From an uncultured Chloroflexus sp. (GTDB lineage Bacteria > Chloroflexota > Chloroflexia > Chloroflexales > Chloroflexaceae), in NCBI RefSeq assembly GCF_937951745.1, contig NZ_CALFBQ010000030.1:1-64000 (forward strand): 64,000 bases of DNA, written 5' to 3'. The notes under the pieces were generated by a model. It did not search any database. It saw only the letters and a list, made by a program, of their open reading frames with translations, and was not told where the DNA came from. The translations under genes and the position numbers were made by a program. Shown one piece after another: positions 1-64,000 of this stretch. The first letter of the stretch is position 1; each line of letters begins with the position of its first letter.

Positions 1-474
1 CGACAGGCCGTCATACGCGACCGGGAGTTCGATGAACTCGATCCCGTTCTTCTTGCAGATTTCCATCTCTTCGACGCGAATGGGGCGCGAAGCGTTCGAG
101 ATGTCAGTCTCGCCGTTGCAGAACTTCTTGAACCCGCCACCAGTGCCCGAAATACCCACGCTTACCCGCACATTCGGCGCCAGCTTGGAGAACTCCTCCG
201 CTGCCGCTGCCGTGACCGGATACACTGTCGATGAACCGTCGATCAGAATGTCGCCGCGCAGTGCAGCAAGATCCGAGGCGGGTGCCGCCGTTGGCTGAGC
301 CGGTGCCGCCGTTGGCTGAGCCGGTGCTGCCGTTGGCTGAGCCGGTGCCGCCGTTGGCTGAGCCGGTGCTGCCGTTGGCTGGGCTTGCTGCTGACCGCCA
401 CATGCTGCGATCACTGGGATCAACAGCACCATGAGCATAAAACCGTAGATCCATCGTTTCGTGCTTCGTACCAT
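1..474 (-). CDS. pstS: Phosphate ABC transporter substrate-binding lipoprotein PstS (3' end outside window)
   Basis: Binds orthophosphate outside the membrane for the PstSCAB importer. Only the first 158 residues are in the window; the rest runs off the left edge. The ATG at 474 follows a good ribosome site (AAGGAGAG). A signal peptide ends in the lipobox VIAAC (Cys25), so the mature protein should be lipid-anchored. Next comes a low-complexity linker of QPTAAPA heptads, then the family landmarks [10 protein letters not shown] and [12 protein letters not shown], which in known PstS proteins line the phosphate pocket, and SNASRPI. A PHO-box-like repeat lies 170-200 bp upstream, which fits phosphate-starvation control. 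The family call is secure; the heptad linker is unusual. Confidence 0.92.
281..385 (-). repeat. Five 21-bp tandem repeats encoding the QPTAAPA linker of PstS
   Basis: Five consecutive 21-bp units (starting 281, 302, 323, 344, 365) differ by a few substitutions, mainly a C/T alternation. Read on the minus strand they encode heptads of Gln, Pro, Thr and Ala between the lipid-anchored Cys and the binding domain. The unit is a multiple of three, so copy number can change by slippage without breaking the frame. Confidence 0.9.
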
Positions 475-642
475 ACGTGTCACTCTCCTTACCAAGCCTA
501 TCTGCGAATCGCAAGCATGCTCTACCATAGCAGAATGTCTGCCCGGTACACACACTTCATGGTGCAACACTCTAACAGGATGCAGAGAGCAACGCTTGCA
601 GGGATACGATATCAGTGATGGTTTAAGAAAATATCATTGGAT

Positions 643-671
643 AGTTAACCAAATGTTAAATACAGGTGAAC
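643..671 (-). promoter_or_regulatory. PHO-box-like direct repeats upstream of pstS
   Basis: On the minus strand three 7-bp units recur every 11 bp: GTTCACC (671-665), TTTAACA (660-654) and GTTAACT (649-643), each separated by 4 bp; weaker units may follow at 638-632 and 627-621. This spacing and core match PhoP operators described in Actinobacteria and Firmicutes. The position, upstream of pstS and reading towards it, supports control by a PhoR-PhoP-like system. No regulator gene is in the window, and the promoter boxes downstream of the repeats are unclear. Confidence 0.55.
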
Positions 672-690
672 GTTCGGGGGAACAAGGCGG

Positions 691-2655
691 TTATGGACGA
701 AATGCCAACGGGATGTAGACGTGCGAGACGAGCGCCGCCACCCGCACCTGCGTCGCACCAACGACGCTTCCCGGCCCGCTAAGGCTGATAGTCAGCAAAC
801 CAAGGTCAGCGACATCGCTTGCAGTCAACGTCACCCGCACGGTTTTACTGTCAATAAACGTAGTCGTCCGTGGTTGCCCGTTCACCAATGCTTGCGTCGC
901 ATCAGTGAAATCAATCCCGAACAGCAGCAACGATACCGGTTGATCGAGCGTCACTAATGGCGGGGTTGCTATCAGGGGCACTTGCAGCTCGAATGCACCG
1001 AGATCACAGCCGTTAAGCTGAGGTCGCGGAACACCACGCTGATCGTTCACCGGGCATGCCACACCAGCATCACGTGCCGGGCTATCGGCAGGAATAGCCA
1101 TCGTTTGGGTTGCCCCACCGTTATTAGCTAATGCTCGCAGCAGGGGATCACGAAACTGCAGATCGGCAGTCTGGGTTGGCGCACTCTTGCCGGCAAAACA
1201 CGTCACATCATTCCAAAAACTTGCACCGGTTAACCGTGGCGGGTATTGCAGGCTGCGGCCATCGTGAGTCAATTCACGCGAGCAGTGCTGCTGAATATTC
1301 CAGCTATTCCCGCCATTACCGGCAGTGTTATACGCAAACAGACTGTTACTGACGCTACCGTTGCCAGAATGACTGATTGCACCGCCAACCCAGCCAGCGT
1401 AGTTGTGGGCAAAGGTACTCGTTTCGATAATGAATGGTGCTGAACGGTTATTGATGACGTACAGCGCACCACCGTTGGCATTATAACCGGTTCCCTCAGC
1501 CTGATTCGCTACAAAGGTTGAGTTGACAATCCGTAGCGCAACTTGCTGCGGGAAGGCTACTGCGCCGCCCGAACCATCTTCACGTGGATTCCCTTCCGCC
1601 CCCGCTGTACGACGAGCACGGTTAGCGTGAAACAGGCTACCGCTAATCAAGACGCTAGGGTTACCGGTACCACCACCGCTACTCGTACCGCCGCCGCCAA
1701 TGGCGCCACCCTGCCCGCGATTGCCACCAATAACAGCATTATGAACAAACGAACTATCAATGATCTCAAGACCACTGCTGTCTTCGTACATGTTGGCATG
1801 AATCGCACCGCCGGAATTGTAGGCTTGGTTATCTTGAAACACACAGCGCACCACTCGCAATCGCCGGTCAGCACCACCAAGTCCATCGGCTGAAATCGCG
1901 CCGCCGAGACTATCTTGCGGACGCGCGCCGATAGCGGTATTGCCCACAAAGACGGTATCCTCAACCAATAAACTGCTCTGTAACAGGTGAATCGCACCGC
2001 CAGCGCCGTTGTTGGCATGATTGCCTTCAAACCGACTACTAGTCACAATTACAGCGCCACCGCGGCTGTAAATCGCCCCACCACCGTAATCGTAGGCGTC
2101 GCGACCGGCAGGTACAGCGGTCAACGTCGTTTGGTTATCACGAAAGATAACCCGATCAATGACCAATGTTGGCGTAAAGGCTGGATTGGCAGCGGCGAAA
2201 TAGCTCCGGATCGCACCGCCGCTGCCGTTGACAGCCGACTCATCGGTACCGCCGCCGCTGGCCCTGCCGCCAATGATCGTCAAGTTACGCAGCTCAAGCC
2301 GGCTAGCGCCGATCAGACCGGTGGTGTAGTGGTCAATCAACCGGCTATTGTTACCTTGCAGGATGATCCGTCTGCCGCCATCAATGATCGTCTGCGGCGC
2401 AGTAATGATCAACGGAGAGGCGAGCAGTATGGTGTGCGGATTCGGCCCGCAATTGAAGCTAATCTCGCCGCCGCCGGCAACTGCTGAAACTAACGCTGCG
2501 GCGGTGCAACTGGCCGACGTACCATTGCCGACCACTTTTGCTTGGGCGCGCGCCGGCATCGCTGGCCAGCCGGTGAAAACCAGCATGGCAATACCGATCC
2601 AAAGTATCGACCAGAACCGCTGGGTAACGATACGAGCACAAGCGCGGTTCACCAT
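691..2655 (-). CDS. Secreted right-handed beta-helix protein with choice-of-anchor-type C-terminus
   Basis: A 654-residue exported protein of unknown substrate. An N-terminal signal peptide (cleavage near PARAQA, about residue 38) is followed by roughly 400 residues of short Gly/Asn/Ser-rich beta-helix rungs containing repeated GGAI and NSxF patterns (for example SGGAIHAN, GGAISHSGN), typical of parallel beta-helix surface or polysaccharide-binding proteins. About residue 540 the segment DAGVACPVNDQRG...CDLGAFE matches the conserved motif at the end of many bacterial polymorphic beta-helix proteins. An Ig-like domain follows, and the chain ends in VYIPLAFRP. No catalytic site can be assigned. 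Probably a cell-surface or sheath protein. Confidence 0.75.
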   Translation of the reverse strand: MVNRACARIVTQRFWSILWIGIAMLVFTGWPAMPARAQAKVVGNGTSASCTAAALVSAVAGGGEISFNCGPNPHTILLASPLIITAPQTIIDGGRRIILQGNNSRLIDHYTTGLIGASRLELRNLTIIGGRASGGGTDESAVNGSGGAIRSYFAAANPAFTPTLVIDRVIFRDNQTTLTAVPAGRDAYDYGGGAIYSRGGAVIVTSSRFEGNHANNGAGGAIHLLQSSLLVEDTVFVGNTAIGARPQDSLGGAISADGLGGADRRLRVVRCVFQDNQAYNSGGAIHANMYEDSSGLEIIDSSFVHNAVIGGNRGQGGAIGGGGTSSGGGTGNPSVLISGSLFHANRARRTAGAEGNPREDGSGGAVAFPQQVALRIVNSTFVANQAEGTGYNANGGALYVINNRSAPFIIETSTFAHNYAGWVGGAISHSGNGSVSNSLFAYNTAGNGGNSWNIQQHCSRELTHDGRSLQYPPRLTGASFWNDVTCFAGKSAPTQTADLQFRDPLLRALANNGGATQTMAIPADSPARDAGVACPVNDQRGVPRPQLNGCDLGAFELQVPLIATPPLVTLDQPVSLLLFGIDFTDATQALVNGQPRTTTFIDSKTVRVTLTASDVADLGLLTISLSGPGSVVGATQVRVAALVSHVYIPLAFRP

Positions 2656-2743
2656 AGCTAGCCTTTCTGCGCAGAGCTGCTTTGTTAACGCAGCAGAGGA
2701 GCATCACCGAACGAAATCCCTCTGCATCAAACACGCCCCCGGT

Positions 2744-4672
2744 TTACCCCATCAATGCCTCGCGCAACGCACCAAGTGGCAACCCAGCCAATGCCTCTTC
2801 ATCGCTGCCGGCCAAGCTCGACCAGAGCACAATCGCATCGGGATCGAGCCGGTAACGGCCATCGAGCTGGCGCAGCAGCCAGCGCAAAGCACGCACCTGC
2901 GCATCGGTATTGCCGGCGTCGCGCGTTGCCGGCCATCCTGCTGGGCGCTCAAGGGCAATGCCGATACTGATCCGGTTGAGGTTATAGCGAGTGCCGCCGC
3001 TAGTGGCAAACCCGGCATGCCATGCCGCCTTGGCTTCATCAACTAGCCGGTAGATGTGGCCATCGAGGCTAATCAGGTAATGGGTAGCAAAGCGAGAGTT
3101 GAAATCGGTCATCGCGGCAATCGTCTCGGCGACCGGGCCGGGAATAGCGTGGAGCACGACCATACTCACCCGCTCACCGCCGCGTTCGCTAAAGGCCAGC
3201 GCCGGCGGCGCCACTTGGGTAATATTAAACCCGCCATCGGTCGGCGGTGTGATTTCGGCGCTACGCACTGCCAACACCGGAGCCGGCATCGCCGCACCAA
3301 GCACCGGCATCCCATGCTGGCGGGCCAAGTCACTCAGGCGCTTCACCTCGCTCCACTTTGGCACCACATTGTAGAGCACGTCGAGCGCAAACGGCTGCAA
3401 GGCGTAGGTCGTCTTTTCGAGCGTGACTTGATAACTCTGAGCCAACGGCGCGCCAATCGCCCACTGGCGGGCCAACTGGTGAAAAGCCCAATCAGGGCGG
3501 TAGGTTGTACCCGCCTGCCGATAGGTCTCAGTCAGCAAAGCATCACGTAGCCGCACCGTCGCCGGGTCGGTCGCGGTACTGATTTGACTCAACTGACGCA
3601 CATCTTTCCAATTGGGCACAAGATTGTAGAGCGTATCAACCGCAAACGCCTGATAGGCGTACTGCTTGCCGTCAACCGTGATCTGGGCGCTTTTGCCAAC
3701 TGGCGGCCCCAACTTACGGGCCACGGCGTATTGATGGAACGCCCAATCAGGCCGGAAGGGCGAGCCACCAGCTTGATAGGTTGCCTCAAGCAAGGCACGC
3801 CCCAAGCCGCTGGACGGAATACTCCCACCCAGTAAATCGCTCAGCGTCTTAACCTCACCCCAATTTGGGACTTCGCAGTAGAGAGTATCACGAGCAAACG
3901 GCTGATAGTTGTACTCCTTGCCCTCAAACTTCATCCGCACGCTTGGCCCCATCGGCATGCCAAGCTGATGCTCGAGCGCGTACTGGTGAAAGGCCCAATC
4001 GGCATTGTAGCCTTGCCCCTTTGTTTTATGCCGGTAGCCCTCTTCGAGCAATGTTTCGATCAACCGCTCTTCATCCGGCGACGGCGTACCAATCTGACCG
4101 GGCGGCAGCGCCGGCGGCGGCGCAGCATTATTCAGATAAGCTTCGACTTGCGACCAGACCCACTCTTTGGTAACAGCCCAGCCGGGGCAGCTCTTCTGAT
4201 TGGTGTAGTCACGGTGAAACGAGATGAGCTGGCGTGGCGGTATCTTGAGCCGGCGCGAGAGTTCGCCCATCACGGCGACCGAATGTTCCCAGACCTTGCC
4301 AGAGGGTAACACCCGATCAAAATAGCCTACCATCTCTAACCCGATCGAATACCAACCTTGTGCCAGCGATCCGTTCCCGGTACCGGCGTGAATGCCAATC
4401 TGCGCCATCGGCGTCGCTAGCCAAATCCCATCAGGGCCGGTAAAGATATGCGGCCCCGCCGTCCAACCTTTACCGGCATAAAACTTCTGAATCCCGCGCA
4501 TAGTGGTCAAGCCGCGCCACATGGTCTCATCAGGTCGATAGGTGTGATGCAGCACCAACCGGCTAGGCGCGAGGCGACCAAAATCGTAGTTCGCGACGTA
4601 ATCACGCCACTCGGCGATCGTCAGCATACGGTTGATAAAGGGCGGCGAGCCTTCGGTAGGAAAATCGGGCAT
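2744..4672 (-). CDS. N-acetylmuramoyl-L-alanine amidase with internal triplicated repeat
   Basis: A 642-residue peptidoglycan amidase of the Amidase_2/PGRP family. Residues ~35-185 carry the fold with zinc-ligand candidates in LVLHHT (His42/43) and SFHRDYTNQKSCPGW. Residues ~215-450 contain three ~75-residue repeats, each with a WAFHQ motif and a QPFA/QAFA-DTLY/DVLY-VPxW motif, possibly wall-binding modules. The C-terminal ~150 residues look like a second amidase-type domain (VVLHAIPGP, THYLISLDG) but lack the distal His/Cys ligands, so it may only bind. The start at 4672 has AAGGAGC upstream; an earlier in-frame ATG would overlap terC. No signal peptide is visible, so export is unexplained. 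It lies 19 bp after terC and is probably cotranscribed. Confidence 0.8.
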   Translation of the reverse strand: MPDFPTEGSPPFINRMLTIAEWRDYVANYDFGRLAPSRLVLHHTYRPDETMWRGLTTMRGIQKFYAGKGWTAGPHIFTGPDGIWLATPMAQIGIHAGTGNGSLAQGWYSIGLEMVGYFDRVLPSGKVWEHSVAVMGELSRRLKIPPRQLISFHRDYTNQKSCPGWAVTKEWVWSQVEAYLNNAAPPPALPPGQIGTPSPDEERLIETLLEEGYRHKTKGQGYNADWAFHQYALEHQLGMPMGPSVRMKFEGKEYNYQPFARDTLYCEVPNWGEVKTLSDLLGGSIPSSGLGRALLEATYQAGGSPFRPDWAFHQYAVARKLGPPVGKSAQITVDGKQYAYQAFAVDTLYNLVPNWKDVRQLSQISTATDPATVRLRDALLTETYRQAGTTYRPDWAFHQLARQWAIGAPLAQSYQVTLEKTTYALQPFALDVLYNVVPKWSEVKRLSDLARQHGMPVLGAAMPAPVLAVRSAEITPPTDGGFNITQVAPPALAFSERGGERVSMVVLHAIPGPVAETIAAMTDFNSRFATHYLISLDGHIYRLVDEAKAAWHAGFATSGGTRYNLNRISIGIALERPAGWPATRDAGNTDAQVRALRWLLRQLDGRYRLDPDAIVLWSSLAGSDEEALAGLPLGALREALMG

Positions 4673-4691
4673 AACCAAGCTCCTTCCGGCG

Positions 4692-5651
4692 CTAATCGGT
4701 CGCCGCGGCCAATCGCCGCGACCGAATGATCGATGCTGCAACCGAGGCCAGCAACGTCACGACAATCACTGCTAGCGAGACCGTGGTGGGGATATGTAAG
4801 CCATGGCCACCAAGAAACCAACCGGTGACCAACGGGGTAAGCATCTTGACCCCAATAAAGGACAGAATTATCGCTAACCCGAAGCGGAGATAGTAAAATG
4901 CGCGCATAAAACTCGCCAGCAGGAAATAGAGTGAGCGCAGACCGAGGATGGCGCAGATATTCGAGGTATAGACAATAAACGGATCATGGGTGATACCGAA
5001 GATAGCGGGAATTGAGTCAACCGCAAACAGCAAATCGGTGCTCTCCACAATCACCAGCACCAGCAAGAGCGGGGTTGCGTTGAGCCGGCCCTCTTCACGC
5101 ACAAAGAACCGATCACCGCGCAACTCGGCAGTCACCGGCAGAAACCGGCGCACTAAGCGAGCCAATGGATTCTGTTGCGGATCGACTTCCGGATCATCAT
5201 CTTGCCAGAAGAGCCGCACGCCGGTCACGAACAAGAACGCACCGAACAGGTAGAGGATCCACTGAAACCGTTCAATCAATGCTGCGCCGAGCAAGATCAT
5301 CGAACCACGCATGAGCAGCGCGCCGAGAATGCCCCAGAAGAGTACGCGATGCTGGTACTGCGGTGGAACGCGAAAGTAGCCAAACAGCAATACGAACACA
5401 AAGATATTATCAACACTAAGCGAGTATTCGACTAAATAGGCGGTGAGAAAGTTGAGCGCATCTTCGGGGCCGCGCCAGAGCCAAATCAGGCCGTTAAAAG
5501 TCATTGAAAGCGAGATCCACACCAACGTCCAGATACCAGCTTCACGCGCCGAAACCCGATGCGAACGGCGATGAAACACGCCCAAATCTAGGGCTAATAC
5601 GAAGAAGACAACTGCATGGAAGGCAATCCATGCCCAGATGGCGGTTTCCAC
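4692..5651 (-). CDS. TerC/Alx-family integral membrane protein
   Basis: A 319-residue protein with about nine membrane segments and the TerC hallmarks SLSVDNIFVF and ESTDLLFAVDSIPA, whose paired acidic residues lie in membrane helices. Characterised relatives export manganese or help load metal onto exported proteins. The first codon is GTG at 5651, preceded by AAGGAG at a 5-nt spacing. The 81-nt gap to the upstream kinase gene is too short for a full yybP-ykoY manganese riboswitch and shows no such core. The amidase gene follows closely. Confidence 0.88.
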   Translation of the reverse strand: METAIWAWIAFHAVVFFVLALDLGVFHRRSHRVSAREAGIWTLVWISLSMTFNGLIWLWRGPEDALNFLTAYLVEYSLSVDNIFVFVLLFGYFRVPPQYQHRVLFWGILGALLMRGSMILLGAALIERFQWILYLFGAFLFVTGVRLFWQDDDPEVDPQQNPLARLVRRFLPVTAELRGDRFFVREEGRLNATPLLLVLVIVESTDLLFAVDSIPAIFGITHDPFIVYTSNICAILGLRSLYFLLASFMRAFYYLRFGLAIILSFIGVKMLTPLVTGWFLGGHGLHIPTTVSLAVIVVTLLASVAASIIRSRRLAAATD

Positions 5652-5700
5652 GATAGCTCCTTGGTTGTCCTATGATGGTGATACACGTGGGACACACAGC

Positions 5701-5728
5701 GAAGGGACGCACAACCATGCGTCCCTTC
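5701..5728. repeat. Perfect 11-bp inverted repeat between kinase and terC genes
   Basis: GAAGGGACGCA and its exact complement are separated by a 6-nt loop. It lies just after the kinase stop codon and could act as a terminator or mRNA-stabilising hairpin, but no U-run follows on either strand. It resembles the hairpins at 22476-22495 and 29679-29699, suggesting a dispersed repeat family. Confidence 0.7.
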
Positions 5729-5732
5729 CGGG

Positions 5733-7733
5733 TTACAAATCGATCCGATCGTCTTCAATGATCCGTTGCGGAAACCGCACCTGTGCCCGCATCCAACCCG
5801 CGGTTTCGTCACGGATCAAACTGAACGAACCGTCCAGATCGCTCTTCACCAGCGTTTCGATAATTTGCAGGCCCAACCCGCTGCTGGGGCGCGGCGGCGG
5901 CGGCGGATGGCGCGGGCCATCATCGCGCACTTCCATCAACACGTGCCCTTGCTCAAGCACCGCTTCCACCTCGATCCGGCCACCTTCGGCGGCAAGCCCG
6001 TGAGTTAACGCATTATCAATCAACTCGTTAATGACTAACGCCAATATGGTCGCATCGCGCGAGCCAATCCGCACCTCATCGCCAAGAATCGCAAACTCAA
6101 CCCGGATATCAGACTCGATCAGCGGAGTCTGAACATTTTCGATGACTTGCCGGGCGACGGCGCCGACCGTCGTCACGCCAATATCATCACGCGATAGCAA
6201 ATTGTGAATGGCAGCAATGGCTTGAATGCGGGCAGCGCTCTCGCGCAACGCTTTCGCGCCGGGACTGGCTGGGTCAAGCCGGCGCAACTGCATTGACAAC
6301 AGCGCGGCAATGGTCTGCAGGTTGTTGCGCACGCGGTGGTGCATCTCTTTGAGGAGCGCCGACTTGACGCGCAACGCGCGCAAACTCTCTTCGTAGAGAC
6401 GGGCATTCTCGATCGCAATGGCCGCTTCATCGGCGAACGTGTTAAGCAGGCGCACCTGTTCGTAATCAAACAAGTGCGGCTCACGCCGGTAGAGGCAGAT
6501 ACCGCCGATGGTGCGACCACGGGCGCGCAACGGCATGCAGAAGAGCGAGTGGAAGTTCTCGCGACGGGCCACCTCAGGCAACTGTGGAAAGCGCGCATCC
6601 TGATAGGCGTTCATCACTGCCAATGGGCGGCCATCGCGCACCGTCTGAATGATCAGGTCGCGCACGCCATCACCCTCGCCGCCATAGCTGGCCACTAGCT
6701 TCAGATTACCATCATCGCCGACTTGAAAGATGGCCGCCCGATCGACCTTCGACAAATCGACCGCCTTCTCAGCGATCAGACTTAGCACATCATGCAACCC
6801 AATCTGCTCGGCGATCGACTTCGAGACCTGTTGGAGCGTGGTCAACTCGCGCAACTTCTGATGCAGGCGTTCGTCGGTCTGCTGATAGAGCTGGGCATTG
6901 GCGATAAAGAAGGCCAATTCGCCGGCAGCCATCTCGACAAACGAAATCTCTTCTTGGGTAAAATCGCGGGGCGCGATTGTCTGCACTGTAATCACGCCTT
7001 GCAGTTTATCGGCGCTAAACTGAAACCGCTCAGCCGAGAAGAGCACGATTGGCACCGCCAGCATCGAGCGAAAAATCTCTTCGCCGAGTTGTGGCTCACG
7101 ATGGTAGCGCGGATCTTTGTAAACATCGCTCACCGAAACGGGATAGCCGAGTTGGGCCGCCCAGCCGGTCACTCCTTCGCCCAAGCGGGCCACCACCTGC
7201 CCGACCGCCGCCCGATTCAGGCCATGGGTCGCGCGCAAGACCAGATCATCGCGGTGCTTGTCGTATAAATAGATCGAACAGACCTCGACGTTCATCACAT
7301 GCGCCACCGTCTCGACTACGGTTTGCAGCGAGGTGTCGAGGTCGAGAGTCGAATTAGCGGCAGAAATAATCCGGTGGAGACCATCGAGCTGGTCGGCGCG
7401 TTCGACCAGCCGCGCTTCCCATTCGCGGGTGCGCTGTTCTTCTTGAGCAGCACCAAACGCGAGCAACAATTCGCTGACCACCACCCCTTGCGACATAGGC
7501 AAACGGGCGGCCAGATGCAACCCTAGTTCGGTCAACACCTCGGCCAAACCACCGCAGGCATGCCACTCGGTACCGATCTGCCGCAACAAGCTCAAGCGCA
7601 TCGCCGGATCAGACTGGTGTTCCAGCGCATCGATCAACATGCCGATCGACGGAATTGTCTCGCGCAACGCGCCGATCAGATCAGGCGGTTGCGATGTCAG
7701 CACCTCATACATTGGCAAGCTTGTCGCGCTCAT
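5733..7733 (-). CDS. Cytoplasmic sensor histidine kinase, two GAF domains, HisKA_2 type
   Basis: A 666-residue kinase with no membrane segment. After a ~100-residue N-terminal region and a short coiled coil come two GAF domains (~residues 125-275 and 295-450) that should bind small ligands or chromophores. The second ends in the signalling helix AIAIENARLYEESLRALR. The dimerisation/phosphoacceptor motif EMHHRVRNNLQT has the likely phosphorylated His466 (HisKA_2 pattern). The ATPase domain shows the N-box INELIDNALTHG and GLGLQIIETLV; between them is an odd proline run (HPPPPPRP) where the ATP lid should be. No response regulator is adjacent, so the partner is unknown. The start has GAGGGTGG upstream. 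Confidence 0.88.
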   Translation of the reverse strand: MSATSLPMYEVLTSQPPDLIGALRETIPSIGMLIDALEHQSDPAMRLSLLRQIGTEWHACGGLAEVLTELGLHLAARLPMSQGVVVSELLLAFGAAQEEQRTREWEARLVERADQLDGLHRIISAANSTLDLDTSLQTVVETVAHVMNVEVCSIYLYDKHRDDLVLRATHGLNRAAVGQVVARLGEGVTGWAAQLGYPVSVSDVYKDPRYHREPQLGEEIFRSMLAVPIVLFSAERFQFSADKLQGVITVQTIAPRDFTQEEISFVEMAAGELAFFIANAQLYQQTDERLHQKLRELTTLQQVSKSIAEQIGLHDVLSLIAEKAVDLSKVDRAAIFQVGDDGNLKLVASYGGEGDGVRDLIIQTVRDGRPLAVMNAYQDARFPQLPEVARRENFHSLFCMPLRARGRTIGGICLYRREPHLFDYEQVRLLNTFADEAAIAIENARLYEESLRALRVKSALLKEMHHRVRNNLQTIAALLSMQLRRLDPASPGAKALRESAARIQAIAAIHNLLSRDDIGVTTVGAVARQVIENVQTPLIESDIRVEFAILGDEVRIGSRDATILALVINELIDNALTHGLAAEGGRIEVEAVLEQGHVLMEVRDDGPRHPPPPPRPSSGLGLQIIETLVKSDLDGSFSLIRDETAGWMRAQVRFPQRIIEDDRIDL

Positions 7734-7786
7734 AGACCACCCTCAACGAATGTTTGGGTCAATTATACCCCGTCGCGCAAGGATGA

Positions 7787-8581
7787 TCAGCGCCAGCGCG
7801 TGAGAATCTTTTCGCGCTGAAATACTTGGGTTGCCAACCAGAGCAAACCGACCGCAACCAACGCCAATACCAGCGAGAAGAGGAGCGCCACCACCGGATT
7901 CAGCACAAACAACCCCAACATCTGGCCGAAGAAGAGCAACATCACCGGCACGATCAGCACGCCGGCAATTTGCTGCGCGCTGCGTGGATCGTTCACCCGC
8001 GCCGAGACCATCACTGTTAGCGCAACGGAGATGAGGGCTAGGAGCGGGCTGGCCAACAGCAACATGACCATCCACCCCGGATGCAACACCAACCCCGGCA
8101 CGGCCGGATCAATGGCAACGAAGCCTAAACCGGCAGCAAAGATCAGCGCGCACAACCATGTCAAGGCGATACCGGGAATAATTGCCGCCAACACCTTACC
8201 CAGCAACACATCGCCGGTCGAAATCGGCGCAGCCAGCAGCGGCTCAAGCGTACAGCGATTCTTCTCGCCGACGATGCTGTACGAAGCGAGCACATTGGGA
8301 ATCACCATCGGCAACAGCAAAAAGAGGGTGGAAAACTGGCGGCCAAAGATCACTTGGGCCAAGGCTTCGAGACCGAGACCGGCCAGCGCCGGGTCAATCG
8401 CCGCAGCCGGTATCTCGGCAGTATCAGGATCGCTGACCAGACCCATAGCGAAGATCAAGCCGAGCGCAAGGAGTGCCAAGATCAGTGGCGGCAAAAAGGT
8501 GCTAAGCAGCAAACCGCGCGAACGGCGCAACTCCAGCCACTCTTTGCAGATCAAGACGGATATACGTTCCCAATGGAGCAT
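7787..8581 (-). CDS. ABC-2 type transporter permease
   Basis: A 264-residue six-helix permease of the ABC-2 (CcmA/NatB-like) class, partner of the ATPase encoded 100 bp upstream. The sequence LHWERISVLICKEWLELRRSR is the usual cytoplasmic N-terminus, followed by STFLPPLI and, after a large loop, SYSIVGEKNRCTLEPLLAAPIS, the signature coupling region of this family. The ATG at 8581 was chosen because family members begin there; an in-frame ATG at 8659 would add 26 basic residues. The exported substrate cannot be predicted. Confidence 0.85.
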   Translation of the reverse strand: MLHWERISVLICKEWLELRRSRGLLLSTFLPPLILALLALGLIFAMGLVSDPDTAEIPAAAIDPALAGLGLEALAQVIFGRQFSTLFLLLPMVIPNVLASYSIVGEKNRCTLEPLLAAPISTGDVLLGKVLAAIIPGIALTWLCALIFAAGLGFVAIDPAVPGLVLHPGWMVMLLLASPLLALISVALTVMVSARVNDPRSAQQIAGVLIVPVMLLFFGQMLGLFVLNPVVALLFSLVLALVAVGLLWLATQVFQREKILTRWR

Positions 8582-8682
8582 AGCGATTCTCGCTCTCTTT
8601 GGATTGCGCGATGCTATGGAATGCGGTCGTTTGACTGTCGCACTCCCCATAAGAGGCACCCAGTCAGACGGCAGTCTAGCGT

Positions 8683-9624
8683 TCAGCCTGAGCCATTTAC
8701 CGTTACCGCCTCCTGTATCAGCTCGAGGTAAACCGTCTCGAGCGAGGGGGTAAACGGTTCGAGGTAACAGATATCAGCGCCGGCAGCAACCAACGCCCGC
8801 ACCAGCGCCGGATTATGCTGGTCAGGATTGGCGAGACGCACCAACAACACCCGCTCCTCAGCAGACACTTCCGACACAAACGGTAACCGCTGCACTAACG
8901 GCGCTAGCGGCGCAGCCGGGCCGGCCAACACCACCCGCACGCTCTGGCCAAACAGGCGGGCACGGAGATTGGCCGGCGTGTCGAGCGAGATCAAACGGGT
9001 ACGGAAGACGCCGATCAGATCGCACAACTCATCAGCCTCGGCCAGATTGTGAGTAGTGAGAAAGATCGTGCGCCCACCAGCGCGCAGCGTCTTAATCACA
9101 TCGCGCACTGCCCGCGCCGCAGCCGGATCGAGGCCGGCGGTCGGTTCATCGAGAAAGACCACCGGCGGATCGTGGAGCAAGGCCCGCGCGATCGCCAACT
9201 TCTGGCGCATGCCTTTAGAAAAGCCGCCAACCGGATCGTGGCGTCGTTCCCACAATTCAAATAGCCGCAGATAGTGGGCAGCGCGCTCGGCGGCTTGCAT
9301 CGCCGAGAGACCGTACAGACGGGCGAAAAAGGTCAAATTTTCGAGCGCGCTGAGGGTATCGTACAAGCCGGGAGTCTCGGTCAAAATACCGGTCGCGGCT
9401 CGCACCGCAGCGGCTTGAGTCTGCACATCAAACCCGGCCACCCGCGCCGTCCCACTCGATGGCGCGATCAAGGCGCACAACATACGCACCGTCGTCGTCT
9501 TGCCAGCGCCGTTGGGGCCAAGAAAGCCAAAGATCGTCCCCGCTGGAATCACGAGATCGAGATCGGCAACGGCTACCAAGCGATCAAACTGGCGGGTGAG
9601 ACGGTGGCATTCGATGGCATTCAT
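8683..9624 (-). CDS. ABC transporter ATP-binding protein (CcmA/NatA type)
   Basis: A 313-residue ATPase that should power the adjacent permease. Residues ~33-42 hold the Walker A GPNGAGKTTT, followed by a Q-loop-like region TGILTETPGLYDTLS. The ABC signature is the exporter variant GFSKGMRQK, Walker B is VVFLDEPTAGLDP, and the switch His is in LTTHNLAEA. The ~95-residue C-terminal extension is typical of ABC-2 ATPases. Gene order ATPase then permease on the minus strand indicates a two-gene operon. Confidence 0.93.
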   Translation of the reverse strand: MNAIECHRLTRQFDRLVAVADLDLVIPAGTIFGFLGPNGAGKTTTVRMLCALIAPSSGTARVAGFDVQTQAAAVRAATGILTETPGLYDTLSALENLTFFARLYGLSAMQAAERAAHYLRLFELWERRHDPVGGFSKGMRQKLAIARALLHDPPVVFLDEPTAGLDPAAARAVRDVIKTLRAGGRTIFLTTHNLAEADELCDLIGVFRTRLISLDTPANLRARLFGQSVRVVLAGPAAPLAPLVQRLPFVSEVSAEERVLLVRLANPDQHNPALVRALVAAGADICYLEPFTPSLETVYLELIQEAVTVNGSG

Positions 9625-9902
9625 AGCATTCTCGTGATCACATCGCGAAGGCGGTTGGCGGATCAGCTAACAGGCGCTACAGAATGGCAAGCAGTGTTTA
9701 CAGACCTTCGATTATTATGACAAGTTGACGCCGCAGACAAGGCATGTTGATTGCGAAGCAAGTTGGCGCTGGTTGGTTGATCCGCTACCGGTAACAATCG
9801 CGCTTAGAGGATTGCTGCGGGCAGAGCGTACCCGCACTATGACATAGTACCACGAGCGATAGCGTTGGCGCAGCGGAAAGCTAGCCAAGATTAGTTTCAA
9901 AC
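9625..9902. other. Intergenic stretch, nothing recognised
   Basis: About 280 bp upstream of the ABC operon. It must hold that operon's promoter, but no convincing box pair, hairpin or coding potential is visible. A dispersed repeat follows from 9903. Confidence 0.5.
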
Positions 9903-10041
9903 TGCGCTGCCCCGCGCAGCGACGCCATCCCCCGCGAGCACGAACTGCACCCACTCAGCGCCCATACCCGCTACCGCGGGAGATTGCTTCGGTCGAGCGG
10001 CACCCAGCAGCGCTGGTCGCCGCCGCTCTCGCCCTATGACA
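9903..10041 (+). repeat. Dispersed palindromic repeat, copy 1 (GGGAGATTGCTTCGG family)
   Basis: Contains GGGAGATTGCTTCGG followed by GC-rich inverted segments and a decayed end (CTCGCCCTATGACAG). It aligns by eye with 25855-25999 (inverted) and 35971-36096. The ends, related to TCATTGCGAG and its complement, and the internal GCAATCTCC core recall short palindromic repeats seen across many bacterial genomes. It has no coding capacity and lies between the ABC operon and apt. Confidence 0.7.
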
Positions 10042-10191
10042 GATCTCAGCGAACCCCTGCCACAAGAGCAAAAAAAGGAACCATCGCAGTATTCCATGTC
10101 GTTGTATATTGTACAGTGCGAACCACGCGAACTAGACCGTCACTCGCGATGCGCATCACAAAGTATCGCATGCAAAGATTCCTGAGTTCCC

Positions 10192-10197
10192 TATAAT
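10192..10197 (+). promoter_or_regulatory. Candidate -10 box for apt
   Basis: TATAAT about 39 bp before the apt start. The -35 region is poor (CATGCA at a 17-bp spacing). The predicted transcript would start near 10204 and carry the GGAGG ribosome site. Confidence 0.5.
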
Positions 10198-10235
10198 AGC
10201 GGGTGCAGGGGCAACTGTTTTATGATGGAGGGTGT

Positions 10236-10757
10236 ATGGCGCGGCAAGATTTAGCCAGTCTGATCCGGAACATTCCCGACTTTCCGATCCCCGGCATTCA
10301 GTTCAAAGATATTACGACCCTCATCGGCAATGGGCCGGCGTTTAGCGAAGTGATCGATCGATTGCACGAACGGTACCGCGACCAACAGATCGACGCCGTT
10401 GTCGGCATCGAGTCGCGCGGATTCATCTTTAGCGCACCGCTAGCTTACCGGCTCGGCGTCGGGCTAGTGCCGATTCGCAAGCCGGGCAAACTGCCAGCAG
10501 CGACATACCAAATCGAATACCAACTGGAATATGGGACAAACAAGTTAGAAATTCACCGCGACGCTTTCCAGCCGGGGGCGCGGGTACTGGTGATTGACGA
10601 TCTGCTGGCGACAGGCGGTACCATTGCGGCGGCGTGCGATTTAATCGGGATGGCTGGCGGGCAGGTGGCCGAATTAGCCTTCGTGATCGAACTGACGTTC
10701 CTCAACGGGCGTGAGCGATTGCGCAATCATAACATCTTCTCGCTAATTCAATTTTAA
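10236..10757 (+). CDS. apt: Adenine phosphoribosyltransferase
   Basis: Salvages adenine by joining it to PRPP to give AMP. The 173-residue product has the standard family length. N-terminal IRNIPDFPIPGIQFKDIT and ESRGFIFSAPLAYRLG are typical of bacterial Apt, and VLVIDDLLATGGT is the PRPP-binding loop. The ATG at 10236 follows GGAGGGTGT; an upstream in-frame start at 10203 lacks such a site. It stands alone, with its own candidate -10 box. Confidence 0.95.
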   Translation: MARQDLASLIRNIPDFPIPGIQFKDITTLIGNGPAFSEVIDRLHERYRDQQIDAVVGIESRGFIFSAPLAYRLGVGLVPIRKPGKLPAATYQIEYQLEYGTNKLEIHRDAFQPGARVLVIDDLLATGGTIAAACDLIGMAGGQVAELAFVIELTFLNGRERLRNHNIFSLIQF

Positions 10758-11127
10758 GTGCCCTTGCTGTGGAAGCGCGGTAGCAGGCGAGATACTTGCC
10801 GCCGCGCTTTCAGCGCAACAGCTTGCGGTGATCTTGACATACGTGTTATACTAGACCCAAATCCCGAATGCAAGATGACCGTAGCGCTCCGTGACTCCTG
10901 CGCCGCTGGCGCTGCGACGATTTCCCCATCTTCACATTGCTGAGCAGGCATCGCACTGATTACCGGCTCTCGTTGTATGCTGGTTCAATACACAACAAAG
11001 TAATTTCGTTTCTGCATGCTTGATGATCATGTACCGCTTGATCCAACCGGCCAAAGGATCTGGCGCGTATGGATGAATTCAGTCTTGTTTCCCTTCATTC
11101 TTGCTGTTCCAAGGAGTACGTATCGTG
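10758..11127 (+). other. Long leader region of rho
   Basis: 370 bp with no convincing gene. A candidate promoter sits at 10823-10852, which would leave about 270 nt of untranslated leader before rho. In E. coli and others rho is autoregulated by premature termination in a long leader, so this length is suggestive. No strong intrinsic terminator was seen. Confidence 0.45.
10823..10852 (+). promoter_or_regulatory. Candidate promoter of rho
   Basis: TTGCGG (10823-10828), an 18-bp spacer and TATACT (10847-10852). A TTGACA also lies in the spacer but at the wrong distance from TATACT. Confidence 0.4.
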
Positions 11128-12384
11128 ATGACGGTGGCCGAACTAGAAAACAAAACGCTCGCGGATTTGCGCGAGATGGCACGTAAACTTGACATCTCAG
11201 GGGTTAGCGCCCTCAAAAAACGCGAATTAATCGACAAATTACTGCATGCCCAAACGATTGAACAAGCGGTTGATCCCGGCACCATTTATAGTGATGGCAT
11301 CTTAGACATTATGCCGGAAGGTTTTGGCTTTTTGCGCGGCAATCGAATGATCTCTAGCCCCGAAGATGTCTATGTGTCGCAATCGCAGATTCGCCGCTTT
11401 GCCTTGCGCAGCGGAGACCGGATCTGGGGGCAGATTCGCCCGCCGAAAGAGAGTGAGCGATACTATTCACTCTTGCGAGTCGAAAAGATTAACGACTTAG
11501 ACCCCGAAACGGCGCGCAACCGGCCCTTCTTCGATCAACTGACCCCGATCTTTCCTAACGAACAAATCAAGTTAGAGACAGAGCCAAACCTCTTACATAC
11601 GCGGCTGGTTGATCTGATTGCGCCAATCGGGCGCGGCCAACGCGGCTTGATCGTCTCGCCACCCAAAGCCGGCAAGACGATGCTGCTCAAAGCGATTGCG
11701 AATGGCATCACCACCAACTATCCGGACATTCACTTGATGGTACTGCTGATCGGTGAACGACCCGAAGAGGTGACCGATATGCGCCGCTCTGTCCGCGGCG
11801 AGGTCATCTCTTCGACCTTTGACGAGCCGGTCGAAAATCACACCAAAGTCGCCGAGATGACGCTCGAACGGGCTAAACGGCTAGTTGAGATCGGGCACGA
11901 TGTTGTGATTCTGATGGACTCGATCACCCGGCTGGCCCGCGCATACAACGTCGCTATGCCGCCGAGCGGGCGCACCCTCTCAGGCGGTATCGATCCGGTG
12001 GCACTCTACCCGCCCAAACGCTTCTTTGGCGCGGCACGGAACATCGAAAACGGCGGTTCACTTACGATTATCGCCACCTGTTTGATCGATACCGGCTCGC
12101 GTATGGATGATGTCATTTACGAAGAATTCAAAGGCACCGGCAATATGGAGCTGCATCTCGATCGCAAACTGGCTGAAAAGCGCATCTTCCCTGCGATCGA
12201 CATTCAACGCTCGGGCACCCGCCGCGAGGATCTCTTGCTCAGTCCAGAGACGCTCCGCCAAGTGTGGACACTGCGCCGCATGGTGAGCATGCTCGGCGAC
12301 AACGAGGGCACCGAGCTAATGCTGACCCGGATGGCAAAGACCAAATCGAACGCCGAATTTCTGCAAACCTTGAGCAAGAGTTGA
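11128..12384 (+). CDS. rho: Transcription termination factor Rho
   Basis: Hexameric RNA helicase that ends transcription at Rho-dependent sites. The 418-residue product has an N-terminal Rho_N helical domain ([16 protein letters not shown]...[10 protein letters not shown]), the cold-shock RNA-binding domain ([15 protein letters not shown]) and the RecA-like motor with Walker A SPPKAGKT (Lys183), Walker [18 protein letters not shown] and the Q/R-loop region. AAGGAG at 11111-11116 serves either ATG 11128 or the adjacent GTG 11125. The C-terminus ([12 protein letters not shown]) is complete. The next gene starts 74 bp later on the same strand. Confidence 0.97.
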
Positions 12385-12458
12385 AACGTTTATGGCGCTC
12401 GCTGCGTAGTATCGTTGCGTCTGATGTCGAACCAGTCGCAGTCTGAGGAGGTCGCGGT

Positions 12459-13427
12459 ATGAATTGTCCGCAATGTGGTTCGCCCGTTGCTCCGGGAACA
12501 CGTTTTTGCACGAATTGCGGGTATCGGCTGGCGCCAGCTACGCCGACCCCACCGCCGATGCCGCCCACCCCACCCTCGCTGATCCCGTCGTCGGGCGATG
12601 CCGCGAGTATGGCCGATGTGTACGATAACCGTCCCGGTGAACGGCTTGATCTGCCTGAGCCGCCGGTAGCGGGCACTGGTGTCGGCGCTAGCGGTCTCCG
12701 CTTCAAGATCATTGGCACTACTATGCAGGCGGTCATTCTAGAGGTACCCGCCGGCCAGACCGTCTACTCGGAACGCGGCGGCATGAGCTGGATGAGCGCT
12801 AACGTCCAAATGCAAACCAATATGGAGGGTGGCTTAGGCGGCGCATTTAAGCGCATGTTCTCAGGCGAATCAATCTTCTTAGTCAACTTCACCCCCCAAG
12901 GCGGACCGGGGATCATCGGCTTCTCGGCTGAGCTGCCGGGCAAGATCGTCCCGCTCAACCTTGGGCCGGGGCAGGTCATGATCTGTCAGAAGGATGCCTT
13001 CATGTGCGCCGAACGCAGCGTTTCGCTCGATATTCACTTTCGCCGCAAGCTAGGGGCCGGTTTCTTCGGCGGCGAAGGATTTATTATGCAAAAGCTGACC
13101 GGGCCGGGGCTAGCGTTTGTCGAGCTTGACGGCGATATTGTTGAGTATACGCTGGAAGCCAACCAGATGCTGAAGGTGGATACCGGCCACGTAGCACTGT
13201 ACGAACCGACCGTCCAGTTTGATGTCGAGATGGTGCGTGGCTTCAAGAACATTCTCTTCGGCGGTGAAGGGTTGTTCCTAACCACATTGCGCGGGCCGGG
13301 GCGAGTCTGGCTGCAAACGATGCCGGCAATGAATTTGGCCAAGAAGCTTGCCCAATACATGCCGAGCACCGGCGGATCGAGCAGTTCAGGTGGGATTAAT
13401 CTTGGAAGCCTATTTACGAACGACTAA
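12459..13427 (+). CDS. Zinc-ribbon protein with AIM24-family domain
   Basis: A 322-residue soluble protein. Residues 1-22 form a zinc ribbon with paired CPQC and CTNC cysteines; a Pro-rich linker reaches about residue 50. From ~70 to 300 is an AIM24/TIGR00266-type double beta-barrel ([58 protein letters not shown]). The molecular role of this family in bacteria is unclear. It probably shares transcription with rho, and a tandem hairpin follows the stop codon. Confidence 0.82.
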
Positions 13428-13428
13428 G

Positions 13429-13496
13429 AGGGTCGAGCGCTGCTCGGCCCTATCGCTCAATATCATTGTACGGGTCGAGCGCTGCTCGGCCCGTAC
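13429..13496. terminator. Two near-identical hairpins between convergent genes
   Basis: GGGTCGAGC-GCT-GCTCGGCCC occurs twice (13430-13450 and 13472-13492), each a 9-bp stem with one G-T pair. The second copy is extended by GTAC arms to 13 bp. They lie between the stops of two genes that face each other and probably end transcription in both directions, although no U-run follows. Confidence 0.6.
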
Positions 13497-13595
13497 CATT
13501 CCTACGACCAACTATCGTACACACCCGCAAGACACAAACAGCCCGCTAAGAGCGAGCTGTATGAGCATCTTCCCGGCTGGCTGAGCGAGCAAGGG

Positions 13596-13964
13596 CTAGA
13601 CGAGGTTAACCAACTCGTTCGCCGTGCGCCGCATATCGAGGAACACCAGACCGAGCTTAGCCCGGCTTTGCGCCAGCGCAGTCAATACCGCTTCCTCACC
13701 GATAGCCATTAGGATCACGTACCCATCTTCACCACGCACAAAGACCTGATCGAGCTGCCCGCGCCGTAACTCGCTAGCGATACGCTCGCCGAGCGAGAGC
13801 ATAGCAGCGCTCATCGCCGAGACGCGATCTTCTTCGACATCTGCCGGCAGCGCCGAAGCCATGATGAGGCCATCGACGCTCACTACGGCGGAGGCCTCAA
13901 TATCGGGCGTGTTCATCGATAGGGCCTTAAGATGCCGCACCATCTCTTCGGTTCTGCTTGCCAT
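13596..13964 (-). CDS. Roadblock/LC7-domain protein (MglB-like)
   Basis: A 122-residue single-domain protein of the Roadblock/LC7 fold, the family containing MglB, which binds and activates small Ras-like GTPases. Family features are SVDGLIMASALP near residue 30, the central helix SAMSAAMLSLGERIASEL and the strand GYVILMAIGEEAVLTALA. AGGAGGATATGA precedes the ATG at an ideal distance. No MglA-type GTPase is nearby, so the partner must be elsewhere. Confidence 0.85.
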   Translation of the reverse strand: MASRTEEMVRHLKALSMNTPDIEASAVVSVDGLIMASALPADVEEDRVSAMSAAMLSLGERIASELRRGQLDQVFVRGEDGYVILMAIGEEAVLTALAQSRAKLGLVFLDMRRTANELVNLV

Positions 13965-14192
13965 TCATATCCTCCTTAGAGGCCGTCAGCCAGTTCGGGA
14001 CAAAGACGAAACCGTGTGGGCCTTGACACTGACTAGTGCAGAACTACCTTTACGACGGCCTACACATCGCTTATTCTACTACATCTTTGCAAGCACAGCA
14101 ACTAGGTTTGCCGGCTTTTTGCCCATTGAGCGTTTGGTAGACCGCGGACACCGCTGTTATTGTAAGAGGTTTTTGGTTGTTGGTCAACTCTG

Positions 14193-15473
14193 CTATGGTG
14201 GCGCTAACCGACTGCGGAGTATCTCATCAGCGATGGTGACAGCCTGTTCAGGTGTGAGCAGACCACGCACAGCGCTAAGGTGCATATCAACCAGCGTTGT
14301 CCAGACCACTTCATTCGCGAGGCGTTCGGCGGGCATCGGCAAGCCCTGCTGAGCCTGTGCGCGAAAAGCGCGGGCCGCCGCCAATTGCACCCGATCATCG
14401 AGGTCGGTATCACTAAGCTGCAGGGCCAGTTGGGTGGGTTGGCGACCGGCAGCCAACAAGGCGCGCTGGCTATTGACCTCGATCATAAACCGCATAAACG
14501 CTTGCGCGGCAGCTTGTTCGGCCAGATCGGTTAAACGAGCATTGAGCACGATCACATCGGCCTGCACATACGGTTGGGGCGGGCGATCGGTGGCGTTTAG
14601 CTTCGGCAGCGGCGTAACGCCAAGCTGGTCGTTCCAGATCGCGCGATACTCGGCTTGGGCATGGGCCCAATCGATGGTCATAATCGCCTCGCGCGCCTGC
14701 AAGACGCGATCGACGACCACACCGTCGAGCGTCGCCAGCACGCGCTCATCGCGGTAGAGTTCGCTCAACCATGCTAACCAACGCTCGGCGCCCGCCCGCC
14801 CGCTGTCACCTAACACCACGGCGCCATTCTCATCAAACACCCGGCCACCAAAGGCATACAGGTAGCCAATTGTCCGGTCGAGCGCAAGATTGTAGGCCAA
14901 CCCCCACACCGGCGGCATTCGCTCGCGATCGGTGAGCGCGCGTCCGGTTAGGAGCAATTCTTCGACACTAGCCGGCGGTTGGAGCACATTGGCGCGGTTG
15001 TAGTACAAGGCCAATGTATCAAAGCTGATCGGCAGGCCGAACAATGTTGACTGATCACCGACCGTCACACGAGCCGCGCCGGCGGCGGTGGGAATCAGAC
15101 TATTCAATTCGCTGGCCGATATCAGGTCATCGAGCGGGCGCAGCGCACCTGCACTAACGAGCATACCGAGAGTATGGCTCTGGACGATCGCGAGATGCGG
15201 TCCGCCGCCTTCATTGACTGCGGTTGCCAAATCGATTGGCAATGACACCGCCGGTCTGGCTTGTACGATGATTTGCCATTGCGGATGCGTCTGATTGAAC
15301 TGATCAACGAGGGTTTGCAAGACACGGCCTTCCGCTGCCGGCCATGCATGCCAGAGGCGCAGTACGACGCGATCAAATCGATTGGGTGGTGTGCTGGTCG
15401 GCGGCACGGAACATGAGACAAATACCAGCAGCCAGAGCAACAGCAAGCGGCGAAACAAAAACTGGCAACGCAC
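14193..15473 (-). CDS. Orphan extracellular solute-binding lipoprotein (family 1, sugar type)
   Basis: A 426-residue lipoprotein with lipobox VFVSC (Cys21) followed by the fold of family 1 binding proteins (maltose/oligosaccharide type): LRLWHAWPAAEGRVLQTLVDQFNQTHP, then GGPHLAIVQ and ISFDTLALYYNRA. It would bind a carbohydrate-like ligand for an ABC importer, but no permease or ATPase gene adjoins it. Translation starts at GTG 15473 behind GAGG; an overlapping ATG at 15475 is in another frame. A TATAAT on the minus strand at 15505-15510 is its likely -10 box. Confidence 0.85.
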   Translation of the reverse strand: MRCQFLFRRLLLLWLLVFVSCSVPPTSTPPNRFDRVVLRLWHAWPAAEGRVLQTLVDQFNQTHPQWQIIVQARPAVSLPIDLATAVNEGGGPHLAIVQSHTLGMLVSAGALRPLDDLISASELNSLIPTAAGAARVTVGDQSTLFGLPISFDTLALYYNRANVLQPPASVEELLLTGRALTDRERMPPVWGLAYNLALDRTIGYLYAFGGRVFDENGAVVLGDSGRAGAERWLAWLSELYRDERVLATLDGVVVDRVLQAREAIMTIDWAHAQAEYRAIWNDQLGVTPLPKLNATDRPPQPYVQADVIVLNARLTDLAEQAAAQAFMRFMIEVNSQRALLAAGRQPTQLALQLSDTDLDDRVQLAAARAFRAQAQQGLPMPAERLANEVVWTTLVDMHLSAVRGLLTPEQAVTIADEILRSRLAPP

Positions 15474-15504
15474 ATTATCCTCGCTGGATCAGCCGGGCTG
15501 CTTC

Positions 15505-15510
15505 ATTATA
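15505..15510 (-). promoter_or_regulatory. Candidate -10 box of the solute-binding protein gene
   Basis: TATAAT on the minus strand, about 30 bp before the GTG start; no good -35 box at the usual distance. Confidence 0.45.
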
Positions 15511-15593
15511 ACAGGATGCGTGCGGGGATTGAGAATAGCGCCAAGCAACTCAAGTAGCGCAAAGGGGCGAGCGCTTGTCAGCCTTGCGCCAAA

Positions 15594-15622
15594 TTGACAG
15601 AATCACCAACACCCGCTACCCT
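15594..15622 (+). promoter_or_regulatory. Candidate promoter of the Hsp70-like gene
   Basis: TTGACA (15594-15599), a 17-bp spacer and TACCCT (15617-15622). The -35 box is consensus and the -10 box weak; the ribosome site AGGAGG follows about 20 bp downstream. Confidence 0.45.
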
Positions 15623-15656
15623 AATAGTTCAGCCATCAACCAGAGGAGGTGTGATG

Positions 15657-16991
15657 ATGCGCGTCGGGCTTGACTTTGGTACCACCAACTCAAGCGCTGC
15701 GGTCTACGATGGCCACAACCTGCGCTTGATCGACCTTGATCCGGTGAATGCGCAGCCGGCCATTCTGCGCTCGACGCTCTTCATTACTCGCGAGGGCGTG
15801 CCGTTCATTGGCCGCGAGGCGATTAACCGCTTTACCGAAGGTAATGTCGGGCGCGAAATTGAATACGTGTGGAAATATATTGGCGACGCCGAACTGACCT
15901 TTGCCGAGAGCGGCACGGTGACGCAAGCACTGTACGTCCCGGTTGACGCCAACGCGCCGGGGCGGTTGTTTCAGTCGCTTAAGAGCAGTTTGCGCGATCG
16001 TAGCTTTCAGAAAACCAACGTCTTTGGCGTCTATTACACGCTGGAAGAGCTGATTGCGCTCGTTTTGCGCATGATTGTCGAGCGGATCGAGCAGCAGCTC
16101 GGCCAGCCGATTAGCCATCTCGTGATCGGGCGGCCGGTACATTACGCAACTGATCCGGCCAGCGATGCGCTCGCGTTCCAGCGCATGCAAGCAGCTTGCC
16201 GGCTCGCCGGTATCCGCTCGTTCAGCTTTTTGGCAGAGCCGACGGCAGCGGCGCTGTCGTATGCCCGCACCAACCGGCGCACGCAACGGGCGCTGGTGTT
16301 TGACTTTGGCGGTGGTACGCTTGATATCACGATTATGGAACTCGACGAGCGCGGACAACCTACCTTCTTGGCAACTGACGGCGTGCCGGTTGGTGGTGAT
16401 CTGCTCGACCGTCGGATCGTGATGGGCCGCCTGCTGCGCCACTTCGGCGAAGGCGCGACGCTCGGCGCGCGCCAATTGCCGTTCCCTAACCACGTGCTCG
16501 AACATCTCAGCGAGTGGCAGACGATTATTGACCTGACCCAACCTAAATATCTGGCAATCATTGATGAAGCCGTGGCTATCAGCGACCGTCCGCGCGAGAT
16601 GCAGGCGCTCCGCACACTGGTGCGCAAGAACTACGGTCTGCCAATGTACGAGGCGGTGGAACGCACGAAGGTGGCGTTATCGCAAGCTGAACGAGCAACG
16701 TTCACGCTCGATATGGGCGAGATTACGGTGCGCGACGAGATCCCGCGCTGGGACTTCGAGCGGCTGATCGGCCCCGACGTGCGCGCGGTTGAGAAGTGTA
16801 TTGACCGTGCTTTGCAGACAGCCGGCTTGCGGCCTGAGCAGATTGACGTTGTGCTGCGCACTGGCGGTAGCTCACGTGTGCCGCGCTTCGTGCGTATGTT
16901 GAGCGAGAAATTCGGTGCCGAGAAGCTGCAAGAGATGGATGTGTTTACCAGTGTAGCAGCGGGGTTGGCAGTGAAGGCATATGAGGAGTGA
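15657..16991 (+). CDS. Hsp70-family actin-fold ATPase (YegD-like)
   Basis: A 444-residue protein close in length to E. coli YegD. It contains only the nucleotide-binding half of Hsp70: phosphate-1 motif GLDFGTTNSSAAV, phosphate-2 VFDFGGGTLDITIM and adenosine motif LRTGGSSRVPRFV. No substrate-binding domain or C-terminal lid is present, so it is unlikely to be a classical chaperone. AGGAGG lies 7 nt before the ATG at 15657; the preceding ATG at 15654 is also possible. Function of this subfamily is not established. Confidence 0.85.
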   Translation: MRVGLDFGTTNSSAAVYDGHNLRLIDLDPVNAQPAILRSTLFITREGVPFIGREAINRFTEGNVGREIEYVWKYIGDAELTFAESGTVTQALYVPVDANAPGRLFQSLKSSLRDRSFQKTNVFGVYYTLEELIALVLRMIVERIEQQLGQPISHLVIGRPVHYATDPASDALAFQRMQAACRLAGIRSFSFLAEPTAAALSYARTNRRTQRALVFDFGGGTLDITIMELDERGQPTFLATDGVPVGGDLLDRRIVMGRLLRHFGEGATLGARQLPFPNHVLEHLSEWQTIIDLTQPKYLAIIDEAVAISDRPREMQALRTLVRKNYGLPMYEAVERTKVALSQAERATFTLDMGEITVRDEIPRWDFERLIGPDVRAVEKCIDRALQTAGLRPEQIDVVLRTGGSSRVPRFVRMLSEKFGAEKLQEMDVFTSVAAGLAVKAYEE

Positions 16992-17062
16992 GTGATGAGT
17001 ATGGTCATACACAGGTACAAACAACGAGCGAGTTGAGAGAAGTCAGATATAGCTTCGTTACA

Positions 17063-17107
17063 CCTCCTTCGTACAATATGCCTTGATCTGGCATAACGCG
17101 AAGGAGG
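17063..17107 (+). promoter_or_regulatory. Hairpin that buries the ribosome-binding site of the next gene
   Basis: CCTCCTTCG (17063-17071) is the exact complement of CGAAGGAGG (17099-17107), which contains the Shine-Dalgarno sequence of the gene starting at 17114. Inside, TATGCC (17077-17082) pairs with GGCATA (17090-17095) around a 7-nt loop. In RNA the whole ribosome site would be base-paired, the arrangement of RNA thermometers and translational riboswitches. A DNA operator palindrome is an alternative. Confidence 0.6.
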
Positions 17108-17113
17108 AACCTA

Positions 17114-18153
17114 ATGAACGACATCTCTAGCACGAGAAACAATTTCACTTATGTCTTCCGCTGGCCATTTGGTAACGCCAGCTTTAACGATGTGACTCAG
17201 CATTTAGGGTCATTCTTCACTCAGATCGATTCGTCACTGGTCGATAACCTCAATCGCCGGTTGTGGAGCATGGGCATCGGTAGCAGCGCGGTGTACTGCT
17301 CGTTCAAGCGGTAAATATTGCCATAATCAACGGCACATATACCGTGACCTTTTCAGCCGAAGGACAACGCCTGCTCGGACTCGGTCAATTGTCCATTATG
17401 AATGGCCAACGACCACTCTTGGTCGATTCAGCAGGCAAGATCGTGGAAATAGGCCGCATCACACCCAATATTGCTCTTGTAGCAGCATCGGTGACGTCGC
17501 TCGTTGTCGCGACTGCCCATCTCATCGCAACTCGTGATCTTATCCAACGGATCGAGCTGCTGCAACACAACGTTAACTGGCTAATCAAAGCGCGTCAAAT
17601 CGACCAGTGGGCAACCTTCGAGCGTATCTTCTACGCCGCGCGTGAGATCTGTGCGCGGCCAATTGATGAAACGGCCCGAATGGAGTTGTGGCGCATGCGG
17701 CAGGAACTTCGCGAGCAGCGCATCAGGCTGCGCCGAGAGTGGCAAGCGAAGCTAGCAGAGATAAAGATCGAACCGCTCTGGGTTGACCAACTGCCCCCTA
17801 ACGTCGTCGAGGGGATCTTGCGGAATCCGTTGATCCGGAAGATGTATGATGATGCTCTTGTCCGAGAACAAAAGAAGACAACCCAAGCACTTGATCAAAC
17901 CTTGAGCTACCCGTTGCTCATCGAACTAGGATGGCGGCTGGAGCATGTGCTGGCTGTCGCCAGCCAGACCGAGTTAGAGTTTGGGATGTCGATCAGCAAT
18001 GAGGTGGAGGAAGTTGCGAACATTGTGCAAACCATTGCCGAAAAAGGGCAGCGGGTCAAATTGCAGTATTGGTTAGTCGAGCCGTATAACGAGCTGGTTG
18101 AGCGTTATCGCCAGCTTAGTAGGTGGGCGCCGGGTAGCGCATTGCCGGCGTAG
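17114..18153 (+). pseudogene. Uncharacterised membrane-associated protein gene with an internal frameshift
   Basis: Two open frames make one apparent gene. The first starts at ATG 17114 after a perfect AAGGAGG, reads NDISSTRNNFTYVFRWPFGN and stops at 17314. The second is open from 17284 to 18153 but has no ribosome site; its first possible start, GTG 17344, is mid-domain. Joining them near 17297, as if one base were missing in GTG-(G)TA, gives SSAVVLLVQAVNIAI and a smooth ~346-residue protein. It has two hydrophobic segments (about residues 58-75 and 110-130), then a long charged helical region (MWRMRQELREQR-like) and a C-terminal helical domain. No family is recognised. The cause could be a real mutation, a sequencing error or programmed frameshifting. 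Confidence 0.6.
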
Positions 18154-18166
18154 CGGCTGTTAGCCC

Positions 18167-18205
18167 TCACCCCCAGTTCTGCCCTCGCTCCGCGGGAGCG
18201 GGGTG
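18167..18205. repeat. Short GC-rich palindromic repeat
   Basis: A CCCTCACCCCC start and a CCTCGCTCC/GGAGCGGGG stem, like the segment at 26083-26140. This layout is common in short dispersed repeats in many bacterial genomes. Confidence 0.45.
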
Positions 18206-18339
18206 CAGTTGTCCTGACGCACTCCAGACGATACGAAGGCGAAGCGCTGATTAATGTCACGCATACGGACGTGATCTGCGGCATGCCAGTTCGTGCAGGT
18301 ATTGTTGGCAACCCTACCCCGCAACGTAACACCACCGGT

Positions 18340-18345
18340 TATAAT
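18340..18345 (+). promoter_or_regulatory. Candidate -10 box of the SIS isomerase gene
   Basis: TATAAT about 35 bp before the ATG, in a context (TATAATAGGCG) like that before apt (TATAATAGCGG). No clear -35 box. Confidence 0.45.
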
Positions 18346-18374
18346 AGGCGCGAAGTTTCTACGACGGAGCGCCT

Positions 18375-18956
18375 ATGCCGTTTCAACAGCAACTTGACGA
18401 AGCGATTGAGGTGTTGCAGGCCAGCGCAACACTCGTCGTTGCGATCGATGCGATCACGACGCTGGCAGCGGATGCGTTGCTGGCCGGGCATACCCTCTAC
18501 ACCGCCGGCAATGGTGGCAGCGCCGCCGATGCGCTGCATTTGGCGGAAGAGCTGATTGGCCGCTATCGCGGCAATCGCCGTCCGCTGCCGGCGATCTGTC
18601 TCAACGCCGATATTGGCGCGCTGACTTGCATTGCCAACGATTTTGGCTACGATGAGGTTTTCGCTCGCCAACTAGCTGCGCTGGGCAAACCGGGCGATGT
18701 GTTGGTGGTATTTAGCACCAGCGGCCATTCGCCCAATATCCTCAATGTGTTGCGCACAGCCCGATCAAAAGGTGTGATCAGCATCGCATTGCTCGGCAAA
18801 GATGGCGGCGCGGCTCGCGCCTTGGCCGATCATGCGCTGATTGTGCCGAGCAATAACACGGCTCGTATTCAAGAGGTGCATACGCTCATTCTGCATGCGA
18901 TTTGCGAAGAGGTTGAACAACGTTTTGCCTCCACGACGAATGCAGAAAAGGTTTAA
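18375..18956 (+). CDS. gmhA: Phosphoheptose isomerase (SIS domain)
   Basis: Converts sedoheptulose 7-phosphate to D-glycero-D-manno-heptose 7-phosphate, the first step to ADP/GDP-heptose for surface polysaccharides. The 193-residue length fits GmhA. The sugar-phosphate loop is TAGNGGSAADALHLAEELIGRY, the second SIS loop VFSTSGHSPNIL, and the C-terminal EVHTLILHAICEEVE carries the conserved active-site helix. GGAG lies 5 nt before the ATG. No other heptose genes adjoin it; serA follows 67 bp later. Confidence 0.88.
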   Translation: MPFQQQLDEAIEVLQASATLVVAIDAITTLAADALLAGHTLYTAGNGGSAADALHLAEELIGRYRGNRRPLPAICLNADIGALTCIANDFGYDEVFARQLAALGKPGDVLVVFSTSGHSPNILNVLRTARSKGVISIALLGKDGGAARALADHALIVPSNNTARIQEVHTLILHAICEEVEQRFASTTNAEKV

Positions 18957-19023
18957 ACCAAACGTGCCAAGATTTCTCTGCACACATACAGTACTCACTT
19001 GACAGCAGGAGCAAAAGGAAACC

Positions 19024-20601
19024 ATGAACCGCATCCTTGTCACCGAGAAGATCGCCGCCGAAGGTCTGAACGTCTTGCGCCAAGCCGGTACGGTTGATGT
19101 CCGGCTCGATCTCGACAAACCAACGTTGTTGTCTATCATCGGCGAATACGACGCCCTCGTCGTGCGTTCGGCGACGAAAGTTACCGCCGAGGTGATCGCC
19201 GCTGGCGAGCGGCTGCGGGTGATCGGGCGGGCCGGCACCGGCGTCGATAATATCGATGTCGATGCTGCGACCCGGCGCGGCATTATCGTCGTCAATGCGC
19301 CGGCTTCAAATAACGTGGCCGTCGCGGAATTGACTATCGGCTTGCTGCTCTGTCTGGCCCGGCGCATTCCACAGGCGCATGCCTCGGTACAGAGCGGGCG
19401 CTGGGCGCGCAACGATTTTGTCGGTTGGGAGGTGCGCAGTAAAACGCTCGGCCTCGTCGGGTTGGGGCGGATTGGCTCGGAGGTGGCACGACGGGCGCGG
19501 GCGATGGAGATGGAGGTGATCGCGTATGACCCGGTTGTTTCGTTCGACCGCGCCGAGCAGTTGGGCGTGGCGCTGGTGACGCTCGACGAGCTGGTACAGC
19601 GCAGTGATGTCGTCTCGCTGCACGTGCCGTTGATCGAGAGCACGCGCAACCTGTTCGACCGTGAGCGGATTAGGCAGATGAAGCGCGGTGCGTACCTCAT
19701 CAATGCAAGCCGAGGCGGCATCGTTGATGAAGGAGCACTGGTCGAAGCGCTCAACGACGGCCATCTGAACGGCGCGGCGCTCGATGTCTATACCCAAGAG
19801 CCGCCACCTGCCGATAGCCCGCTGATTGGCCATCCCAAAGTTATCACCGTCCCGCATATTGGTGCTTCAACTGTCGAAGCGCAATTGAGCGCCGGCACCG
19901 AGATGGCCGAAGGCGTGGTGATAGCATTGACCGGCGGCACGCCGCGTTATGCGGTGAACGCGCCATTTGTCGCACCGGAAGCGTGGAATGTGTTGCAGCC
20001 ATACCTCAGTCTGGGCCGGCTGCTCGGCACACTGGTGATGCAACTGGTGAAAGACCCAGTGCGCAGCTACGATCTCGAACTGGGTGGCGAACTGGCCGAG
20101 ATGGACACCCAACCGGTGCGATTGGCGGTGTTGCAAGGCTTGCTAGCGGCTAGCAGCGTCGAGCGGATTACGCCGGTGAACGCACCGATCATTGCCCGCG
20201 AACGCGGTCTACGACTTACTGAGCGAGTTCGTCCTGAAGCCGAGAATTACGCTGGCCTGATTACGTTGCACGTACAAACGGCAGAACGCACGCGCACCTT
20301 CAGCGGTACCGTCCTGCGTGGCGAACCGCACATCGTCCAGATGGACGGCTACTTCGTCGATTTTGTGCCGCAGGGAGCACTCTTAATTACCTACCACCAC
20401 GATCAGCCGGGTATGATCGGCAAAGTCGGACAGTTGCTCGGCGCGGCGGATGTCAACATTTCCGGCATGTACGTAGGCCGGCGTGCTCCCCGCGAGCAAG
20501 CAGTGATGGTCTTGACGCTCGATGAACCGGCCCCACCGCACGTGATGGAGCAGGTGGCGGCCATTCCGGGAATTGATGCAGCGTTTAGTGTGATGTTGTA
20601 G
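19024..20601 (+). CDS. serA: D-3-phosphoglycerate dehydrogenase
   Basis: Oxidises 3-phosphoglycerate to 3-phosphohydroxypyruvate, the first step of serine synthesis. The 525-residue product is the long form: substrate and NAD domains (residues ~1-315; GLVGLGRIGSEVARRA cofactor loop, catalytic Arg in INASRGGIVDE, His in VTVPHIGAST), an allosteric substrate-binding domain, and a C-terminal ACT domain (LITYHHDQPGMIGKVGQLLG) that usually binds serine for feedback inhibition. AAAGGAAACC precedes the ATG. A strong terminator lies just downstream. Confidence 0.96.
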   Translation: MNRILVTEKIAAEGLNVLRQAGTVDVRLDLDKPTLLSIIGEYDALVVRSATKVTAEVIAAGERLRVIGRAGTGVDNIDVDAATRRGIIVVNAPASNNVAVAELTIGLLLCLARRIPQAHASVQSGRWARNDFVGWEVRSKTLGLVGLGRIGSEVARRARAMEMEVIAYDPVVSFDRAEQLGVALVTLDELVQRSDVVSLHVPLIESTRNLFDRERIRQMKRGAYLINASRGGIVDEGALVEALNDGHLNGAALDVYTQEPPPADSPLIGHPKVITVPHIGASTVEAQLSAGTEMAEGVVIALTGGTPRYAVNAPFVAPEAWNVLQPYLSLGRLLGTLVMQLVKDPVRSYDLELGGELAEMDTQPVRLAVLQGLLAASSVERITPVNAPIIARERGLRLTERVRPEAENYAGLITLHVQTAERTRTFSGTVLRGEPHIVQMDGYFVDFVPQGALLITYHHDQPGMIGKVGQLLGAADVNISGMYVGRRAPREQAVMVLTLDEPAPPHVMEQVAAIPGIDAAFSVML

Positions 20602-20628
20602 GACATTTGCCTCCTTACCGCCCGTGTA

Positions 20629-20657
20629 CCTCTGCCACGTGGTGGCAGAGGTTTTTT
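20629..20657 (+). terminator. Rho-independent terminator of serA
   Basis: A perfect 10-bp stem (CCTCTGCCAC/GTGGCAGAGG), GTG loop and a run of six T directly after. Confidence 0.92.
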
Positions 20658-20789
20658 CTTGGCTTGACTCTCTCTCATCTATAACGTTCGTTTAGGCGAA
20701 AACTGAACTTTCGCGCAACAACTCTGCGATATGACATTGGTATCCTCCATCCCATCCGCAGTACCAAGCGAAGGACACGCTGAGCGAGT

Positions 20790-21002
20790 ATGCACTCAAC
20801 CTTCACCAACTACCAAAAGCTACGGCACTGTCCAAGCACTCAGGGGACATCGCTGAGGGTCAATCGCGGTGAAATCTTTGCGTTGCAAGGGCCAAACGAC
20901 GCCGGCCAATTTACCGCACTAAGCATTACCGAGGGAATTGGTAGAAATCTAGACGCCCGTACTGCTACAAGATACCGCAGCACGGGCAATCTATGCACTT
21001 AG
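20790..21002 (+). pseudogene. Relic of an ABC transporter ATPase N-terminus
   Basis: The 70-codon frame contains LRVNRGEIFALQGPNDAGQFTAL, which lines up with the usual start of CcmA-type ATPases (VNRGEIFALLGPNGAGKTTTL). The Walker A is wrecked: Gly to Asp, Lys-Thr to Gln-Phe. The sequence stops soon after with no Q-loop, signature or Walker B. No ribosome site is seen. It looks like a decayed gene fragment; the rest of 20658-21142 shows no other recognisable content. Confidence 0.6.
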
Positions 21003-21142
21003 CAAACTTCAGAAAAAGTGTGGATGCCGGTTATCCTCTGGGCATCAGAGGAGTGAAGATCATGGCCGCGACATCTTGCCACCGCATTTCACGCCTCTGG
21101 GCCTCCATAATGCGTATGGTTCAGACACACGCTCAAACCAAC

Positions 21143-22378
21143 CTAGGCCGCACTCTCGGCTTCAGCCATCGCCTTCGCCGGCACTAACAGCAGGCGGCGA
21201 TCCAGTCGGAACATCGTCACAATACCGAGTATCTGCACAACGGCGAGGGCTACCAGCAAGACGAAATAGACCGGTGAGAACTTCTCAACCAACCCGTTCT
21301 GCACCAAGCCAACGTGCAGGAAGAACATGCCGAATACAAACAGGCCAACTGCCGGGCAAATCAGGCCGTAGGAACCGGGACTACGAGCCGGGCCGTTCAG
21401 ATAGGTACGGAAGTAACCCACCCGCTGCAACACCGACCAACCGAACAGACCGGCCAAGAGTTGCAGGCTAAAGAAGACCGCCGTCATCAACAACCGGTGC
21501 GGCGCTTCAATGTGCAGCTCAAAGCCACTGTGTAGGCCGTGGCTAATGCGCAAGAAGGCAATGCCGATCAGGGTTATGAGCGGGATTGGCATCCACAGGC
21601 TTGGCGCTGCCTCAACCGCTAGCCCGCTGGTCAACATTGCCCGCACACCCAACACCAGCAGCACCAGCGCCAGCACAATCGCCGCCGAGATGAAAAAGAT
21701 CGAGCCGAGCATCGCGATGCCGATCGTCAGCTTGACCGTGCTCATCGCCGCTGGCGCCGCCAGTCCAACGCCAACCATTGCGAAGGCGAAGGATGCCATC
21801 AACTGGGTCAAGTTGTTGTTGCGCGTACAGTCGAAATGGCCAGTAACAATCGCGCGACCAAAGATGTCGGCGAAGGTGCGCAGGGCCAGCACACCCACGG
21901 CAAAGAAGGCCGCCAACGAGAAGGGGAAGAGATATTCAACCACGTTCCACAGACCGGGCACAAACACCGCACCGAGCACAAAGAGCACGTTAATCGTCAT
22001 CGCCAGTGTCAGCGGCAGAGTCATCAACATCACTGCACCGTTGGTTTCGCGCAGTTGTATATGCGCACTGCTGCGGCGGAAACGAGCAAACTCGCTCAGA
22101 TTCCAGATCAACGACTGGACATGGCGGATAGCGAAGAGCGCAATACCAGCCATCGCCAACAGCAAGAGTGCCTGCCCGACGAGATCCGACTTCGCCCAGA
22201 GAGCAGCAATGCTATCGAACGTTACAATGGGAGTTTTTGGATGGGGAACGAGAAAGTTCAACCAGATGAAGAAGGTAATGGTCATCCCACCATTACCAAG
22301 CGCCGCCAAAAAGTAGGTCGGCACATACTGCTCGCCGAGTGTCCGCAATCCCGTCAAACGACTGATCAACTGACTCAT
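21143..22378 (-). CDS. Ten-helix membrane protein of unknown function (possibly TehA/SLAC1-like)
   Basis: A 411-residue integral membrane protein with about ten hydrophobic helices. Recognisable stretches are ALGNGGMTITFFIWLNF near the N-terminus, HIQLRETNGAVMLMTLPLTLAMTINVLF, and FDCTRNNNLTQLMASFAFAMVGVG in the middle. The Asn/Thr-rich helix starts and repeated long helix pairs resemble the TehA/SLAC1 anion-channel superfamily, but I cannot confirm this and leave the role open. GGGAGG precedes the ATG at a slightly long distance. It stands alone, facing away from serA. Confidence 0.6.
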   Translation of the reverse strand: MSQLISRLTGLRTLGEQYVPTYFLAALGNGGMTITFFIWLNFLVPHPKTPIVTFDSIAALWAKSDLVGQALLLLAMAGIALFAIRHVQSLIWNLSEFARFRRSSAHIQLRETNGAVMLMTLPLTLAMTINVLFVLGAVFVPGLWNVVEYLFPFSLAAFFAVGVLALRTFADIFGRAIVTGHFDCTRNNNLTQLMASFAFAMVGVGLAAPAAMSTVKLTIGIAMLGSIFFISAAIVLALVLLVLGVRAMLTSGLAVEAAPSLWMPIPLITLIGIAFLRISHGLHSGFELHIEAPHRLLMTAVFFSLQLLAGLFGWSVLQRVGYFRTYLNGPARSPGSYGLICPAVGLFVFGMFFLHVGLVQNGLVEKFSPVYFVLLVALAVVQILGIVTMFRLDRRLLLVPAKAMAEAESAA

Positions 22379-22475
22379 AGATAGGCAACCTCCCTACTTG
22401 TCACAGATATTTTGACCTTTTGCCCATAAGATGCAATATATTGGGTGAAGGTTACACAATTCGCCCAACAAAATA

Positions 22476-22495
22476 GGGCGACGCATCCGTCGCCC
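22476..22495. repeat. 8-bp hairpin repeat downstream of the VKOR gene
   Basis: GGGCGACG-CATC-CGTCGCCC, a perfect stem 25 bp past the stop codon of the minus-strand VKOR gene. Related in form to the hairpins at 5701-5728 and 29679-29699. Confidence 0.6.
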
Positions 22496-22519
22496 CACAC
22501 CGGTGGTTGATCACGCCAG

Positions 22520-23549
22520 TTATCGGCCTTTGGCAGCGGTCAACGAACGCCGGCCACGGGCAACATGTTGCGGCGCCGGCGCCGCGACCAACCACAGCAG
22601 TGCAGTCATTGTCATAGCCGACAACAGACACCACAGACACGTTGCCCCAATCACAAACGGCTCAAGAAAGGTGAGGTAGAGCGAGAAGAGCGTACCGGCC
22701 AGCGCCATTACGACTAACGCTTGGCGGGCAAGGCGGAGATGCGCAAAGTGATCGAGCAGCCATGCCACAATGATTGCGAGATAGCCAGCCAAACCAATCA
22801 AACCCACCGGAATACCGAACAACCGGGCATACGCACTCTGATGAACGGTATTGCAATCGCCGACCGGCCCACAGACCGCGCTTTGCTGGTTCACTTCAAT
22901 GAAGGCCAGATAGCCCGCCAACAACACGCCTACCGCTGCCAAGACCGGAATCCAGCGCGAGCGGGTGCCGGGCAATGGCCGGTCGAAGGGCCAGCGTAGG
23001 CGCGTAACGGCGACAAAGAACGCAATAGTCATTCCGGTCAACACCAATAACGCGAGCGTATTGGCGAACGGATCGCGACTGAATGGCGACGATGCCGGTG
23101 GCGCAACCGGTGCAGCACCCGCCTCAAACGTCGCCGTCAGCGGCTCGATGCCGGGGATGGCCGGCCATGCATTCCCGCCGGCGGCGAGCGCCTGTTCGAT
23201 CAAACCGGACAGGCGGGCCGGGATCTCATCACTGCCAACCAGATGGGTTTGGCCAAACAACAAGGCCGGTACTCCTTGGCGGCCAGTAGGGACAGCAAAG
23301 GTTTGCAATGCCGCACTGTACAACGACTTCCCAGTAGGAGTCGTCACATCTATCGTGAGGATTTGCAACTGGCTACCATAGCGGGCCTGCAACGGCGGCA
23401 ACACTTCATCGAGCACGACGTGACAATGCGGGCAGGTTGGCGAATAAAAAAAGTACGGCGCGAGCAACCGGGGCCTGTGCGAACGCCGGCGACACGCCGA
23501 GCAAAGCGATCAACACTACCAGCATCAGCCCAAAACCACGCAGAGCCAT
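22520..23549 (-). pseudogene. Secreted thioredoxin-VKOR fusion with a frameshift at an A7 tract
   Basis: Disulfide-forming enzyme of the VKOR class fused to a thioredoxin-like domain. The true start is ATG 23549, behind AAGGAGG, giving a signal peptide (MALRGFGLMLVVLIALLG...AFAQAP). That frame runs out at seven A on the plus strand (23446-23452). Reading six instead joins ARAVLF to YSPTCPHCH, exactly the expected domain start; the downstream frame alone begins at a TTG with no ribosome site. The thioredoxin part has CPHC. The membrane VKOR part has CGPVGDCNTV and the redox pair CLWC with four to five helices. Intact length would be 342 residues. A sequencing error, a recent mutation or transcript slippage could explain the extra base. 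Confidence 0.75.
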
Positions 23550-23641
23550 GACAACCTCCTTTCAGCATTACATGCATGATATTGGTTGTCATAGCGAGCA
23601 AGTAGCGCAAATCACCCAACGAATAAGTACAAATTACGCAA

Positions 23642-24217
23642 CTAGCCCAACGGCGTATAGATTGCGCCGCGCGGAGTCAGTTGGCTGCGGAAGAGGATGG
23701 GGCGCTCGCTCTGCCACGTGAGAGGTTGGGGAACGACCGCGGGCAACGCCGCGCGGAGGGCGCGCAGCTCAGCCGGCGTGGCTGCGGGGCGGGCACGAGC
23801 AAGGGTGATGTGAGGGGTAAAGGGGCGGGGATCGGTGGGCAAACCAACCGACTGAACAACGCTGACAAGCGATTGGAACAGCGCCTCTAGACCAGCCAGA
23901 TCGCCGCTGAGACCAACCCAAACGACGCGCAACGAACCGGTTGGCGGAAAACAACCCAGCCGGTCGAGGCTGAGACGCAAAGCTGGCGCAGCAATAGTGC
24001 GCATCCCGACCAGCAACGGTTCCACTAACCGTTCTGGCGTCTCACCGAGAAAGTGGAGGGTGAGATGCATACCGACCGGGTCACTCCAGCGCACAGCTCG
24101 GCTATGAGCACTGAGGCGCATCTGCACATCGCGCAACTCACGGCGGACCTCGTCCGGGAGGTCAAGCGCAATGAAAAGGCGCATAGTTGGTTCAGCAGTC
24201 GGCGATGGATCAGACAT
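23642..24217 (-). CDS. thpR: RNA 2',3'-cyclic phosphodiesterase (2'-5' RNA ligase family)
   Basis: A 2H-phosphoesterase that opens 2',3'-cyclic phosphate ends of RNA. The two catalytic motifs are HLTL (in GMHLTLHFLGETP) and HITL (in PFTPHITLAR), about 80 residues apart as expected. The conserved start MRLFIALDLPDEVR suggests translation from the ATG at 24184; the upstream ATG at 24217 adds 11 residues. Neither has a strong ribosome site. Monocistronic. Confidence 0.87.
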   Translation of the reverse strand: MSDPSPTAEPTMRLFIALDLPDEVRRELRDVQMRLSAHSRAVRWSDPVGMHLTLHFLGETPERLVEPLLVGMRTIAAPALRLSLDRLGCFPPTGSLRVVWVGLSGDLAGLEALFQSLVSVVQSVGLPTDPRPFTPHITLARARPAATPAELRALRAALPAVVPQPLTWQSERPILFRSQLTPRGAIYTPLG

Positions 24218-24389
24218 AGCTGTATGGTGAAGCTTCCGGCAAATCCGATGCTATTGTACAACAAAAAGCAACTGCCTTTTACATCAGCGAGTAACGGCAT
24301 GATACTGTTGAAGACGATTGGTGATCCGCGTGAAAAGGCGGAAATAATAATTAATCCATCCAGCGCCCAACCTACAAAAATCTACTATC

Positions 24390-24644
24390 ATGCCAATCGT
24401 ATTACGTGTTAGACCATATCGATCACACGTTTATTTGTATAATCGTGATAAAACTCACCATATTCATATAGATCATGATAACCTCATTGCTAAGTTCTAG
24501 CTTGATCCTGATATGAGGTTGGCAGAAAATCGAGGTTACAACTACAAAGAGTTACGCGATATTGAACGAATCGTCTGTTCAAACCTAGAGATATTACGCT
24601 ATGAGTAGGACCAATTTCTATCACGATCACCCTACCTAGAATAA
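24390..24644 (+). pseudogene. Decayed DUF4160 gene
   Basis: From ATG 24390 the frame reads MPIVLRVRPYRSHVYLYN, then HHIHIDHDNLIAKF, a TAG, LDPDMRLAENRGYNYKELRD, IERIVCSNLEILRYE, another TAG, DQFLSRSPYLE and TAA. This matches, from memory of the family, DUF4160 proteins (PPHIHVE...KFWLDP...NRGF...EL..I..IV..N...L...W..F). Both in-frame TAG codons fall where a conserved Trp is expected. No ribosome site remains. Genes of this family commonly precede a DUF2442 gene, as here. Intact length would be about 84 residues. Confidence 0.7.
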
Positions 24645-24649
24645 GGTAA

Positions 24650-24910
24650 GTTTCGATCAGCGATAACACTCTTACGGTTAATTGGGAAGGTGGGCGAACT
24701 ATTTCAGCGCCAATTGCATAGTATCCGCGCTTAGCGTGTGGCACACCAGCAGAACGTGCCAACTTCTAGATCAGCAGCGCCGGCTACGGCATCCACCGAC
24801 CGGATCTAGACGAAGATATTGGTATTGAGGGATTATTGCCGAGAAACGTTCCAAATGAGCGCGCGACATCGGTTGAGCGCTGGTTACGGCGACGGCAAAA
24901 ATGCCAGTGA
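24650..24910 (+). pseudogene. Decayed DUF2442 gene
   Basis: The frame following the DUF4160 relic reads SISDNTLTVNWEGGRTISAP then IA, TAG, YPRLACGTPAERANF, TAG, ISSAGYGIHRPDLDEDIGIE, GLLPRNVPNERATSVERWLR and stops at TGA 24908-24910. It matches DUF2442 proteins (DGRTISVPLAWYPRL, GYGIHWPDLDEDISVEGLL). The first TAG replaces the conserved Trp of AWYPRL and the His-Trp of GIHW has become His-Arg. The start codon is also lost (GTT at 24650 behind AAGG). DUF4160/DUF2442 pairs are of unproven function and sometimes listed as toxin-antitoxin-like. Confidence 0.7.
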
Positions 24911-24961
24911 ACGATCATTCGTGCGCTCAACTATTGTCATTCTGCCTACATCAATCTCTTG

Positions 24962-25768
24962 CTACTCTCTACTCCCAGCCAACACCTCCCGCCAGACCTC
25001 AATCGGCTGTGCACCGGCCAGCAGACGGTCGTTGACAAAAAAGACCGGCGTGCCGAAGACACGCAAGGCATGCGCCTCGCTGACATGGCGGGCAATGACG
25101 GCTTTGGTCTCGGCGCGTTCGGTGCAGACTTGTAACGCCGCTGCATCGAGGCCAAGCTCGGCAACGATGGCCTCAATGTGGCGCTGCGCTGTGGCCGCGT
25201 CGCGTTGCCATGCTTCACTAGCGGCAAAGAGGGCATTGTGCATCTCCCAGTAGTGGCCTTGTTCGCCAGCGCAGAGCGCCGCCAGCGCAGCACGTTCCCC
25301 TTGCGGACTACTGACCGGCATGTGCTTGACGACGTAGAAGACATTCCCGGTCGCAATAAATTCTTCAACCAACGTGTGGAAGGTGAGAAGGTGGTGGCGA
25401 CGACAGAAGGGGCAGCCGAAATCGGTGAATTCAACGATAGTCACCGGCGCGGCGGGATCACCGAGCACGGCGTAGGGTTCAGCGCTGAGGCCAAGGCGGG
25501 CCATGCTCTCGGTGAGAACGCCGTTTTCGGTGATGGCCGGCGTTGGCGTCACGGTCAGTGATGGCGTTGGCAAGGGCGTTTCCCCCAAGCGGATGACGCG
25601 CGCAGTGGGTGCTGGCACTGCCGGCGGTTCAGGGGTAACCGTTGGTAAGCGCGCGATCGTGGGTGAGGGTGTGGGAAGATTCGCGGTTGCGGTGCAGCCG
25701 GTAAGAAAGACGAGGAAGAAGATGAAGGCACGAATTGCGTTTACTGAGCGACTTTGATAATAGGCCAT
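24962..25768 (-). CDS. DsbA-family thioredoxin-fold lipoprotein
   Basis: A 268-residue exported protein likely to form or rearrange disulfides outside the membrane. The lipobox LTGC (Cys25) is followed by a ~60-residue Pro/Thr-rich spacer, then a DsbA/BdbD-type domain: APVTIVEFTDFGCPFCRRHH with the CPFC active site, VVKHMPVSS, an inserted helical region and FGTPVFFVNDRLL, whose cis-Pro (GTP) is typical. It pairs logically with the VKOR protein encoded 1.4 kb away, since VKOR reoxidises DsbA-like partners. Confidence 0.88.
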   Translation of the reverse strand: MAYYQSRSVNAIRAFIFFLVFLTGCTATANLPTPSPTIARLPTVTPEPPAVPAPTARVIRLGETPLPTPSLTVTPTPAITENGVLTESMARLGLSAEPYAVLGDPAAPVTIVEFTDFGCPFCRRHHLLTFHTLVEEFIATGNVFYVVKHMPVSSPQGERAALAALCAGEQGHYWEMHNALFAASEAWQRDAATAQRHIEAIVAELGLDAAALQVCTERAETKAVIARHVSEAHALRVFGTPVFFVNDRLLAGAQPIEVWREVLAGSRE

Positions 25769-25854
25769 AGCGCGAGCCTTTGTTTAACGACAAAGTGGCA
25801 AGCAAGAAAAGCATACCATACCTTGCCCGCGACCATTTCCGGCCCACAAAAATA

Positions 25855-25999
25855 TCATTGCGAGGGAGTGGCGGCACCCAGCCGCGCTAGGTGGCACCCG
25901 ACCGAAGCAATCTCCTCTTTCGACAGCAACAGACACTGAGCGGGTAGCTCCCGTGCTCGCGGGGACTACTTCGCCGCCTCCGGCGACTCGCAATGACAG
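25855..25999 (-). repeat. Dispersed palindromic repeat, copy 2
   Basis: Bounded by TCATTGCGAG (25855) and CTCGCAATGACAG (ending 25999), so the ends are inverted repeats of one another. The internal GAAGCAATCTCC is the complement of the core in the copies at 9903 and 35971. The first half also shares GGCACCCAGC with copy 1. Non-coding. Confidence 0.75.
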
Positions 26000-26082
26000 A
26001 GGGGCAAGCGAGGAAGGGCGTCACCGCGCTCGGCGTGACGCACATAGACAGAGAGGGAGCAGCGGAACACAGCCCCCACCTC

Positions 26083-26219
26083 AGCCTTCCCCCGTTGGAG
26101 AAGCGAGTCCCTTACCTCTCCCCTCGTGGGAGTGGGGCACGATCATCGCTCATGCTCGCGGCAGATGGCTGCGCTGCGCATAGGAGTATTGAGATGCGGC
26201 AGTTGACCCGCCGCACTCC
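26083..26219. repeat. Two further short repeat types before lon
   Basis: 26083-26140 has the CCCTC...GGGAG layout seen at 18167-18205. 26191-26218 contains ATGCGGCAG...CCGCACTCC, a member of the GGAGTGCGGCAG hairpin type found at 42722-42834. Together with the copy at 25855 the whole 458-bp gap 25769-26226 is repeat-derived; no gene is seen in it. Confidence 0.5.
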
Positions 26220-26226
26220 ATAATCC

Positions 26227-28593
26227 TTACCCGCTCACCGGCGCAGCAACGAGACCAAGCTCGCGCAGCACTTCGTCCATGTGCTTGACCAGCACAATTT
26301 CGAGCTGTTCTTTAGCTTCGGCGGGCACTTCGCGCAGATCGATCTCGTTTTCGGCGGGCAACAGCACCTTGCGCACACCGGCCCGCTGCGCGGCCAGCAA
26401 TTTCTCTTTCACCCCGCCAATCGGCAAGACTTTCCCGCGCAATGTCACCTCGCCGGTCATCGCGATCCGCTTGTCCACTTCGCGCTTGGTGAGCGCCGAG
26501 ACAAGCGCGCTGGTGATAGTAATGCCGGCTGAGGGGCCATCTTTAGGGACAGCACCAGCGGGCACGTGAATGTGAATGTCGCTCTTTTGGAAGACCTCAC
26601 TCTCGATACCCAACTCAGTGGCCCGCGAACGAGCATAAGTTAACGCCGCCCGGGCCGATTCTTTCATCACATCACCTAATTGGCCGGTGAGGATCAACTG
26701 GCCGTTGCCGGGGATCACACTCACCTCGACGAAGAGCACATCACCGCCGGCTGGTGTCCATGCAAGGCCGGTAACAACACCCACCTCGTTCTCGCCGAGC
26801 AACGTCTCGCTACGGAAGCGTGGCGGACCGAGCAGTTCATCGAGATCGGCGGCGTCAATCTGAGCCGGCAACTCTTGGTTTTCGGCCAGCCGGGTCGCCA
26901 TCTTGCGATACACCGCGCCGATGCGCCGTTCGAGATCACGCACACCGGCCTCGTGGGTATATTCGCGAATCAGCCGTTGTACCGCAGCCGTCGTGAGTTC
27001 TGGGCCACGTGCCGCCATCCCCTGCTCGTTCCGCTGACGCGGAATCAGATACCGGCGCGCAATTTCAAGCTTCTCTTGCTCGGTATAACCCGACAGTTCG
27101 AGCAACTCCATCCGGTCGAGCAGCGCTGGCGGGATAGTGTCAGCGCGGTTGGCAGTGCAAACGAAGAGCACTTTGCTCAGATCGAACGGCACATCGAGAT
27201 AGCGATCAACAAAAGCGACGTTTTGCTCAGGGTCAAGCACTTCAAGCAACGCCGCCGCCGGATCACCCTGAAAGCCGATGCTGAGTTTATCAACTTCATC
27301 CAGCAGGATGACCGGGTTATTGCTGCCGGCACGACTGAGACCTTGGATGATCCGCCCGGGCAGTGCGCCGATGTAGGTACGACGGTGACCACGGATCTCA
27401 GCTTCGTCGCGCACACCACCCAACGCAACACGCACAAACTTGCGCTCAAGGGCACGGGCAATCGAGGCACCCAGACTCGTCTTCCCTACACCGGGCGGGC
27501 CGACAAAACAGAGGATAGGCCCGCGTGCTTCGCTGTTAGCACCCTCTTCCTGCCGCAACTTACGCACCGCCAGATACTCGACGATCCGCTCTTTGATCCG
27601 TTCAAGGTCGTAGTGATCCTCATCAAGCACTTGCCGCGCCCGCGTCATATCGAGATTGTCAACCGTGCTGTTGTGCCACGGCAGATCGAGGATCCAATCG
27701 AGATACGTCCGAGCGACGGTATACTCAGCCGCACCGGGTGGCATCCGCTCTAACCGAGTTAATTCTCGCTCGGCCTCTTGGCGCGCTTCGGCAGGCAGGT
27801 TAGCTTCTTCCAGCCGCCGGCGTAGCTCGGCAATTTCGGCAGCGTGATCGTCAGTCTCGCCAAGTTCACGCTTAATTGCCTCAAGCTGCTGGCGCAAGAC
27901 ATACTCGCGCTGGTTCTTCGAGACCTCTTCCTGCGCCTTGCGCCCGATCATCAAAATTTCACGCTCCCGTTCGAGCAGGCGCAGCACGTGCTGCAATCGC
28001 TCGGTGACCTCGAGCATATCGAGCACCGCCTGCTGATCGTCAAGGTTGAGGTTGAGATTAGCCGCAATCAGGTCGGCCAGCATACCGGGATGGGGCGCAT
28101 TAGCCGCCGCCATCGCCAATTCATCGGGCAGATTCGGGCTAAGCTCAACGATCTGCTGGAAACCGGCCAAGGCGGCCCGCGCCAAACCCGACACCTCCAC
28201 CGGCACATCAACCGGATCGCGCGAGATGCTGACCCGCGCTTGCGGGTATGGCTTAAGCGACACCCAGTGCTGCACCTTGATGCGAGCCTGCCCTTGGAGC
28301 AGCAACTGCACGCCACCTTGCGGCATCCGCATCATGCGCACAATCACCGCCGCCGTGCCGGTAGGCGCCAACGCCGCCGGATCAAACTCCTCGCTCGCGT
28401 GCGCTCGGCGAAAGACGCCAATGGTCTTAGTTGAGAGCGCCGCTTCATCAACCAACTTCACCCAAGCGTCGCCACTCACCACCAACGGCAAAAACATGCC
28501 GGGAAAGAGCACAGCATTATTGATCGGCAAAACCGGCAAAACTTCGGGTATTTCCGGTGTTGCCGGACGGGGAATAGGGATTGGTTCACTCAC
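26227..28593 (-). CDS. lon: ATP-dependent protease Lon
   Basis: Degrades misfolded and regulatory proteins. The 788-residue subunit has the N-terminal LAN substrate domain (LPVLPINNAVLFPGMFLPL), a coiled region, the AAA+ motor with Walker A GPPGVGKT and Walker B PVILLDEVDK, and the C-terminal protease domain with the catalytic dyad Ser688 (in PKDGPSAG) and Lys731 (in GGVKEKLLAA). Its start overlaps the end of the Hsp20 gene by 4 bp, so the two are translationally coupled. It is the last gene of the quality-control cluster. Confidence 0.97.
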   Translation of the reverse strand: MSEPIPIPRPATPEIPEVLPVLPINNAVLFPGMFLPLVVSGDAWVKLVDEAALSTKTIGVFRRAHASEEFDPAALAPTGTAAVIVRMMRMPQGGVQLLLQGQARIKVQHWVSLKPYPQARVSISRDPVDVPVEVSGLARAALAGFQQIVELSPNLPDELAMAAANAPHPGMLADLIAANLNLNLDDQQAVLDMLEVTERLQHVLRLLEREREILMIGRKAQEEVSKNQREYVLRQQLEAIKRELGETDDHAAEIAELRRRLEEANLPAEARQEAERELTRLERMPPGAAEYTVARTYLDWILDLPWHNSTVDNLDMTRARQVLDEDHYDLERIKERIVEYLAVRKLRQEEGANSEARGPILCFVGPPGVGKTSLGASIARALERKFVRVALGGVRDEAEIRGHRRTYIGALPGRIIQGLSRAGSNNPVILLDEVDKLSIGFQGDPAAALLEVLDPEQNVAFVDRYLDVPFDLSKVLFVCTANRADTIPPALLDRMELLELSGYTEQEKLEIARRYLIPRQRNEQGMAARGPELTTAAVQRLIREYTHEAGVRDLERRIGAVYRKMATRLAENQELPAQIDAADLDELLGPPRFRSETLLGENEVGVVTGLAWTPAGGDVLFVEVSVIPGNGQLILTGQLGDVMKESARAALTYARSRATELGIESEVFQKSDIHIHVPAGAVPKDGPSAGITITSALVSALTKREVDKRIAMTGEVTLRGKVLPIGGVKEKLLAAQRAGVRKVLLPAENEIDLREVPAEAKEQLEIVLVKHMDEVLRELGLVAAPVSG

Positions 28594-28997
28594 GGTCGTT
28601 CTCCCTCCAACACCGGAATCACTACCTGCCGCAGCGCACGCCCGGCGAAGGGCAGGTGAATTTCGAGCAGGCCATGGATTGAGCGGGCGCTGGTCTGTTC
28701 GGGATCAATCAGGCGCTCGAACGGCACTTCGATCTGAAACACGCCGGCGGCAATTTCCATACGGTGCAGACGGCGCAACCCCGCCGGCAACGACAATTGG
28801 CGTGCGCCGGCAATGCGAACGACCTCTGGGTAGGCTTCGATCTGCAAGGTGGCCGGATCAACGCCGGCCAGCTCGATCACCAGCACCATTTCACGATCGG
28901 TCTCAAAGACGTTCAAGGGCGGCGACCATGGCCGGCTGTCGAATTGGGCATACGGTAACCGGCTGCGTAGAATGCGAATGTACGACGAATCGCTCAT
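28590..28997 (-). CDS. Small heat-shock protein, Hsp20/alpha-crystallin family
   Basis: A 135-residue ATP-independent holdase. The alpha-crystallin domain runs from PPLNVFETDREMVLVIELAG to about residue 125. The usual GVL motif is GLLEIHLP, and strands typical of the dimer interface are present. The usual C-terminal I-x-I anchor may be VVIPV near the end. Its stop overlaps the lon start (ATGA), so aggregated clients may be handed to Lon. Confidence 0.88.
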   Translation of the reverse strand: MSDSSYIRILRSRLPYAQFDSRPWSPPLNVFETDREMVLVIELAGVDPATLQIEAYPEVVRIAGARQLSLPAGLRRLHRMEIAAGVFQIEVPFERLIDPEQTSARSIHGLLEIHLPFAGRALRQVVIPVLEGERP

Positions 28998-29015
28998 TGT
29001 TTGCTTCCTTTACAG

Positions 29016-29276
29016 TTATGGCTCGATAAGGAACGAGCGCTTAAAGAGTTCGTACCGCCGTGTGACCTGACGCACCCGCCAACCCAATACGAGCAAGACC
29101 ACGCCAATTGCAATGAAGAACACTGCGGCAAGGTATGCCAATAGCTCAGGCCAAATGATCACTGCTACGCCAAGCACCACCAACGCAATCCCTTGCGAGA
29201 GGTAAAACCACCAGAGCGCCGAGAGTTCGGCAGTGATGTAATCAAATGGGCGAAAATCGATCGAATAGACCGGCAT
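29016..29276 (-). CDS. Small membrane protein with two transmembrane helices
   Basis: An 86-residue protein with an amphipathic start (PVYSIDFRPFDYITAELSAL) and two hydrophobic helices (YLSQGIALVVLGVAVIIWP and LLAYLAAVFFIAIGVVLLVL) before a basic tail. AAAGGAGGTGG precedes the ATG at 29276; an in-frame start at 29294 is inside that ribosome site. No family is recognised. It sits between the CbpM-like and Hsp20 genes and may act in membrane stress. Confidence 0.75.
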   Translation of the reverse strand: MPVYSIDFRPFDYITAELSALWWFYLSQGIALVVLGVAVIIWPELLAYLAAVFFIAIGVVLLVLGWRVRQVTRRYELFKRSFLIEP

Positions 29277-29290
29277 TGCTCCACCTCCTT

Positions 29291-29608
29291 TCATTCATAC
29301 CAATCGGCGTCAACCCACGTGGTGACGCGATCGAGTGCGCGCCGGTAAGCCAACTCGGCGCGCAAGCGGGCAATTTCGCGTTGCATTGCCAACATACGCC
29401 AGCGCATGCTCAATACAAGATCGATGACATCGACAGGCACTTCTAGATCGTCAATCAGCCGGCGTATCCGGCGCAATTCATCAAATTCGGCTGCCGGCAA
29501 TTGGGGAATTGGGTGAATGTACCCCAACTCTGCAAGATGTTGAAGCACCGATACTGGCAGCCCAACGACACGTGACAGTTCCTCTAAACTCATGCGTCGC
29601 ACTAACAT
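29291..29608 (-). CDS. CbpM/MerR-like chaperone modulator
   Basis: A 105-residue protein with a MerR-type N-terminal helix-turn-helix (MSLEELSRVVGLPVSVLQHL) followed by a helix-rich region (FDELRRIRRLIDDLEVPVDVIDLVLSMRWR) and a coiled coil. This is the layout of CbpM, which binds the J-domain of CbpA and inhibits it. A CbpA-type DnaJ is encoded 1.4 kb upstream in the same direction, supporting that role; a simple transcription regulator is the alternative. Confidence 0.7.
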   Translation of the reverse strand: MLVRRMSLEELSRVVGLPVSVLQHLAELGYIHPIPQLPAAEFDELRRIRRLIDDLEVPVDVIDLVLSMRWRMLAMQREIARLRAELAYRRALDRVTTWVDADWYE

Positions 29609-29630
29609 AGGCGGCGTCTCCTCGTGTGGC

Positions 29631-29703
29631 GAAGCACTGCTTCACTATCGGTGGACGAAGCACTGTTTCGCTATGGGTGGACGAAGCAGTGCTTCGTCCC
29701 TAC
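29631..29703. repeat. 26-bp tandem repeat ending in a 10-bp hairpin
   Basis: Units start at 29631, 29657 and 29683, each beginning GAAGCA and the first two ending GTGGAC; the third is partial. The last junction makes GGACGAAGCA (29679-29688) and its exact complement TGCTTCGTCC (29690-29699). It fills the 100-bp gap between htrA and the CbpM-like gene, where a partial terminator or mRNA-processing hairpin would be plausible. Confidence 0.75.
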
Positions 29704-29708
29704 AAGGG

Positions 29709-30896
29709 TTATCGTAATTCGGCCAACGTCACCGGCAGGGTCTGCTCGCGGCCATCACGGATGAATGTCACCTGCACGGTTTCACCGACTTTGGTTTCCG
29801 TTTCCAAATACACCAGCAATTCCTGAGTAGTGGTAATAGATCGGCCATTGATAGACACAATCACATCCCCGCCAATCGGCAAGTTCCAATTGCCAACCCG
29901 CCCTAACCGGTTGGGGCCGCGCAAACCGGCCCGCGCCGCCGGGCCGTCGGCCACTAATTCGGCAATCAACAATCCCTGAGTCACCGGCAATCGCATTCCG
30001 GCCCGCTCGAAGAGCGCAGCCCGCTGGGGAGTCAGTTCGATCACGCGCACGCCCAGTGACGGGTGTGGATAACGCCCCTCGCGGATCAAGACCGGCACGA
30101 CCCGCTGCACCGTGCGCGCCGAGATTGCGAAGCCGATACCGGCATTAGCTCCACTAGGGCTGAGGATGGCCGAATTCACCCCAATCACCCGCCCCGACAA
30201 ATCGAGCAGCGGCCCGCCAGAGTTGCCCGGATTGATCGCGACATCTGACTGGATCACCTCGCCAATGAAGCGCTGGTTCGGGCTTTCGATCACGCGGCCC
30301 AAGGCGCTGACGATGCCGAACGTGAGGGTGCGCTCTAGCCCGAACGGGTTGCCAAGCGCGAGCACAAATTGGCCGACATAGACCTGCGTCGAGTCGCCGA
30401 TCGGCAACGGGCGAATCTCGTTAGCCGGCAGATCAACTTTGATTACGGCTAAATCGTTTGACGGATCGCTGCCCGCGATCTGCGCCGGTACTGTGCGGCC
30501 ATCGGCCAACGTTACCTGCAATTCATTGGCATCGGCAATCACGTGATAGTTGGTGATGATGTGCCCTAAGGTATCGTAAAAGAAGCCTGATCCGCTCCCT
30601 TGGCGTGGCACCGGATTGAAGAAAAAGTCATAACTAATCGAGCGGCTGGTAATATTGACAACACTCGGCCCGGCCTCGCGGTAGACAGCCGCGATCTGGG
30701 CTTCTAGATCGGTCGCGGTCAGCGGGATAATCGTCGGTGCTCCAACAACCACCGGGGTCGGTGAAGGCGCAATAGCCACCGCCGCCGGACGATTGCCGGC
30801 AAACGCTGTCCATATAAACGCGCCGGCGATAACGGCCAGCAATATCAATTCGATGAATAACACGATCCAACGACCGCGACCGGGTTGTGGCGACAT
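29709..30896 (-). CDS. HtrA/DegP-type serine protease with PDZ domain
   Basis: A 395-residue membrane-anchored protease that degrades or refolds damaged proteins outside the membrane. One N-terminal helix (WIVLFIELILLAVIAGAFIW) and a short linker precede the trypsin-like domain with the catalytic triad in ITNYHVI (His), SNDLAVIKV (Asp) and INPGNSGGPLLD (Ser). A single PDZ domain follows (QGLLIAELVADGPAARAGLR, GGDVIVSINGRSI). It belongs to the stress cluster between dnaJ and the CbpM-like gene. Confidence 0.93.
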   Translation of the reverse strand: MSPQPGRGRWIVLFIELILLAVIAGAFIWTAFAGNRPAAVAIAPSPTPVVVGAPTIIPLTATDLEAQIAAVYREAGPSVVNITSRSISYDFFFNPVPRQGSGSGFFYDTLGHIITNYHVIADANELQVTLADGRTVPAQIAGSDPSNDLAVIKVDLPANEIRPLPIGDSTQVYVGQFVLALGNPFGLERTLTFGIVSALGRVIESPNQRFIGEVIQSDVAINPGNSGGPLLDLSGRVIGVNSAILSPSGANAGIGFAISARTVQRVVPVLIREGRYPHPSLGVRVIELTPQRAALFERAGMRLPVTQGLLIAELVADGPAARAGLRGPNRLGRVGNWNLPIGGDVIVSINGRSITTTQELLVYLETETKVGETVQVTFIRDGREQTLPVTLAELR

Positions 30897-30983
30897 AGAA
30901 AACCTCGTGGCAATTTTATTTCTTGTTGGAATCGCACGGCCACTAGAGCCGCACGGACGGGCGGCTTCACTGGCCGGATACTG

Positions 30984-31913
30984 TCACGAACGCTTGCGAT
31001 TACGGATCAACTCGCGCAACGTATGCAATTCAGCATCGCTCAACGGTTCTGGTAACACCAACTTCACCCGCGCAAACAGGTCACCGCGTTCAGACGGGTT
31101 TTCTAGCTTTGGCATACCCTTGCCACGCAACCGGAAGACCTTATCAGCTTGGGTACGCGGTGGAATCTTGAGCGTCACCGTGCCATCGATCGTCGGCACG
31201 CGCACCTCGCCGCCTACCGCTGCCGTAAAGGCATCAACCTCGATCGTGGTGGTCAAATCATCGCCGTCACGCTCAAACTGCGGATGCGGCTCGACTTCGA
31301 CCACCAGATAGAGATCGCCGGCTGGGCCGCCACCAATGCCAGCAGCGCCCTGCCCACTTAGGCGCACACGGGTACCGGTACGCACCCCTCGCGGAATGCG
31401 CGCTTCGATCCGCCGGTCGCCAACTTGCAGCGAGCGCGTCGTGCCAGAAAAGGCCTCTTCTAGGGAAACCGTCACCGGCGCTTCGAGGTCGCGCCCGCGG
31501 GCCGGACGGCTAGGCCGGCGGAATTGCGGCTGCCCAAAGATCGAGCTGAAGAAGTCAGAGAAGGGACTATCAGCTCCAAATAGGTCTTCAAGGTCTTCGG
31601 GCGAGACATTATAAGTGTACACCTGCTGACCCGGCGCCGCCTGCCATTGGCTCCAGTTGAAATCGCCGCGCCCGCCGCTACGCTGCCAGCGCTGATAGTA
31701 CGAGCGCAACTCGTCGTACTTGCGCCGCCGTTCAGGATCGCTCAGCGCCTGATAGGCTTCGTTAATCTCTTTGAAGCGCTCTTCGGCTTTCTTGTCACCC
31801 GGATTGACGTCAGGATGGTATTGCCGCGCCAGTTTGCGGTAGGCTTGCTTAATCGCCTGATCGTCAGCATCGGGGCTAAGGCCCAAGATGGCATAATAAT
31901 CTTTGAATTCCAT
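30984..31913 (-). CDS. cbpA: DnaJ-family co-chaperone without zinc finger (CbpA type)
   Basis: A 309-residue J-protein that stimulates DnaK. Residues 1-70 are the J-domain with HPD in ARQYHPDVNPGD. A Gln/Trp-rich linker replaces the Gly/Phe region and there is no CxxCxGxG zinc finger. Two C-terminal beta domains (APVTVSLEEAFSGTTRSLQV, DLYLVVEVEPHPQFERDGDD, RLRGKGMPKL) bind clients. This architecture, plus the CbpM-like gene nearby, points to CbpA rather than DnaJ. No CIRCE element is seen upstream. Confidence 0.9.
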   Translation of the reverse strand: MEFKDYYAILGLSPDADDQAIKQAYRKLARQYHPDVNPGDKKAEERFKEINEAYQALSDPERRRKYDELRSYYQRWQRSGGRGDFNWSQWQAAPGQQVYTYNVSPEDLEDLFGADSPFSDFFSSIFGQPQFRRPSRPARGRDLEAPVTVSLEEAFSGTTRSLQVGDRRIEARIPRGVRTGTRVRLSGQGAAGIGGGPAGDLYLVVEVEPHPQFERDGDDLTTTIEVDAFTAAVGGEVRVPTIDGTVTLKIPPRTQADKVFRLRGKGMPKLENPSERGDLFARVKLVLPEPLSDAELHTLRELIRNRKRS

Positions 31914-32005
31914 AGTATTTGTACCATCTCAATGATGTGATATAGGTAGCGCAACCGCACGACCTCACTATTGCGCCGCAGGTCCGACAGCCCTCATACG
32001 CCGGA

Positions 32006-33175
32006 TTACCAGCGCAAGATGCCGGCCAACCCGCTGAAATCGCGCAGCAATCGCTCTTCGGCTACACCCGACATAAATTCAAGCCGGGTCGCAAAGGCAG
32101 TGCAGGCGTCAACCAGCACATCACGCAAGGCAATCGGTTGCGGTTGTGTTTCGGGCTCCAGTATCATCGCCTGCTCACGGCTACCGGCCAACAAACCGTT
32201 GCCAGCCAGCCATACCTGCTCGTTGAGCCGCCACGGTGCCAACAAGACGCTCAGCCGGCCTTCTTGCAGCGCAGCCAACACCGGATCAATGCCCCATACG
32301 CCGGGTTGGCGCATCACCTGATCAAGTAACTCTTGCTCATGAACCTGTTCGACATATTCAAGCGCCGGTAAGACTTTTGCCAGCACATGGGCCGGCGCTG
32401 CGTCGGGGTGAGGCAGATCAGCCACGTGGGCCACCACCATCTGCTGGACGGTACGCGGCAACAGTGCTGCAAATTGCTTCGTTGCCTCATCCCGGCCGAG
32501 CAAAACCAGTCGGCGAATGCCGAAGTGGGCCAATGCCCGCTCGGTCAAACCTGCCAAGCGTTGCAAGTAGCGCGCCGCGATATTCTCCATCCGGCGCGCG
32601 AAGCGATCGCGGTTACCCATTGCCTGCGCACGCAACCGCTCACGCAACCGCTGTGGGTCAAACTGATCGACTTCGCGCCAGAGATCGGCCTCGACGCTGC
32701 GGAAGACATCGGTATGCTCGACAATCTCGCCCAAAAAGACCTCATAGAAGCGCCAGCCCTCGCCGCGCAACCAAACGACCGCCGCGCGCTCGTATTGGTC
32801 AAGCGCATAGATGATCGGGGTAATGTACGGCTCGCCCCAACGCGCCTCTACCCGGCCATTGCTCAAATCGAGCAGCGGCAGCGCGATGTGCAGCGGCAAG
32901 CGCGTTATCGCGACCTGCGAATTTGCAAGCTCAGCCGCAAAGATCGCTAACGTGCGCGCTTCGGGGGCAAACTCTGCCTCGAGCGCGGTGATTACCGCCT
33001 GCTCTACCGCAGCCGGCGCGGCCAGCGCCTTCACCGCATTGCGCGCCCGCAACTCCCATGCCCGTCGCGCATTGTCTGGCTGCGTAGGATCGACCTCAAC
33101 ATACAACGACAGCACCGGCGGCTGCAACGCTCCCAACTCGGCTCGGATCTGTTGCACTGTGTCGCGATCGATCAT
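32006..33175 (-). CDS. Bacterial archaeo-eukaryotic release-factor-like protein (baeRF family)
   Basis: A 389-residue protein with the three-domain order of eRF1/Pelota-like proteins. The N-terminal part (LGALQPPVLSLYVEVDP), the middle domain (VVWLRGEGWRFYEVFLGEIVE, then a basic helix with RDRFARRMENIAARYLQRL) and the C-terminal part (ALEYVEQVHEQELLDQVMRQ, GRLSVLLAP) fit the bacterial families grouped as baeRF; the exact subfamily is uncertain. By analogy it may act in ribosome rescue or hydrolysis of nascent chains, but bacterial members are barely studied. It lies just upstream of the chaperone cluster and probably leads its transcript. Confidence 0.65.
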   Translation of the reverse strand: MIDRDTVQQIRAELGALQPPVLSLYVEVDPTQPDNARRAWELRARNAVKALAAPAAVEQAVITALEAEFAPEARTLAIFAAELANSQVAITRLPLHIALPLLDLSNGRVEARWGEPYITPIIYALDQYERAAVVWLRGEGWRFYEVFLGEIVEHTDVFRSVEADLWREVDQFDPQRLRERLRAQAMGNRDRFARRMENIAARYLQRLAGLTERALAHFGIRRLVLLGRDEATKQFAALLPRTVQQMVVAHVADLPHPDAAPAHVLAKVLPALEYVEQVHEQELLDQVMRQPGVWGIDPVLAALQEGRLSVLLAPWRLNEQVWLAGNGLLAGSREQAMILEPETQPQPIALRDVLVDACTAFATRLEFMSGVAEERLLRDFSGLAGILRW

Positions 33176-33196
33176 ATATTCCTTCCTTTCTGGTGA

Positions 33197-33418
33197 TTAC
33201 CGCCACCAACGCGCAATGAGATTGGCAATGACGGTCAACACCAGACTCACCACCAGCATAGTGCCGAGTGGAATAAAGATGGTTAGATTATCGCGTTCGA
33301 TCAAAATATCGCCGGGCAGCCGGCCTAGCCACGGTAAACGGCCGGCAGCTAACACTACCAGCCCGATCACGATCAACACCACCCCGGCGCCGATCAACCA
33401 ACGTCCTAGCTCGGTCAT
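33197..33418 (-). CDS. DUF2905 small membrane protein
   Basis: A 73-residue protein with two membrane helices separated by LPGDILIERDNLTIFIPLGT, the conserved loop of DUF2905. Function unknown; family members are often next to ruvB or queA, which is not so here. It lies 21 bp before the release-factor-like gene and likely shares its transcript. Confidence 0.85.
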   Translation of the reverse strand: MTELGRWLIGAGVVLIVIGLVVLAAGRLPWLGRLPGDILIERDNLTIFIPLGTMLVVSLVLTVIANLIARWWR

Positions 33419-33520
33419 GGCTGCACCTCATAACGGGCAGACGAACGCCCCAATATTTGTCTGCTTTGGTATTATGGTGAAATGATATTAGCTGGCGGTC
33501 AACGAGGTGCTAATAATGTG

Positions 33521-34336
33521 TTAGAAATGCATGCCGAGAGCGATTCCGGCAACCGTGATCAGGCTTGCCAGCACCTCTTGCCCGCCGACCAACGGCGTCG
33601 GCGTAGACAGGCTACGCGGCAACAGCCCAATCCAACAGCGCAACCCTAGCAACCCAAAGGCTACCAGCACGGGCCAGCCGATCCAGCCTGCGATCACCAA
33701 TCCGCCCACCAACCCCAAGGCAGCGCCATGCCACCAAAATGCCGGCGCGCGGTGCGCCGGTTCGTTGCGGGCGAGGCGTAAGCGAATCCGGACATAGATG
33801 ATCGCGGTGACGGCTTGTAAAGCCAGCAGCATCCATGCCAACAACGCTCGCGATGCCGGCCAGCCATTTGCCATCATGATTGCCGCCGCCAACGCACTGA
33901 TCGCCACTGCGCCGCACAGCTCGGCGGCCAGCGCGCGACTCTCTTTGCGCAGATCGAAGAACAATTGGCCCAATGCAAAGGGGACTGCCAGCGCGATCGG
34001 CAACCAAACCGGCGCTGCTGCGGTGCTGATTGCTACGCCAAGGCCAGTCAGCGCGATCGCGCCGTACCCCAGCGCAAAGCGCTCGGCCCAGACGGTGCGT
34101 GGATACCGTTTACCGCGCTGGTAATCACCAAACGCCAACTTCAACGGCTGACGGGTCAGAAACGCGCCTAATGCAGCTATGCTCAACCCAATTCCAGCCA
34201 GCGATGGGGCCAGCCACAGCCCTAATAGCACCGGCGCTGCCAACAAGCCCCAACCGCCGTGCTCGACCGGCAAAGCGATCGGTCGCAAACGTACTTGTGA
34301 TGATTTCGCTACTGCTACTTGATTATCGCTTTGCAT
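33521..34336 (-). CDS. YwiC-like integral membrane protein
   Basis: A 271-residue protein with about eight membrane helices. The signature RPIALPVEHGGWGLLAAPVLLGL near the N-terminus, RQPLKLAFGDYQRGKRYPRT and FFDLRKESRALAAELCGA match the YwiC-like family, which resembles prenyltransferase-type membrane proteins. Function unknown. The ATG at 34336 sits 8 nt after AAGGA; a GTG at 34342 is also in frame. It follows the cupin gene by 10 bp, so the two form an operon. Confidence 0.78.
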   Translation of the reverse strand: MQSDNQVAVAKSSQVRLRPIALPVEHGGWGLLAAPVLLGLWLAPSLAGIGLSIAALGAFLTRQPLKLAFGDYQRGKRYPRTVWAERFALGYGAIALTGLGVAISTAAAPVWLPIALAVPFALGQLFFDLRKESRALAAELCGAVAISALAAAIMMANGWPASRALLAWMLLALQAVTAIIYVRIRLRLARNEPAHRAPAFWWHGAALGLVGGLVIAGWIGWPVLVAFGLLGLRCWIGLLPRSLSTPTPLVGGQEVLASLITVAGIALGMHF

Positions 34337-34346
34337 CTGCACATCC

Positions 34347-34667
34347 TTACCGTAATCCTCTGAGCAACAGCAACAACATGATCACCGGTGTACGCGCCTG
34401 AATACTGTGCGGCAAATGCGCTGGCATATGCACCCACGTGTTGGGCTTAGCATCAATCACCTCTTGACCAAGCGTTACCCGTGCTTCACCTTGCACAAAA
34501 TGGAGAATTGCCGGCATTGCAGCGGTGTGCTCCGATAATGCTTGCCCAGCGGCGAAGCCGAATAACACTGCTTTGATCGTCTCGTCTTGGTAGATGGTTC
34601 GGCTGATCGTGCCATCCTCCGGGATAGACACCTGTTCAATGAGCTGGCGAACTGTGGCGAGATTCAT
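34347..34667 (-). CDS. Single-domain cupin protein
   Basis: A 106-residue cupin. Metal-site candidates are in GQALSEHTAAMPAILHFVQGEARV (motif 1) and WVHMPAHLPHSIQA (motif 2). The role is unknown; similar small cupins act as sensors or isomerases. Starting at 34667 puts AAGGGAG in the right place; the upstream ATG at 34703 adds a basic stretch without a ribosome site. It is first in an operon with the YwiC-like gene. Confidence 0.82.
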   Translation of the reverse strand: MNLATVRQLIEQVSIPEDGTISRTIYQDETIKAVLFGFAAGQALSEHTAAMPAILHFVQGEARVTLGQEVIDAKPNTWVHMPAHLPHSIQARTPVIMLLLLLRGLR

Positions 34668-34986
34668 CGCTTCTCCCTTCTTACACACTGGACGGAGAGG
34701 CACTACAGGATAGGCAGCTTTTGCTCAAGGCTCGTAGCAACACACATTATCAAGTGCATCATACCAAATCTATGTCGTTCGCAACAGCCTGTCCGTAGAG
34801 CAACCACACCACGCTAGGCCTCGTAGCACGGTAACCCAGAGACAGATTCCACCGATCAAGAGTGGGAGAAATCCCCCCATCATTAACCGAGCATAATAGG
34901 GTATGCTGCTCATGAGAGTCTTAAATGACAAAGATGAGATGGAATGTCCATCGTCATTTCTTCATACAGGTAGAAAGAGAATTGCT
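34668..34986. other. Divergent intergenic region between cupin and SPFH genes
   Basis: 319 bp that must hold two outward promoters. It is A+T-richer around 34880-34980. No confident -35/-10 pair, operator or repeat was found. Confidence 0.4.
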
Positions 34987-35925
34987 ATGGGTCAAAGTCG
35001 TCAATCATTTCCCACCCCGACAATGCAAGGATGGTCAATATCAGCACTGATTACCATTGTCCTGATTGCGATGATCGGCGTGTTTATGGCAAGCAACGCA
35101 GTCACAACGATTGAAGCTGGTACTCGCGGTGTCTTAAAGACGTTTGGTGAGATTACCGGTATACTTGACGAGGGCTTGCACTTCCGCATGCCGTTTATTA
35201 CCTCAGTAACCGTCGTCGAAGTGCGTACTCAACGCTACGTGTCGAATTCGAGTGCTGCGTCGCGCGATTTACAGACAGTTACAACGGAGGTTGTGATTAA
35301 CTATCGTCCAGATGCCTCGCAAGTTGACCGGCTCGTGCGCGAGATCGGCGTTGACTACGAACGGCGAGTCGTTGACCCCGCTATTCAAGAGGCGATCAAG
35401 GCCGCAACTGCCCGCTTTACAGCGGAAGAATTGATTACCCGCCGGCCAGAGGTCTCGGATTTGATTTTAAGTGTGTTAAGTGAACGGCTCCTACCACGTG
35501 GCGTGATCGTCGAGAATGTCTCGATCACCGATTTTAACTTCAGCCCAGAGTTTGCCCGGGCCATTGAAGCCAAGCAAGTGGCCGAACAAGATGCATTACG
35601 CGCTTCGCGCGAGCTAGAGCGCGCACGGATCGAGGCACAACAGCAAGTGGCTCGTGCTGAGGCAGAAGCTAAGGCTCGGCTCGAAATTGCTCGCGCCGAG
35701 GCCGAGTCGTTGCGCTTGCTTGGTGAAGTTGTTTCACCACAATTGCTGCAACTGCGCTTTATCGAGCGCTGGGACGGCATCTTGCCCCGCTTTGTCGGCG
35801 GTGACAACGGTCTACTGACGATGCTTAGCATCCCGACCGACGACATCTTGAACGAGCCGGCAGCCACGCGCGCGACACCACAGAACATCGCCCCGGCGGG
35901 AACGGAAGCGGCGCCGAATCCGTAA
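34987..35925 (+). CDS. SPFH/prohibitin-family membrane protein
   Basis: A 312-residue membrane-microdomain protein. One N-terminal helix (SISALITIVLIAMIGVFMAS) precedes the SPFH domain (AGTRGVLKTFGEITGILDEG, then VVEVRTQRYVSNSSAASRDL) and a long Ala/Glu/Arg coiled coil (~residues 195-250) that drives oligomer assembly. It is the same type as the protein at 47576-48562. Prohibitins in other bacteria scaffold membrane proteases. Start chosen at ATG 34987 behind AGAAAGAGA. Confidence 0.85.
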   Translation: MGQSRQSFPTPTMQGWSISALITIVLIAMIGVFMASNAVTTIEAGTRGVLKTFGEITGILDEGLHFRMPFITSVTVVEVRTQRYVSNSSAASRDLQTVTTEVVINYRPDASQVDRLVREIGVDYERRVVDPAIQEAIKAATARFTAEELITRRPEVSDLILSVLSERLLPRGVIVENVSITDFNFSPEFARAIEAKQVAEQDALRASRELERARIEAQQQVARAEAEAKARLEIARAEAESLRLLGEVVSPQLLQLRFIERWDGILPRFVGGDNGLLTMLSIPTDDILNEPAATRATPQNIAPAGTEAAPNP

Positions 35926-35970
35926 GTGCGTTGCTCGTCGGTAACGTGTGTGTAACGACCATCTCTTTGC

Positions 35971-36096
35971 TTGTCATTGCGCGCCGCGCAGGGCGCGGCG
36001 CGGCAATTTCCCCCACGAGCAGGAGCATCCTGCTCACGCATTACATTCCGCTAAAACGGGAGATTGCTTCGGGCGCTCCGCGCGCTCGCATATGAG
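35971..36096 (+). repeat. Dispersed palindromic repeat, copy 3
   Basis: Begins TTGTCATTGCGCG with a perfect GCGCCGCGC/GCGCGGCGC hairpin, then GAGCAGGA/TCCTGCTC, then the core GGGAGATTGCTTCGGGCG and the end GCTCGCATATGA. The core is shared with copies at 9903 and 25855. It separates the SPFH gene from the lysine-operon promoter. Confidence 0.75.
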
Positions 36097-36154
36097 AACC
36101 TCCACTTGCGGAACGACAGCGTCGGCTACGCTCACTTATCGCCCCACTCTCCAT

Positions 36155-36183
36155 TTGACACCACACCCGACTTCTGATATATT
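36155..36183 (+). promoter_or_regulatory. Consensus promoter of the lysine operon
   Basis: TTGACA (36155-36160), exactly 17 bp, then TATATT (36178-36183). This is the best promoter match in the window. The start of transcription is expected at 36188-36193, at or just before the leader ATG. Confidence 0.75.
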
Positions 36184-36192
36184 CTCTACGCT

Positions 36193-36261
36193 ATGAGAAA
36201 CATACACGCATCTACCAAGCAGAGCAAGCGCGCGAAGAAGCCGGCCGCAAGGTCTGGTTAG
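36193..36261 (+). CDS. Lysine-rich leader peptide of the lysine operon (candidate)
   Basis: A 22-codon frame: MRNIHASTKQSKRAKK then PAARSG and TAG. Four Lys codons (36217, 36226, 36235, 36238), two of them adjacent, plus three Arg codons stand in a 22-residue peptide ahead of lysine-synthesis genes. There is no Shine-Dalgarno site; the promoter places the 5' end 0-5 nt from the ATG, so translation would be leaderless or nearly so. The last codons contain GGTCTGG (36251-36257), which can pair with CCAGACC (36303-36309) in the following terminator. Existence as a translated peptide is inferred. Confidence 0.5.
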   Translation: MRNIHASTKQSKRAKKPAARSG

Positions 36262-36338
36262 CTACGCTTGTCTGCTGTGCGTAAGAGACAAGACCCGGCT
36301 CGCCAGACCGAATGGTGGGCCGGGTTAATTGTTTGTGT
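36251..36338 (+). terminator. Candidate attenuator: terminator with competing antiterminator
   Basis: Terminator: ACCCGGCTCGCCA (36293-36305) pairs with TGGTGGGCCGGGT (36313-36325), 13 bp with two G-U pairs and a 7-nt loop, then the T-rich TAATTGTTTGTGT. Antiterminator: GGTCTGG (36251-36257) pairs with CCAGACC (36303-36309), using bases of the terminator arm, so the two exclude each other. A spacer hairpin CTTGTCT/AGACAAG (36267-36292) lies between. A second option pairs CCGGCC (36241) with GGCCGG (36318). Confidence 0.6.
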
Positions 36339-36350
36339 CTGGAGGGACGT

Positions 36351-36461
36351 ATGAAACAGATTCGCACGACTAGCCCAATCGCGTACACGCCACGTTACTG
36401 CCGGCCCGAACTCTTCGGCTCCTGTCAAGTAAGAGAGGTGCTACCGTATGTCGCTGCCTGA
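36351..36461 (+). CDS. Small ORF overlapping the homocitrate synthase start
   Basis: A 36-codon frame (MKQIRTTSPIAYTPRYCRPE then LFGSCQVREVLPYVAA) with a strong ribosome site, GGAGGG at 36341-36346. Its TGA at 36459-36461 lies 14 bp inside the homocitrate synthase gene in another frame, an arrangement often used for translational coupling. No family is recognised. It could be a real small protein or a device that sets initiation at the next gene. Confidence 0.45.
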   Translation: MKQIRTTSPIAYTPRYCRPELFGSCQVREVLPYVAA

Positions 36462-37575
36462 GCGCCTGTTTTTTGTCGATACGACCCTGCGCGAAGGCGA
36501 ACAGTTCGCCAGCGCCCGCTTTACCACCGCGCAACGGATCGCTATCGCCGAGATGCTCGACGCTTTTGGCGTTGAGTACATCGAAATGACCTCGCCCGCC
36601 GCCTCGCCGCAAAGCGCGCGCGATCTCGCCACCATCGCTCGCCGCGGCTTGCGCGCTCGTATCCTCACCCATATCCGCTGCCACATGGCCGATGCCCGCC
36701 TCGCCGTCGAACACGGCGCGCAAGGCGCTAACCTGCTTTTTGCCACCTCTGAACCACTGCGCGCGGTCAGCCATGGCCGGAGTTTGAGCGAGATTCTGGA
36801 AGAAGCGCAACAGGTGATCAGCTTCTTGCGTGACCACGACCTCGAAGTGCGCTTTTCAAGCGAAGATAGCTTCCGCACCGATCTCGCCGACCTGATCCGC
36901 ATCTACCGCGCTGTTGAGGCAATGGGAGTGCAACGGATCGGCCTCGCCGATACGGTTGGCATCGCCACGCCACGGCAAGTCTACGAGGTGGTCAGCGCAG
37001 TGCGCGCCGAAGTCAATTGCGACATCGAATTTCACGGCCATAATGACAGCGGCTGCGCCATTGCCAATACCTTCTGCGCTGCTGAAGCCGGCGCGACCCA
37101 TCTTGATGTGACGGTGCTCGGCATTGGCGAGCGCAACGGCATTGCTAGTCTGAGCGGGATGATCGCCCGGCTGGCTAGTGTAGACCCGGCCCGCGTGCAG
37201 CGGTACCGGCTCGATCTGCTGCCCAAGATTGATGAGACGGTCGCCACCATGCTCGGGATCGAGATTCCGTTCAATCAGTGCATCACTAGCCCTACCGCCT
37301 TCCATCACAAAGCCGGGATGCACACCAAGGCGGTGCTGGCCGATCCGCGCAGTTACGAAGTGCTCGATCCGAATTGGTTTGGCCGCCAACGCACAATCGC
37401 GATTGCCCATCGCCTAGTGGGATGGCACGCCGTCGCCGAACGAGCCCGCGAGCTGGGTATTACCCTCAGCGAAGCGCAAGCCCGCGCCGCCGCCGCCCGT
37501 ATTAAGGCCCTTGGCGATGAACACGATCTTGATGGCGCGATGATCGACGAAATTTTGTATAGCTACGCCGAATAA
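36448..37575 (+). CDS. Homocitrate synthase
   Basis: Condenses acetyl-CoA and 2-oxoglutarate to homocitrate, the committed step of the aminoadipate (AAA) lysine route. The 375-residue TIM-barrel enzyme shows the HMGL-family motifs FVDTTLREGEQFASARF, EFHGHNDSGCAIAN (metal-binding His residues) and GIGERNGIASL, and the C-terminal FHHKAGMHTKAV, whose His is specific to the homocitrate/isopropylmalate synthase group. AGAGAGGTG precedes the ATG. The setting beside homoaconitase and LysW fixes the substrate as 2-oxoglutarate rather than 2-ketoisovalerate. Lysine feedback on this enzyme is common. Confidence 0.93.
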   Translation: MSLPERLFFVDTTLREGEQFASARFTTAQRIAIAEMLDAFGVEYIEMTSPAASPQSARDLATIARRGLRARILTHIRCHMADARLAVEHGAQGANLLFATSEPLRAVSHGRSLSEILEEAQQVISFLRDHDLEVRFSSEDSFRTDLADLIRIYRAVEAMGVQRIGLADTVGIATPRQVYEVVSAVRAEVNCDIEFHGHNDSGCAIANTFCAAEAGATHLDVTVLGIGERNGIASLSGMIARLASVDPARVQRYRLDLLPKIDETVATMLGIEIPFNQCITSPTAFHHKAGMHTKAVLADPRSYEVLDPNWFGRQRTIAIAHRLVGWHAVAERARELGITLSEAQARAAAARIKALGDEHDLDGAMIDEILYSYAE

Positions 37576-37624
37576 CGCCCGTGGCCGCATAGCACGCGGC
37601 CACCAACCAAACGAGGATACGACT

Positions 37625-38875
37625 ATGCCAACGATGAGCGAACAGATTTTGAGCCGCGTCGCCGGTCGTCCGGTGCGCGCTGGCGATGTCGTGACGGCGA
37701 ACGTTGATCTGGTGATGGTGCATGATAGCTTGGCCCCCGGCATCATTCGCATTCTGCACCAAGAGTTGGGCGCCGAGCGGGTGTGGGATCCGCAGCGGGT
37801 GGCAGTGGTGATCGACCACGTGGCTCCCGCTGCCAGCGTGCAGACCGCCGAAAAGCAGCAAGAGGTGCGGCGCTGGGTGCGCACGCAAGGCATCCCCAAC
37901 CTGTTTGATGTCGGGCGCGGCATTTCGCACCCGGTGTTGGTTGAAGAGGGGTTGGCCCAGCCGGGGATGTTGATTTTGGGCAGTGATAGCCATAGCACGG
38001 CGTATGGCTGCGTGGGAGCGTTTGGCAGCGGCATGGGCAGCACCGACATTGCGCTGGCGCTGGCGACCGGCAAGACATGGCTGCGCGTGCCGGAGACGAT
38101 TGTGGTACGCGCGCGCGGCACGTTTGGCTTCGGCGTCGGCCCGAAGGATTTGGCCCTCCGCGCCGCCCGCTTGCTCCGCGCCGATGGCGCCACCTACGCC
38201 GCGATCGAGTGGCACGGCGTCGAGCAGCTCAGCGTGATGGAGCGGATGACGCTGGCGACCCTCTCGATTGAAATGGGGGCCAAAGCTGGTATTATCTCGC
38301 CTGCTGGTCTCGACCTCACCGGCCCGCTGGTGCCTACCGTCGATGCCGATGCGCAGTATCAAACGGTGGTTGAGATCGATCTCGGTCAACTTGAGCCACA
38401 AGTCTCCGCCCCACATTATGTCGATAACGTCGCCGATCTGAGCGATCTGGGCCGGGTGGCGGTTGATGTGGTCTACCTCGGCACATGCACTAACGGCCAC
38501 TACGAAGACATGGCGGTCGCGGCCCAGATCTTGGCCGGACGCCGCCTCGCGCCGGGAGTGCGTATGATCGTCGTGCCGGCCAGTGCGCAAGCCTTGCAAC
38601 GCGCTGCTAGCGATGGCACCCTCGCTACGTTGCTCGCTGCCGGGGCCACGATTGGTACACCGGGTTGCGGTGCATGCATTGGCCGTCACATGGGAGTGCT
38701 TGCCCCCGGCGAGGTTTGCCTCTTCACCGGCAACCGCAACTTCCGTGGCCGCATGGGCAGTCCCGAAGCGCAGATCTACCTCGCCTCGCCGGCAGTCGCC
38801 GCCGCAACGGCACTTACTGGCTATCTAACCGATCCGCGTACAGTGATGGATGGCCAGCCGGTCGTATCGCAATAA
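37625..38875 (+). CDS. lysT: Homoaconitase large subunit
   Basis: With the small subunit it converts homocitrate to homoisocitrate via cis-homoaconitate. The 416-residue chain has the aconitase 4Fe-4S cysteines in VYLGTCTNGHYEDM and TPGCGACIGRHMG, substrate motifs ILGSDSHSTAYGCVGAFGSG, and VVIDHVAP. Length and two-subunit layout match LysT of Thermus and the LeuC-like homoaconitases. It lies 49 bp after homocitrate synthase and 28 bp before the small subunit. Confidence 0.92.
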   Translation: MPTMSEQILSRVAGRPVRAGDVVTANVDLVMVHDSLAPGIIRILHQELGAERVWDPQRVAVVIDHVAPAASVQTAEKQQEVRRWVRTQGIPNLFDVGRGISHPVLVEEGLAQPGMLILGSDSHSTAYGCVGAFGSGMGSTDIALALATGKTWLRVPETIVVRARGTFGFGVGPKDLALRAARLLRADGATYAAIEWHGVEQLSVMERMTLATLSIEMGAKAGIISPAGLDLTGPLVPTVDADAQYQTVVEIDLGQLEPQVSAPHYVDNVADLSDLGRVAVDVVYLGTCTNGHYEDMAVAAQILAGRRLAPGVRMIVVPASAQALQRAASDGTLATLLAAGATIGTPGCGACIGRHMGVLAPGEVCLFTGNRNFRGRMGSPEAQIYLASPAVAAATALTGYLTDPRTVMDGQPVVSQ

Positions 38876-38903
38876 CGCTCAGTGCAGAAAGAGAGGCTTT
38901 GCT

Positions 38904-39404
38904 ATGGCTCGTGTGTGGCTCTTTGGCCCCGATATCAATACCGATCAGATCGTTCCCGGTCGCTATGCGCCGTATATGTTGAAGGATGAGAGTGAACTGC
39001 GTCGCTACCCGTTCATCGAACACCGGCCCGATTTCGCGCCCAACGTGCGCCCCGGCGACATCATCGTCGCTGGCAAGAACTTTGGCTGCGGTAGCTCGCG
39101 CGAATACGCTCCGTTAGCTTTGCGCATGGTCGGCGTTGGCGCAATTATCGCCCCGCTCTTTGCCCGCATCTTCTTCCGCAACGCGCTCAACCTCGGCATT
39201 CCCTGCTTTACCGCCGATCTGACCAGCGAGCTGGCCGATGGCGATGAGGTTGAACTTGATCTGGAACAGGGACGGATTACAACCAGTGATGGGCGCGTGA
39301 TCCACTTGCCACCGCCACCGCTCTTCCTGCGCGAGGTGTGGGCCGCAGGTGGCATTGTGCCGTTCTACCGCCAGTATGGTCGTTTCCCCGGTGAGGTGGC
39401 GTGA
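38904..39404 (+). CDS. lysU: Homoaconitase small subunit
   Basis: A 166-residue swivelling domain that completes the active site. VWLFGPDINTDQIVPGRYAP and AGKNFGCGSSREYAPLALR are the standard LeuD/LysU motifs, the latter with the substrate-binding Ser-Arg. Start at ATG 38904 behind AGAGAGGC. Its TGA stop overlaps the ATG of the next gene, so translation is coupled. Confidence 0.92.
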   Translation: MARVWLFGPDINTDQIVPGRYAPYMLKDESELRRYPFIEHRPDFAPNVRPGDIIVAGKNFGCGSSREYAPLALRMVGVGAIIAPLFARIFFRNALNLGIPCFTADLTSELADGDEVELDLEQGRITTSDGRVIHLPPPPLFLREVWAAGGIVPFYRQYGRFPGEVA

Positions 39405-40402
39405 TGCAGATTTGTGTCATTCCCGGCGACGGAATCGGCCCGGAGGTGATGGCTGTAGCGACGGCGGCGCTGCGTGCGCTGGCGCCTGACCTCACGCTGA
39501 CCGAAGCTGAAGCGGGGTGGGGCGTCTTCCAGCGCACAGGCGTCGCTTTACCCGCCGAGACACTGGCGGCAGCCCGTGAAGCGACCGCGATTCTCTTTGG
39601 CGCAGTCGCCTCGCCAAGTCACCCGGTGCCCGGTTACCGCAGCCCAATTGTCGAACTGCGCCGCACCCTCGACCTCTACGCCAACATCCGGCCCACAGTC
39701 GGCCCCGGCGTTGATCTGGTAGTCGTGCGCGAGAACACCGAAGACCTGTATAGCGGGCGCGAGCGGCTCGAAGACGATGGAAACACCGCCATCGCCGAGC
39801 GGGTCATCACCCGCGCCGCCTCGGCCCGTATCGCCCGCACCGCTTGCGAAATAGCGCACGCACGCCAAGCAGCCGGTCATCCCGGTAAAGTCACAATCGT
39901 TCACAAAGCCAATGTGCTGCGTGTCACCGACGGCCTGTTCCGCACCGTGGCGCTGGAAGTCGCCGCCGATTTCCCCGAATTGACTTTTGAGGAGCGGTTG
40001 GTTGATGTGGCCGCAATGCAACTAGCTGCCCAACCGCAGCGGTTTGATGTGATCGTCACTACCAACCTGTTCGGCGATATTCTCTCGGACATTGCCTGCA
40101 TTCACGGCGGTGGCTTGGGTGTCGCCGCCAGCAGCAATCTCGGCCACGGTCGGGCGTTGTTCGAGCCGGTGCATGGCGCGGCGCCCGACATCGCCGGACG
40201 CGGCATTGCCAATCCAACCGCAGCCCTCAACTGCGTGGTGATGCTGCTTGAGTGGATCGACCGGCCCCACGTGGCCGAACGGCTGCGCCGGGCCATGGAT
40301 GCCGTCGCCGCTGCTGACATTCGCACCCCCGACGCTGGCGGTGACGCAACAACTCGTGAAGTAGCCGATGCTATTCTGGAACAGATCGCAACCCTAGCTT
40401 GA
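39404..40402 (+). CDS. Homoisocitrate dehydrogenase
   Basis: NAD-dependent beta-decarboxylating dehydrogenase giving 2-oxoadipate from homoisocitrate. The 332-residue enzyme shows CVIPGDGIGPEV, the substrate loop ELRRTLDLYANIRP, catalytic Tyr in VVVRENTEDLYSGRE, VHKANVLRVTDGLF and metal-binding Asp residues in TTNLFGDILSDIACI, then EPVHGAAPDIAG. The context assigns homoisocitrate rather than isopropylmalate or isocitrate, although relaxed specificity (as in Thermus) is possible. Starts within the stop of lysU. Confidence 0.92.
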   Translation: MQICVIPGDGIGPEVMAVATAALRALAPDLTLTEAEAGWGVFQRTGVALPAETLAAAREATAILFGAVASPSHPVPGYRSPIVELRRTLDLYANIRPTVGPGVDLVVVRENTEDLYSGRERLEDDGNTAIAERVITRAASARIARTACEIAHARQAAGHPGKVTIVHKANVLRVTDGLFRTVALEVAADFPELTFEERLVDVAAMQLAAQPQRFDVIVTTNLFGDILSDIACIHGGGLGVAASSNLGHGRALFEPVHGAAPDIAGRGIANPTAALNCVVMLLEWIDRPHVAERLRRAMDAVAAADIRTPDAGGDATTREVADAILEQIATLA

Positions 40403-40417
40403 AAGGAGCACCTAACT

Positions 40418-40585
40418 ATGCACGCTGAATGCCCCGAATGTGTTGCCTTGATCACGCTGCCGGCCAACACGCTAGAGAGTGAGATTATCGCTTGCCCCGA
40501 TTGCGGCGCTGAATTGGAAGTTGTTAGCTTGAACCCGCCTACCCTCGCCCTCGCCCCTGAGGTCGAAGAGGATTGGGGCGAATAA
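40418..40585 (+). CDS. lysW: Amino-group carrier protein LysW, copy 1
   Basis: A 55-residue zinc-ribbon carrier to which alpha-aminoadipate (or glutamate) is attached through the C-terminal Glu while it is reduced and aminated. The zinc cysteines are C5, C8, C26, C29 (CPEC, CPDC) and the chain ends EEDWGE as required. AAAGGAG precedes the ATG. It is 50/55 identical to the next gene; it differs by His2, Val9, Leu11, Asn17 and Ser21, which include loss of an otherwise typical Glu at position 11. Confidence 0.92.
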
Positions 40586-40619
40586 CGACCTTATGTCTAC
40601 CCAACAAAGGAGTTCATCG

Positions 40620-40787
40620 ATGCGCGCCGAATGCCCCGAATGCGCCGCCGAGATCACGCTGCCGGCAGGCACGCTTGAAAACGAAATCATCGCCTGCCCT
40701 GATTGCGGCGCTGAATTGGAAGTTGTCAGCCTCAACCCGCCCACTCTCGCCCTCGCCCCTGAGGTGGAAGAGGATTGGGGAGAATAG
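40620..40787 (+). CDS. lysW: Amino-group carrier protein LysW, copy 2
   Basis: Second 55-residue LysW paralogue, 202 bp downstream of the first in direct repeat. It has the same four zinc cysteines and EEDWGE tail, with Arg2, Ala9, Glu11, Gly17 and Asn21, closer to typical LysW sequences ([15 protein letters not shown]). AAAGGAG again precedes the ATG. The high identity, including long identical 3' halves, indicates recent tandem duplication or ongoing gene conversion. Confidence 0.92.
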
Positions 40788-40798
40788 GAGAACCGATT

Positions 40799-41653
40799 AT
40801 GCGCATTGCCGTCCTCTGCTCGCGCATCCGCGCCGAAGAGAAGCTGCTCTTTCAAGAGCTAGAACGCCGCGGTCTCGATTATGTCAAAATTGATGACCGC
40901 GAGCACATCTTTGACCTCCACCAGACCAGCTACCCGTTTGATGTCGTGCTCGAGCGCGCCATTCAGCATAGCCGCGCACTGTACATGCTCAAAATCCTTA
41001 ACGACGCCGGCGTACCAACGGTCAACACCTACCACGTCGCCCTCACCTGCGGTGACAAGTTTCTCACTACGCAGGCGCTCATCCATGCCGGGGTGCCGAC
41101 GCCACGCTGTTTGCTCGCCTTCACGCCGGAAAGCGCGCTTGAAGCGATCGAGCAGCTCGGCTATCCGGTGGTGCTCAAGCCGGTAATCGGTTCATGGGGG
41201 CGGATGGTGAGCAAGATCAATGACCGCGACGCCGCCGAGGCCATTCTCGAACACCGTGATGTGTTGGGTAATTACCAACACTCAATCTTCTACATCCAGC
41301 AGTACATCAATAAGCCGGGCCGCGACATCCGCAGCTTCGTGATCGGTGACGAGTGCATTGCGGCGATCTATCGCACCAGCCCGCACTGGATCACCAACAC
41401 TGCCCGCGGCGGCGTCGCCACGAACTGCCCGGTCACGCCAGAGCTGGCCGATCTGAGCGTGCGCGCCGCCCACGCGGTCGGCGGCGGCGTGGTCGCGATC
41501 GATATTCTTGAGACACCAGATGGCGAGTTGTTGGTCAACGAAGTGAATTACACGATGGAGTTCCGCAATAGCATCGACACCACTGGGGTTGACATCCCGG
41601 CCCGGATTATCGATTACGTGGTAGAGGTGGGCAGCGGGCGTCGTAGTGTTTAA
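40799..41653 (+). CDS. lysX: LysW-alpha-aminoadipate ligase LysX
   Basis: ATP-grasp ligase that joins the amino group of alpha-aminoadipate to the C-terminal Glu of LysW. The 284-residue protein has the ATP-grasp pattern: [46 protein letters not shown] and the metal-binding [13 protein letters not shown]. Start at ATG 40799 behind TAGGAG, 11 bp after the second lysW. A dual role with glutamate (ArgX-like, as in some archaea) cannot be excluded from sequence alone. Confidence 0.93.
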
Positions 41654-41663
41654 TGAGGCGTGT

Positions 41664-42698
41664 ATGACTTTGCGCGTTAGCATTGTGGGAGCGAGCGGCT
41701 ATGTCGGCGGCGAACTGTTGCGCCTCTTGCTCGACCACCCGCACGTGACAATTGTGCAGGCGACCAGTGCCCGCAACGCCGGGAGATACCTCTATCAGGT
41801 GCATCCCAACTTGCGTGGCCGCACCAATCTGCAATTCGTCCACCCCGACACCTTACAGCCGTGCGATCTGCTCTTTCTAGCCCTACCTCATGGCGAAGCG
41901 GCGCAGGCCATCGAGCGCTACGCCGCCCTCGCCGAGCGGATCATCGACTGTTCGGCTGACTTTCGCCTGCGCGATCCGGCGGTTTACCAGCAGTGGTACG
42001 GCAATCCGCACCCGGCCCCGGCGTGGCTGGAGCGGTTTGTGTATGGGTTGCCCGAAGTGAACCGGGCCGCCCTGATCGGCGCGCGCTATGCCAGCGGCGT
42101 CGGTTGTAACGCCACTGCCACCAACCTTGCCCTGTTGCCGCTGGTGCAAGCCGATCTGATCGACCACACCCGACCGATTATTGCCGACGTGAAGGTGGGA
42201 TCATCGGAAGGCGGCGCGACGGCCAGCGACGCCAGCCACCACCCCGAACGATCCGGCGCGGTGCGCTCGTTTGCGCCGGTTGGTCACCGCCACCTTGCCG
42301 AAGTCGAACAAGTGACCGGCTTGCGCAACGTTCATATGTCGATCACCGCGATCGAGCTCGTGCGCGGTGCGTTAGCGACAGTGCATGCCTTCGCGGCGCG
42401 TGACTTGACCGAAAAGGATTTGTGGCAGGCGTACCGTGGCTTTGCCCGTGAGCAGCCGTTTATCCGTATCGTGAAGGAACGGCAGGGGATCTATCGCTAT
42501 CCAGAACCGAAGATACTGGCAGGGGCCAATTACGCCGACATTGGCTTCGCCTACGAGCCAACGACCGGGCGGATTGTCAGTATCTGCGCGATCGACAATT
42601 TGATGAAGGGGGCTGCCGGCAGCGCTGTGCAGTGCATGAACCTGATGTGTGGTTTTGCCGAGACGACGGCGTTGACGTTTATGGGGTTGCACCCGTAG
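41664..42698 (+). CDS. lysY: LysW-aminoadipyl-phosphate reductase LysY (ArgC-like)
   Basis: NADPH-dependent reductase that turns LysW-bound aminoadipyl phosphate into the semialdehyde. The 344-residue ArgC-fold enzyme has the nucleotide motif SIVGASGYVGGELLRLL, the catalytic Cys in ASGVGCNATATNLAL, VGSSEGGATASDASHH and the C-terminal DNLMKGAAGSAVQ. Start at ATG 41664 with GAGG upstream, 10 bp after lysX. The kinase LysZ, aminotransferase LysJ and hydrolase LysK are not in the window. Confidence 0.92.
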   Translation: MTLRVSIVGASGYVGGELLRLLLDHPHVTIVQATSARNAGRYLYQVHPNLRGRTNLQFVHPDTLQPCDLLFLALPHGEAAQAIERYAALAERIIDCSADFRLRDPAVYQQWYGNPHPAPAWLERFVYGLPEVNRAALIGARYASGVGCNATATNLALLPLVQADLIDHTRPIIADVKVGSSEGGATASDASHHPERSGAVRSFAPVGHRHLAEVEQVTGLRNVHMSITAIELVRGALATVHAFAARDLTEKDLWQAYRGFAREQPFIRIVKERQGIYRYPEPKILAGANYADIGFAYEPTTGRIVSICAIDNLMKGAAGSAVQCMNLMCGFAETTALTFMGLHP

Positions 42699-42721
42699 GA
42701 ACAGGTTGATGAGCGTTTTAT

Positions 42722-42834
42722 GGAGTGCGGCAGTCATGCTGCCGCATTTCACCCCTGTGGGCAATCGCGACCCTCAGCGCCGCACTGGGCCATCCATAAA
42801 GTAGGGAGTGCAGCAGTATAACTGCCGCACTCCC
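42722..42834. repeat. Two GGAGTGCGGCAG-type hairpins after the lysine operon
   Basis: First: GCGGCAG (42727-42733)/CTGCCGC (42739-42745), 5-nt loop. Second: GGGAGTGCAGCAGT (42804-42817)/ACTGCCGCACTCCC (42821-42834), 14 bp with one mismatch. They share sequence with each other and with 26191-26218. They lie between convergent genes and may stop transcription. Confidence 0.65.
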
Positions 42835-42866
42835 CAGCTTCAAAGAAGCCGGCTTGCAACCGGCCT

Positions 42867-43133
42867 CTATTCATGTTCGGTCAATTGCTGATCGGCCAAT
42901 TCGGCCTGCAACGCCTGAATCGCTACTAGCAACTGGCGCTCGCGCTCGGCCAACGTGGCCGCCATTGCGCGCGCCGCCGACAATTGTGCAGCACGAGCTA
43001 AGGCCGTCGCCCCAGCGGGGACGGTATCATTTTCTAGACGGGCAACCGATTGGCGCGCCCGCTCAAGGCCGGGGCGCAAGCTGTTGAGGCGAGCGGTAAG
43101 TACTTCGATGCGCTGGCGAAAGTGATCTTGCAT
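42867..43133 (-). CDS. Small coiled-coil protein of unknown function
   Basis: An 88-residue, almost wholly helical protein (FRQRIEVLTARLNSLRPGLE, AERERQLLVAIQALQAELAD) interrupted by a short DTVPAGATALAR turn, suggesting a helical hairpin. No family is recognised. GGAGG lies 7 nt before the ATG. Alone on its transcript. Confidence 0.72.
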   Translation of the reverse strand: MQDHFRQRIEVLTARLNSLRPGLERARQSVARLENDTVPAGATALARAAQLSAARAMAATLAERERQLLVAIQALQAELADQQLTEHE

Positions 43134-43272
43134 GGTTTATCCTCCACATATTCGCCGGGCACATCCGTAGCGCCGCGGCGACAATGACCTGAGCGGCACC
43201 GTCGCCGCGATCCGCCATCTAGTATATCGTGTTTGCACATTTTTTGCAATGGGTGTGCAGAGATGGTGAAAT

Positions 43273-43309
43273 ACAATGCGCAGGGAATATTGCTTTCCCT
43301 GCGCATTGT
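43273..43309 (-). terminator. Terminator of the large lipoprotein gene
   Basis: A perfect 15-bp stem, ACAATGCGCAGGGAA (43273-43287) and TTCCCTGCGCATTGT (43295-43309), with a 7-nt loop, 11 bp past the minus-strand stop codon. The T-run after it is short. Confidence 0.75.
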
Positions 43310-43320
43310 GCTGTGTTACG

Positions 43321-45882
43321 TTACTCCAAAGGATTGATCACGCCATCGCGATACACTTCGATCACCAGATCGTGTTCGATGCGGCCAGCACAGCGAGTCG
43401 TCTTTTGCTCTGGCGGTTCGTCGCCGATCGTCTCAACAGTGACGACAATGGTTATATCAATGTCGGTGTAGGCATTCTTCTGCGTGCTGATCCGCCAGAG
43501 CGGTTCACCGAGCGTATCGCCTTTACCCACATATTCGAGTTTGTCGAGCGTATAGCGGGTGTCGACATTGCCACTGATCGACACACCAACACACCCCGTT
43601 AGCGTCGTGCTCATGAGCAACCCAACCAACAACAGCGCTATCCGGCGGCGCGATCGCCACGCGAGGATGCCGGGAGGCACAAAGACCAATGCCAGCCACA
43701 CCGGCGCAGCATTACTCGTGGCCGGCGGTGGGAAGACAACCTGCATCTCGCCTTCGATCGCATCAGGTGAGATCAAGGCTAATGCCGCGAACTGCGAGGT
43801 ATCATCCGCTTCGCTGGTCAGCGAGGCTGCCCCTCCGTCAAAGACAAAGGCCAGTTCGTTCAGGCCGCTCCACTGGTACGAACCGCGCGGTGCCACTATC
43901 AACGAAATCGCTTGAGCCAGCTTAATCAGATCGGCTGGATCATCATTAAAGTTTTCATTGTCATTCACACACGATACGGTCGTGCTGATCACCTTCTGGC
44001 TCACCATGATCCAGTCACCCTGCAAATCGACCACATGCACTTTGGCCTTGAAGGTGGCTGACTGATTGCGGGCCAAGGCTACCACCCGCACCATGTCGTA
44101 ACCCATACCGCGATGGATTGGGCCGAGCACCAGTTGGCTGGAGCCATCGTGATACGTGACCGGCTCATCGCCCCGCCGGTAAAACAGCTCCACTCCCGGC
44201 TCAATGGTGAGCATGACCGGCCAGCCGGATGTGTTCGGGTTAGCTCCGCCGTTCACCACACTCAACGGATAGACGGCGCCACTGTCAATAACGGCTTGGA
44301 TCTGGTACTCAGGCGGACGGCCATTTGGCGTTTGTTTCTCGATCTGCGGCGCCTCAGCAGTCGAACTGAGCACAAAATGATCACCCCTGTTGCGGCGAAC
44401 GCTGATCACATCACCGACCCGGCTGGCTTGTTGCAACACCTCCGGCAGCATGATCCCGGTATTGGCCCGTTCCGGCGCCACCCCAAGCAAATAGCGGGCA
44501 TAATCATCGAGGTTAGCGCGCAGCTTCGCTTGGCGCGCTTCATCCATCAACGGGTAGCTGCCCTCGTTGATCGCCTTCACCAGCTCTTCCTCGCTCAGCG
44601 CGCAGGCACTGTTCGCGCAGAGGTTGACCTTCAGCAATTGGGCGTGAATGTAGCGCGATTCATCGTTCCGTCCCCACGTGAACGGTTCGGACTGAAAGCC
44701 AAGCTTCGGCCCATCAACCGTCGTTTGGCCGTACTGAGTGAGGTTGTGCTCTTGCGCTGCCGGCTCGATCAGAAAGACCAAGTTCTCATCGGTTGTCTCT
44801 AACCACCACGCCTTGATGCCAGAGAGGGCCGCCACCGTCATCGCATACTCTTCATCTTGCACCCAGTGGGCCAGCTCGTGAATCAGTTCGTAGCGTCCGG
44901 GCGGGTTGGCGATGGTTTGGGCGCTATCAACCGGCAACGAGAGGATGCTACTCTTGGGGCTGTATGCCGGCGCGTTGAGATCAGGCTTGATCACCACGAA
45001 AATAGACGAGTTCGACTTGGCTGCGGTAAACCCTTTCTGAGCAAAACTCCGCAGAATCGAAGCGATCTGGCGAATCACTTCATCGGCCTGATCAAGCGTG
45101 AACTTGGCCGTCATTGGCCACATCACGTAGATTTGGCCATTGGTGCGGCACAGTGTGTTCGACGTCCATTGCAAACAGAGATGATAGTCGTCGGCGGCGA
45201 ATGCCGGCGGGGGTGCGAGCGTCTGCCACAGCTTTCCATCGCTCGCGGCGCTCTGCGGGCGAGCCACGAAGTAGCGGATCGTACCACCCCCGCCATTGCC
45301 GGAGGTGAGATCAGGCACACCGGTGGGCGCCACCCGCACTGCCAGCTCCAGTTTTCCATCACGTGGTTCTTGATCGAGCACCGCCAGATAGGTGTCATCG
45401 ACTAACGCCACAATGCGCGATTCGGGTGAAGCGGCGGGCAGCGACAGCGTGACCCGGCCCCGACTATCGTTTGGTGCAGTCACTGCGTAGAGCGGCGTCT
45501 CGATCACGGCCTGTTCTTGCAAGGCGACGGCCAATGGACCCTCAGCGGCGCTGAGGGCAACCGTAATCGGCTCGCCGGTTTCCATAACGGTGGGTGGGGC
45601 AATGATTTGCGTGCCGTATTCATCGGTGTAGGGTTGACCATTGGGTTGCACCGGCAGGCTGGCTAACGGCTTTACTTCCATCACCAGCGGAGCGGGAACA
45701 GCGGTTGGCGGCGGCGCAACCGTCGCCTCCGCGCCACCCGGTGTAGACTCGCTCGCGGTGGGAGGGCCGGTCACGCAAGCGGCCAAACCGCTCCCGATGA
45801 CAAGAATAAGGAACCAATAGAGGGCGCGTGAGATGCCTTTAGCAGGACATGGAGCAAACGGCGGACGAGATGGGGCGAGCAT
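43321..45882 (-). CDS. Large lipoprotein with HELAH metalloprotease-like motif
   Basis: An 853-residue exported protein, not assigned to a family. Lipobox GLAAC puts Cys36 at the mature start, after which comes a Pro/Thr-rich spacer. The central region contains YELIHELAHWVQDEEY with His335-Glu336-x-x-His339, the zinc site of gluzincin-type proteases; an acidic third ligand could be in ENLVFLIEPA. Near residue 725 is a membrane helix (VWLALVFVPPGILAW) followed by a basic stretch, a second hydrophobic helix and another lipobox-like LTGC (Cys764) heading a ~90-residue C-terminal domain. The C-terminal part looks like a separate lipoprotein fused in frame. Start at ATG 45882 behind AAGGAGG. Confidence 0.75.
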   Translation of the reverse strand: MLAPSRPPFAPCPAKGISRALYWFLILVIGSGLAACVTGPPTASESTPGGAEATVAPPPTAVPAPLVMEVKPLASLPVQPNGQPYTDEYGTQIIAPPTVMETGEPITVALSAAEGPLAVALQEQAVIETPLYAVTAPNDSRGRVTLSLPAASPESRIVALVDDTYLAVLDQEPRDGKLELAVRVAPTGVPDLTSGNGGGGTIRYFVARPQSAASDGKLWQTLAPPPAFAADDYHLCLQWTSNTLCRTNGQIYVMWPMTAKFTLDQADEVIRQIASILRSFAQKGFTAAKSNSSIFVVIKPDLNAPAYSPKSSILSLPVDSAQTIANPPGRYELIHELAHWVQDEEYAMTVAALSGIKAWWLETTDENLVFLIEPAAQEHNLTQYGQTTVDGPKLGFQSEPFTWGRNDESRYIHAQLLKVNLCANSACALSEEELVKAINEGSYPLMDEARQAKLRANLDDYARYLLGVAPERANTGIMLPEVLQQASRVGDVISVRRNRGDHFVLSSTAEAPQIEKQTPNGRPPEYQIQAVIDSGAVYPLSVVNGGANPNTSGWPVMLTIEPGVELFYRRGDEPVTYHDGSSQLVLGPIHRGMGYDMVRVVALARNQSATFKAKVHVVDLQGDWIMVSQKVISTTVSCVNDNENFNDDPADLIKLAQAISLIVAPRGSYQWSGLNELAFVFDGGAASLTSEADDTSQFAALALISPDAIEGEMQVVFPPPATSNAAPVWLALVFVPPGILAWRSRRRIALLLVGLLMSTTLTGCVGVSISGNVDTRYTLDKLEYVGKGDTLGEPLWRISTQKNAYTDIDITIVVTVETIGDEPPEQKTTRCAGRIEHDLVIEVYRDGVINPLE

Positions 45883-46107
45883 ACGGTTCCTCCTTGGCGA
45901 AAGGATGGTTCGGCACAGGGAACCTGTATGTTGTTGTAGCGCGTACTGCACCAACTGTCACGGTGTTTCGATATAACTCCGCATTGCGAAGAAGCAACAA
46001 ATGGACAACCGCTATAACACTGTGCTAACACTACGCTACTACCCAACTAATATCGCCAGAGTAGAGTGATGTTAGCTGAAAAACAACAGAACTCAAGCGA
46101 GGTCACT

Positions 46108-46887
46108 ATGGTCTTTGCAAGCCCAATTCGCACGGGCGAACAGAGCATCAACCGCGTCTTGCAAGCAGGATTGCCGGTCTTACTCGTCTTCGACCGGCGC
46201 GGTTGCCAAACTTGCCAGCAACTCGAACCAACCCTCGAACGGTTGGCGCAACGCTTTGCTGGCAAGGCGCTGATTGCGCGGGTTGATGCCGATGATAACC
46301 CGGCTCTAGTGCGGAAATATAGCGTCACCGATCTACCGGGGCTGGTCTTTATTAGGCATGGCGCGATAGTGGCACGCACTGCCGGCGCTGCGCCAGAGAC
46401 GGCCTTACAAGCATGGTTAAACTACCTGAGCGGCGAGGGTTCGCAGCCGCCGTTGCCGAGCGGGCCGAGTATGCCGCTGCACCAATCGGCGCCGGCCACC
46501 AATGGCACCGCACCCAACCCTACGTCAAACCGTCCAGCCGCCAGCGAACCACGCGCGCCGGCTGGGCCGGTGATACTGCGCGACGCCACCTTCGATCAAG
46601 TAGTCGGCCAGAGCCAGCAGCCAGTGCTAGTCGATTTCTGGGCGCCGTGGTGCGGCCCGTGCCGGGCCGTCGCGCCATCGATCGAGCGGCTGGCGCAAGA
46701 GTTCACCGGCAAGGCGGTGGTTGCCAAGCTCAACGTGGACGAAAACCCGTACACGGCCCAACGCTTCGGCATCACCGGCATCCCAGCGATTTACGTCTTC
46801 AAAGACGGTCGGGTCGTTGAGCGGCTAGTCGGCGCACAGCCGTATCAGGTCTTGCGACAAGCGCTGGCCCGGCATGTGGGACGATAG
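46108..46887 (+). CDS. Tandem thioredoxin-domain protein
   Basis: A 259-residue soluble protein with two thioredoxin folds. Domain 1 (~residues 10-110) has an unusual active site RGCQTCQQLEP; domain 2 (~155-259) has the classical WAPWCGPC and cis-Pro in GITGIPAIYVF. A Pro/Ala-rich linker joins them. The N-terminal domain probably has different redox properties. Translation from ATG 46108 uses GAGG; starts at 46066/46069 are also in frame. A good terminator follows. Confidence 0.87.
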   Translation: MVFASPIRTGEQSINRVLQAGLPVLLVFDRRGCQTCQQLEPTLERLAQRFAGKALIARVDADDNPALVRKYSVTDLPGLVFIRHGAIVARTAGAAPETALQAWLNYLSGEGSQPPLPSGPSMPLHQSAPATNGTAPNPTSNRPAASEPRAPAGPVILRDATFDQVVGQSQQPVLVDFWAPWCGPCRAVAPSIERLAQEFTGKAVVAKLNVDENPYTAQRFGITGIPAIYVFKDGRVVERLVGAQPYQVLRQALARHVGR

Positions 46888-46897
46888 CACACGGGTA

Positions 46898-46931
46898 GCC
46901 TCGGCGGGAATATCTCGCCGAGGCCGTTTTT
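46898..46931 (+). terminator. Rho-independent terminator of the tandem thioredoxin gene
   Basis: GCCTCGGCG (46898-46906) and CGCCGAGGC (46916-46924), 9-nt loop, followed by CGTTTTT. Confidence 0.88.
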
Positions 46932-47067
46932 GCATGCAATGATGGTTACGCATAGAGTGGGGTTAGCGTGAATTATGCGCAAACACTGTGTTCGCCTTTC
47001 ATACGTCAGGCTCCCTGCTGTATGAAATACTCCTACCTATCTTTAATCCACATTCAGCAGAGAGGTC

Positions 47068-47526
47068 ATGAGGAAGGTATAGTCTCGCTATTCGCTCAGG
47101 ACCATCATTGAGTGGCCGGGCTTGCTCATCGCTGATGTGCTGTTCTTCGCCCTCGGCTGGAACATCCGCGCCGATCTTGCCCGCCAAATGGCAACCATGA
47201 TCCCGGCACAAGGCACCGTTGTCGAAGACGTATCGCGCATTGCCAACACCAACAGCGGGAAGCGAACCTTCGACGACCCGGTAGTCAAGTTCTGCACCGC
47301 CAATGGCGAGCCGATCCGGTTCGAGAGCACGCTTGGCGGCAATCTGCCAGCGTTTCAAGCCGGCGAGCAAGGAGAAGTGCTGTACACCCTTGTCAATCCA
47401 TAGGAAAACTGACTACCGGTATATATCTTTCTCGGCAGTTTGGTGACGCTCGATCTGTATTGAATTCTTGAAACTCGGCGGATTGCTTGGCCTGATCGGC
47501 ACGATTCTGTGGCGCCGCCGCGCCTA
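47068..47526 (+). pseudogene. Decayed DUF3592-type membrane protein gene
   Basis: ATG 47068 has a good ribosome site (AGAGAGG) but meets TAG after four codons. The same frame continues EWPGLLIADVLFFALGWNIR, then GTVVEDVSRIANTN, DDPVVKFCTANGEPIRF and GGNLPAFQAGEQGEVLYTLV-NP before TAG 47401 and later TGA codons. This is the DUF3592 pattern (extracytoplasmic beta domain between two helices). The expected final helix survives in another frame as LGGLLGLIGTILWRRRA, ending at 47526. At least two stops and one frameshift make it non-functional. Confidence 0.6.
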
Positions 47527-47575
47527 GATACACGGCATCCCACCTTTTCTGTCGGGCAGGATGCCGGGTTGACAC

Positions 47576-48562
47576 TTATGGATTAGCCGGCGTTTCTCCC
47601 GGCGTTGACGGCTGCGTGCGATTTGGCTGCGGAACAACAAGGGCCTGTCCATCCACCGCTTGATTGTTAAGCAACAGGGTCAGATTGGTGTTTGGGTCAA
47701 CGAACCACACATTCCCCCTCGACATCATTTGCACGAGCAATTCACGCTTGCGCAGCTCGAACAGTTCGGGGTTTTCGCGCCAGTAGCGACCTTCAATTGC
47801 TCGCACCTGCGCTTCGCGATTGGCGGCCTCAAGTGCCGCTGCCGTGATACCTTTTTCGCGAGTCAACGCGACCAAGGCCTCTTGCTCGGCTTGGAAGAGG
47901 TTATTGGCTTGTTGCGCTTCGATCTGCTGCCGGCGTTTCTGCTCGGTTTCAATCTGCACTTCAAGATTCGCTTTTTCGGCCAACAACTGAGCGTATGTCT
48001 CACCAACCTTGATATCAAGTACCTTTACCGCTTCGATCGTGATGTACAGTTGATCAACCGGCGCGCGTTGGCCATCACCGGGCGGCGTGGTAAGAAAACG
48101 GCGGATCCGCTCGGCAAAGGCGCCACGATCCGAGAGCGCTTCATCGAGGGTAAACTGGGTACTGGCGCTCTTGAGCGCATCATTGATAAACCCATCCAGA
48201 AAATCATTCAGTTGCGCATCACTGACCCCGATCTCAGCATAGGCGGCGCGTAACGCCTGCTCAGTTGGTAAGCGGCGAAAATCGACTTGAATATCAATGT
48301 CGTACAACTGTTTGTCACTGCTGGCAACATTTTGCGAAATTTGCCGTGACTGGCGGCGGATATTGACCAGTTCGATTGCGGTGAAGGGGGCAAAGGGGCG
48401 AAAGATCGGCCCCGGCCCATGCACAGCCACGATCCGACCTTGCACCAGCTCAATTGCAGCCTGACCCTCATCAACCTGTACATACTTCATTGTGCTGAGG
48501 CCGATACCAGCAATGATCAGCACAAGAATAAGCCCGCCAACTAATGACAACCGTGCATTCAT
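47576..48562 (-). CDS. SPFH/prohibitin-family membrane protein, second paralogue
   Basis: A 328-residue protein with one N-terminal helix (SLVGGLILVLIIAGIGLS), an SPFH domain (DEGQAAIELVQGRIVAVHGP, VDFRRLPTEQALRAAYAEIG) and a coiled coil (~residues 185-245, LLAEKANLEVQIETEQKRRQ). The C-terminus is Pro/Gln-rich. It differs considerably from the paralogue at 34987, so the two are not a recent duplication. It lies 51 bp downstream of the glycosyltransferase gene. Confidence 0.85.
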   Translation of the reverse strand: MNARLSLVGGLILVLIIAGIGLSTMKYVQVDEGQAAIELVQGRIVAVHGPGPIFRPFAPFTAIELVNIRRQSRQISQNVASSDKQLYDIDIQVDFRRLPTEQALRAAYAEIGVSDAQLNDFLDGFINDALKSASTQFTLDEALSDRGAFAERIRRFLTTPPGDGQRAPVDQLYITIEAVKVLDIKVGETYAQLLAEKANLEVQIETEQKRRQQIEAQQANNLFQAEQEALVALTREKGITAAALEAANREAQVRAIEGRYWRENPELFELRKRELLVQMMSRGNVWFVDPNTNLTLLLNNQAVDGQALVVPQPNRTQPSTPGETPANP

Positions 48563-48613
48563 ACTTCCTCCTCCACCCGGGCGTGACGCACGTTGCGACA
48601 GCGCACCCCCCGA

Positions 48614-49633
48614 TTACGTCGGGAACGACGTGTGTTCTCGTTGATTAGTACGCACCGCAGGGGCGGAAGTTGCAACCGCCTCGTCGATCCCTAACGTTTC
48701 GGCAACAATATAGAGTGGCCGGCCTTTCACTTCGTCGTAGATGCGACCGACATATTCGCCGATGATGCCGAGCGAGATCAGTTGAACCGCACCAAGGAAG
48801 AGTACACTCGCCAACGTGCTGGCCTGACCATAAAACGCCGGTTCGGCGGCAGCGGGATTGGCTAACCGCATTACAAACACCACAATCAAGAAAATCATAC
48901 TGATTGCGGCCACGATAAAGCCGAGATAGGTCGCTAGTTGCAGCGGCAGATACGAAAAGCTGGTAATGCCATCGAGGGCAAACCGCAGCATCTTGCGCAA
49001 CGGATATTTGGTAGTACCGGCGGTGCGGGCATGGCGACGATACGGCACACCGGTCTGACGGAAGCCAACCCACGCTGACAACCCACGCATAAAGCGGTGG
49101 TGCTCGCGCATGCGTTTGAGCGCATCGACAACCTTGCGATCCATTAGCCGAAAATCGCCGGTATCGACTGGAATCTTGACGTTGGTAATCCGCACGATCA
49201 GGCGATAGAAGATAGCTGCCGTCGTTTTCTTAAACCACGTCTCACCTTCGCGCTCCTCGCGTACACCATACACCACCTGATAGCCTTCGCGCCAACGGGC
49301 AATCAGATCGGGGATCACCTCCGGCGGGTCTTGCAAATCAGAATCGATCACGATCACCGCTTTGCCGGTAGCGTAGTCGGTGCCGGCGGTAATCGCAATC
49401 TGATGGCCAAAATTGCGCGAGAAGTTGATTACTTTGATGCGTGGATCGCGCTCGTGCAGTTCACGCATAATCTCCGGCGAACGATCTTGGCAACCGTCAT
49501 TGACCAGCACTAGCTCAAACGGTTCTCCCAGCGGTTCGAGGGCCGCAATCACCCGCCGGCAAAACTCGCCGATCAGTTGCTCTTCATTGTAGACCGGCGC
49601 GACCACAGAAAAGGTTGGTTGCACATCAGCCAT
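48614..49633 (-). CDS. Membrane-anchored family 2 glycosyltransferase (GtrB/DPM1-like)
   Basis: A 339-residue enzyme likely to move a sugar from a nucleotide donor to polyprenyl phosphate. The GT-A domain shows [22 protein letters not shown], the metal-binding [14 protein letters not shown], and [16 protein letters not shown]. Two C-terminal helices ([20 protein letters not shown] and [19 protein letters not shown]) anchor it, as in GtrB. Start at ATG 49633 behind GGGGAGG. The next gene upstream encodes a polyprenyl-phosphate-sugar-type glycosyltransferase, a logical partner. Confidence 0.9.
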
Positions 49634-49713
49634 GGTTCCTCCCCGCCGCATTGGGCGGTTGTAAAGACATTGGATAGTAGCATCTTACGCAATGCAGACG
49701 TATCACAATGCGC

Positions 49714-51696
49714 TTACCAATGACGAGTAAAGCCGCCTGTAGCAAGTTCGATCTCGGCTACCGTAAGATTGATCACAACCCAATAAAACAGGATCGCACT
49801 GATCAAGAGCGATCCGAAGGCGAACGGATTCCCAAATCGCCTAAGCCGATGATCCATCTCAGCTAGAAATGACGTTATGAAGAGCGCCAATGCCGGCATC
49901 ATCGGTAAGAAGAAGCGCTCCTTATTGGTCGTGAGCATCACAACCAAACCGTAGAACATGACCCATCCAAGCAACAGTAGATAGCGCCGATTCGATAATG
50001 GGCCTTTCACGATCATACCACCGAACGCTACGAGCCCGAGCGGCCATATAAATAGTTGATGGATTGTATGCTCGCCAAATTGGCGGATATTGCCTAACCA
50101 ATGACGCCAAAGTCCATACGGATCAAAGTTTAAAATAAACCACATTTGTTCAAACGTTGATCCTTCCGGCACTGAGTCAGTACGCTCAAAAGCGAATGAC
50201 CAAATGTTGACGTATTGCCGCGTCGAAAATGGCAGACCCGTATCGCGAATATCGAGCAACCACTGCGGCGCCGACACAAGCAGAAATCCGCCAAGCAAAG
50301 CCAGCGGGCCAATCAAACGGCCAAGGCGGCTCAACCAAGCTAGCCGTAGCGGCAGTTGAGGCATAGGTTGAAAGTACAACCACACCAAACTCGGGATCAA
50401 CAGCATCGTGGTCTGTACGCGAAAGAGGTACGCAAGACCAAGCGCCATTCCAGCGAGGATGACTTGCCGCCAAGGCAGTGGCTCATGCCATAGCAAAGCC
50501 AGTAACGCCAATGCGGCAAAACTGACCATTGGCGCATCAGTGCTGGCAAAGACGCCATGGGATACCACCACCGGCGCTGCTAACATCACTGCGCCGGCCA
50601 CCCATGCATACGATCGATGAATCGCTCGCCAAACCATAAGCGTTGTAGCGCCTATCGTCATAAATGTAGCGATAGCGCTGGCGATCCGGCCAAACAGCAG
50701 CGCTTGATCACCGGCCAACTGCCCCAACCATAAAATCAGCGGAAAACCGAATGGATAAAAGGGATGGGCGCGGAATACACGCTGCCAAGAGCCGCCATGG
50801 TACAAATGCCAATAGTAATCAGGCCCTTCAACGTACCAATGCCATTGCAAGGTTGCTATGACGGCAAACGCCAGAAGTATGACGATCATCCCGGCAATGA
50901 ACGCGCCGCTATGTGTGCGAGCGGCGCTCTGCGCGAGGAAGGCGCCAATGGTTAATGCCGCAACCATGCCCGGCAACCACGAACATGGCAACCACGTGTA
51001 GTCGTTTCCCTGAAGCGGATGCCATACAAGAAGGTCGTATCCTACCGGCAAGAGGAGAGCAACCACGGCAAACCACACAAGCCGTTTGCCGCGCAACGGC
51101 CAGAGCAGACGAGCAAATCCCAACAGAGTTACGCCAATCGTGATCAGCGGCGTAATCGGTGCCGTCAACGTGTTTGAACTGCGAATACTTACATGACTGA
51201 CCGCAATTCCTAACAACCGGGGATCATCTTGATTACGGTTTCGGGTTTCAGCATCAATGGTGAAACGACGTGGTGTAAACAAATCTAACCAGTGATAGGT
51301 TGCAGGTGACTGCCAAAGGATATGGTATCTGCGGAAGTCGGGGAGCTGATCTGTAACCACGATTGTGGCCACTGGAAAGGCACGGTCTTTGATCTCAACG
51401 TAATAAGGAATAACATCACTGGGAGTGTAGGCGCGTATTGTAACCAGATACCTTGCATGCACCGGTGGGAGATTGATAATAGCAGGCCCGCTCGTCCAGC
51501 GAAATGGCGTACCATTAGAAGATAGCTCTTTGGTGAAAAAACCGGTTCCCACGATTGCCGAGTCAGCGCCGCCAATGACTGCATCAATCCGCCATGGACG
51601 TGATGCCAAGAGCCATGTTGCGCTTAGGGAAATGACGAGCAGTGCAAGGAGCGTTGCCAATGGCAGAAGCTGGATACGCGAGAAATGATAACGCAT
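49714..51696 (-). CDS. Multispanning GT39/ArnT-like membrane glycosyltransferase
   Basis: A 660-residue protein with about 13 membrane helices. After the first helix is a ~140-residue extracytoplasmic beta-rich region (GADSAIVGTGFF...), then the GT-C core. A candidate acidic pair lies in YVEGPDYYWHLYHGG, where Asp/Glu in the first loop is catalytic in this superfamily; FASTDAPMVSFAALAL and TTNKERFFLPMMPAL match the dolichyl-/undecaprenyl-phosphate mannosyltransferase pattern. It would transfer sugars from a lipid carrier to surface acceptors. Likely cooperates with the GtrB-like enzyme 81 bp downstream. Confidence 0.78.
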   Translation of the reverse strand: MRYHFSRIQLLPLATLLALLVISLSATWLLASRPWRIDAVIGGADSAIVGTGFFTKELSSNGTPFRWTSGPAIINLPPVHARYLVTIRAYTPSDVIPYYVEIKDRAFPVATIVVTDQLPDFRRYHILWQSPATYHWLDLFTPRRFTIDAETRNRNQDDPRLLGIAVSHVSIRSSNTLTAPITPLITIGVTLLGFARLLWPLRGKRLVWFAVVALLLPVGYDLLVWHPLQGNDYTWLPCSWLPGMVAALTIGAFLAQSAARTHSGAFIAGMIVILLAFAVIATLQWHWYVEGPDYYWHLYHGGSWQRVFRAHPFYPFGFPLILWLGQLAGDQALLFGRIASAIATFMTIGATTLMVWRAIHRSYAWVAGAVMLAAPVVVSHGVFASTDAPMVSFAALALLALLWHEPLPWRQVILAGMALGLAYLFRVQTTMLLIPSLVWLYFQPMPQLPLRLAWLSRLGRLIGPLALLGGFLLVSAPQWLLDIRDTGLPFSTRQYVNIWSFAFERTDSVPEGSTFEQMWFILNFDPYGLWRHWLGNIRQFGEHTIHQLFIWPLGLVAFGGMIVKGPLSNRRYLLLLGWVMFYGLVVMLTTNKERFFLPMMPALALFITSFLAEMDHRLRRFGNPFAFGSLLISAILFYWVVINLTVAEIELATGGFTRHW

Positions 51697-51736
51697 AATA
51701 ATTTCAATAACTCAAGCAATCGCGAATAACCACGTC

Positions 51737-54550
51737 TCACACCGCCGCCATCTCTTCCCAATTCGGCCCAGTCTCGAGATTGACGCCAAGGGGCACAATC
51801 AGTTGGTAGGCGCTACTCATCACTTCACGCAAGAGCTGGGCCGCTTCCACCACCTCTTCTTCCGGTGCTTCGGCGATCAACTCGTCATGCACTTGTAAGA
51901 GCAGGCGAGTACGTAAGCCGCGCTCACGTAAGGCGCGATGCACGTTAACCATCGCGATCTTCATGATGTCGGCAGCAGTCCCTTGGATCGGGGCATTGAT
52001 CGCCTCGCGTTCAGCCGCTGCTCGCCGCGCCCCGCTGGCGCGTAAGTCGTCCATCATACGCTTACGGCCAAACAACGTCTGCACATATCCGTGCTGACGA
52101 CCAAAGGCGAGGGTCTGGTCAATATAGCGGCGAATGCCGGGGAATTGGGCGAACAGGTTGTCGATCAGTTGACGAGCAAGATCGCGTTCGATGCCAAGAC
52201 GTTGGGCGAGACCGAAGGCACTAATACCGTAGATGACACCGAACACGACTGTTTTGGCGACACGGCGTTGATTTTTATCGACTTGATCGGGCGCAACGCC
52301 AAATAAGCGGCTGGCTGTAGCGGCGTGAATATCAAGGCCCTGTTGGAACGCAGCGATCAGATTTTCATCACCACTGATATGGGCCAGCACACGCAGCTCG
52401 ATCTGCGAGTAGTCGGCGGCGATGAATCGATGACCCGGGGCGGCAATAAAAGCGCGTCGAATTTCGCGCCCCTCTTCGGTGCGTACTGGAATGTTTTGCA
52501 AATTGGGATTATTCGATGACAACCGGCCAGTCGCGGCGCCAATTTGGTTGTACGAAGTATGAATACGGCCCGTGCGTGGATTGACCAGCTCAGGCAGAGC
52601 GTCGATATACGTACTCTTGAGTTTGGTGAGCTGGCGATAGGCCAGAATATCGGCGGCGATCGGGTAGAGCTGGCTCAGCTCTTCCAACACTTCAGCCGTA
52701 ATCGAATAGCCACCGCTCTTGAGCTTGCTGAGGCCGTGGGCGCGCGGATCAATGCCCATCCGCTCAAACAAGACCTCGTTCAGTTGCGGGCCAGAATTGA
52801 TGTTAAACGGGCCGCCGGCCTGCGCATAGATGCGTTCGGCCAGCTCGTGAATGCGGTGGGCGAAACGTTTGCCCAGCTCGCGCAGATACTCGTGGTCGAG
52901 CAAGATGCCGGCCAACTCCATATCGGTCAACACGTCGATCAACGGCAGTTCGACCCGATAATACAAGTCGCGCAGAGCGGCATCAGCTTCAAGTTGGCTA
53001 CGCAACACCTCGGTTAAGTGCAGCGTATGCAGCGCATCGGCAGCAGCGTAGGGAGCGGCCTGCTCGATAGGCACGGCGGCAAAGCTGATCTGCTTGCTCC
53101 CTCGCCCGATCAGGTCTTCGATCGTCGTGGGTGGTTCGGATAGTTTCAACTCATAAAAGGCCAAATCCTTCAACCCTTGCCGTTTGCCCAACATCGCTGC
53201 AGCAATCATCGTATCAAACGCCAGACCAGCCACCTTCATACCAGCACCGGCTAGCACTTCGGCATCAAACTTGGCGTTGTGAGCAAATTTGGGCGTGTGC
53301 GGGTCGGCAAATAGTGGGCCAAGCACCGCCACCACCTCGGCCAGCGGCAACTGCTGACCCGTCTCGTGCCCAACCGGTATGTAACAGGCGTCGTCAGGAG
53401 TAGTTGCAATCGAAATACCGACCAGATCACTCCCCACTGCTTGCAAGCTCGTGCATTCGGTATCGAAGGCAAACGCCGGTGCGGCGCGCAAGCGCGCCAC
53501 TAAATCGGCCAATGCCGCCGCGTCGCGCACAATCCGCGTCGCCGCCGAAGCCGGATTAGCTGCCGGCACTGCGCCGCCAAACAGCGAGAGCTGGGTCGGG
53601 CCAGCGGCAGCCAGCGGCGCCGCCGGCAGATCGGCGGGCAACTCGGCCAACGCCGGCGCTTGCACCACCGGTGGCAACTTCTTGATCAAGTTTGAGCTAA
53701 CACCAAACTCCAACTCTTGCAAGAGGGCCATCACTGCGGCCCGATCGTACACGCCAAGCCGGGCTGCCGCTAGATCAAGCTGCACCGGCACGTTGGTCAC
53801 GATTGTTGCCAGTTGGCGCGAAAAACGGGCTGCATCCGCTTGCCCATTCAGCAAGGTCTGGTACCGCTTCGGCGCATCAGGAATGTGGTCAAGGAGATTG
53901 TCGAGTGAGCCAAACTGCTTGAGCAAGGCAATCGCGCCCTTCTCACCGATCCCGCGCACGCCGGGGATGTTGTCAGAGGGATCACCCTTGAGACCACGCA
54001 AATCGGCGAGTTGTGCCGGTTCGAGGCCATCGTACCGCTTGCGCACCTGCTCGACATCGTACAGTGTTACACTCGTCTTGCCACCGTAAGGGTTGGCCAG
54101 CGCCACGCGCACCTGCTCATTCACCAACTGTAACACATCAGAATCGCCGGTGAGGATGATCACATCTAGCCCTTGAGCAGTCGCTTGGCGAGCCAGTGTG
54201 CCGATCACATCATCAGCTTCATACCCCTCGGCAGTGTAGATCGGGATTGACAACGCCTGCACCAATTGGGTGATCCGCTCAAACTGCGGGTAAAACTCTT
54301 CCGGTGTCTCGGCGCGCCCGGCTTTGTACTCAGCGTAAAGGTCATCGCGAAAGGTACGCCCGACGTCGAAGGCAACGGCAGCGTATTCAGGCCGGTAGTC
54401 GGCCAGCGCCGTCAGCAAGATTTGGGCAAACCCAAAGACGGCATACGTCGGCTCGCCGCGCGACGAGCGCAGCCCACTCTCGCGCAAGGCAAAAAAGGCG
54501 CGATACGCCAACGCATGGCCATCAACTAACACCAACAACGGGCGCGCCAT
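51737..54550 (-). CDS. polA: DNA polymerase I
   Basis: A 937-residue repair and primer-removal polymerase. The N-terminal 5'-3' exonuclease starts LLVLVDGHALAYRAFFAL and includes the H3TH region KGDPSDNIPGVRGIGEKGAI. The 3'-5' exonuclease keeps its metal residues (FAFDTECTSL, HNAKFDAEVL, YAAADALHTLHL), so proofreading should work. The polymerase has motifs A (FIAADYSQIELRVLAHIS), B (RRVAKTVVFGVIYGISAFGL) and C (LLLQVHDELIAE). The start at 54550 has TGGAGC upstream; an ATG at 54637 would add 29 unconserved residues. Confidence 0.96.
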   Translation of the reverse strand: MARPLLVLVDGHALAYRAFFALRESGLRSSRGEPTYAVFGFAQILLTALADYRPEYAAVAFDVGRTFRDDLYAEYKAGRAETPEEFYPQFERITQLVQALSIPIYTAEGYEADDVIGTLARQATAQGLDVIILTGDSDVLQLVNEQVRVALANPYGGKTSVTLYDVEQVRKRYDGLEPAQLADLRGLKGDPSDNIPGVRGIGEKGAIALLKQFGSLDNLLDHIPDAPKRYQTLLNGQADAARFSRQLATIVTNVPVQLDLAAARLGVYDRAAVMALLQELEFGVSSNLIKKLPPVVQAPALAELPADLPAAPLAAAGPTQLSLFGGAVPAANPASAATRIVRDAAALADLVARLRAAPAFAFDTECTSLQAVGSDLVGISIATTPDDACYIPVGHETGQQLPLAEVVAVLGPLFADPHTPKFAHNAKFDAEVLAGAGMKVAGLAFDTMIAAAMLGKRQGLKDLAFYELKLSEPPTTIEDLIGRGSKQISFAAVPIEQAAPYAAADALHTLHLTEVLRSQLEADAALRDLYYRVELPLIDVLTDMELAGILLDHEYLRELGKRFAHRIHELAERIYAQAGGPFNINSGPQLNEVLFERMGIDPRAHGLSKLKSGGYSITAEVLEELSQLYPIAADILAYRQLTKLKSTYIDALPELVNPRTGRIHTSYNQIGAATGRLSSNNPNLQNIPVRTEEGREIRRAFIAAPGHRFIAADYSQIELRVLAHISGDENLIAAFQQGLDIHAATASRLFGVAPDQVDKNQRRVAKTVVFGVIYGISAFGLAQRLGIERDLARQLIDNLFAQFPGIRRYIDQTLAFGRQHGYVQTLFGRKRMMDDLRASGARRAAAEREAINAPIQGTAADIMKIAMVNVHRALRERGLRTRLLLQVHDELIAEAPEEEVVEAAQLLREVMSSAYQLIVPLGVNLETGPNWEEMAAV

Positions 54551-54762
54551 ACCAAAGCTCCATTCCCAACGATGCGCAACACCCTTTCTGCGCCCATGGA
54601 TTATACCACGCCGCAATATGGGAACATCCTCGCTCAACGTAAACGGACGTTAATTGCTACGTGGTACAATGTGAGCAATGTCAAAGGCGCTGGCGTAACA
54701 ACGCGTGATTGCCCAATGCTTGACACCGCCAGCAGCAAATACAACTCACTTGACACACTTGT

Positions 54763-55821
54763 ATGACCACAGCCATTGCAACCGATCAACGGTTCGATCT
54801 GCATACATGGCACGGCCACGTTGAACAGGCCAGCCGGCTGCATGCCATTCAGCGCGCGATCCAATCAGCGGGTTTACTCGGCTATCTCAAACCATTGCCC
54901 ATCCGTCCGGCAACCGAGGCCGAATTGTTGGCCGTTCATAACCCACACATGCTGCACCGGGTGCGCCAACTGGCCAGCTATGGCGGGGGACAGATCGATA
55001 GCGACACCTACGTCACCGCTGATTCGTGGGAAGCAGCCATCCTAGCGGCAGGCGCAACGATCTGCTTAGCCGAAGCTATCGCCGAAGGGCGTTGTCACAA
55101 CGGATTTGCCCTCGTCCGTCCACCCGGCCATCACGCGACTGACATCCGCTCAATGGGGTTTTGCCTCTTCAACAATATTGCGGTTGCCGCACGGGTATTG
55201 CTCGATCGGCACGGCCTACAACGAATTGCCATCGTCGATTTTGATGTGCATCACGGCAACGGCACCCAAGACATCTTTTACCGCGACGGGCGGGTGCTCT
55301 TTTGTTCGACCCACGCTGCGCCGCTCTACCCCGGCACCGGCGCGATTCACGAGATGGGAGACCCGCGCACTGCCGGCGGCACAACCCTCAATGTTCCCTT
55401 ACCCTACGGCACTGGCGATCAAGGGTACGACCGCGTCTTCCGCCAGATCATTGGGCCGGCGCTGCGCCGGTTTCAGCCCGAAATCATGCTGGTTTCCGCT
55501 GGGTTTGACGCGCACTGGAGCGACCCGATCGGGCCAATGGCGCTTTCAGTAAAGGGGTTTGCCCGTATCGCGCAACACCTGCTCGATTGGGCCGCCGAGC
55601 TGTGTGATGGCCGGATCGGATTTGTACTTGAAGGTGGCTATAGCTTGCCCGCCCTCGCTGCCGGTGTCGTTGCCACGCTTCGCTTAATGCTCGGTATGGA
55701 TCCCGGCCCTGACCCGATGGGTGGCGTCCAAGCACCTGAACCAACGATTGACCATATCATTACCGCATTGCAGAATCAACATCCGCTTTTGATGCAGACT
55801 GGTTATCAGGGAGAAGCATGA
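54763..55821 (+). CDS. Histone-deacetylase-family protein (AcuC/APAH-like)
   Basis: A 352-residue zinc amidohydrolase probably removing acetyl groups from proteins or polyamines. All active-site motifs are present: [20 protein letters not shown] (charge-relay His pair), [16 protein letters not shown] (zinc Asp and His), [11 protein letters not shown] (zinc Asp) and [11 protein letters not shown] (Tyr). No ribosome site precedes the ATG; the transcript may have a very short leader. Its stop overlaps the hisH start by 4 bp. Confidence 0.9.
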
Positions 55822-56453
55822 TTGCAGTGATTAACTATGGCGCCGGCAACCTGCCCAATGTGGTGCGCGCGTTGCGGCGGGTCGGCGCCAATTTAACCGT
55901 TACCGACAACCCAGAGGTGATTCGTTCGGCGCAGGCGGTCGTCTTACCCGGCGTCGGCGCTACCGCCGATACGATGGCCAGCCTGCGCCAGCTCGGCATT
56001 GCCGCTATCTTGCCGGAAGTGGTGGCAGCCGGCACACCGTTTCTCGGCATTTGCGTCGGCATGCAGGTCTTGTTAAGCGAGAGCGAAGAGTTTGGTCGGC
56101 ACCCGTGTCTCGATATTGTGCGTGGGACAGTTCAACGCTTACCAGAGAGCGCCGGTAAGATTCCGCAAATTGGATGGAATCAGATGCAGATTGACCCAGC
56201 ATTTCGCGACCATCCTCTCTTTGCCGATATTCCCGATGGCGCTGATGTTTATTTCGTTCACTCGTACTACTGTGATGTCGCTGATCCGACGATCATCGCC
56301 GCACGCACCGATTACGGATTGCTCTTTCCGAGCGTGATCATCCGCGACCGGCTGGCAGCGGTGCAGTTTCACCCCGAAAAGAGCGGCGACTATGGCTTGC
56401 GCCTGCTAGCCAACTTTGTGGCGTGGAGTGGCGCAACCACTCAGAGAGGATGA
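55818..56453 (+). CDS. hisH: Imidazole glycerol phosphate synthase, glutaminase subunit
   Basis: Releases ammonia from glutamine for HisF in histidine synthesis. The 211-residue class I amidotransferase has [14 protein letters not shown], the nucleophile Cys in [12 protein letters not shown], and the His-Glu pair in [14 protein letters not shown]. Coupled by ATGA overlap to the deacetylase gene and 3 bp before hisA. HisF is not in the window. Confidence 0.96.
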
Positions 56454-56456
56454 GAT

Positions 56457-57188
56457 ATGGAGATTATTCCGGCAATTGATTTGAAAGACGGGTGCTGCGT
56501 GCGGCTGTACCAAGGCGATTTCGCCCAGATGACAGTCTACGCCGACGATCCGGTCGCCGTGGCGCGGGCATGGCAAGAGCAAGGGGCAACCCGTCTGCAT
56601 CTGGTCGATCTCGATGGCGCCCGCGCCGGGAGACCGCAGAATGTCGCTGCTGTCTTGGCCATTACCCAAGCCGTGCAGATTCCAGTGCAGCTTGGCGGCG
56701 GCTTACGCCGCGAAGAGGATGTCGAGGCGGCTTTAGCCCTTGGGGTCGAGCGCGTGATCATCGGCACCGCCGCGATCGCTGAAACTGAACTGGTGGCTCG
56801 CCTGCTCAATCGCTTCGGCGAGCAGATTGTGATCGGGATCGACGCGCGGAACGGTATGGTGGCGACCGATGGCTGGACGGTCACCTCAACTGTGGCGGCC
56901 ACTACACTCGCCGCACAGATGGCTGCGCTCGGCGCGCGCCGGATCATCTATACCGACATCAACCGCGACGGAGCGCTTAGCGGTCCGAATTTCATCGCGC
57001 TGGCCGAATTGATGCGCACCGATGGTCCAGCGATTATCGCGAGCGGCGGCATTGCCACCCTCGATCATGTGCGCCGGCTGGCCCAGCTTGGAGTCGAGGG
57101 AGCGATTATCGGCAAGGCGTTGTACGTGGGAGCGATCAGCTTGCCCGAAGCATTGGCCGTCGCCCAAACGGTGACTTCACAACCATAA
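56457..57188 (+). CDS. hisA: ProFAR isomerase HisA
   Basis: Isomerises the open-chain aminoimidazole carboxamide ribotide in histidine synthesis. The 243-residue half-barrel duplicate starts [20 protein letters not shown] (catalytic Asp8) and holds the second Asp in [14 protein letters not shown], with phosphate loops [12 protein letters not shown] and [22 protein letters not shown] precedes the ATG. PriA-like dual activity cannot be judged. Confidence 0.96.
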
Positions 57189-57197
57189 GAGGATTGT

Positions 57198-58298
57198 ATG
57201 TCGAATTCAGACCTCACTGCGCGGTACGAAGAAGAGCGCCTGCGCGCGCAAGAGCAATCGCAATTGGTCTACCTGCAAAGCCAGATCGACGAATTGCGCC
57301 GCCTGCTCAAGGACCAGACCAACAAATATCAGTGGGCAATGGAGCAGGTACGCAAAAACGAGGGTGCAATTGCGCAAGTGCAAAGCCTCTTCGAGCGTCA
57401 CACCAGTGAAGTTGCCCAAGCTAATGAAATCGTGCGCCGCGATGTGGTCGCACTACGACGGGAAGTGGCAGCGGCACTGGTCAAAATCGAAGAAGGTGTG
57501 CGTCCGTTGCGTGATATGCAGTCACAGATCCAACAGATCGCCGAAGCGCGCAAACAAGATCGCGACTTTCTCGCCGGCTGGCTTATTCGCATCGAACACG
57601 TTGAACAACAAATTACTGCCCTCTCGTCGCAGATCAAAGAACTCGACGAACGTCAACGTCAATTTGCCTTGCAACTCGAACGCTTGCGTGAAGCTGATGC
57701 AGCCGTGATGCAAGAGGTGCGGCGTGTTAACGATGATATCCAAGTCGAGAAGCAACAGATGCGGCGAATGGCAGTTGAAGCCCAACAATTGGTTGCCGAT
57801 CTCCGTCCATCGATCGACGAGCAGAAGTCACGCATCGATCGGCTCGAAGAACTTCGTCAGCAGATCGACCTCTTTGCCGAGGTACTGCCCGCCCAAATTA
57901 AAGAAATCGGAGCAAAGCTCCCTGACATTACTGCCGAAATCAAACGGATTGAGCGCATTTCAACCGAACGCTTCTTGATGAACCAAGAACGGTTGGAAGA
58001 GTTGCGCCAGATGGCCGATGAGCGGATGAGCGCGTTGCAGGAGACTGATGAGCAGTATCTGCGCCAATTGACGGCATGGCTCGAACGGGTTGATGGTTGG
58101 TTGCGCGAGCTTGAGCAGCGCTTCACGCGCACAACTGACCGGATGGAGCTTGAACAAAAGGCGCAACTCTTGCGCATTATGGAATTGGAGCGGCGCGAGT
58201 TAGAGACACTTAACGTTCAATTTGCGGCGATACGTCAACGCCTTGAGCAAGTGCGGGCAGCACATCTCGAATTGGGCGGCGGCGATCAGCGATCATAA
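57198..58298 (+). CDS. Long coiled-coil protein of unknown function
   Basis: A 366-residue protein almost entirely predicted as coiled coil from heptad-like Leu/Ile/Gln/Arg patterns (for example VYLQSQIDELRRLLKDQTNK, DMQSQIQQIAEARKQDRDFL). No signal peptide, membrane helix or catalytic motif is present. It could be a cytoskeletal, scaffold or chromosome-associated protein. It starts 10 bp after hisA with GAGG upstream, so it belongs to the operon, although no functional link is evident. Confidence 0.75.
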   Translation: MSNSDLTARYEEERLRAQEQSQLVYLQSQIDELRRLLKDQTNKYQWAMEQVRKNEGAIAQVQSLFERHTSEVAQANEIVRRDVVALRREVAAALVKIEEGVRPLRDMQSQIQQIAEARKQDRDFLAGWLIRIEHVEQQITALSSQIKELDERQRQFALQLERLREADAAVMQEVRRVNDDIQVEKQQMRRMAVEAQQLVADLRPSIDEQKSRIDRLEELRQQIDLFAEVLPAQIKEIGAKLPDITAEIKRIERISTERFLMNQERLEELRQMADERMSALQETDEQYLRQLTAWLERVDGWLRELEQRFTRTTDRMELEQKAQLLRIMELERRELETLNVQFAAIRQRLEQVRAAHLELGGGDQRS

Positions 58299-58341
58299 AT
58301 ACAAGGCGCTGGCGGCAGTCGCCTGCTTCAGCGCCTTGGCG

Positions 58342-59376
58342 TTACCTTTGCGCTACCCGCCGCAACACGAAAATGCGCGGGTAGAGGCCACCAAGATCAA
58401 CACGCAGGTGTTGCTCAAGTCGCCATTCCGGCAACTCGGCTAAGGTGCGCTCCATGAGTCGCACTTCGTGGCTGATGATCACTGCGCATCCATCTAGCCG
58501 CGTGACGCGGGCCGCCTCACGCAGCAAGGCCGGGTAGAGCGTGACATTGCTGGCATGCGAACCGACCAGATGCCCAAACGGTAAATCGGCCAATACCACA
58601 TCGATGCTTGCCGGCGGCAATGGCATGTGTTGCGCATCCCAATCGTGCAATGAAACCTTGTGGCTCAAGCCGGCGGCGGCAAGGTTACGATAGGCGCATG
58701 CCAACGCTGCAGGGTCAATATCACACCCGATCGCCTGCGCCGCCGGCCCGATCAACAACCGCTCGATCAACAGCGTACCCGAACCGCATCCCACATTTAG
58801 CACTCGATCGCTGGCGCGCGGCTTGCTTAGCAGCGCCATTGCGTGCGCTACCGGCCCATTGAGTGCTCCCTCACGATTACACACCCGCCATGAGCGAGTC
58901 GCTAATGGCCGCGGCGTCAAGCGTACCAGCACGTCCCAACCAGCCCGCTCGCGGCTGGGGCGCAAGCGCAGCACAAGATCGCCATCGTCTTCACCGATCG
59001 AGAGACCGAGCCGCTCGCTCAGCTCGTGCTTGAAACGTCGCAGCACACTACTCTCGGCGCCAGCAGCGCTGAGCAAAAGGGTTTGAAACGTGTTGGCAGG
59101 ATGCAAACGACGCACCGTGTCGATCATCACCGTGACTTCGCGAAAGTTCTCATCGCCGAGCAAAGCCCGTGGCCGCGGAATGGCAAAGCTGCGCACTAAG
59201 AAGACTGAAGTAGCGCAGCGTAAATCGAACAGCGCCGGCAACGGGCCGCGCATCGTTGCCCTGATCACCCCGCTCTCTCCCGGCGGGTCGAGCCGGATAC
59301 CGGCGATCCGCTGCGCTTCCGCGCGCGCCAATGCTTCGATCCCAGTAGGGACAATGATTTCAATTCGGTGCGACAT
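58342..59376 (-). CDS. THUMP-type RNA guanine-N2 methyltransferase (TrmN/RlmL-like)
   Basis: A 344-residue SAM-dependent RNA methyltransferase. The N-terminal half (IEIIVPTGIEALARAEAQRI) resembles a THUMP/ferredoxin-like module. The Rossmann part has the SAM loop RVLNVGCGSGTLLIERLL, acidic motif GCDIDPAALACAYRNL and catalytic motif IV as VLADLPFGHLVGS (the DLPFG form of DPPY/NPPY used by guanine-N2 enzymes). The RNA target, tRNA or rRNA, cannot be fixed. Confidence 0.78.
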   Translation of the reverse strand: MSHRIEIIVPTGIEALARAEAQRIAGIRLDPPGESGVIRATMRGPLPALFDLRCATSVFLVRSFAIPRPRALLGDENFREVTVMIDTVRRLHPANTFQTLLLSAAGAESSVLRRFKHELSERLGLSIGEDDGDLVLRLRPSRERAGWDVLVRLTPRPLATRSWRVCNREGALNGPVAHAMALLSKPRASDRVLNVGCGSGTLLIERLLIGPAAQAIGCDIDPAALACAYRNLAAAGLSHKVSLHDWDAQHMPLPPASIDVVLADLPFGHLVGSHASNVTLYPALLREAARVTRLDGCAVIISHEVRLMERTLAELPEWRLEQHLRVDLGGLYPRIFVLRRVAQR

Positions 59377-59446
59377 TGTTATACTATGATAATGAAGAGG
59401 CGAGGTTAGCGCTATATCGCCTTGTTAGTATACACGCAAAACGCCT

Positions 59447-60712
59447 ATGGACATCGGAACAACTATTTGGCCGCCTATGCCAGCGCGACCGCAGGCACTG
59501 GCCGCAAGCTGGTCGCGCTACGACCACGGCGCGCTGCGTGAATACTTGCAACGCGCGCGTGAGATCGGTTTGCAGCAAGTACGCTTTGATCTGCGCTGGG
59601 CAGAGGTGCAGCCAAGCGCACAGCGGATTGCGGTCGCTGCGCTCGATGGCTTCCACCGTGGCCTTGATCTTGCCCAAGCCAACGGTCTGCACGTGGTTGT
59701 CTCGCTAATGAGCGCCACCCTTGGCCCGGCGCTCCATCTGCCCGATTGGGCGCTGGGGGTGCCGGCGCAAGCGTTGACCAACCAAGCGGTAAGCGAGATC
59801 TTCGCAACACCGGCGTTGACGATTCTTGACAATACCTTCTACCGGCGCGAACCGGTGCGCGATCTCTACGCCGATCCCGACATGCGGGCCGCGCAACGTT
59901 ACTTGCTCCGCGAAGTGATCGGTAACTTCGCCGCCCATCCAGCTATCCATGGTTGGCTGTTAGCCGCCGGGGTTGAGCGAGTCCTGCCACCAACTGACCA
60001 TCGCGATGTGGCAGCATGGTGGGCCGATCTCGCCGAGCGTGCTCGCGCCCACGGTGCCAACCGGCTGTTTGGTCAGATTGATGCTGCTGCGCTGAGTGAC
60101 CCCGCCAGTTTGCGCCCCTATGACATCGCAATGGCCGGTGGCGAAGTCGTGATGAGTGTGGGGCCATGGCCGCCGATCGGCGATGGACCGCCAGCGCGCG
60201 GCGAGGCCGTCTGCTTTTTGCACACTGTGGTCGCTGGTTTGCTGGCCGAAGAAGTGAACGATACCGCCGCCACGCAGGTGGTGGTTAGCGATCTCGGCTG
60301 GCCCACTGCCCCTCGCCCACAATGGCGCGGCTGGCAGCACGATGAGGTCTTTGCCCGGCCCGCTCAAACGTTTTTGGCTGATGAAGAAGAGGTGGCCACG
60401 GCCCTACAAGCAGCACTGCCGACATTGGCCCGCTCTGGGGCCGCCGCGGTCTGGCTGGCCGGGATGGTCGATCCGGCAGAGGAACAGTGGAAGATCCCAC
60501 CGTTCGACCGCAGTTGGCCGGCGCGCACATGGGGTTTGTGGACGGCAGATGGCCGCCCGAAAGCGAGTTGGGAGGCGCTGCGCGAGACGATTGGCAGTCT
60601 GCCAGCGAAGGGTACATTGCCAACCCTGCCGGTTGAACCCGACCGTTTCTGGCGCGATCCGGCCACCGAACTGCGCCGGCTTTGGCGTGAATACCAGACC
60701 GAGATAGTATGA
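59447..60712 (+). CDS. TIM-barrel glycoside-hydrolase-like protein
   Basis: A 421-residue cytoplasmic barrel. The order YDHGALREYLQRAREIGLQQ, VRFDLRWAEVQPS, LDLAQANGLHVVVSL and AAHPAIHGWLLAAGVERVLP follows family 5/42-type glycosidases. Where those have Asn-Glu as acid/base, this has Gly-Val-Glu, and the nucleophile strand reads VVVSDLGWPTAPR with Asp instead of Glu. It may be an altered or inactive hydrolase. No signal peptide. The ATG has no strong ribosome site. Confidence 0.65.
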   Translation: MDIGTTIWPPMPARPQALAASWSRYDHGALREYLQRAREIGLQQVRFDLRWAEVQPSAQRIAVAALDGFHRGLDLAQANGLHVVVSLMSATLGPALHLPDWALGVPAQALTNQAVSEIFATPALTILDNTFYRREPVRDLYADPDMRAAQRYLLREVIGNFAAHPAIHGWLLAAGVERVLPPTDHRDVAAWWADLAERARAHGANRLFGQIDAAALSDPASLRPYDIAMAGGEVVMSVGPWPPIGDGPPARGEAVCFLHTVVAGLLAEEVNDTAATQVVVSDLGWPTAPRPQWRGWQHDEVFARPAQTFLADEEEVATALQAALPTLARSGAAAVWLAGMVDPAEEQWKIPPFDRSWPARTWGLWTADGRPKASWEALRETIGSLPAKGTLPTLPVEPDRFWRDPATELRRLWREYQTEIV

Positions 60713-60765
60713 ACACGGATTGACACGGATTGGCACGGGTCGGGCCATCCGTGTCAATCCGTGTT
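60712..60765. repeat. 19-bp perfect inverted repeat between convergent genes
   Basis: AACACGGATTGACACGGAT (60712-60730) and its exact complement (60747-60765), each arm itself two copies of ACACGGAT, with a 16-bp loop. It touches the ends of both flanking genes and very likely folds in RNA as a shared terminator. Related ACACGGAT repeats are known from many bacterial genomes. Confidence 0.85.
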
Positions 60766-61527
60766 CTATTCCTCGTCTATGGTTGGCGGTTGCCATCCCC
60801 ATTCAGCCAACAACGCCAGATCGGCCTTAGTCAACACACCGGCTGCTGCGGCCCGATCCAGCAGATCGGGCCGGCGGGCCAAGGTGCGGCGCAACCGCTC
60901 GGCTCGCCGCCAACGGGCAATCTCGCCATGGTTTCCAGAGAGCAATACCGGCGGCACACTCAACCCCTCCCAAACCGCTGGACGGGTGTAGTGCGGGTAT
61001 TCGAGCAAAAAATCGCTGTGACTCTCTTCGATAATCGATTCACTATCGATCACCCCCGGCACCAACCGCGCCACCGCATCAACCACCACCATCGCCGCCA
61101 ACTCACCGCCGGTCAACACATAATCGCCGATGCTGATCTCGCGGTCAATCAGTGTCGCGCGCACTCGCTCATCGATCCCCTCATAGTGACCACAGACGAG
61201 GATCAGGCGCGGCAAGGCCGCTAATTCATGCGCTATGCTCTGCGTAAACAACTCACCGTCAGGCGTAAGTAGAATGGTTGGCCCGGCTTGCTCATCAGCG
61301 GCGCGCACCGCCCGAATCGCCGCCGCCAACGGCTCAGCTTTCATCACCATCCCGGCGCCGCCGCCATAAGGCGTATCATCGGCGGTGCGATGGCGATCAG
61401 TCGCCCACTGTCGAATATCGTGCAAGTGAATGGCAATTTTGCCAGCCTGCTGCGCCCGCTTGAGAATACTCTCGGTCAGCGGCCCCTGAAACATAGCTGG
61501 AAAGAGGGTGAGGATATCAAACCGCAT
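60766..61527 (-). CDS. trmD: tRNA (guanine-N1)-methyltransferase TrmD
   Basis: Methylates G37 of tRNAs, preventing frameshifts. The 253-residue SPOUT enzyme has [38 protein letters not shown], the trefoil-knot SAM site [13 protein letters not shown] and [20 protein letters not shown], and [20 protein letters not shown]. It lacks its usual rpsP-rimM-rplS neighbours and instead ends an operon with a hydrolase and a GNAT enzyme. Confidence 0.96.
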
Positions 61528-61532
61528 GCCGG

Positions 61533-62453
61533 CTATGCCTCAACGCTACGCAGATACTGGTCAAAAAACTCGACAACCCGCCGGCAATACGTCACCCGAT
61601 CGACAAAATACCCGCCACAATGCTCGGCGCCGGGCACCTCCCACAAGATGCGCGGCTCGCGAGCAGCGTCATACAATTGGCGCGCGTGGCTCACCGGAAT
61701 CAGCGAGTCATCAATGCCATGAATGATAAAGACCGGGCGTGGCGCAATCTGGCCGATGGCGTCAATCGGGCGGGCTTGGCTAAAGCGGTAGCCGTGGCGA
61801 CGAGCGACGATCGCGTCGGCCAAGCGTACCAACGGCTTGGGCGGGATGCGCAGCACTTGGGTGATGCTATGGGCCACCACATCATCACCAGCGGTAAACG
61901 AGCTATCGGCCACGAGCGCCCGAACCGACTGATCGCGGGCCGTTGCCAAAATCCCCACTGCCGCTCCCATCGAATAGCCAACCACACCAATCGCCGCAGC
62001 GGACATCCGCTGGCGCACAAACTCGAGCGCCGCTAGCAAATCGTCAACCTCGCGGCTCACCAGCGTCTGCGGCCATGGATCCGATTCGCCGCGACCACGA
62101 TAATCAAACAGCAGGACATTATAGCCGGCTCGCCAGCAATAGCTGCCAATGCCAAGCAATTCATCTTTGCTGCCGGCATGGCCATGGCTGCCCACGATCA
62201 CCGCATTCGTTTCGGGGCGCGGCAACCACCAGCCCACCAGCCGCAGACCATCGCTGCTGCGAAACTCAACCGTCTCAAACGGCACTCCTAACTCCCACGG
62301 GGTAAAGGTATAGCTGTCGAGATAGGTACGGCGCGGCGGCGGGCTGACCCGCAAACTGACGTAGTATGCCGTGCCAGTAATCCCACCTAACACACCAATG
62401 GCGCCGGTCAGCGCCATCGGTAACAAACTCCAGCCAAATCTTTTTGCCATCAT
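61533..62453 (-). CDS. Membrane-anchored alpha/beta hydrolase
   Basis: A ~306-residue serine hydrolase with one N-terminal helix ([20 protein letters not shown]). Catalytic residues: oxyanion region [12 protein letters not shown], nucleophile elbow [11 protein letters not shown] (GxSxG), Asp in [11 protein letters not shown] and His in [10 protein letters not shown]. This resembles Ser peptidase S9/dienelactone-type hydrolases, substrate unknown. The tandem ATGs at 62453/62450 follow GAGGATAGG; the first is 1 bp from the GNAT stop, so translation is coupled. Confidence 0.85.
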
Positions 62454-62454
62454 C

Positions 62455-63048
62455 CTATCCTCGTGCAGTTCCGACAAACTCAAACACCGGCGTGGCCTGC
62501 GGCTGCAATAGCAGATGGATTTCATACAACCCATCGGCATGCCGGCCATGGAAGGGCAAGCCCAAGCTGGTCGCCAGCCGGATCATAGCGGTATTATCGG
62601 CGTGCGTCAAAAAGATCAGCCGTTCGAGGTTTGCCGCCCGCGCCTCGGCCAGCAGCAATTCCAGCATCTTACGCCCAACCCCCGCCCCGTGATAGTCATC
62701 CCGCACCAAAATTGAGGCCTCAGCTACCTTAGGGTCATGTGGCAAGCGGGCAAAACGGGCCACGGCAATGGATTCTTCACGCCCATGCTCGTCAGCCAAC
62801 GCCACCAACGCCACTTCGCGGCGCGGATTAATCGCCGCCAACCGTTGCGCCGATTTATGCACCAGTTCGGGAGAAGCATGTTCAGCCGCAATGAAAAACC
62901 GGCGATAGATCGATTCCGGCGACAAGCGATAGAACATCCGCTCGAGCAGTTCAGCATCCGCAGCGGCAAGACTGCGCACGCGCAATGTGCGTCCATCACG
63001 GGTGGTAATGGTGAGCGGCATTGACTGGCTAACACGTTGTTCGTTCAT
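62455..63048 (-). CDS. GNAT-family acetyltransferase
   Basis: A 197-residue N-acetyltransferase. TTRDGRTLRVRSLAAADAEL and FYRLSPESIYRRFF match the GNAT domain of protein-lysine acetyltransferases such as Pat/PatZ, here without an acyl-CoA synthetase-like part. The acetyl-CoA loop is VRDDYHGAGVGRKMLELLL. Start at ATG 63048 behind GGAGG. A protein deacetylase-type gene lies 7 kb away; any pairing is speculative. Confidence 0.85.
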   Translation of the reverse strand: MNEQRVSQSMPLTITTRDGRTLRVRSLAAADAELLERMFYRLSPESIYRRFFIAAEHASPELVHKSAQRLAAINPRREVALVALADEHGREESIAVARFARLPHDPKVAEASILVRDDYHGAGVGRKMLELLLAEARAANLERLIFLTHADNTAMIRLATSLGLPFHGRHADGLYEIHLLLQPQATPVFEFVGTARG

Positions 63049-63208
63049 ACTAACCTCCGGCATCGCTCGTGCTCTGGCAGCAGAGAAAACAGAGCAGATA
63101 CGGTAGATTGCACACCTTCGAGCATCTGAGCTGATGCATGCCGCCGCTGCGCTGCACATACGGCGCTAAAGGTATTGTAGCATGAGAGTGGTACACTGCT
63201 GCACTTTT

Positions 63209-63225
63209 ATAACGCAATGCGTTAT
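63209..63225. promoter_or_regulatory. Palindrome in the GNAT-miaA divergent region
   Basis: ATAACGCA-A-TGCGTTAT, perfect 8-bp arms around one base, between divergent genes. The size and symmetry suit a dimeric repressor site; the regulator is unknown. Confidence 0.4.
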
Positions 63226-63294
63226 GAAAGGAACGACAACCAACTTTCCTGCGCTCAATCCGGCACGCCGGACGGCCCGCAGGCAGATCATGCC

Positions 63295-64000
63295 ATGTAC
63301 AGCGAGGATCGTTTGTTTGAATTAATTGCGATTGTTGGCCCCACTGCCGTGGGTAAAACCGAATTAGCGGTCGCATGGGCGCAACAGATCAACGGCGAGA
63401 TTGTCTCCGCCGATTCGCGCCAGATCTACCGTGGCATGGACATCGGCACTGCCAAGCCAACCCCTGCCGAACGCGCCCAAGCGCCGCACCACCTGATCGA
63501 CATTCGCGATCCTGATCAACCGTTTTCGTTGGCCGAATTTCACGATCTGGCGCTGGCGGCGATCACCGACATTCAAGCGCGCGGGCGCACACCACTGCTA
63601 GTTGGCGGCACCGGCCAATATCTGGCAGCAGTCTTGGAAGGCTGGCAGATTCCGCGCGTCGCCCCCCAGCCAGAGCTTCGCGCCGAACTTGAGCAAGTAG
63701 CAGCTCAAGAGGGCGCTGCCGTACTCCATGCCCGCCTCGCGGCGGTTGATCCGGTCGCGGCGGCGCGCATCCCGGCCACCAACGTGCGACGGGTCGTGCG
63801 CGCGCTCGAAGTCTATCTGGTCAGCGGCGAACCGATCTCGCGTCTGCAAGAGCGGCAGCCGCCTCCCTTCCGCCCGCGCACGATTTGGTTGCACCGGCCA
63901 CGCGCCGAACTTTACGCCCGCGCCGATGCCCGCATCGAACGCATGATCGCTGCCGGCTTGGTTGAAGAGGTCGCAAACCTGCTAGCCCGCGGCTACAATT
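63295..64000 (+). CDS. miaA: tRNA dimethylallyltransferase MiaA (3' end outside window)
   Basis: Adds dimethylallyl to A37 of tRNAs reading UNN codons. The visible 235 residues hold the P-loop VGPTAVGKTEL (Lys21), the substrate motif IVSADSRQIYRGMDIGTAKP, HHLIDIRDPDQPFSLAEFHD and LLVGGTGQYLAAVLEGW, then the insertion and VRRVVRALEVYLVSGEPIS. The frame continues past 64000. The start at ATG 63295 has only a weak ribosome site. Confidence 0.95.
   Translation, partial: MYSEDRLFELIAIVGPTAVGKTELAVAWAQQINGEIVSADSRQIYRGMDIGTAKPTPAERAQAPHHLIDIRDPDQPFSLAEFHDLALAAITDIQARGRTPLLVGGTGQYLAAVLEGWQIPRVAPQPELRAELEQVAAQEGAAVLHARLAAVDPVAAARIPATNVRRVVRALEVYLVSGEPISRLQERQPPPFRPRTIWLHRPRAELYARADARIERMIAAGLVEEVANLLARGYN

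Follow-up and report, generated by a model that had tools for sequence, protein, structure and literature searches.

The stretch of DNA analyzed here (the window) is 64,000 nucleotides from an uncultured Chloroflexus sp., and it carries an operon for lysine synthesis by the LysW-type alpha-aminoadipate pathway (Table 1). The genes run from homocitrate synthase to a lysY/argC-type reductase and are preceded by a promoter, a short leader open reading frame (ORF) and an intrinsic terminator. The real start of lysX is probably at 40796 or later. We note that a conserved small ORF, which overlaps the start of homocitrate synthase by 14 nt, lies beyond the terminator. In 28 loci its motif T-P-R-x-C-R-P-E-L-F-G-[SA]-C-Q-V-R is kept with synonymous changes at most codons, and it is therefore probably a real conserved peptide, the role of which is unknown.

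Table 1. Features of the leader and of the lysine operon (positions in the window)
Feature	Positions	Strand	Details	Support
Sigma-70-type promoter	36155..36183	+	TTGACA (36155-36160), 17-bp spacer, TATATT (36178-36183)	
Leader peptide ORF	36193..36261	+	22 codons, MRNIHASTKQSKRAKKPAARSG-stop; ATG 36193, stop TAG 36259-36261	
Control codons Lys15-Lys16	36235..36240	+	AAG AAG	Conserved in relatives; Lys15 is AAG or AAA
Region 1, 5' arm of 1:2 hairpin	36240..36246	+	GCCGGCC, pairs with 36251-36258	Fold
Region 2, antiterminator 5' arm	36251..36262	+	GGTCTGGTTAGC, contains stop codon	
Post-stop hairpin	36267..36292	+	CTTGTCT/AGACAAG, enclosed by antiterminator	
Region 3, antiterminator 3' arm	36298..36309	+	GCTCGCCAGACC, overlaps terminator 5' arm	
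Intrinsic terminator	36292..36326	+	14-bp stem (36292-36305 with 36313-36326), 7-nt loop, then AATTGTTTGTG	
Conserved small ORF	36351..36461	+	MKQIRTTSPIAYTPRYCRPELFGSCQVREVLPYVAA, between terminator and homocitrate synthase	
Homocitrate synthase (LysS/HCS)	36448..37575	+		TIGR02146 over cut-off
Homoaconitase subunits	37625..39404	+	Large (37625-38875) and small (38850-39404)	
Homoisocitrate dehydrogenase	39401..40402	+		
Two tandem lysW	40418..40787	+	40418-40585 (55 aa) and 40593-40787 (64 aa), both ending EDWGE	
lysX	40775..41653	+		TIGR02144 over cut-off
lysY/argC-type reductase	41646..42698	+		TIGR01850 over cut-off

The promoter matches the consensus at 11 of 12 positions, and an extended TG precedes the -10 element. 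In 8 of 8 Chloroflexus species, 9 nt separate the end of the -10 element from the leader ATG, a spacing that predicts a 5' untranslated region of a few nucleotides, the 5' end itself being unmapped. Because the spacing is common to all eight, a transcript start downstream of 36261 is unlikely. In Chloroflexus the transcript from which the leader is translated, the start of which is inferred, is probably leaderless or nearly so. The corresponding gap is roughly 30 nt in other genera of the family. Thus, the element does not depend on leaderless translation. The four Lys codons of the leader ORF start at 36217, 36226, 36235 and 36238.

The leader RNA has four helices: a 1:2 hairpin within the last codons, a second hairpin that follows the stop codon, an antiterminator formed by regions 2 and 3, and the terminator, which sits between the leader ORF and the first structural gene. 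A preliminary description of the locus had correctly placed the promoter, an ORF of 22 codons (four of them Lys) and the complementary stretches GGTCTGG (36251-36257) and CCAGACC (36303-36309). It had also proposed a 13-bp terminator with a T-rich tail; the terminator is present, but its stem is 14 bp and its tail is only moderately T-rich in Chloroflexus, whereas many relatives have an uninterrupted run of T there. The proposed complementarity likewise exists but extends further (GGTCTGGT.AGC with GCT.GCCAGACC), which places the TAG stop codon within the antiterminator helix. Absent from that reading were the 1:2 hairpin, the post-stop hairpin and the phylum-wide family of copies with swapped codons. 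The 1:2 hairpin, which a ribosome at the control codons could block, is present in the fold (36240-36246 with 36251-36258); its closing CC-GG is nearly invariant, and its pairing register differs by eye among relatives. In other genera the post-stop hairpin reads CTTGCAC/GTGTAGG and is thus altered on both sides. MAFFT shifted the register here by one position between Chloroflexus and other genera, and structural alignments were used instead. The minimum-energy fold also contains an outer pairing between the KQ/KR codons and the stretch after the stop codon, which we do not take as evidence, as the codons constrain the pairing.

The leader is conserved both as a peptide and as an RNA. Its folding energy is below that of shuffled sequences (z = -4.5). 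A DNA search gave matches to the leader in 29 of the 61 relatives, every one with a leader ORF (L001-L029), and with few exceptions the ORFs read K-Q-x-K-[RQ]-x-K-K-P-x-x-x-[SP]-G-stop and end on the same RNA chassis. Genera differ in using AAG or AAA for Lys15; it is the amino acid, not the base, that is kept. A covariance model built from non-Chloroflexus rows only (R1) recovered the element of the window in its own genome at E = 8e-23 and matched 38 of 400 genomes across the phylum. The weaker R1 matches proved to be the same chassis carrying other codons, and a model made from Lys leaders alone recovered Arg and Gln leaders.

How far the chassis extends was assessed with a second, chassis-only model (R2), from which antisense matches were excluded before counting. 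Within the order, R2 found the chassis in 70 of 82 genomes; across the phylum, other classes included, it did so in 64 of 400, and two copies per genome were common. The weakest matches counted include chance matches. Weak matches above an E of about 0.003 were read individually; L275, L278-L281, L283 and L285-L287 look like chance, and a proline group from Anaerolineae is consistent. The codon block follows the downstream gene: Lys before lysine genes (homocitrate synthase, homoaconitase and lysX), Arg before arginine genes (argG, the argJ operon and argC), Gln before a LysE-like exporter and Pro before prolyl-tRNA synthetase operons. At least three Lys are present in 48 of the 51 leaders before lysine genes and in 0 of the 30 before arginine genes (Fisher 4e-19, a test that counts copies, not switches). 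Conversely, leaders with at least four Arg account for 27 of the 30 before arginine genes and 2 of the 51 before lysine genes. Three lysine-gene leaders fall below three Lys, and one of these, the first copy at L162, is Lys-rich in its own frame.

Single genomes can hold several kinds. Three kinds occur together in each of two genomes, G049 (Lys at L227, Arg at L228 and Gln at L229) and G015 (L024, L259 and L260). The genome of the window itself has an Arg copy, with a leader ending RRRRRCRRQLIARTG, before a phosphatase gene (G000 contig 26) that precedes argJ in sister species. This match is weak alone (E = 0.23) and rests on conservation in the sister species. In Anaerolineae, Pro-coded and nearly leaderless copies (MNPNPSPRMCNSSRSG) precede operons, several of which contain prolyl-tRNA synthetase, and several such copies have TATAAT 6 to 9 nt before the ATG and thus a very short predicted 5' untranslated region. 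We consider it likely that one homologous Chloroflexota chassis has been repeatedly retargeted by swapping its codon block (Lys, Arg, Gln, Pro) while the RNA switch was kept, giving a phylum-wide starvation regulon that includes attenuation of argG, argJ and argC.

Several other arrangements of the chassis were observed. The Pro-coded leaders (NPNPSPR..SG-stop) belong to one Anaerolineae family (L249, L253 and L268-L274). At L162, in Caldilineae, two lysine-coded copies stand in tandem (1093-1222 and 1265-1392) upstream of one homocitrate synthase. A Gln- or Lys-coded chassis lies directly upstream of a LysE/RhtB-like exporter at L060, L061, L066, L075, L229, L255 and L260 and at L079, L241 and L242; the leader is Gln-coded in some and Lys-coded in another lineage, and why a starvation-type switch should sit on a putative exporter is unexplained. 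At L224 the chassis is upstream of glutamyl-tRNA synthetase with the leader MNLIEQCVYLQGPDPRSD, and the amino acid sensed is unclear.

The copies also bear on whether the two alternative helices are real. RNAduplex paired region 2 with downstream sequence at -13 to -28 kcal/mol in all 49 copies first examined, with the caveat that the best partner lay outside region 3 in some. Covariation was counted in an alignment of 101 copies made with a model that contained the terminator but not the antiterminator. At seven core pairs of the antiterminator, 91% of cells were paired and 43 changes affected both sides; 500 shuffles averaged 14.8 such changes and never exceeded 25, and slid pairings had no more than 11. 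The terminator stem had 199 both-side changes. Copies of the lysine group hardly vary in regions 2 and 3, and most of the compensatory changes therefore come from Arg, Gln and distant copies. Moreover, the base in column 61 has two partners, column 17 when the antiterminator forms and column 74 when the terminator does, and the triple of column 61 and both partners is T-A-T in 41 copies and C-G-C in 21. As judged from the alignment, this double covariation is the signature of one strand with two alternative predicted pairings. The rows are phylogenetically related and not independent events, and model E-values are rough. The preliminary description had stated that it would be refuted if relatives failed to conserve the Lys codons or the 36251/36303 pairing, or by a transcript start mapped downstream of 36261; the codons are conserved in the proportions given above, the pairing is conserved with compensatory changes, and a start so far downstream is unlikely from the promoter spacing.

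How the element would switch is inferred from folding. With enough lysine, a ribosome at the stop codon (36259) would cover region 2, leaving region 3 free and allowing the terminator to form, and with a ribosome so placed the terminator was the sole possible structure. When Lys-tRNA is short, the ribosome would stall at Lys15-Lys16, hide region 1 and expose region 2, as its 3' edge should lie near 36251 with Lys16 in the A site (inferred from a standard footprint). Region 3, on emerging, could then pair with region 2, enclosing the post-stop hairpin, and RNA polymerase would read through into the lysine operon. Folding of the stalled state (36252 onwards) gave the 2:3 helix once region 3 had been made (-26.5 kcal/mol), and it stayed the best fold until the 3' arm of the terminator was complete. 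By the same simple footprint argument, Lys9 and Lys12 are too far upstream to favor the antiterminator. In the absence of translation, the 1:2 hairpin would form and the terminator would prevail. The full transcript folded without a ribosome has the 1:2 hairpin plus the terminator, and minimum-energy folds without a ribosome have a transient 2:3 pairing for transcripts ending at 36310-36318. The terminator is the more stable at equilibrium (-37.6 versus -29.8 kcal/mol for the antiterminator), and switching must therefore be kinetic, as in known attenuators. The anatomy, conservation and covariation of the element and its match between codons and genes are established here, and we conclude with confidence that it is a trp/his-type ribosome-mediated transcription attenuator sensing charged tRNA-Lys. 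The trp/his logic put forward in the preliminary description is thus supported by the conserved codons, the pairing, the codon-gene match and the folding; stalling, termination and readthrough themselves are inferred.

Conservation of the peptide beyond its Lys codons (K-Q-x-K-R-x-K-K-P-x-x-x-S-G) might instead indicate TnaC-like arrest, in which the basic K-K-P peptide would arrest in the exit tunnel and act as a direct sensor of free lysine. Homologous copies, however, have Arg, Gln or Pro at the Lys positions, tracking the downstream gene, and the RNA pairing accounts for the x-S-G end. Moreover, the leaders at L148, L159 and L164 stop four codons earlier (..KKQSKKQTPD-stop) and have lost S-G, but the RNA keeps GTCTGG and its partner. 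Thus, it is for RNA reasons that the end of the peptide is conserved, and we regard nascent-peptide arrest as improbable. Less probable still is a constitutive terminator with a translated small peptide and a merely insulated promoter. The terminator is indeed the more stable fold and there are no switching data, but the antiterminator covaries, and a plain terminator has no need of a single base that covaries with both partners. A lysine riboswitch or other ligand-binding RNA with an incidental ORF can be dismissed almost entirely, as it would suit a compact conserved structure before lysine genes but not a conserved ORF, a stop codon fixed in region 2, synonymous AAA/AAG changes or the codon-gene match, and Rfam found no family, lysine riboswitch included, in the whole window at gathering score and no leader or riboswitch match in representative loci on permissive search (E up to 0.5).

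The family is of wider interest. Classical attenuators are usually viewed as separate inventions, one per operon. In this family a single RNA switch has apparently multiplied within genomes, its amino acid changed by codon replacement, which makes the family a natural record of switch rewiring and a possible chassis for codon-programmable sensors. Little is known of lysine or arginine synthesis in this phylum, and the family supplies a logic for the regulation of both. It also makes it possible to test attenuation where the mRNA is nearly leaderless.

A lysine attenuator as such is not new. The preliminary description had considered the combination of a leaderless peptide with the LysW pathway undescribed, but Thermus has the same layout before the same gene. 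A leader-peptide attenuator of the Thermus thermophilus lysine (LysW/alpha-aminoadipate) gene cluster was reportedly described by Tsubouchi et al. in 2005 in J Biol Chem. The sequences agree with this: all Thermus homocitrate synthase loci examined have a near-leaderless KK leader such as MLARAKKLGRRGVG and a terminator. A scan found a KK leader with a terminator in 22 of 78 homocitrate synthase loci and 0 of 234 shuffled controls. As in Chloroflexus, homocitrate synthase is the first gene, the leader peptide has Lys-Lys, the -10 element lies close to the ATG (about 12 nt before it), and by eye the last codons are complementary to a stretch overlapping the 5' arm of the terminator (L087-L094, L113, L126). 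Unlike in Chloroflexus, the Thermus leader is 14 aa long, and its RNA is unrelated to the Chloroflexota chassis. An R1 search of the Thermus loci gave no significant match, only the layout being common to both, and common descent therefore remains open.

The trp, his, leu, thr, ilv and phe attenuators of Proteobacteria likewise have a leader ORF rich in the regulated amino acid, regions 1 to 4 with 1:2 and 3:4 pairing alternative to 2:3, and a ribosome at the stop codon that covers region 2, but they belong to another phylum and differ in sequence. To our knowledge, none of them serves lysine or arginine biosynthesis, nor are they one homologous RNA retargeted by codon swaps. The lysine riboswitch (L-box) also controls lysine genes but binds its ligand without a leader peptide, and it has no match in the window. 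We know of no description of the codon-swapped family or of arginine (argG, argJ, argC) attenuation in Chloroflexota, and a search limited to open-access literature found nothing relevant on Chloroflexota or arginine attenuators. Attenuation of aminoacyl-tRNA synthetases of the pheST type resembles the Pro-coded copies that precede prolyl-tRNA synthetase operons, but those copies use the chassis common to the Chloroflexota Lys and Arg elements. Ultimately, the Chloroflexota lysine attenuator is a known kind in a new phylum, and the part that looks new is the homologous family with swapped codons.
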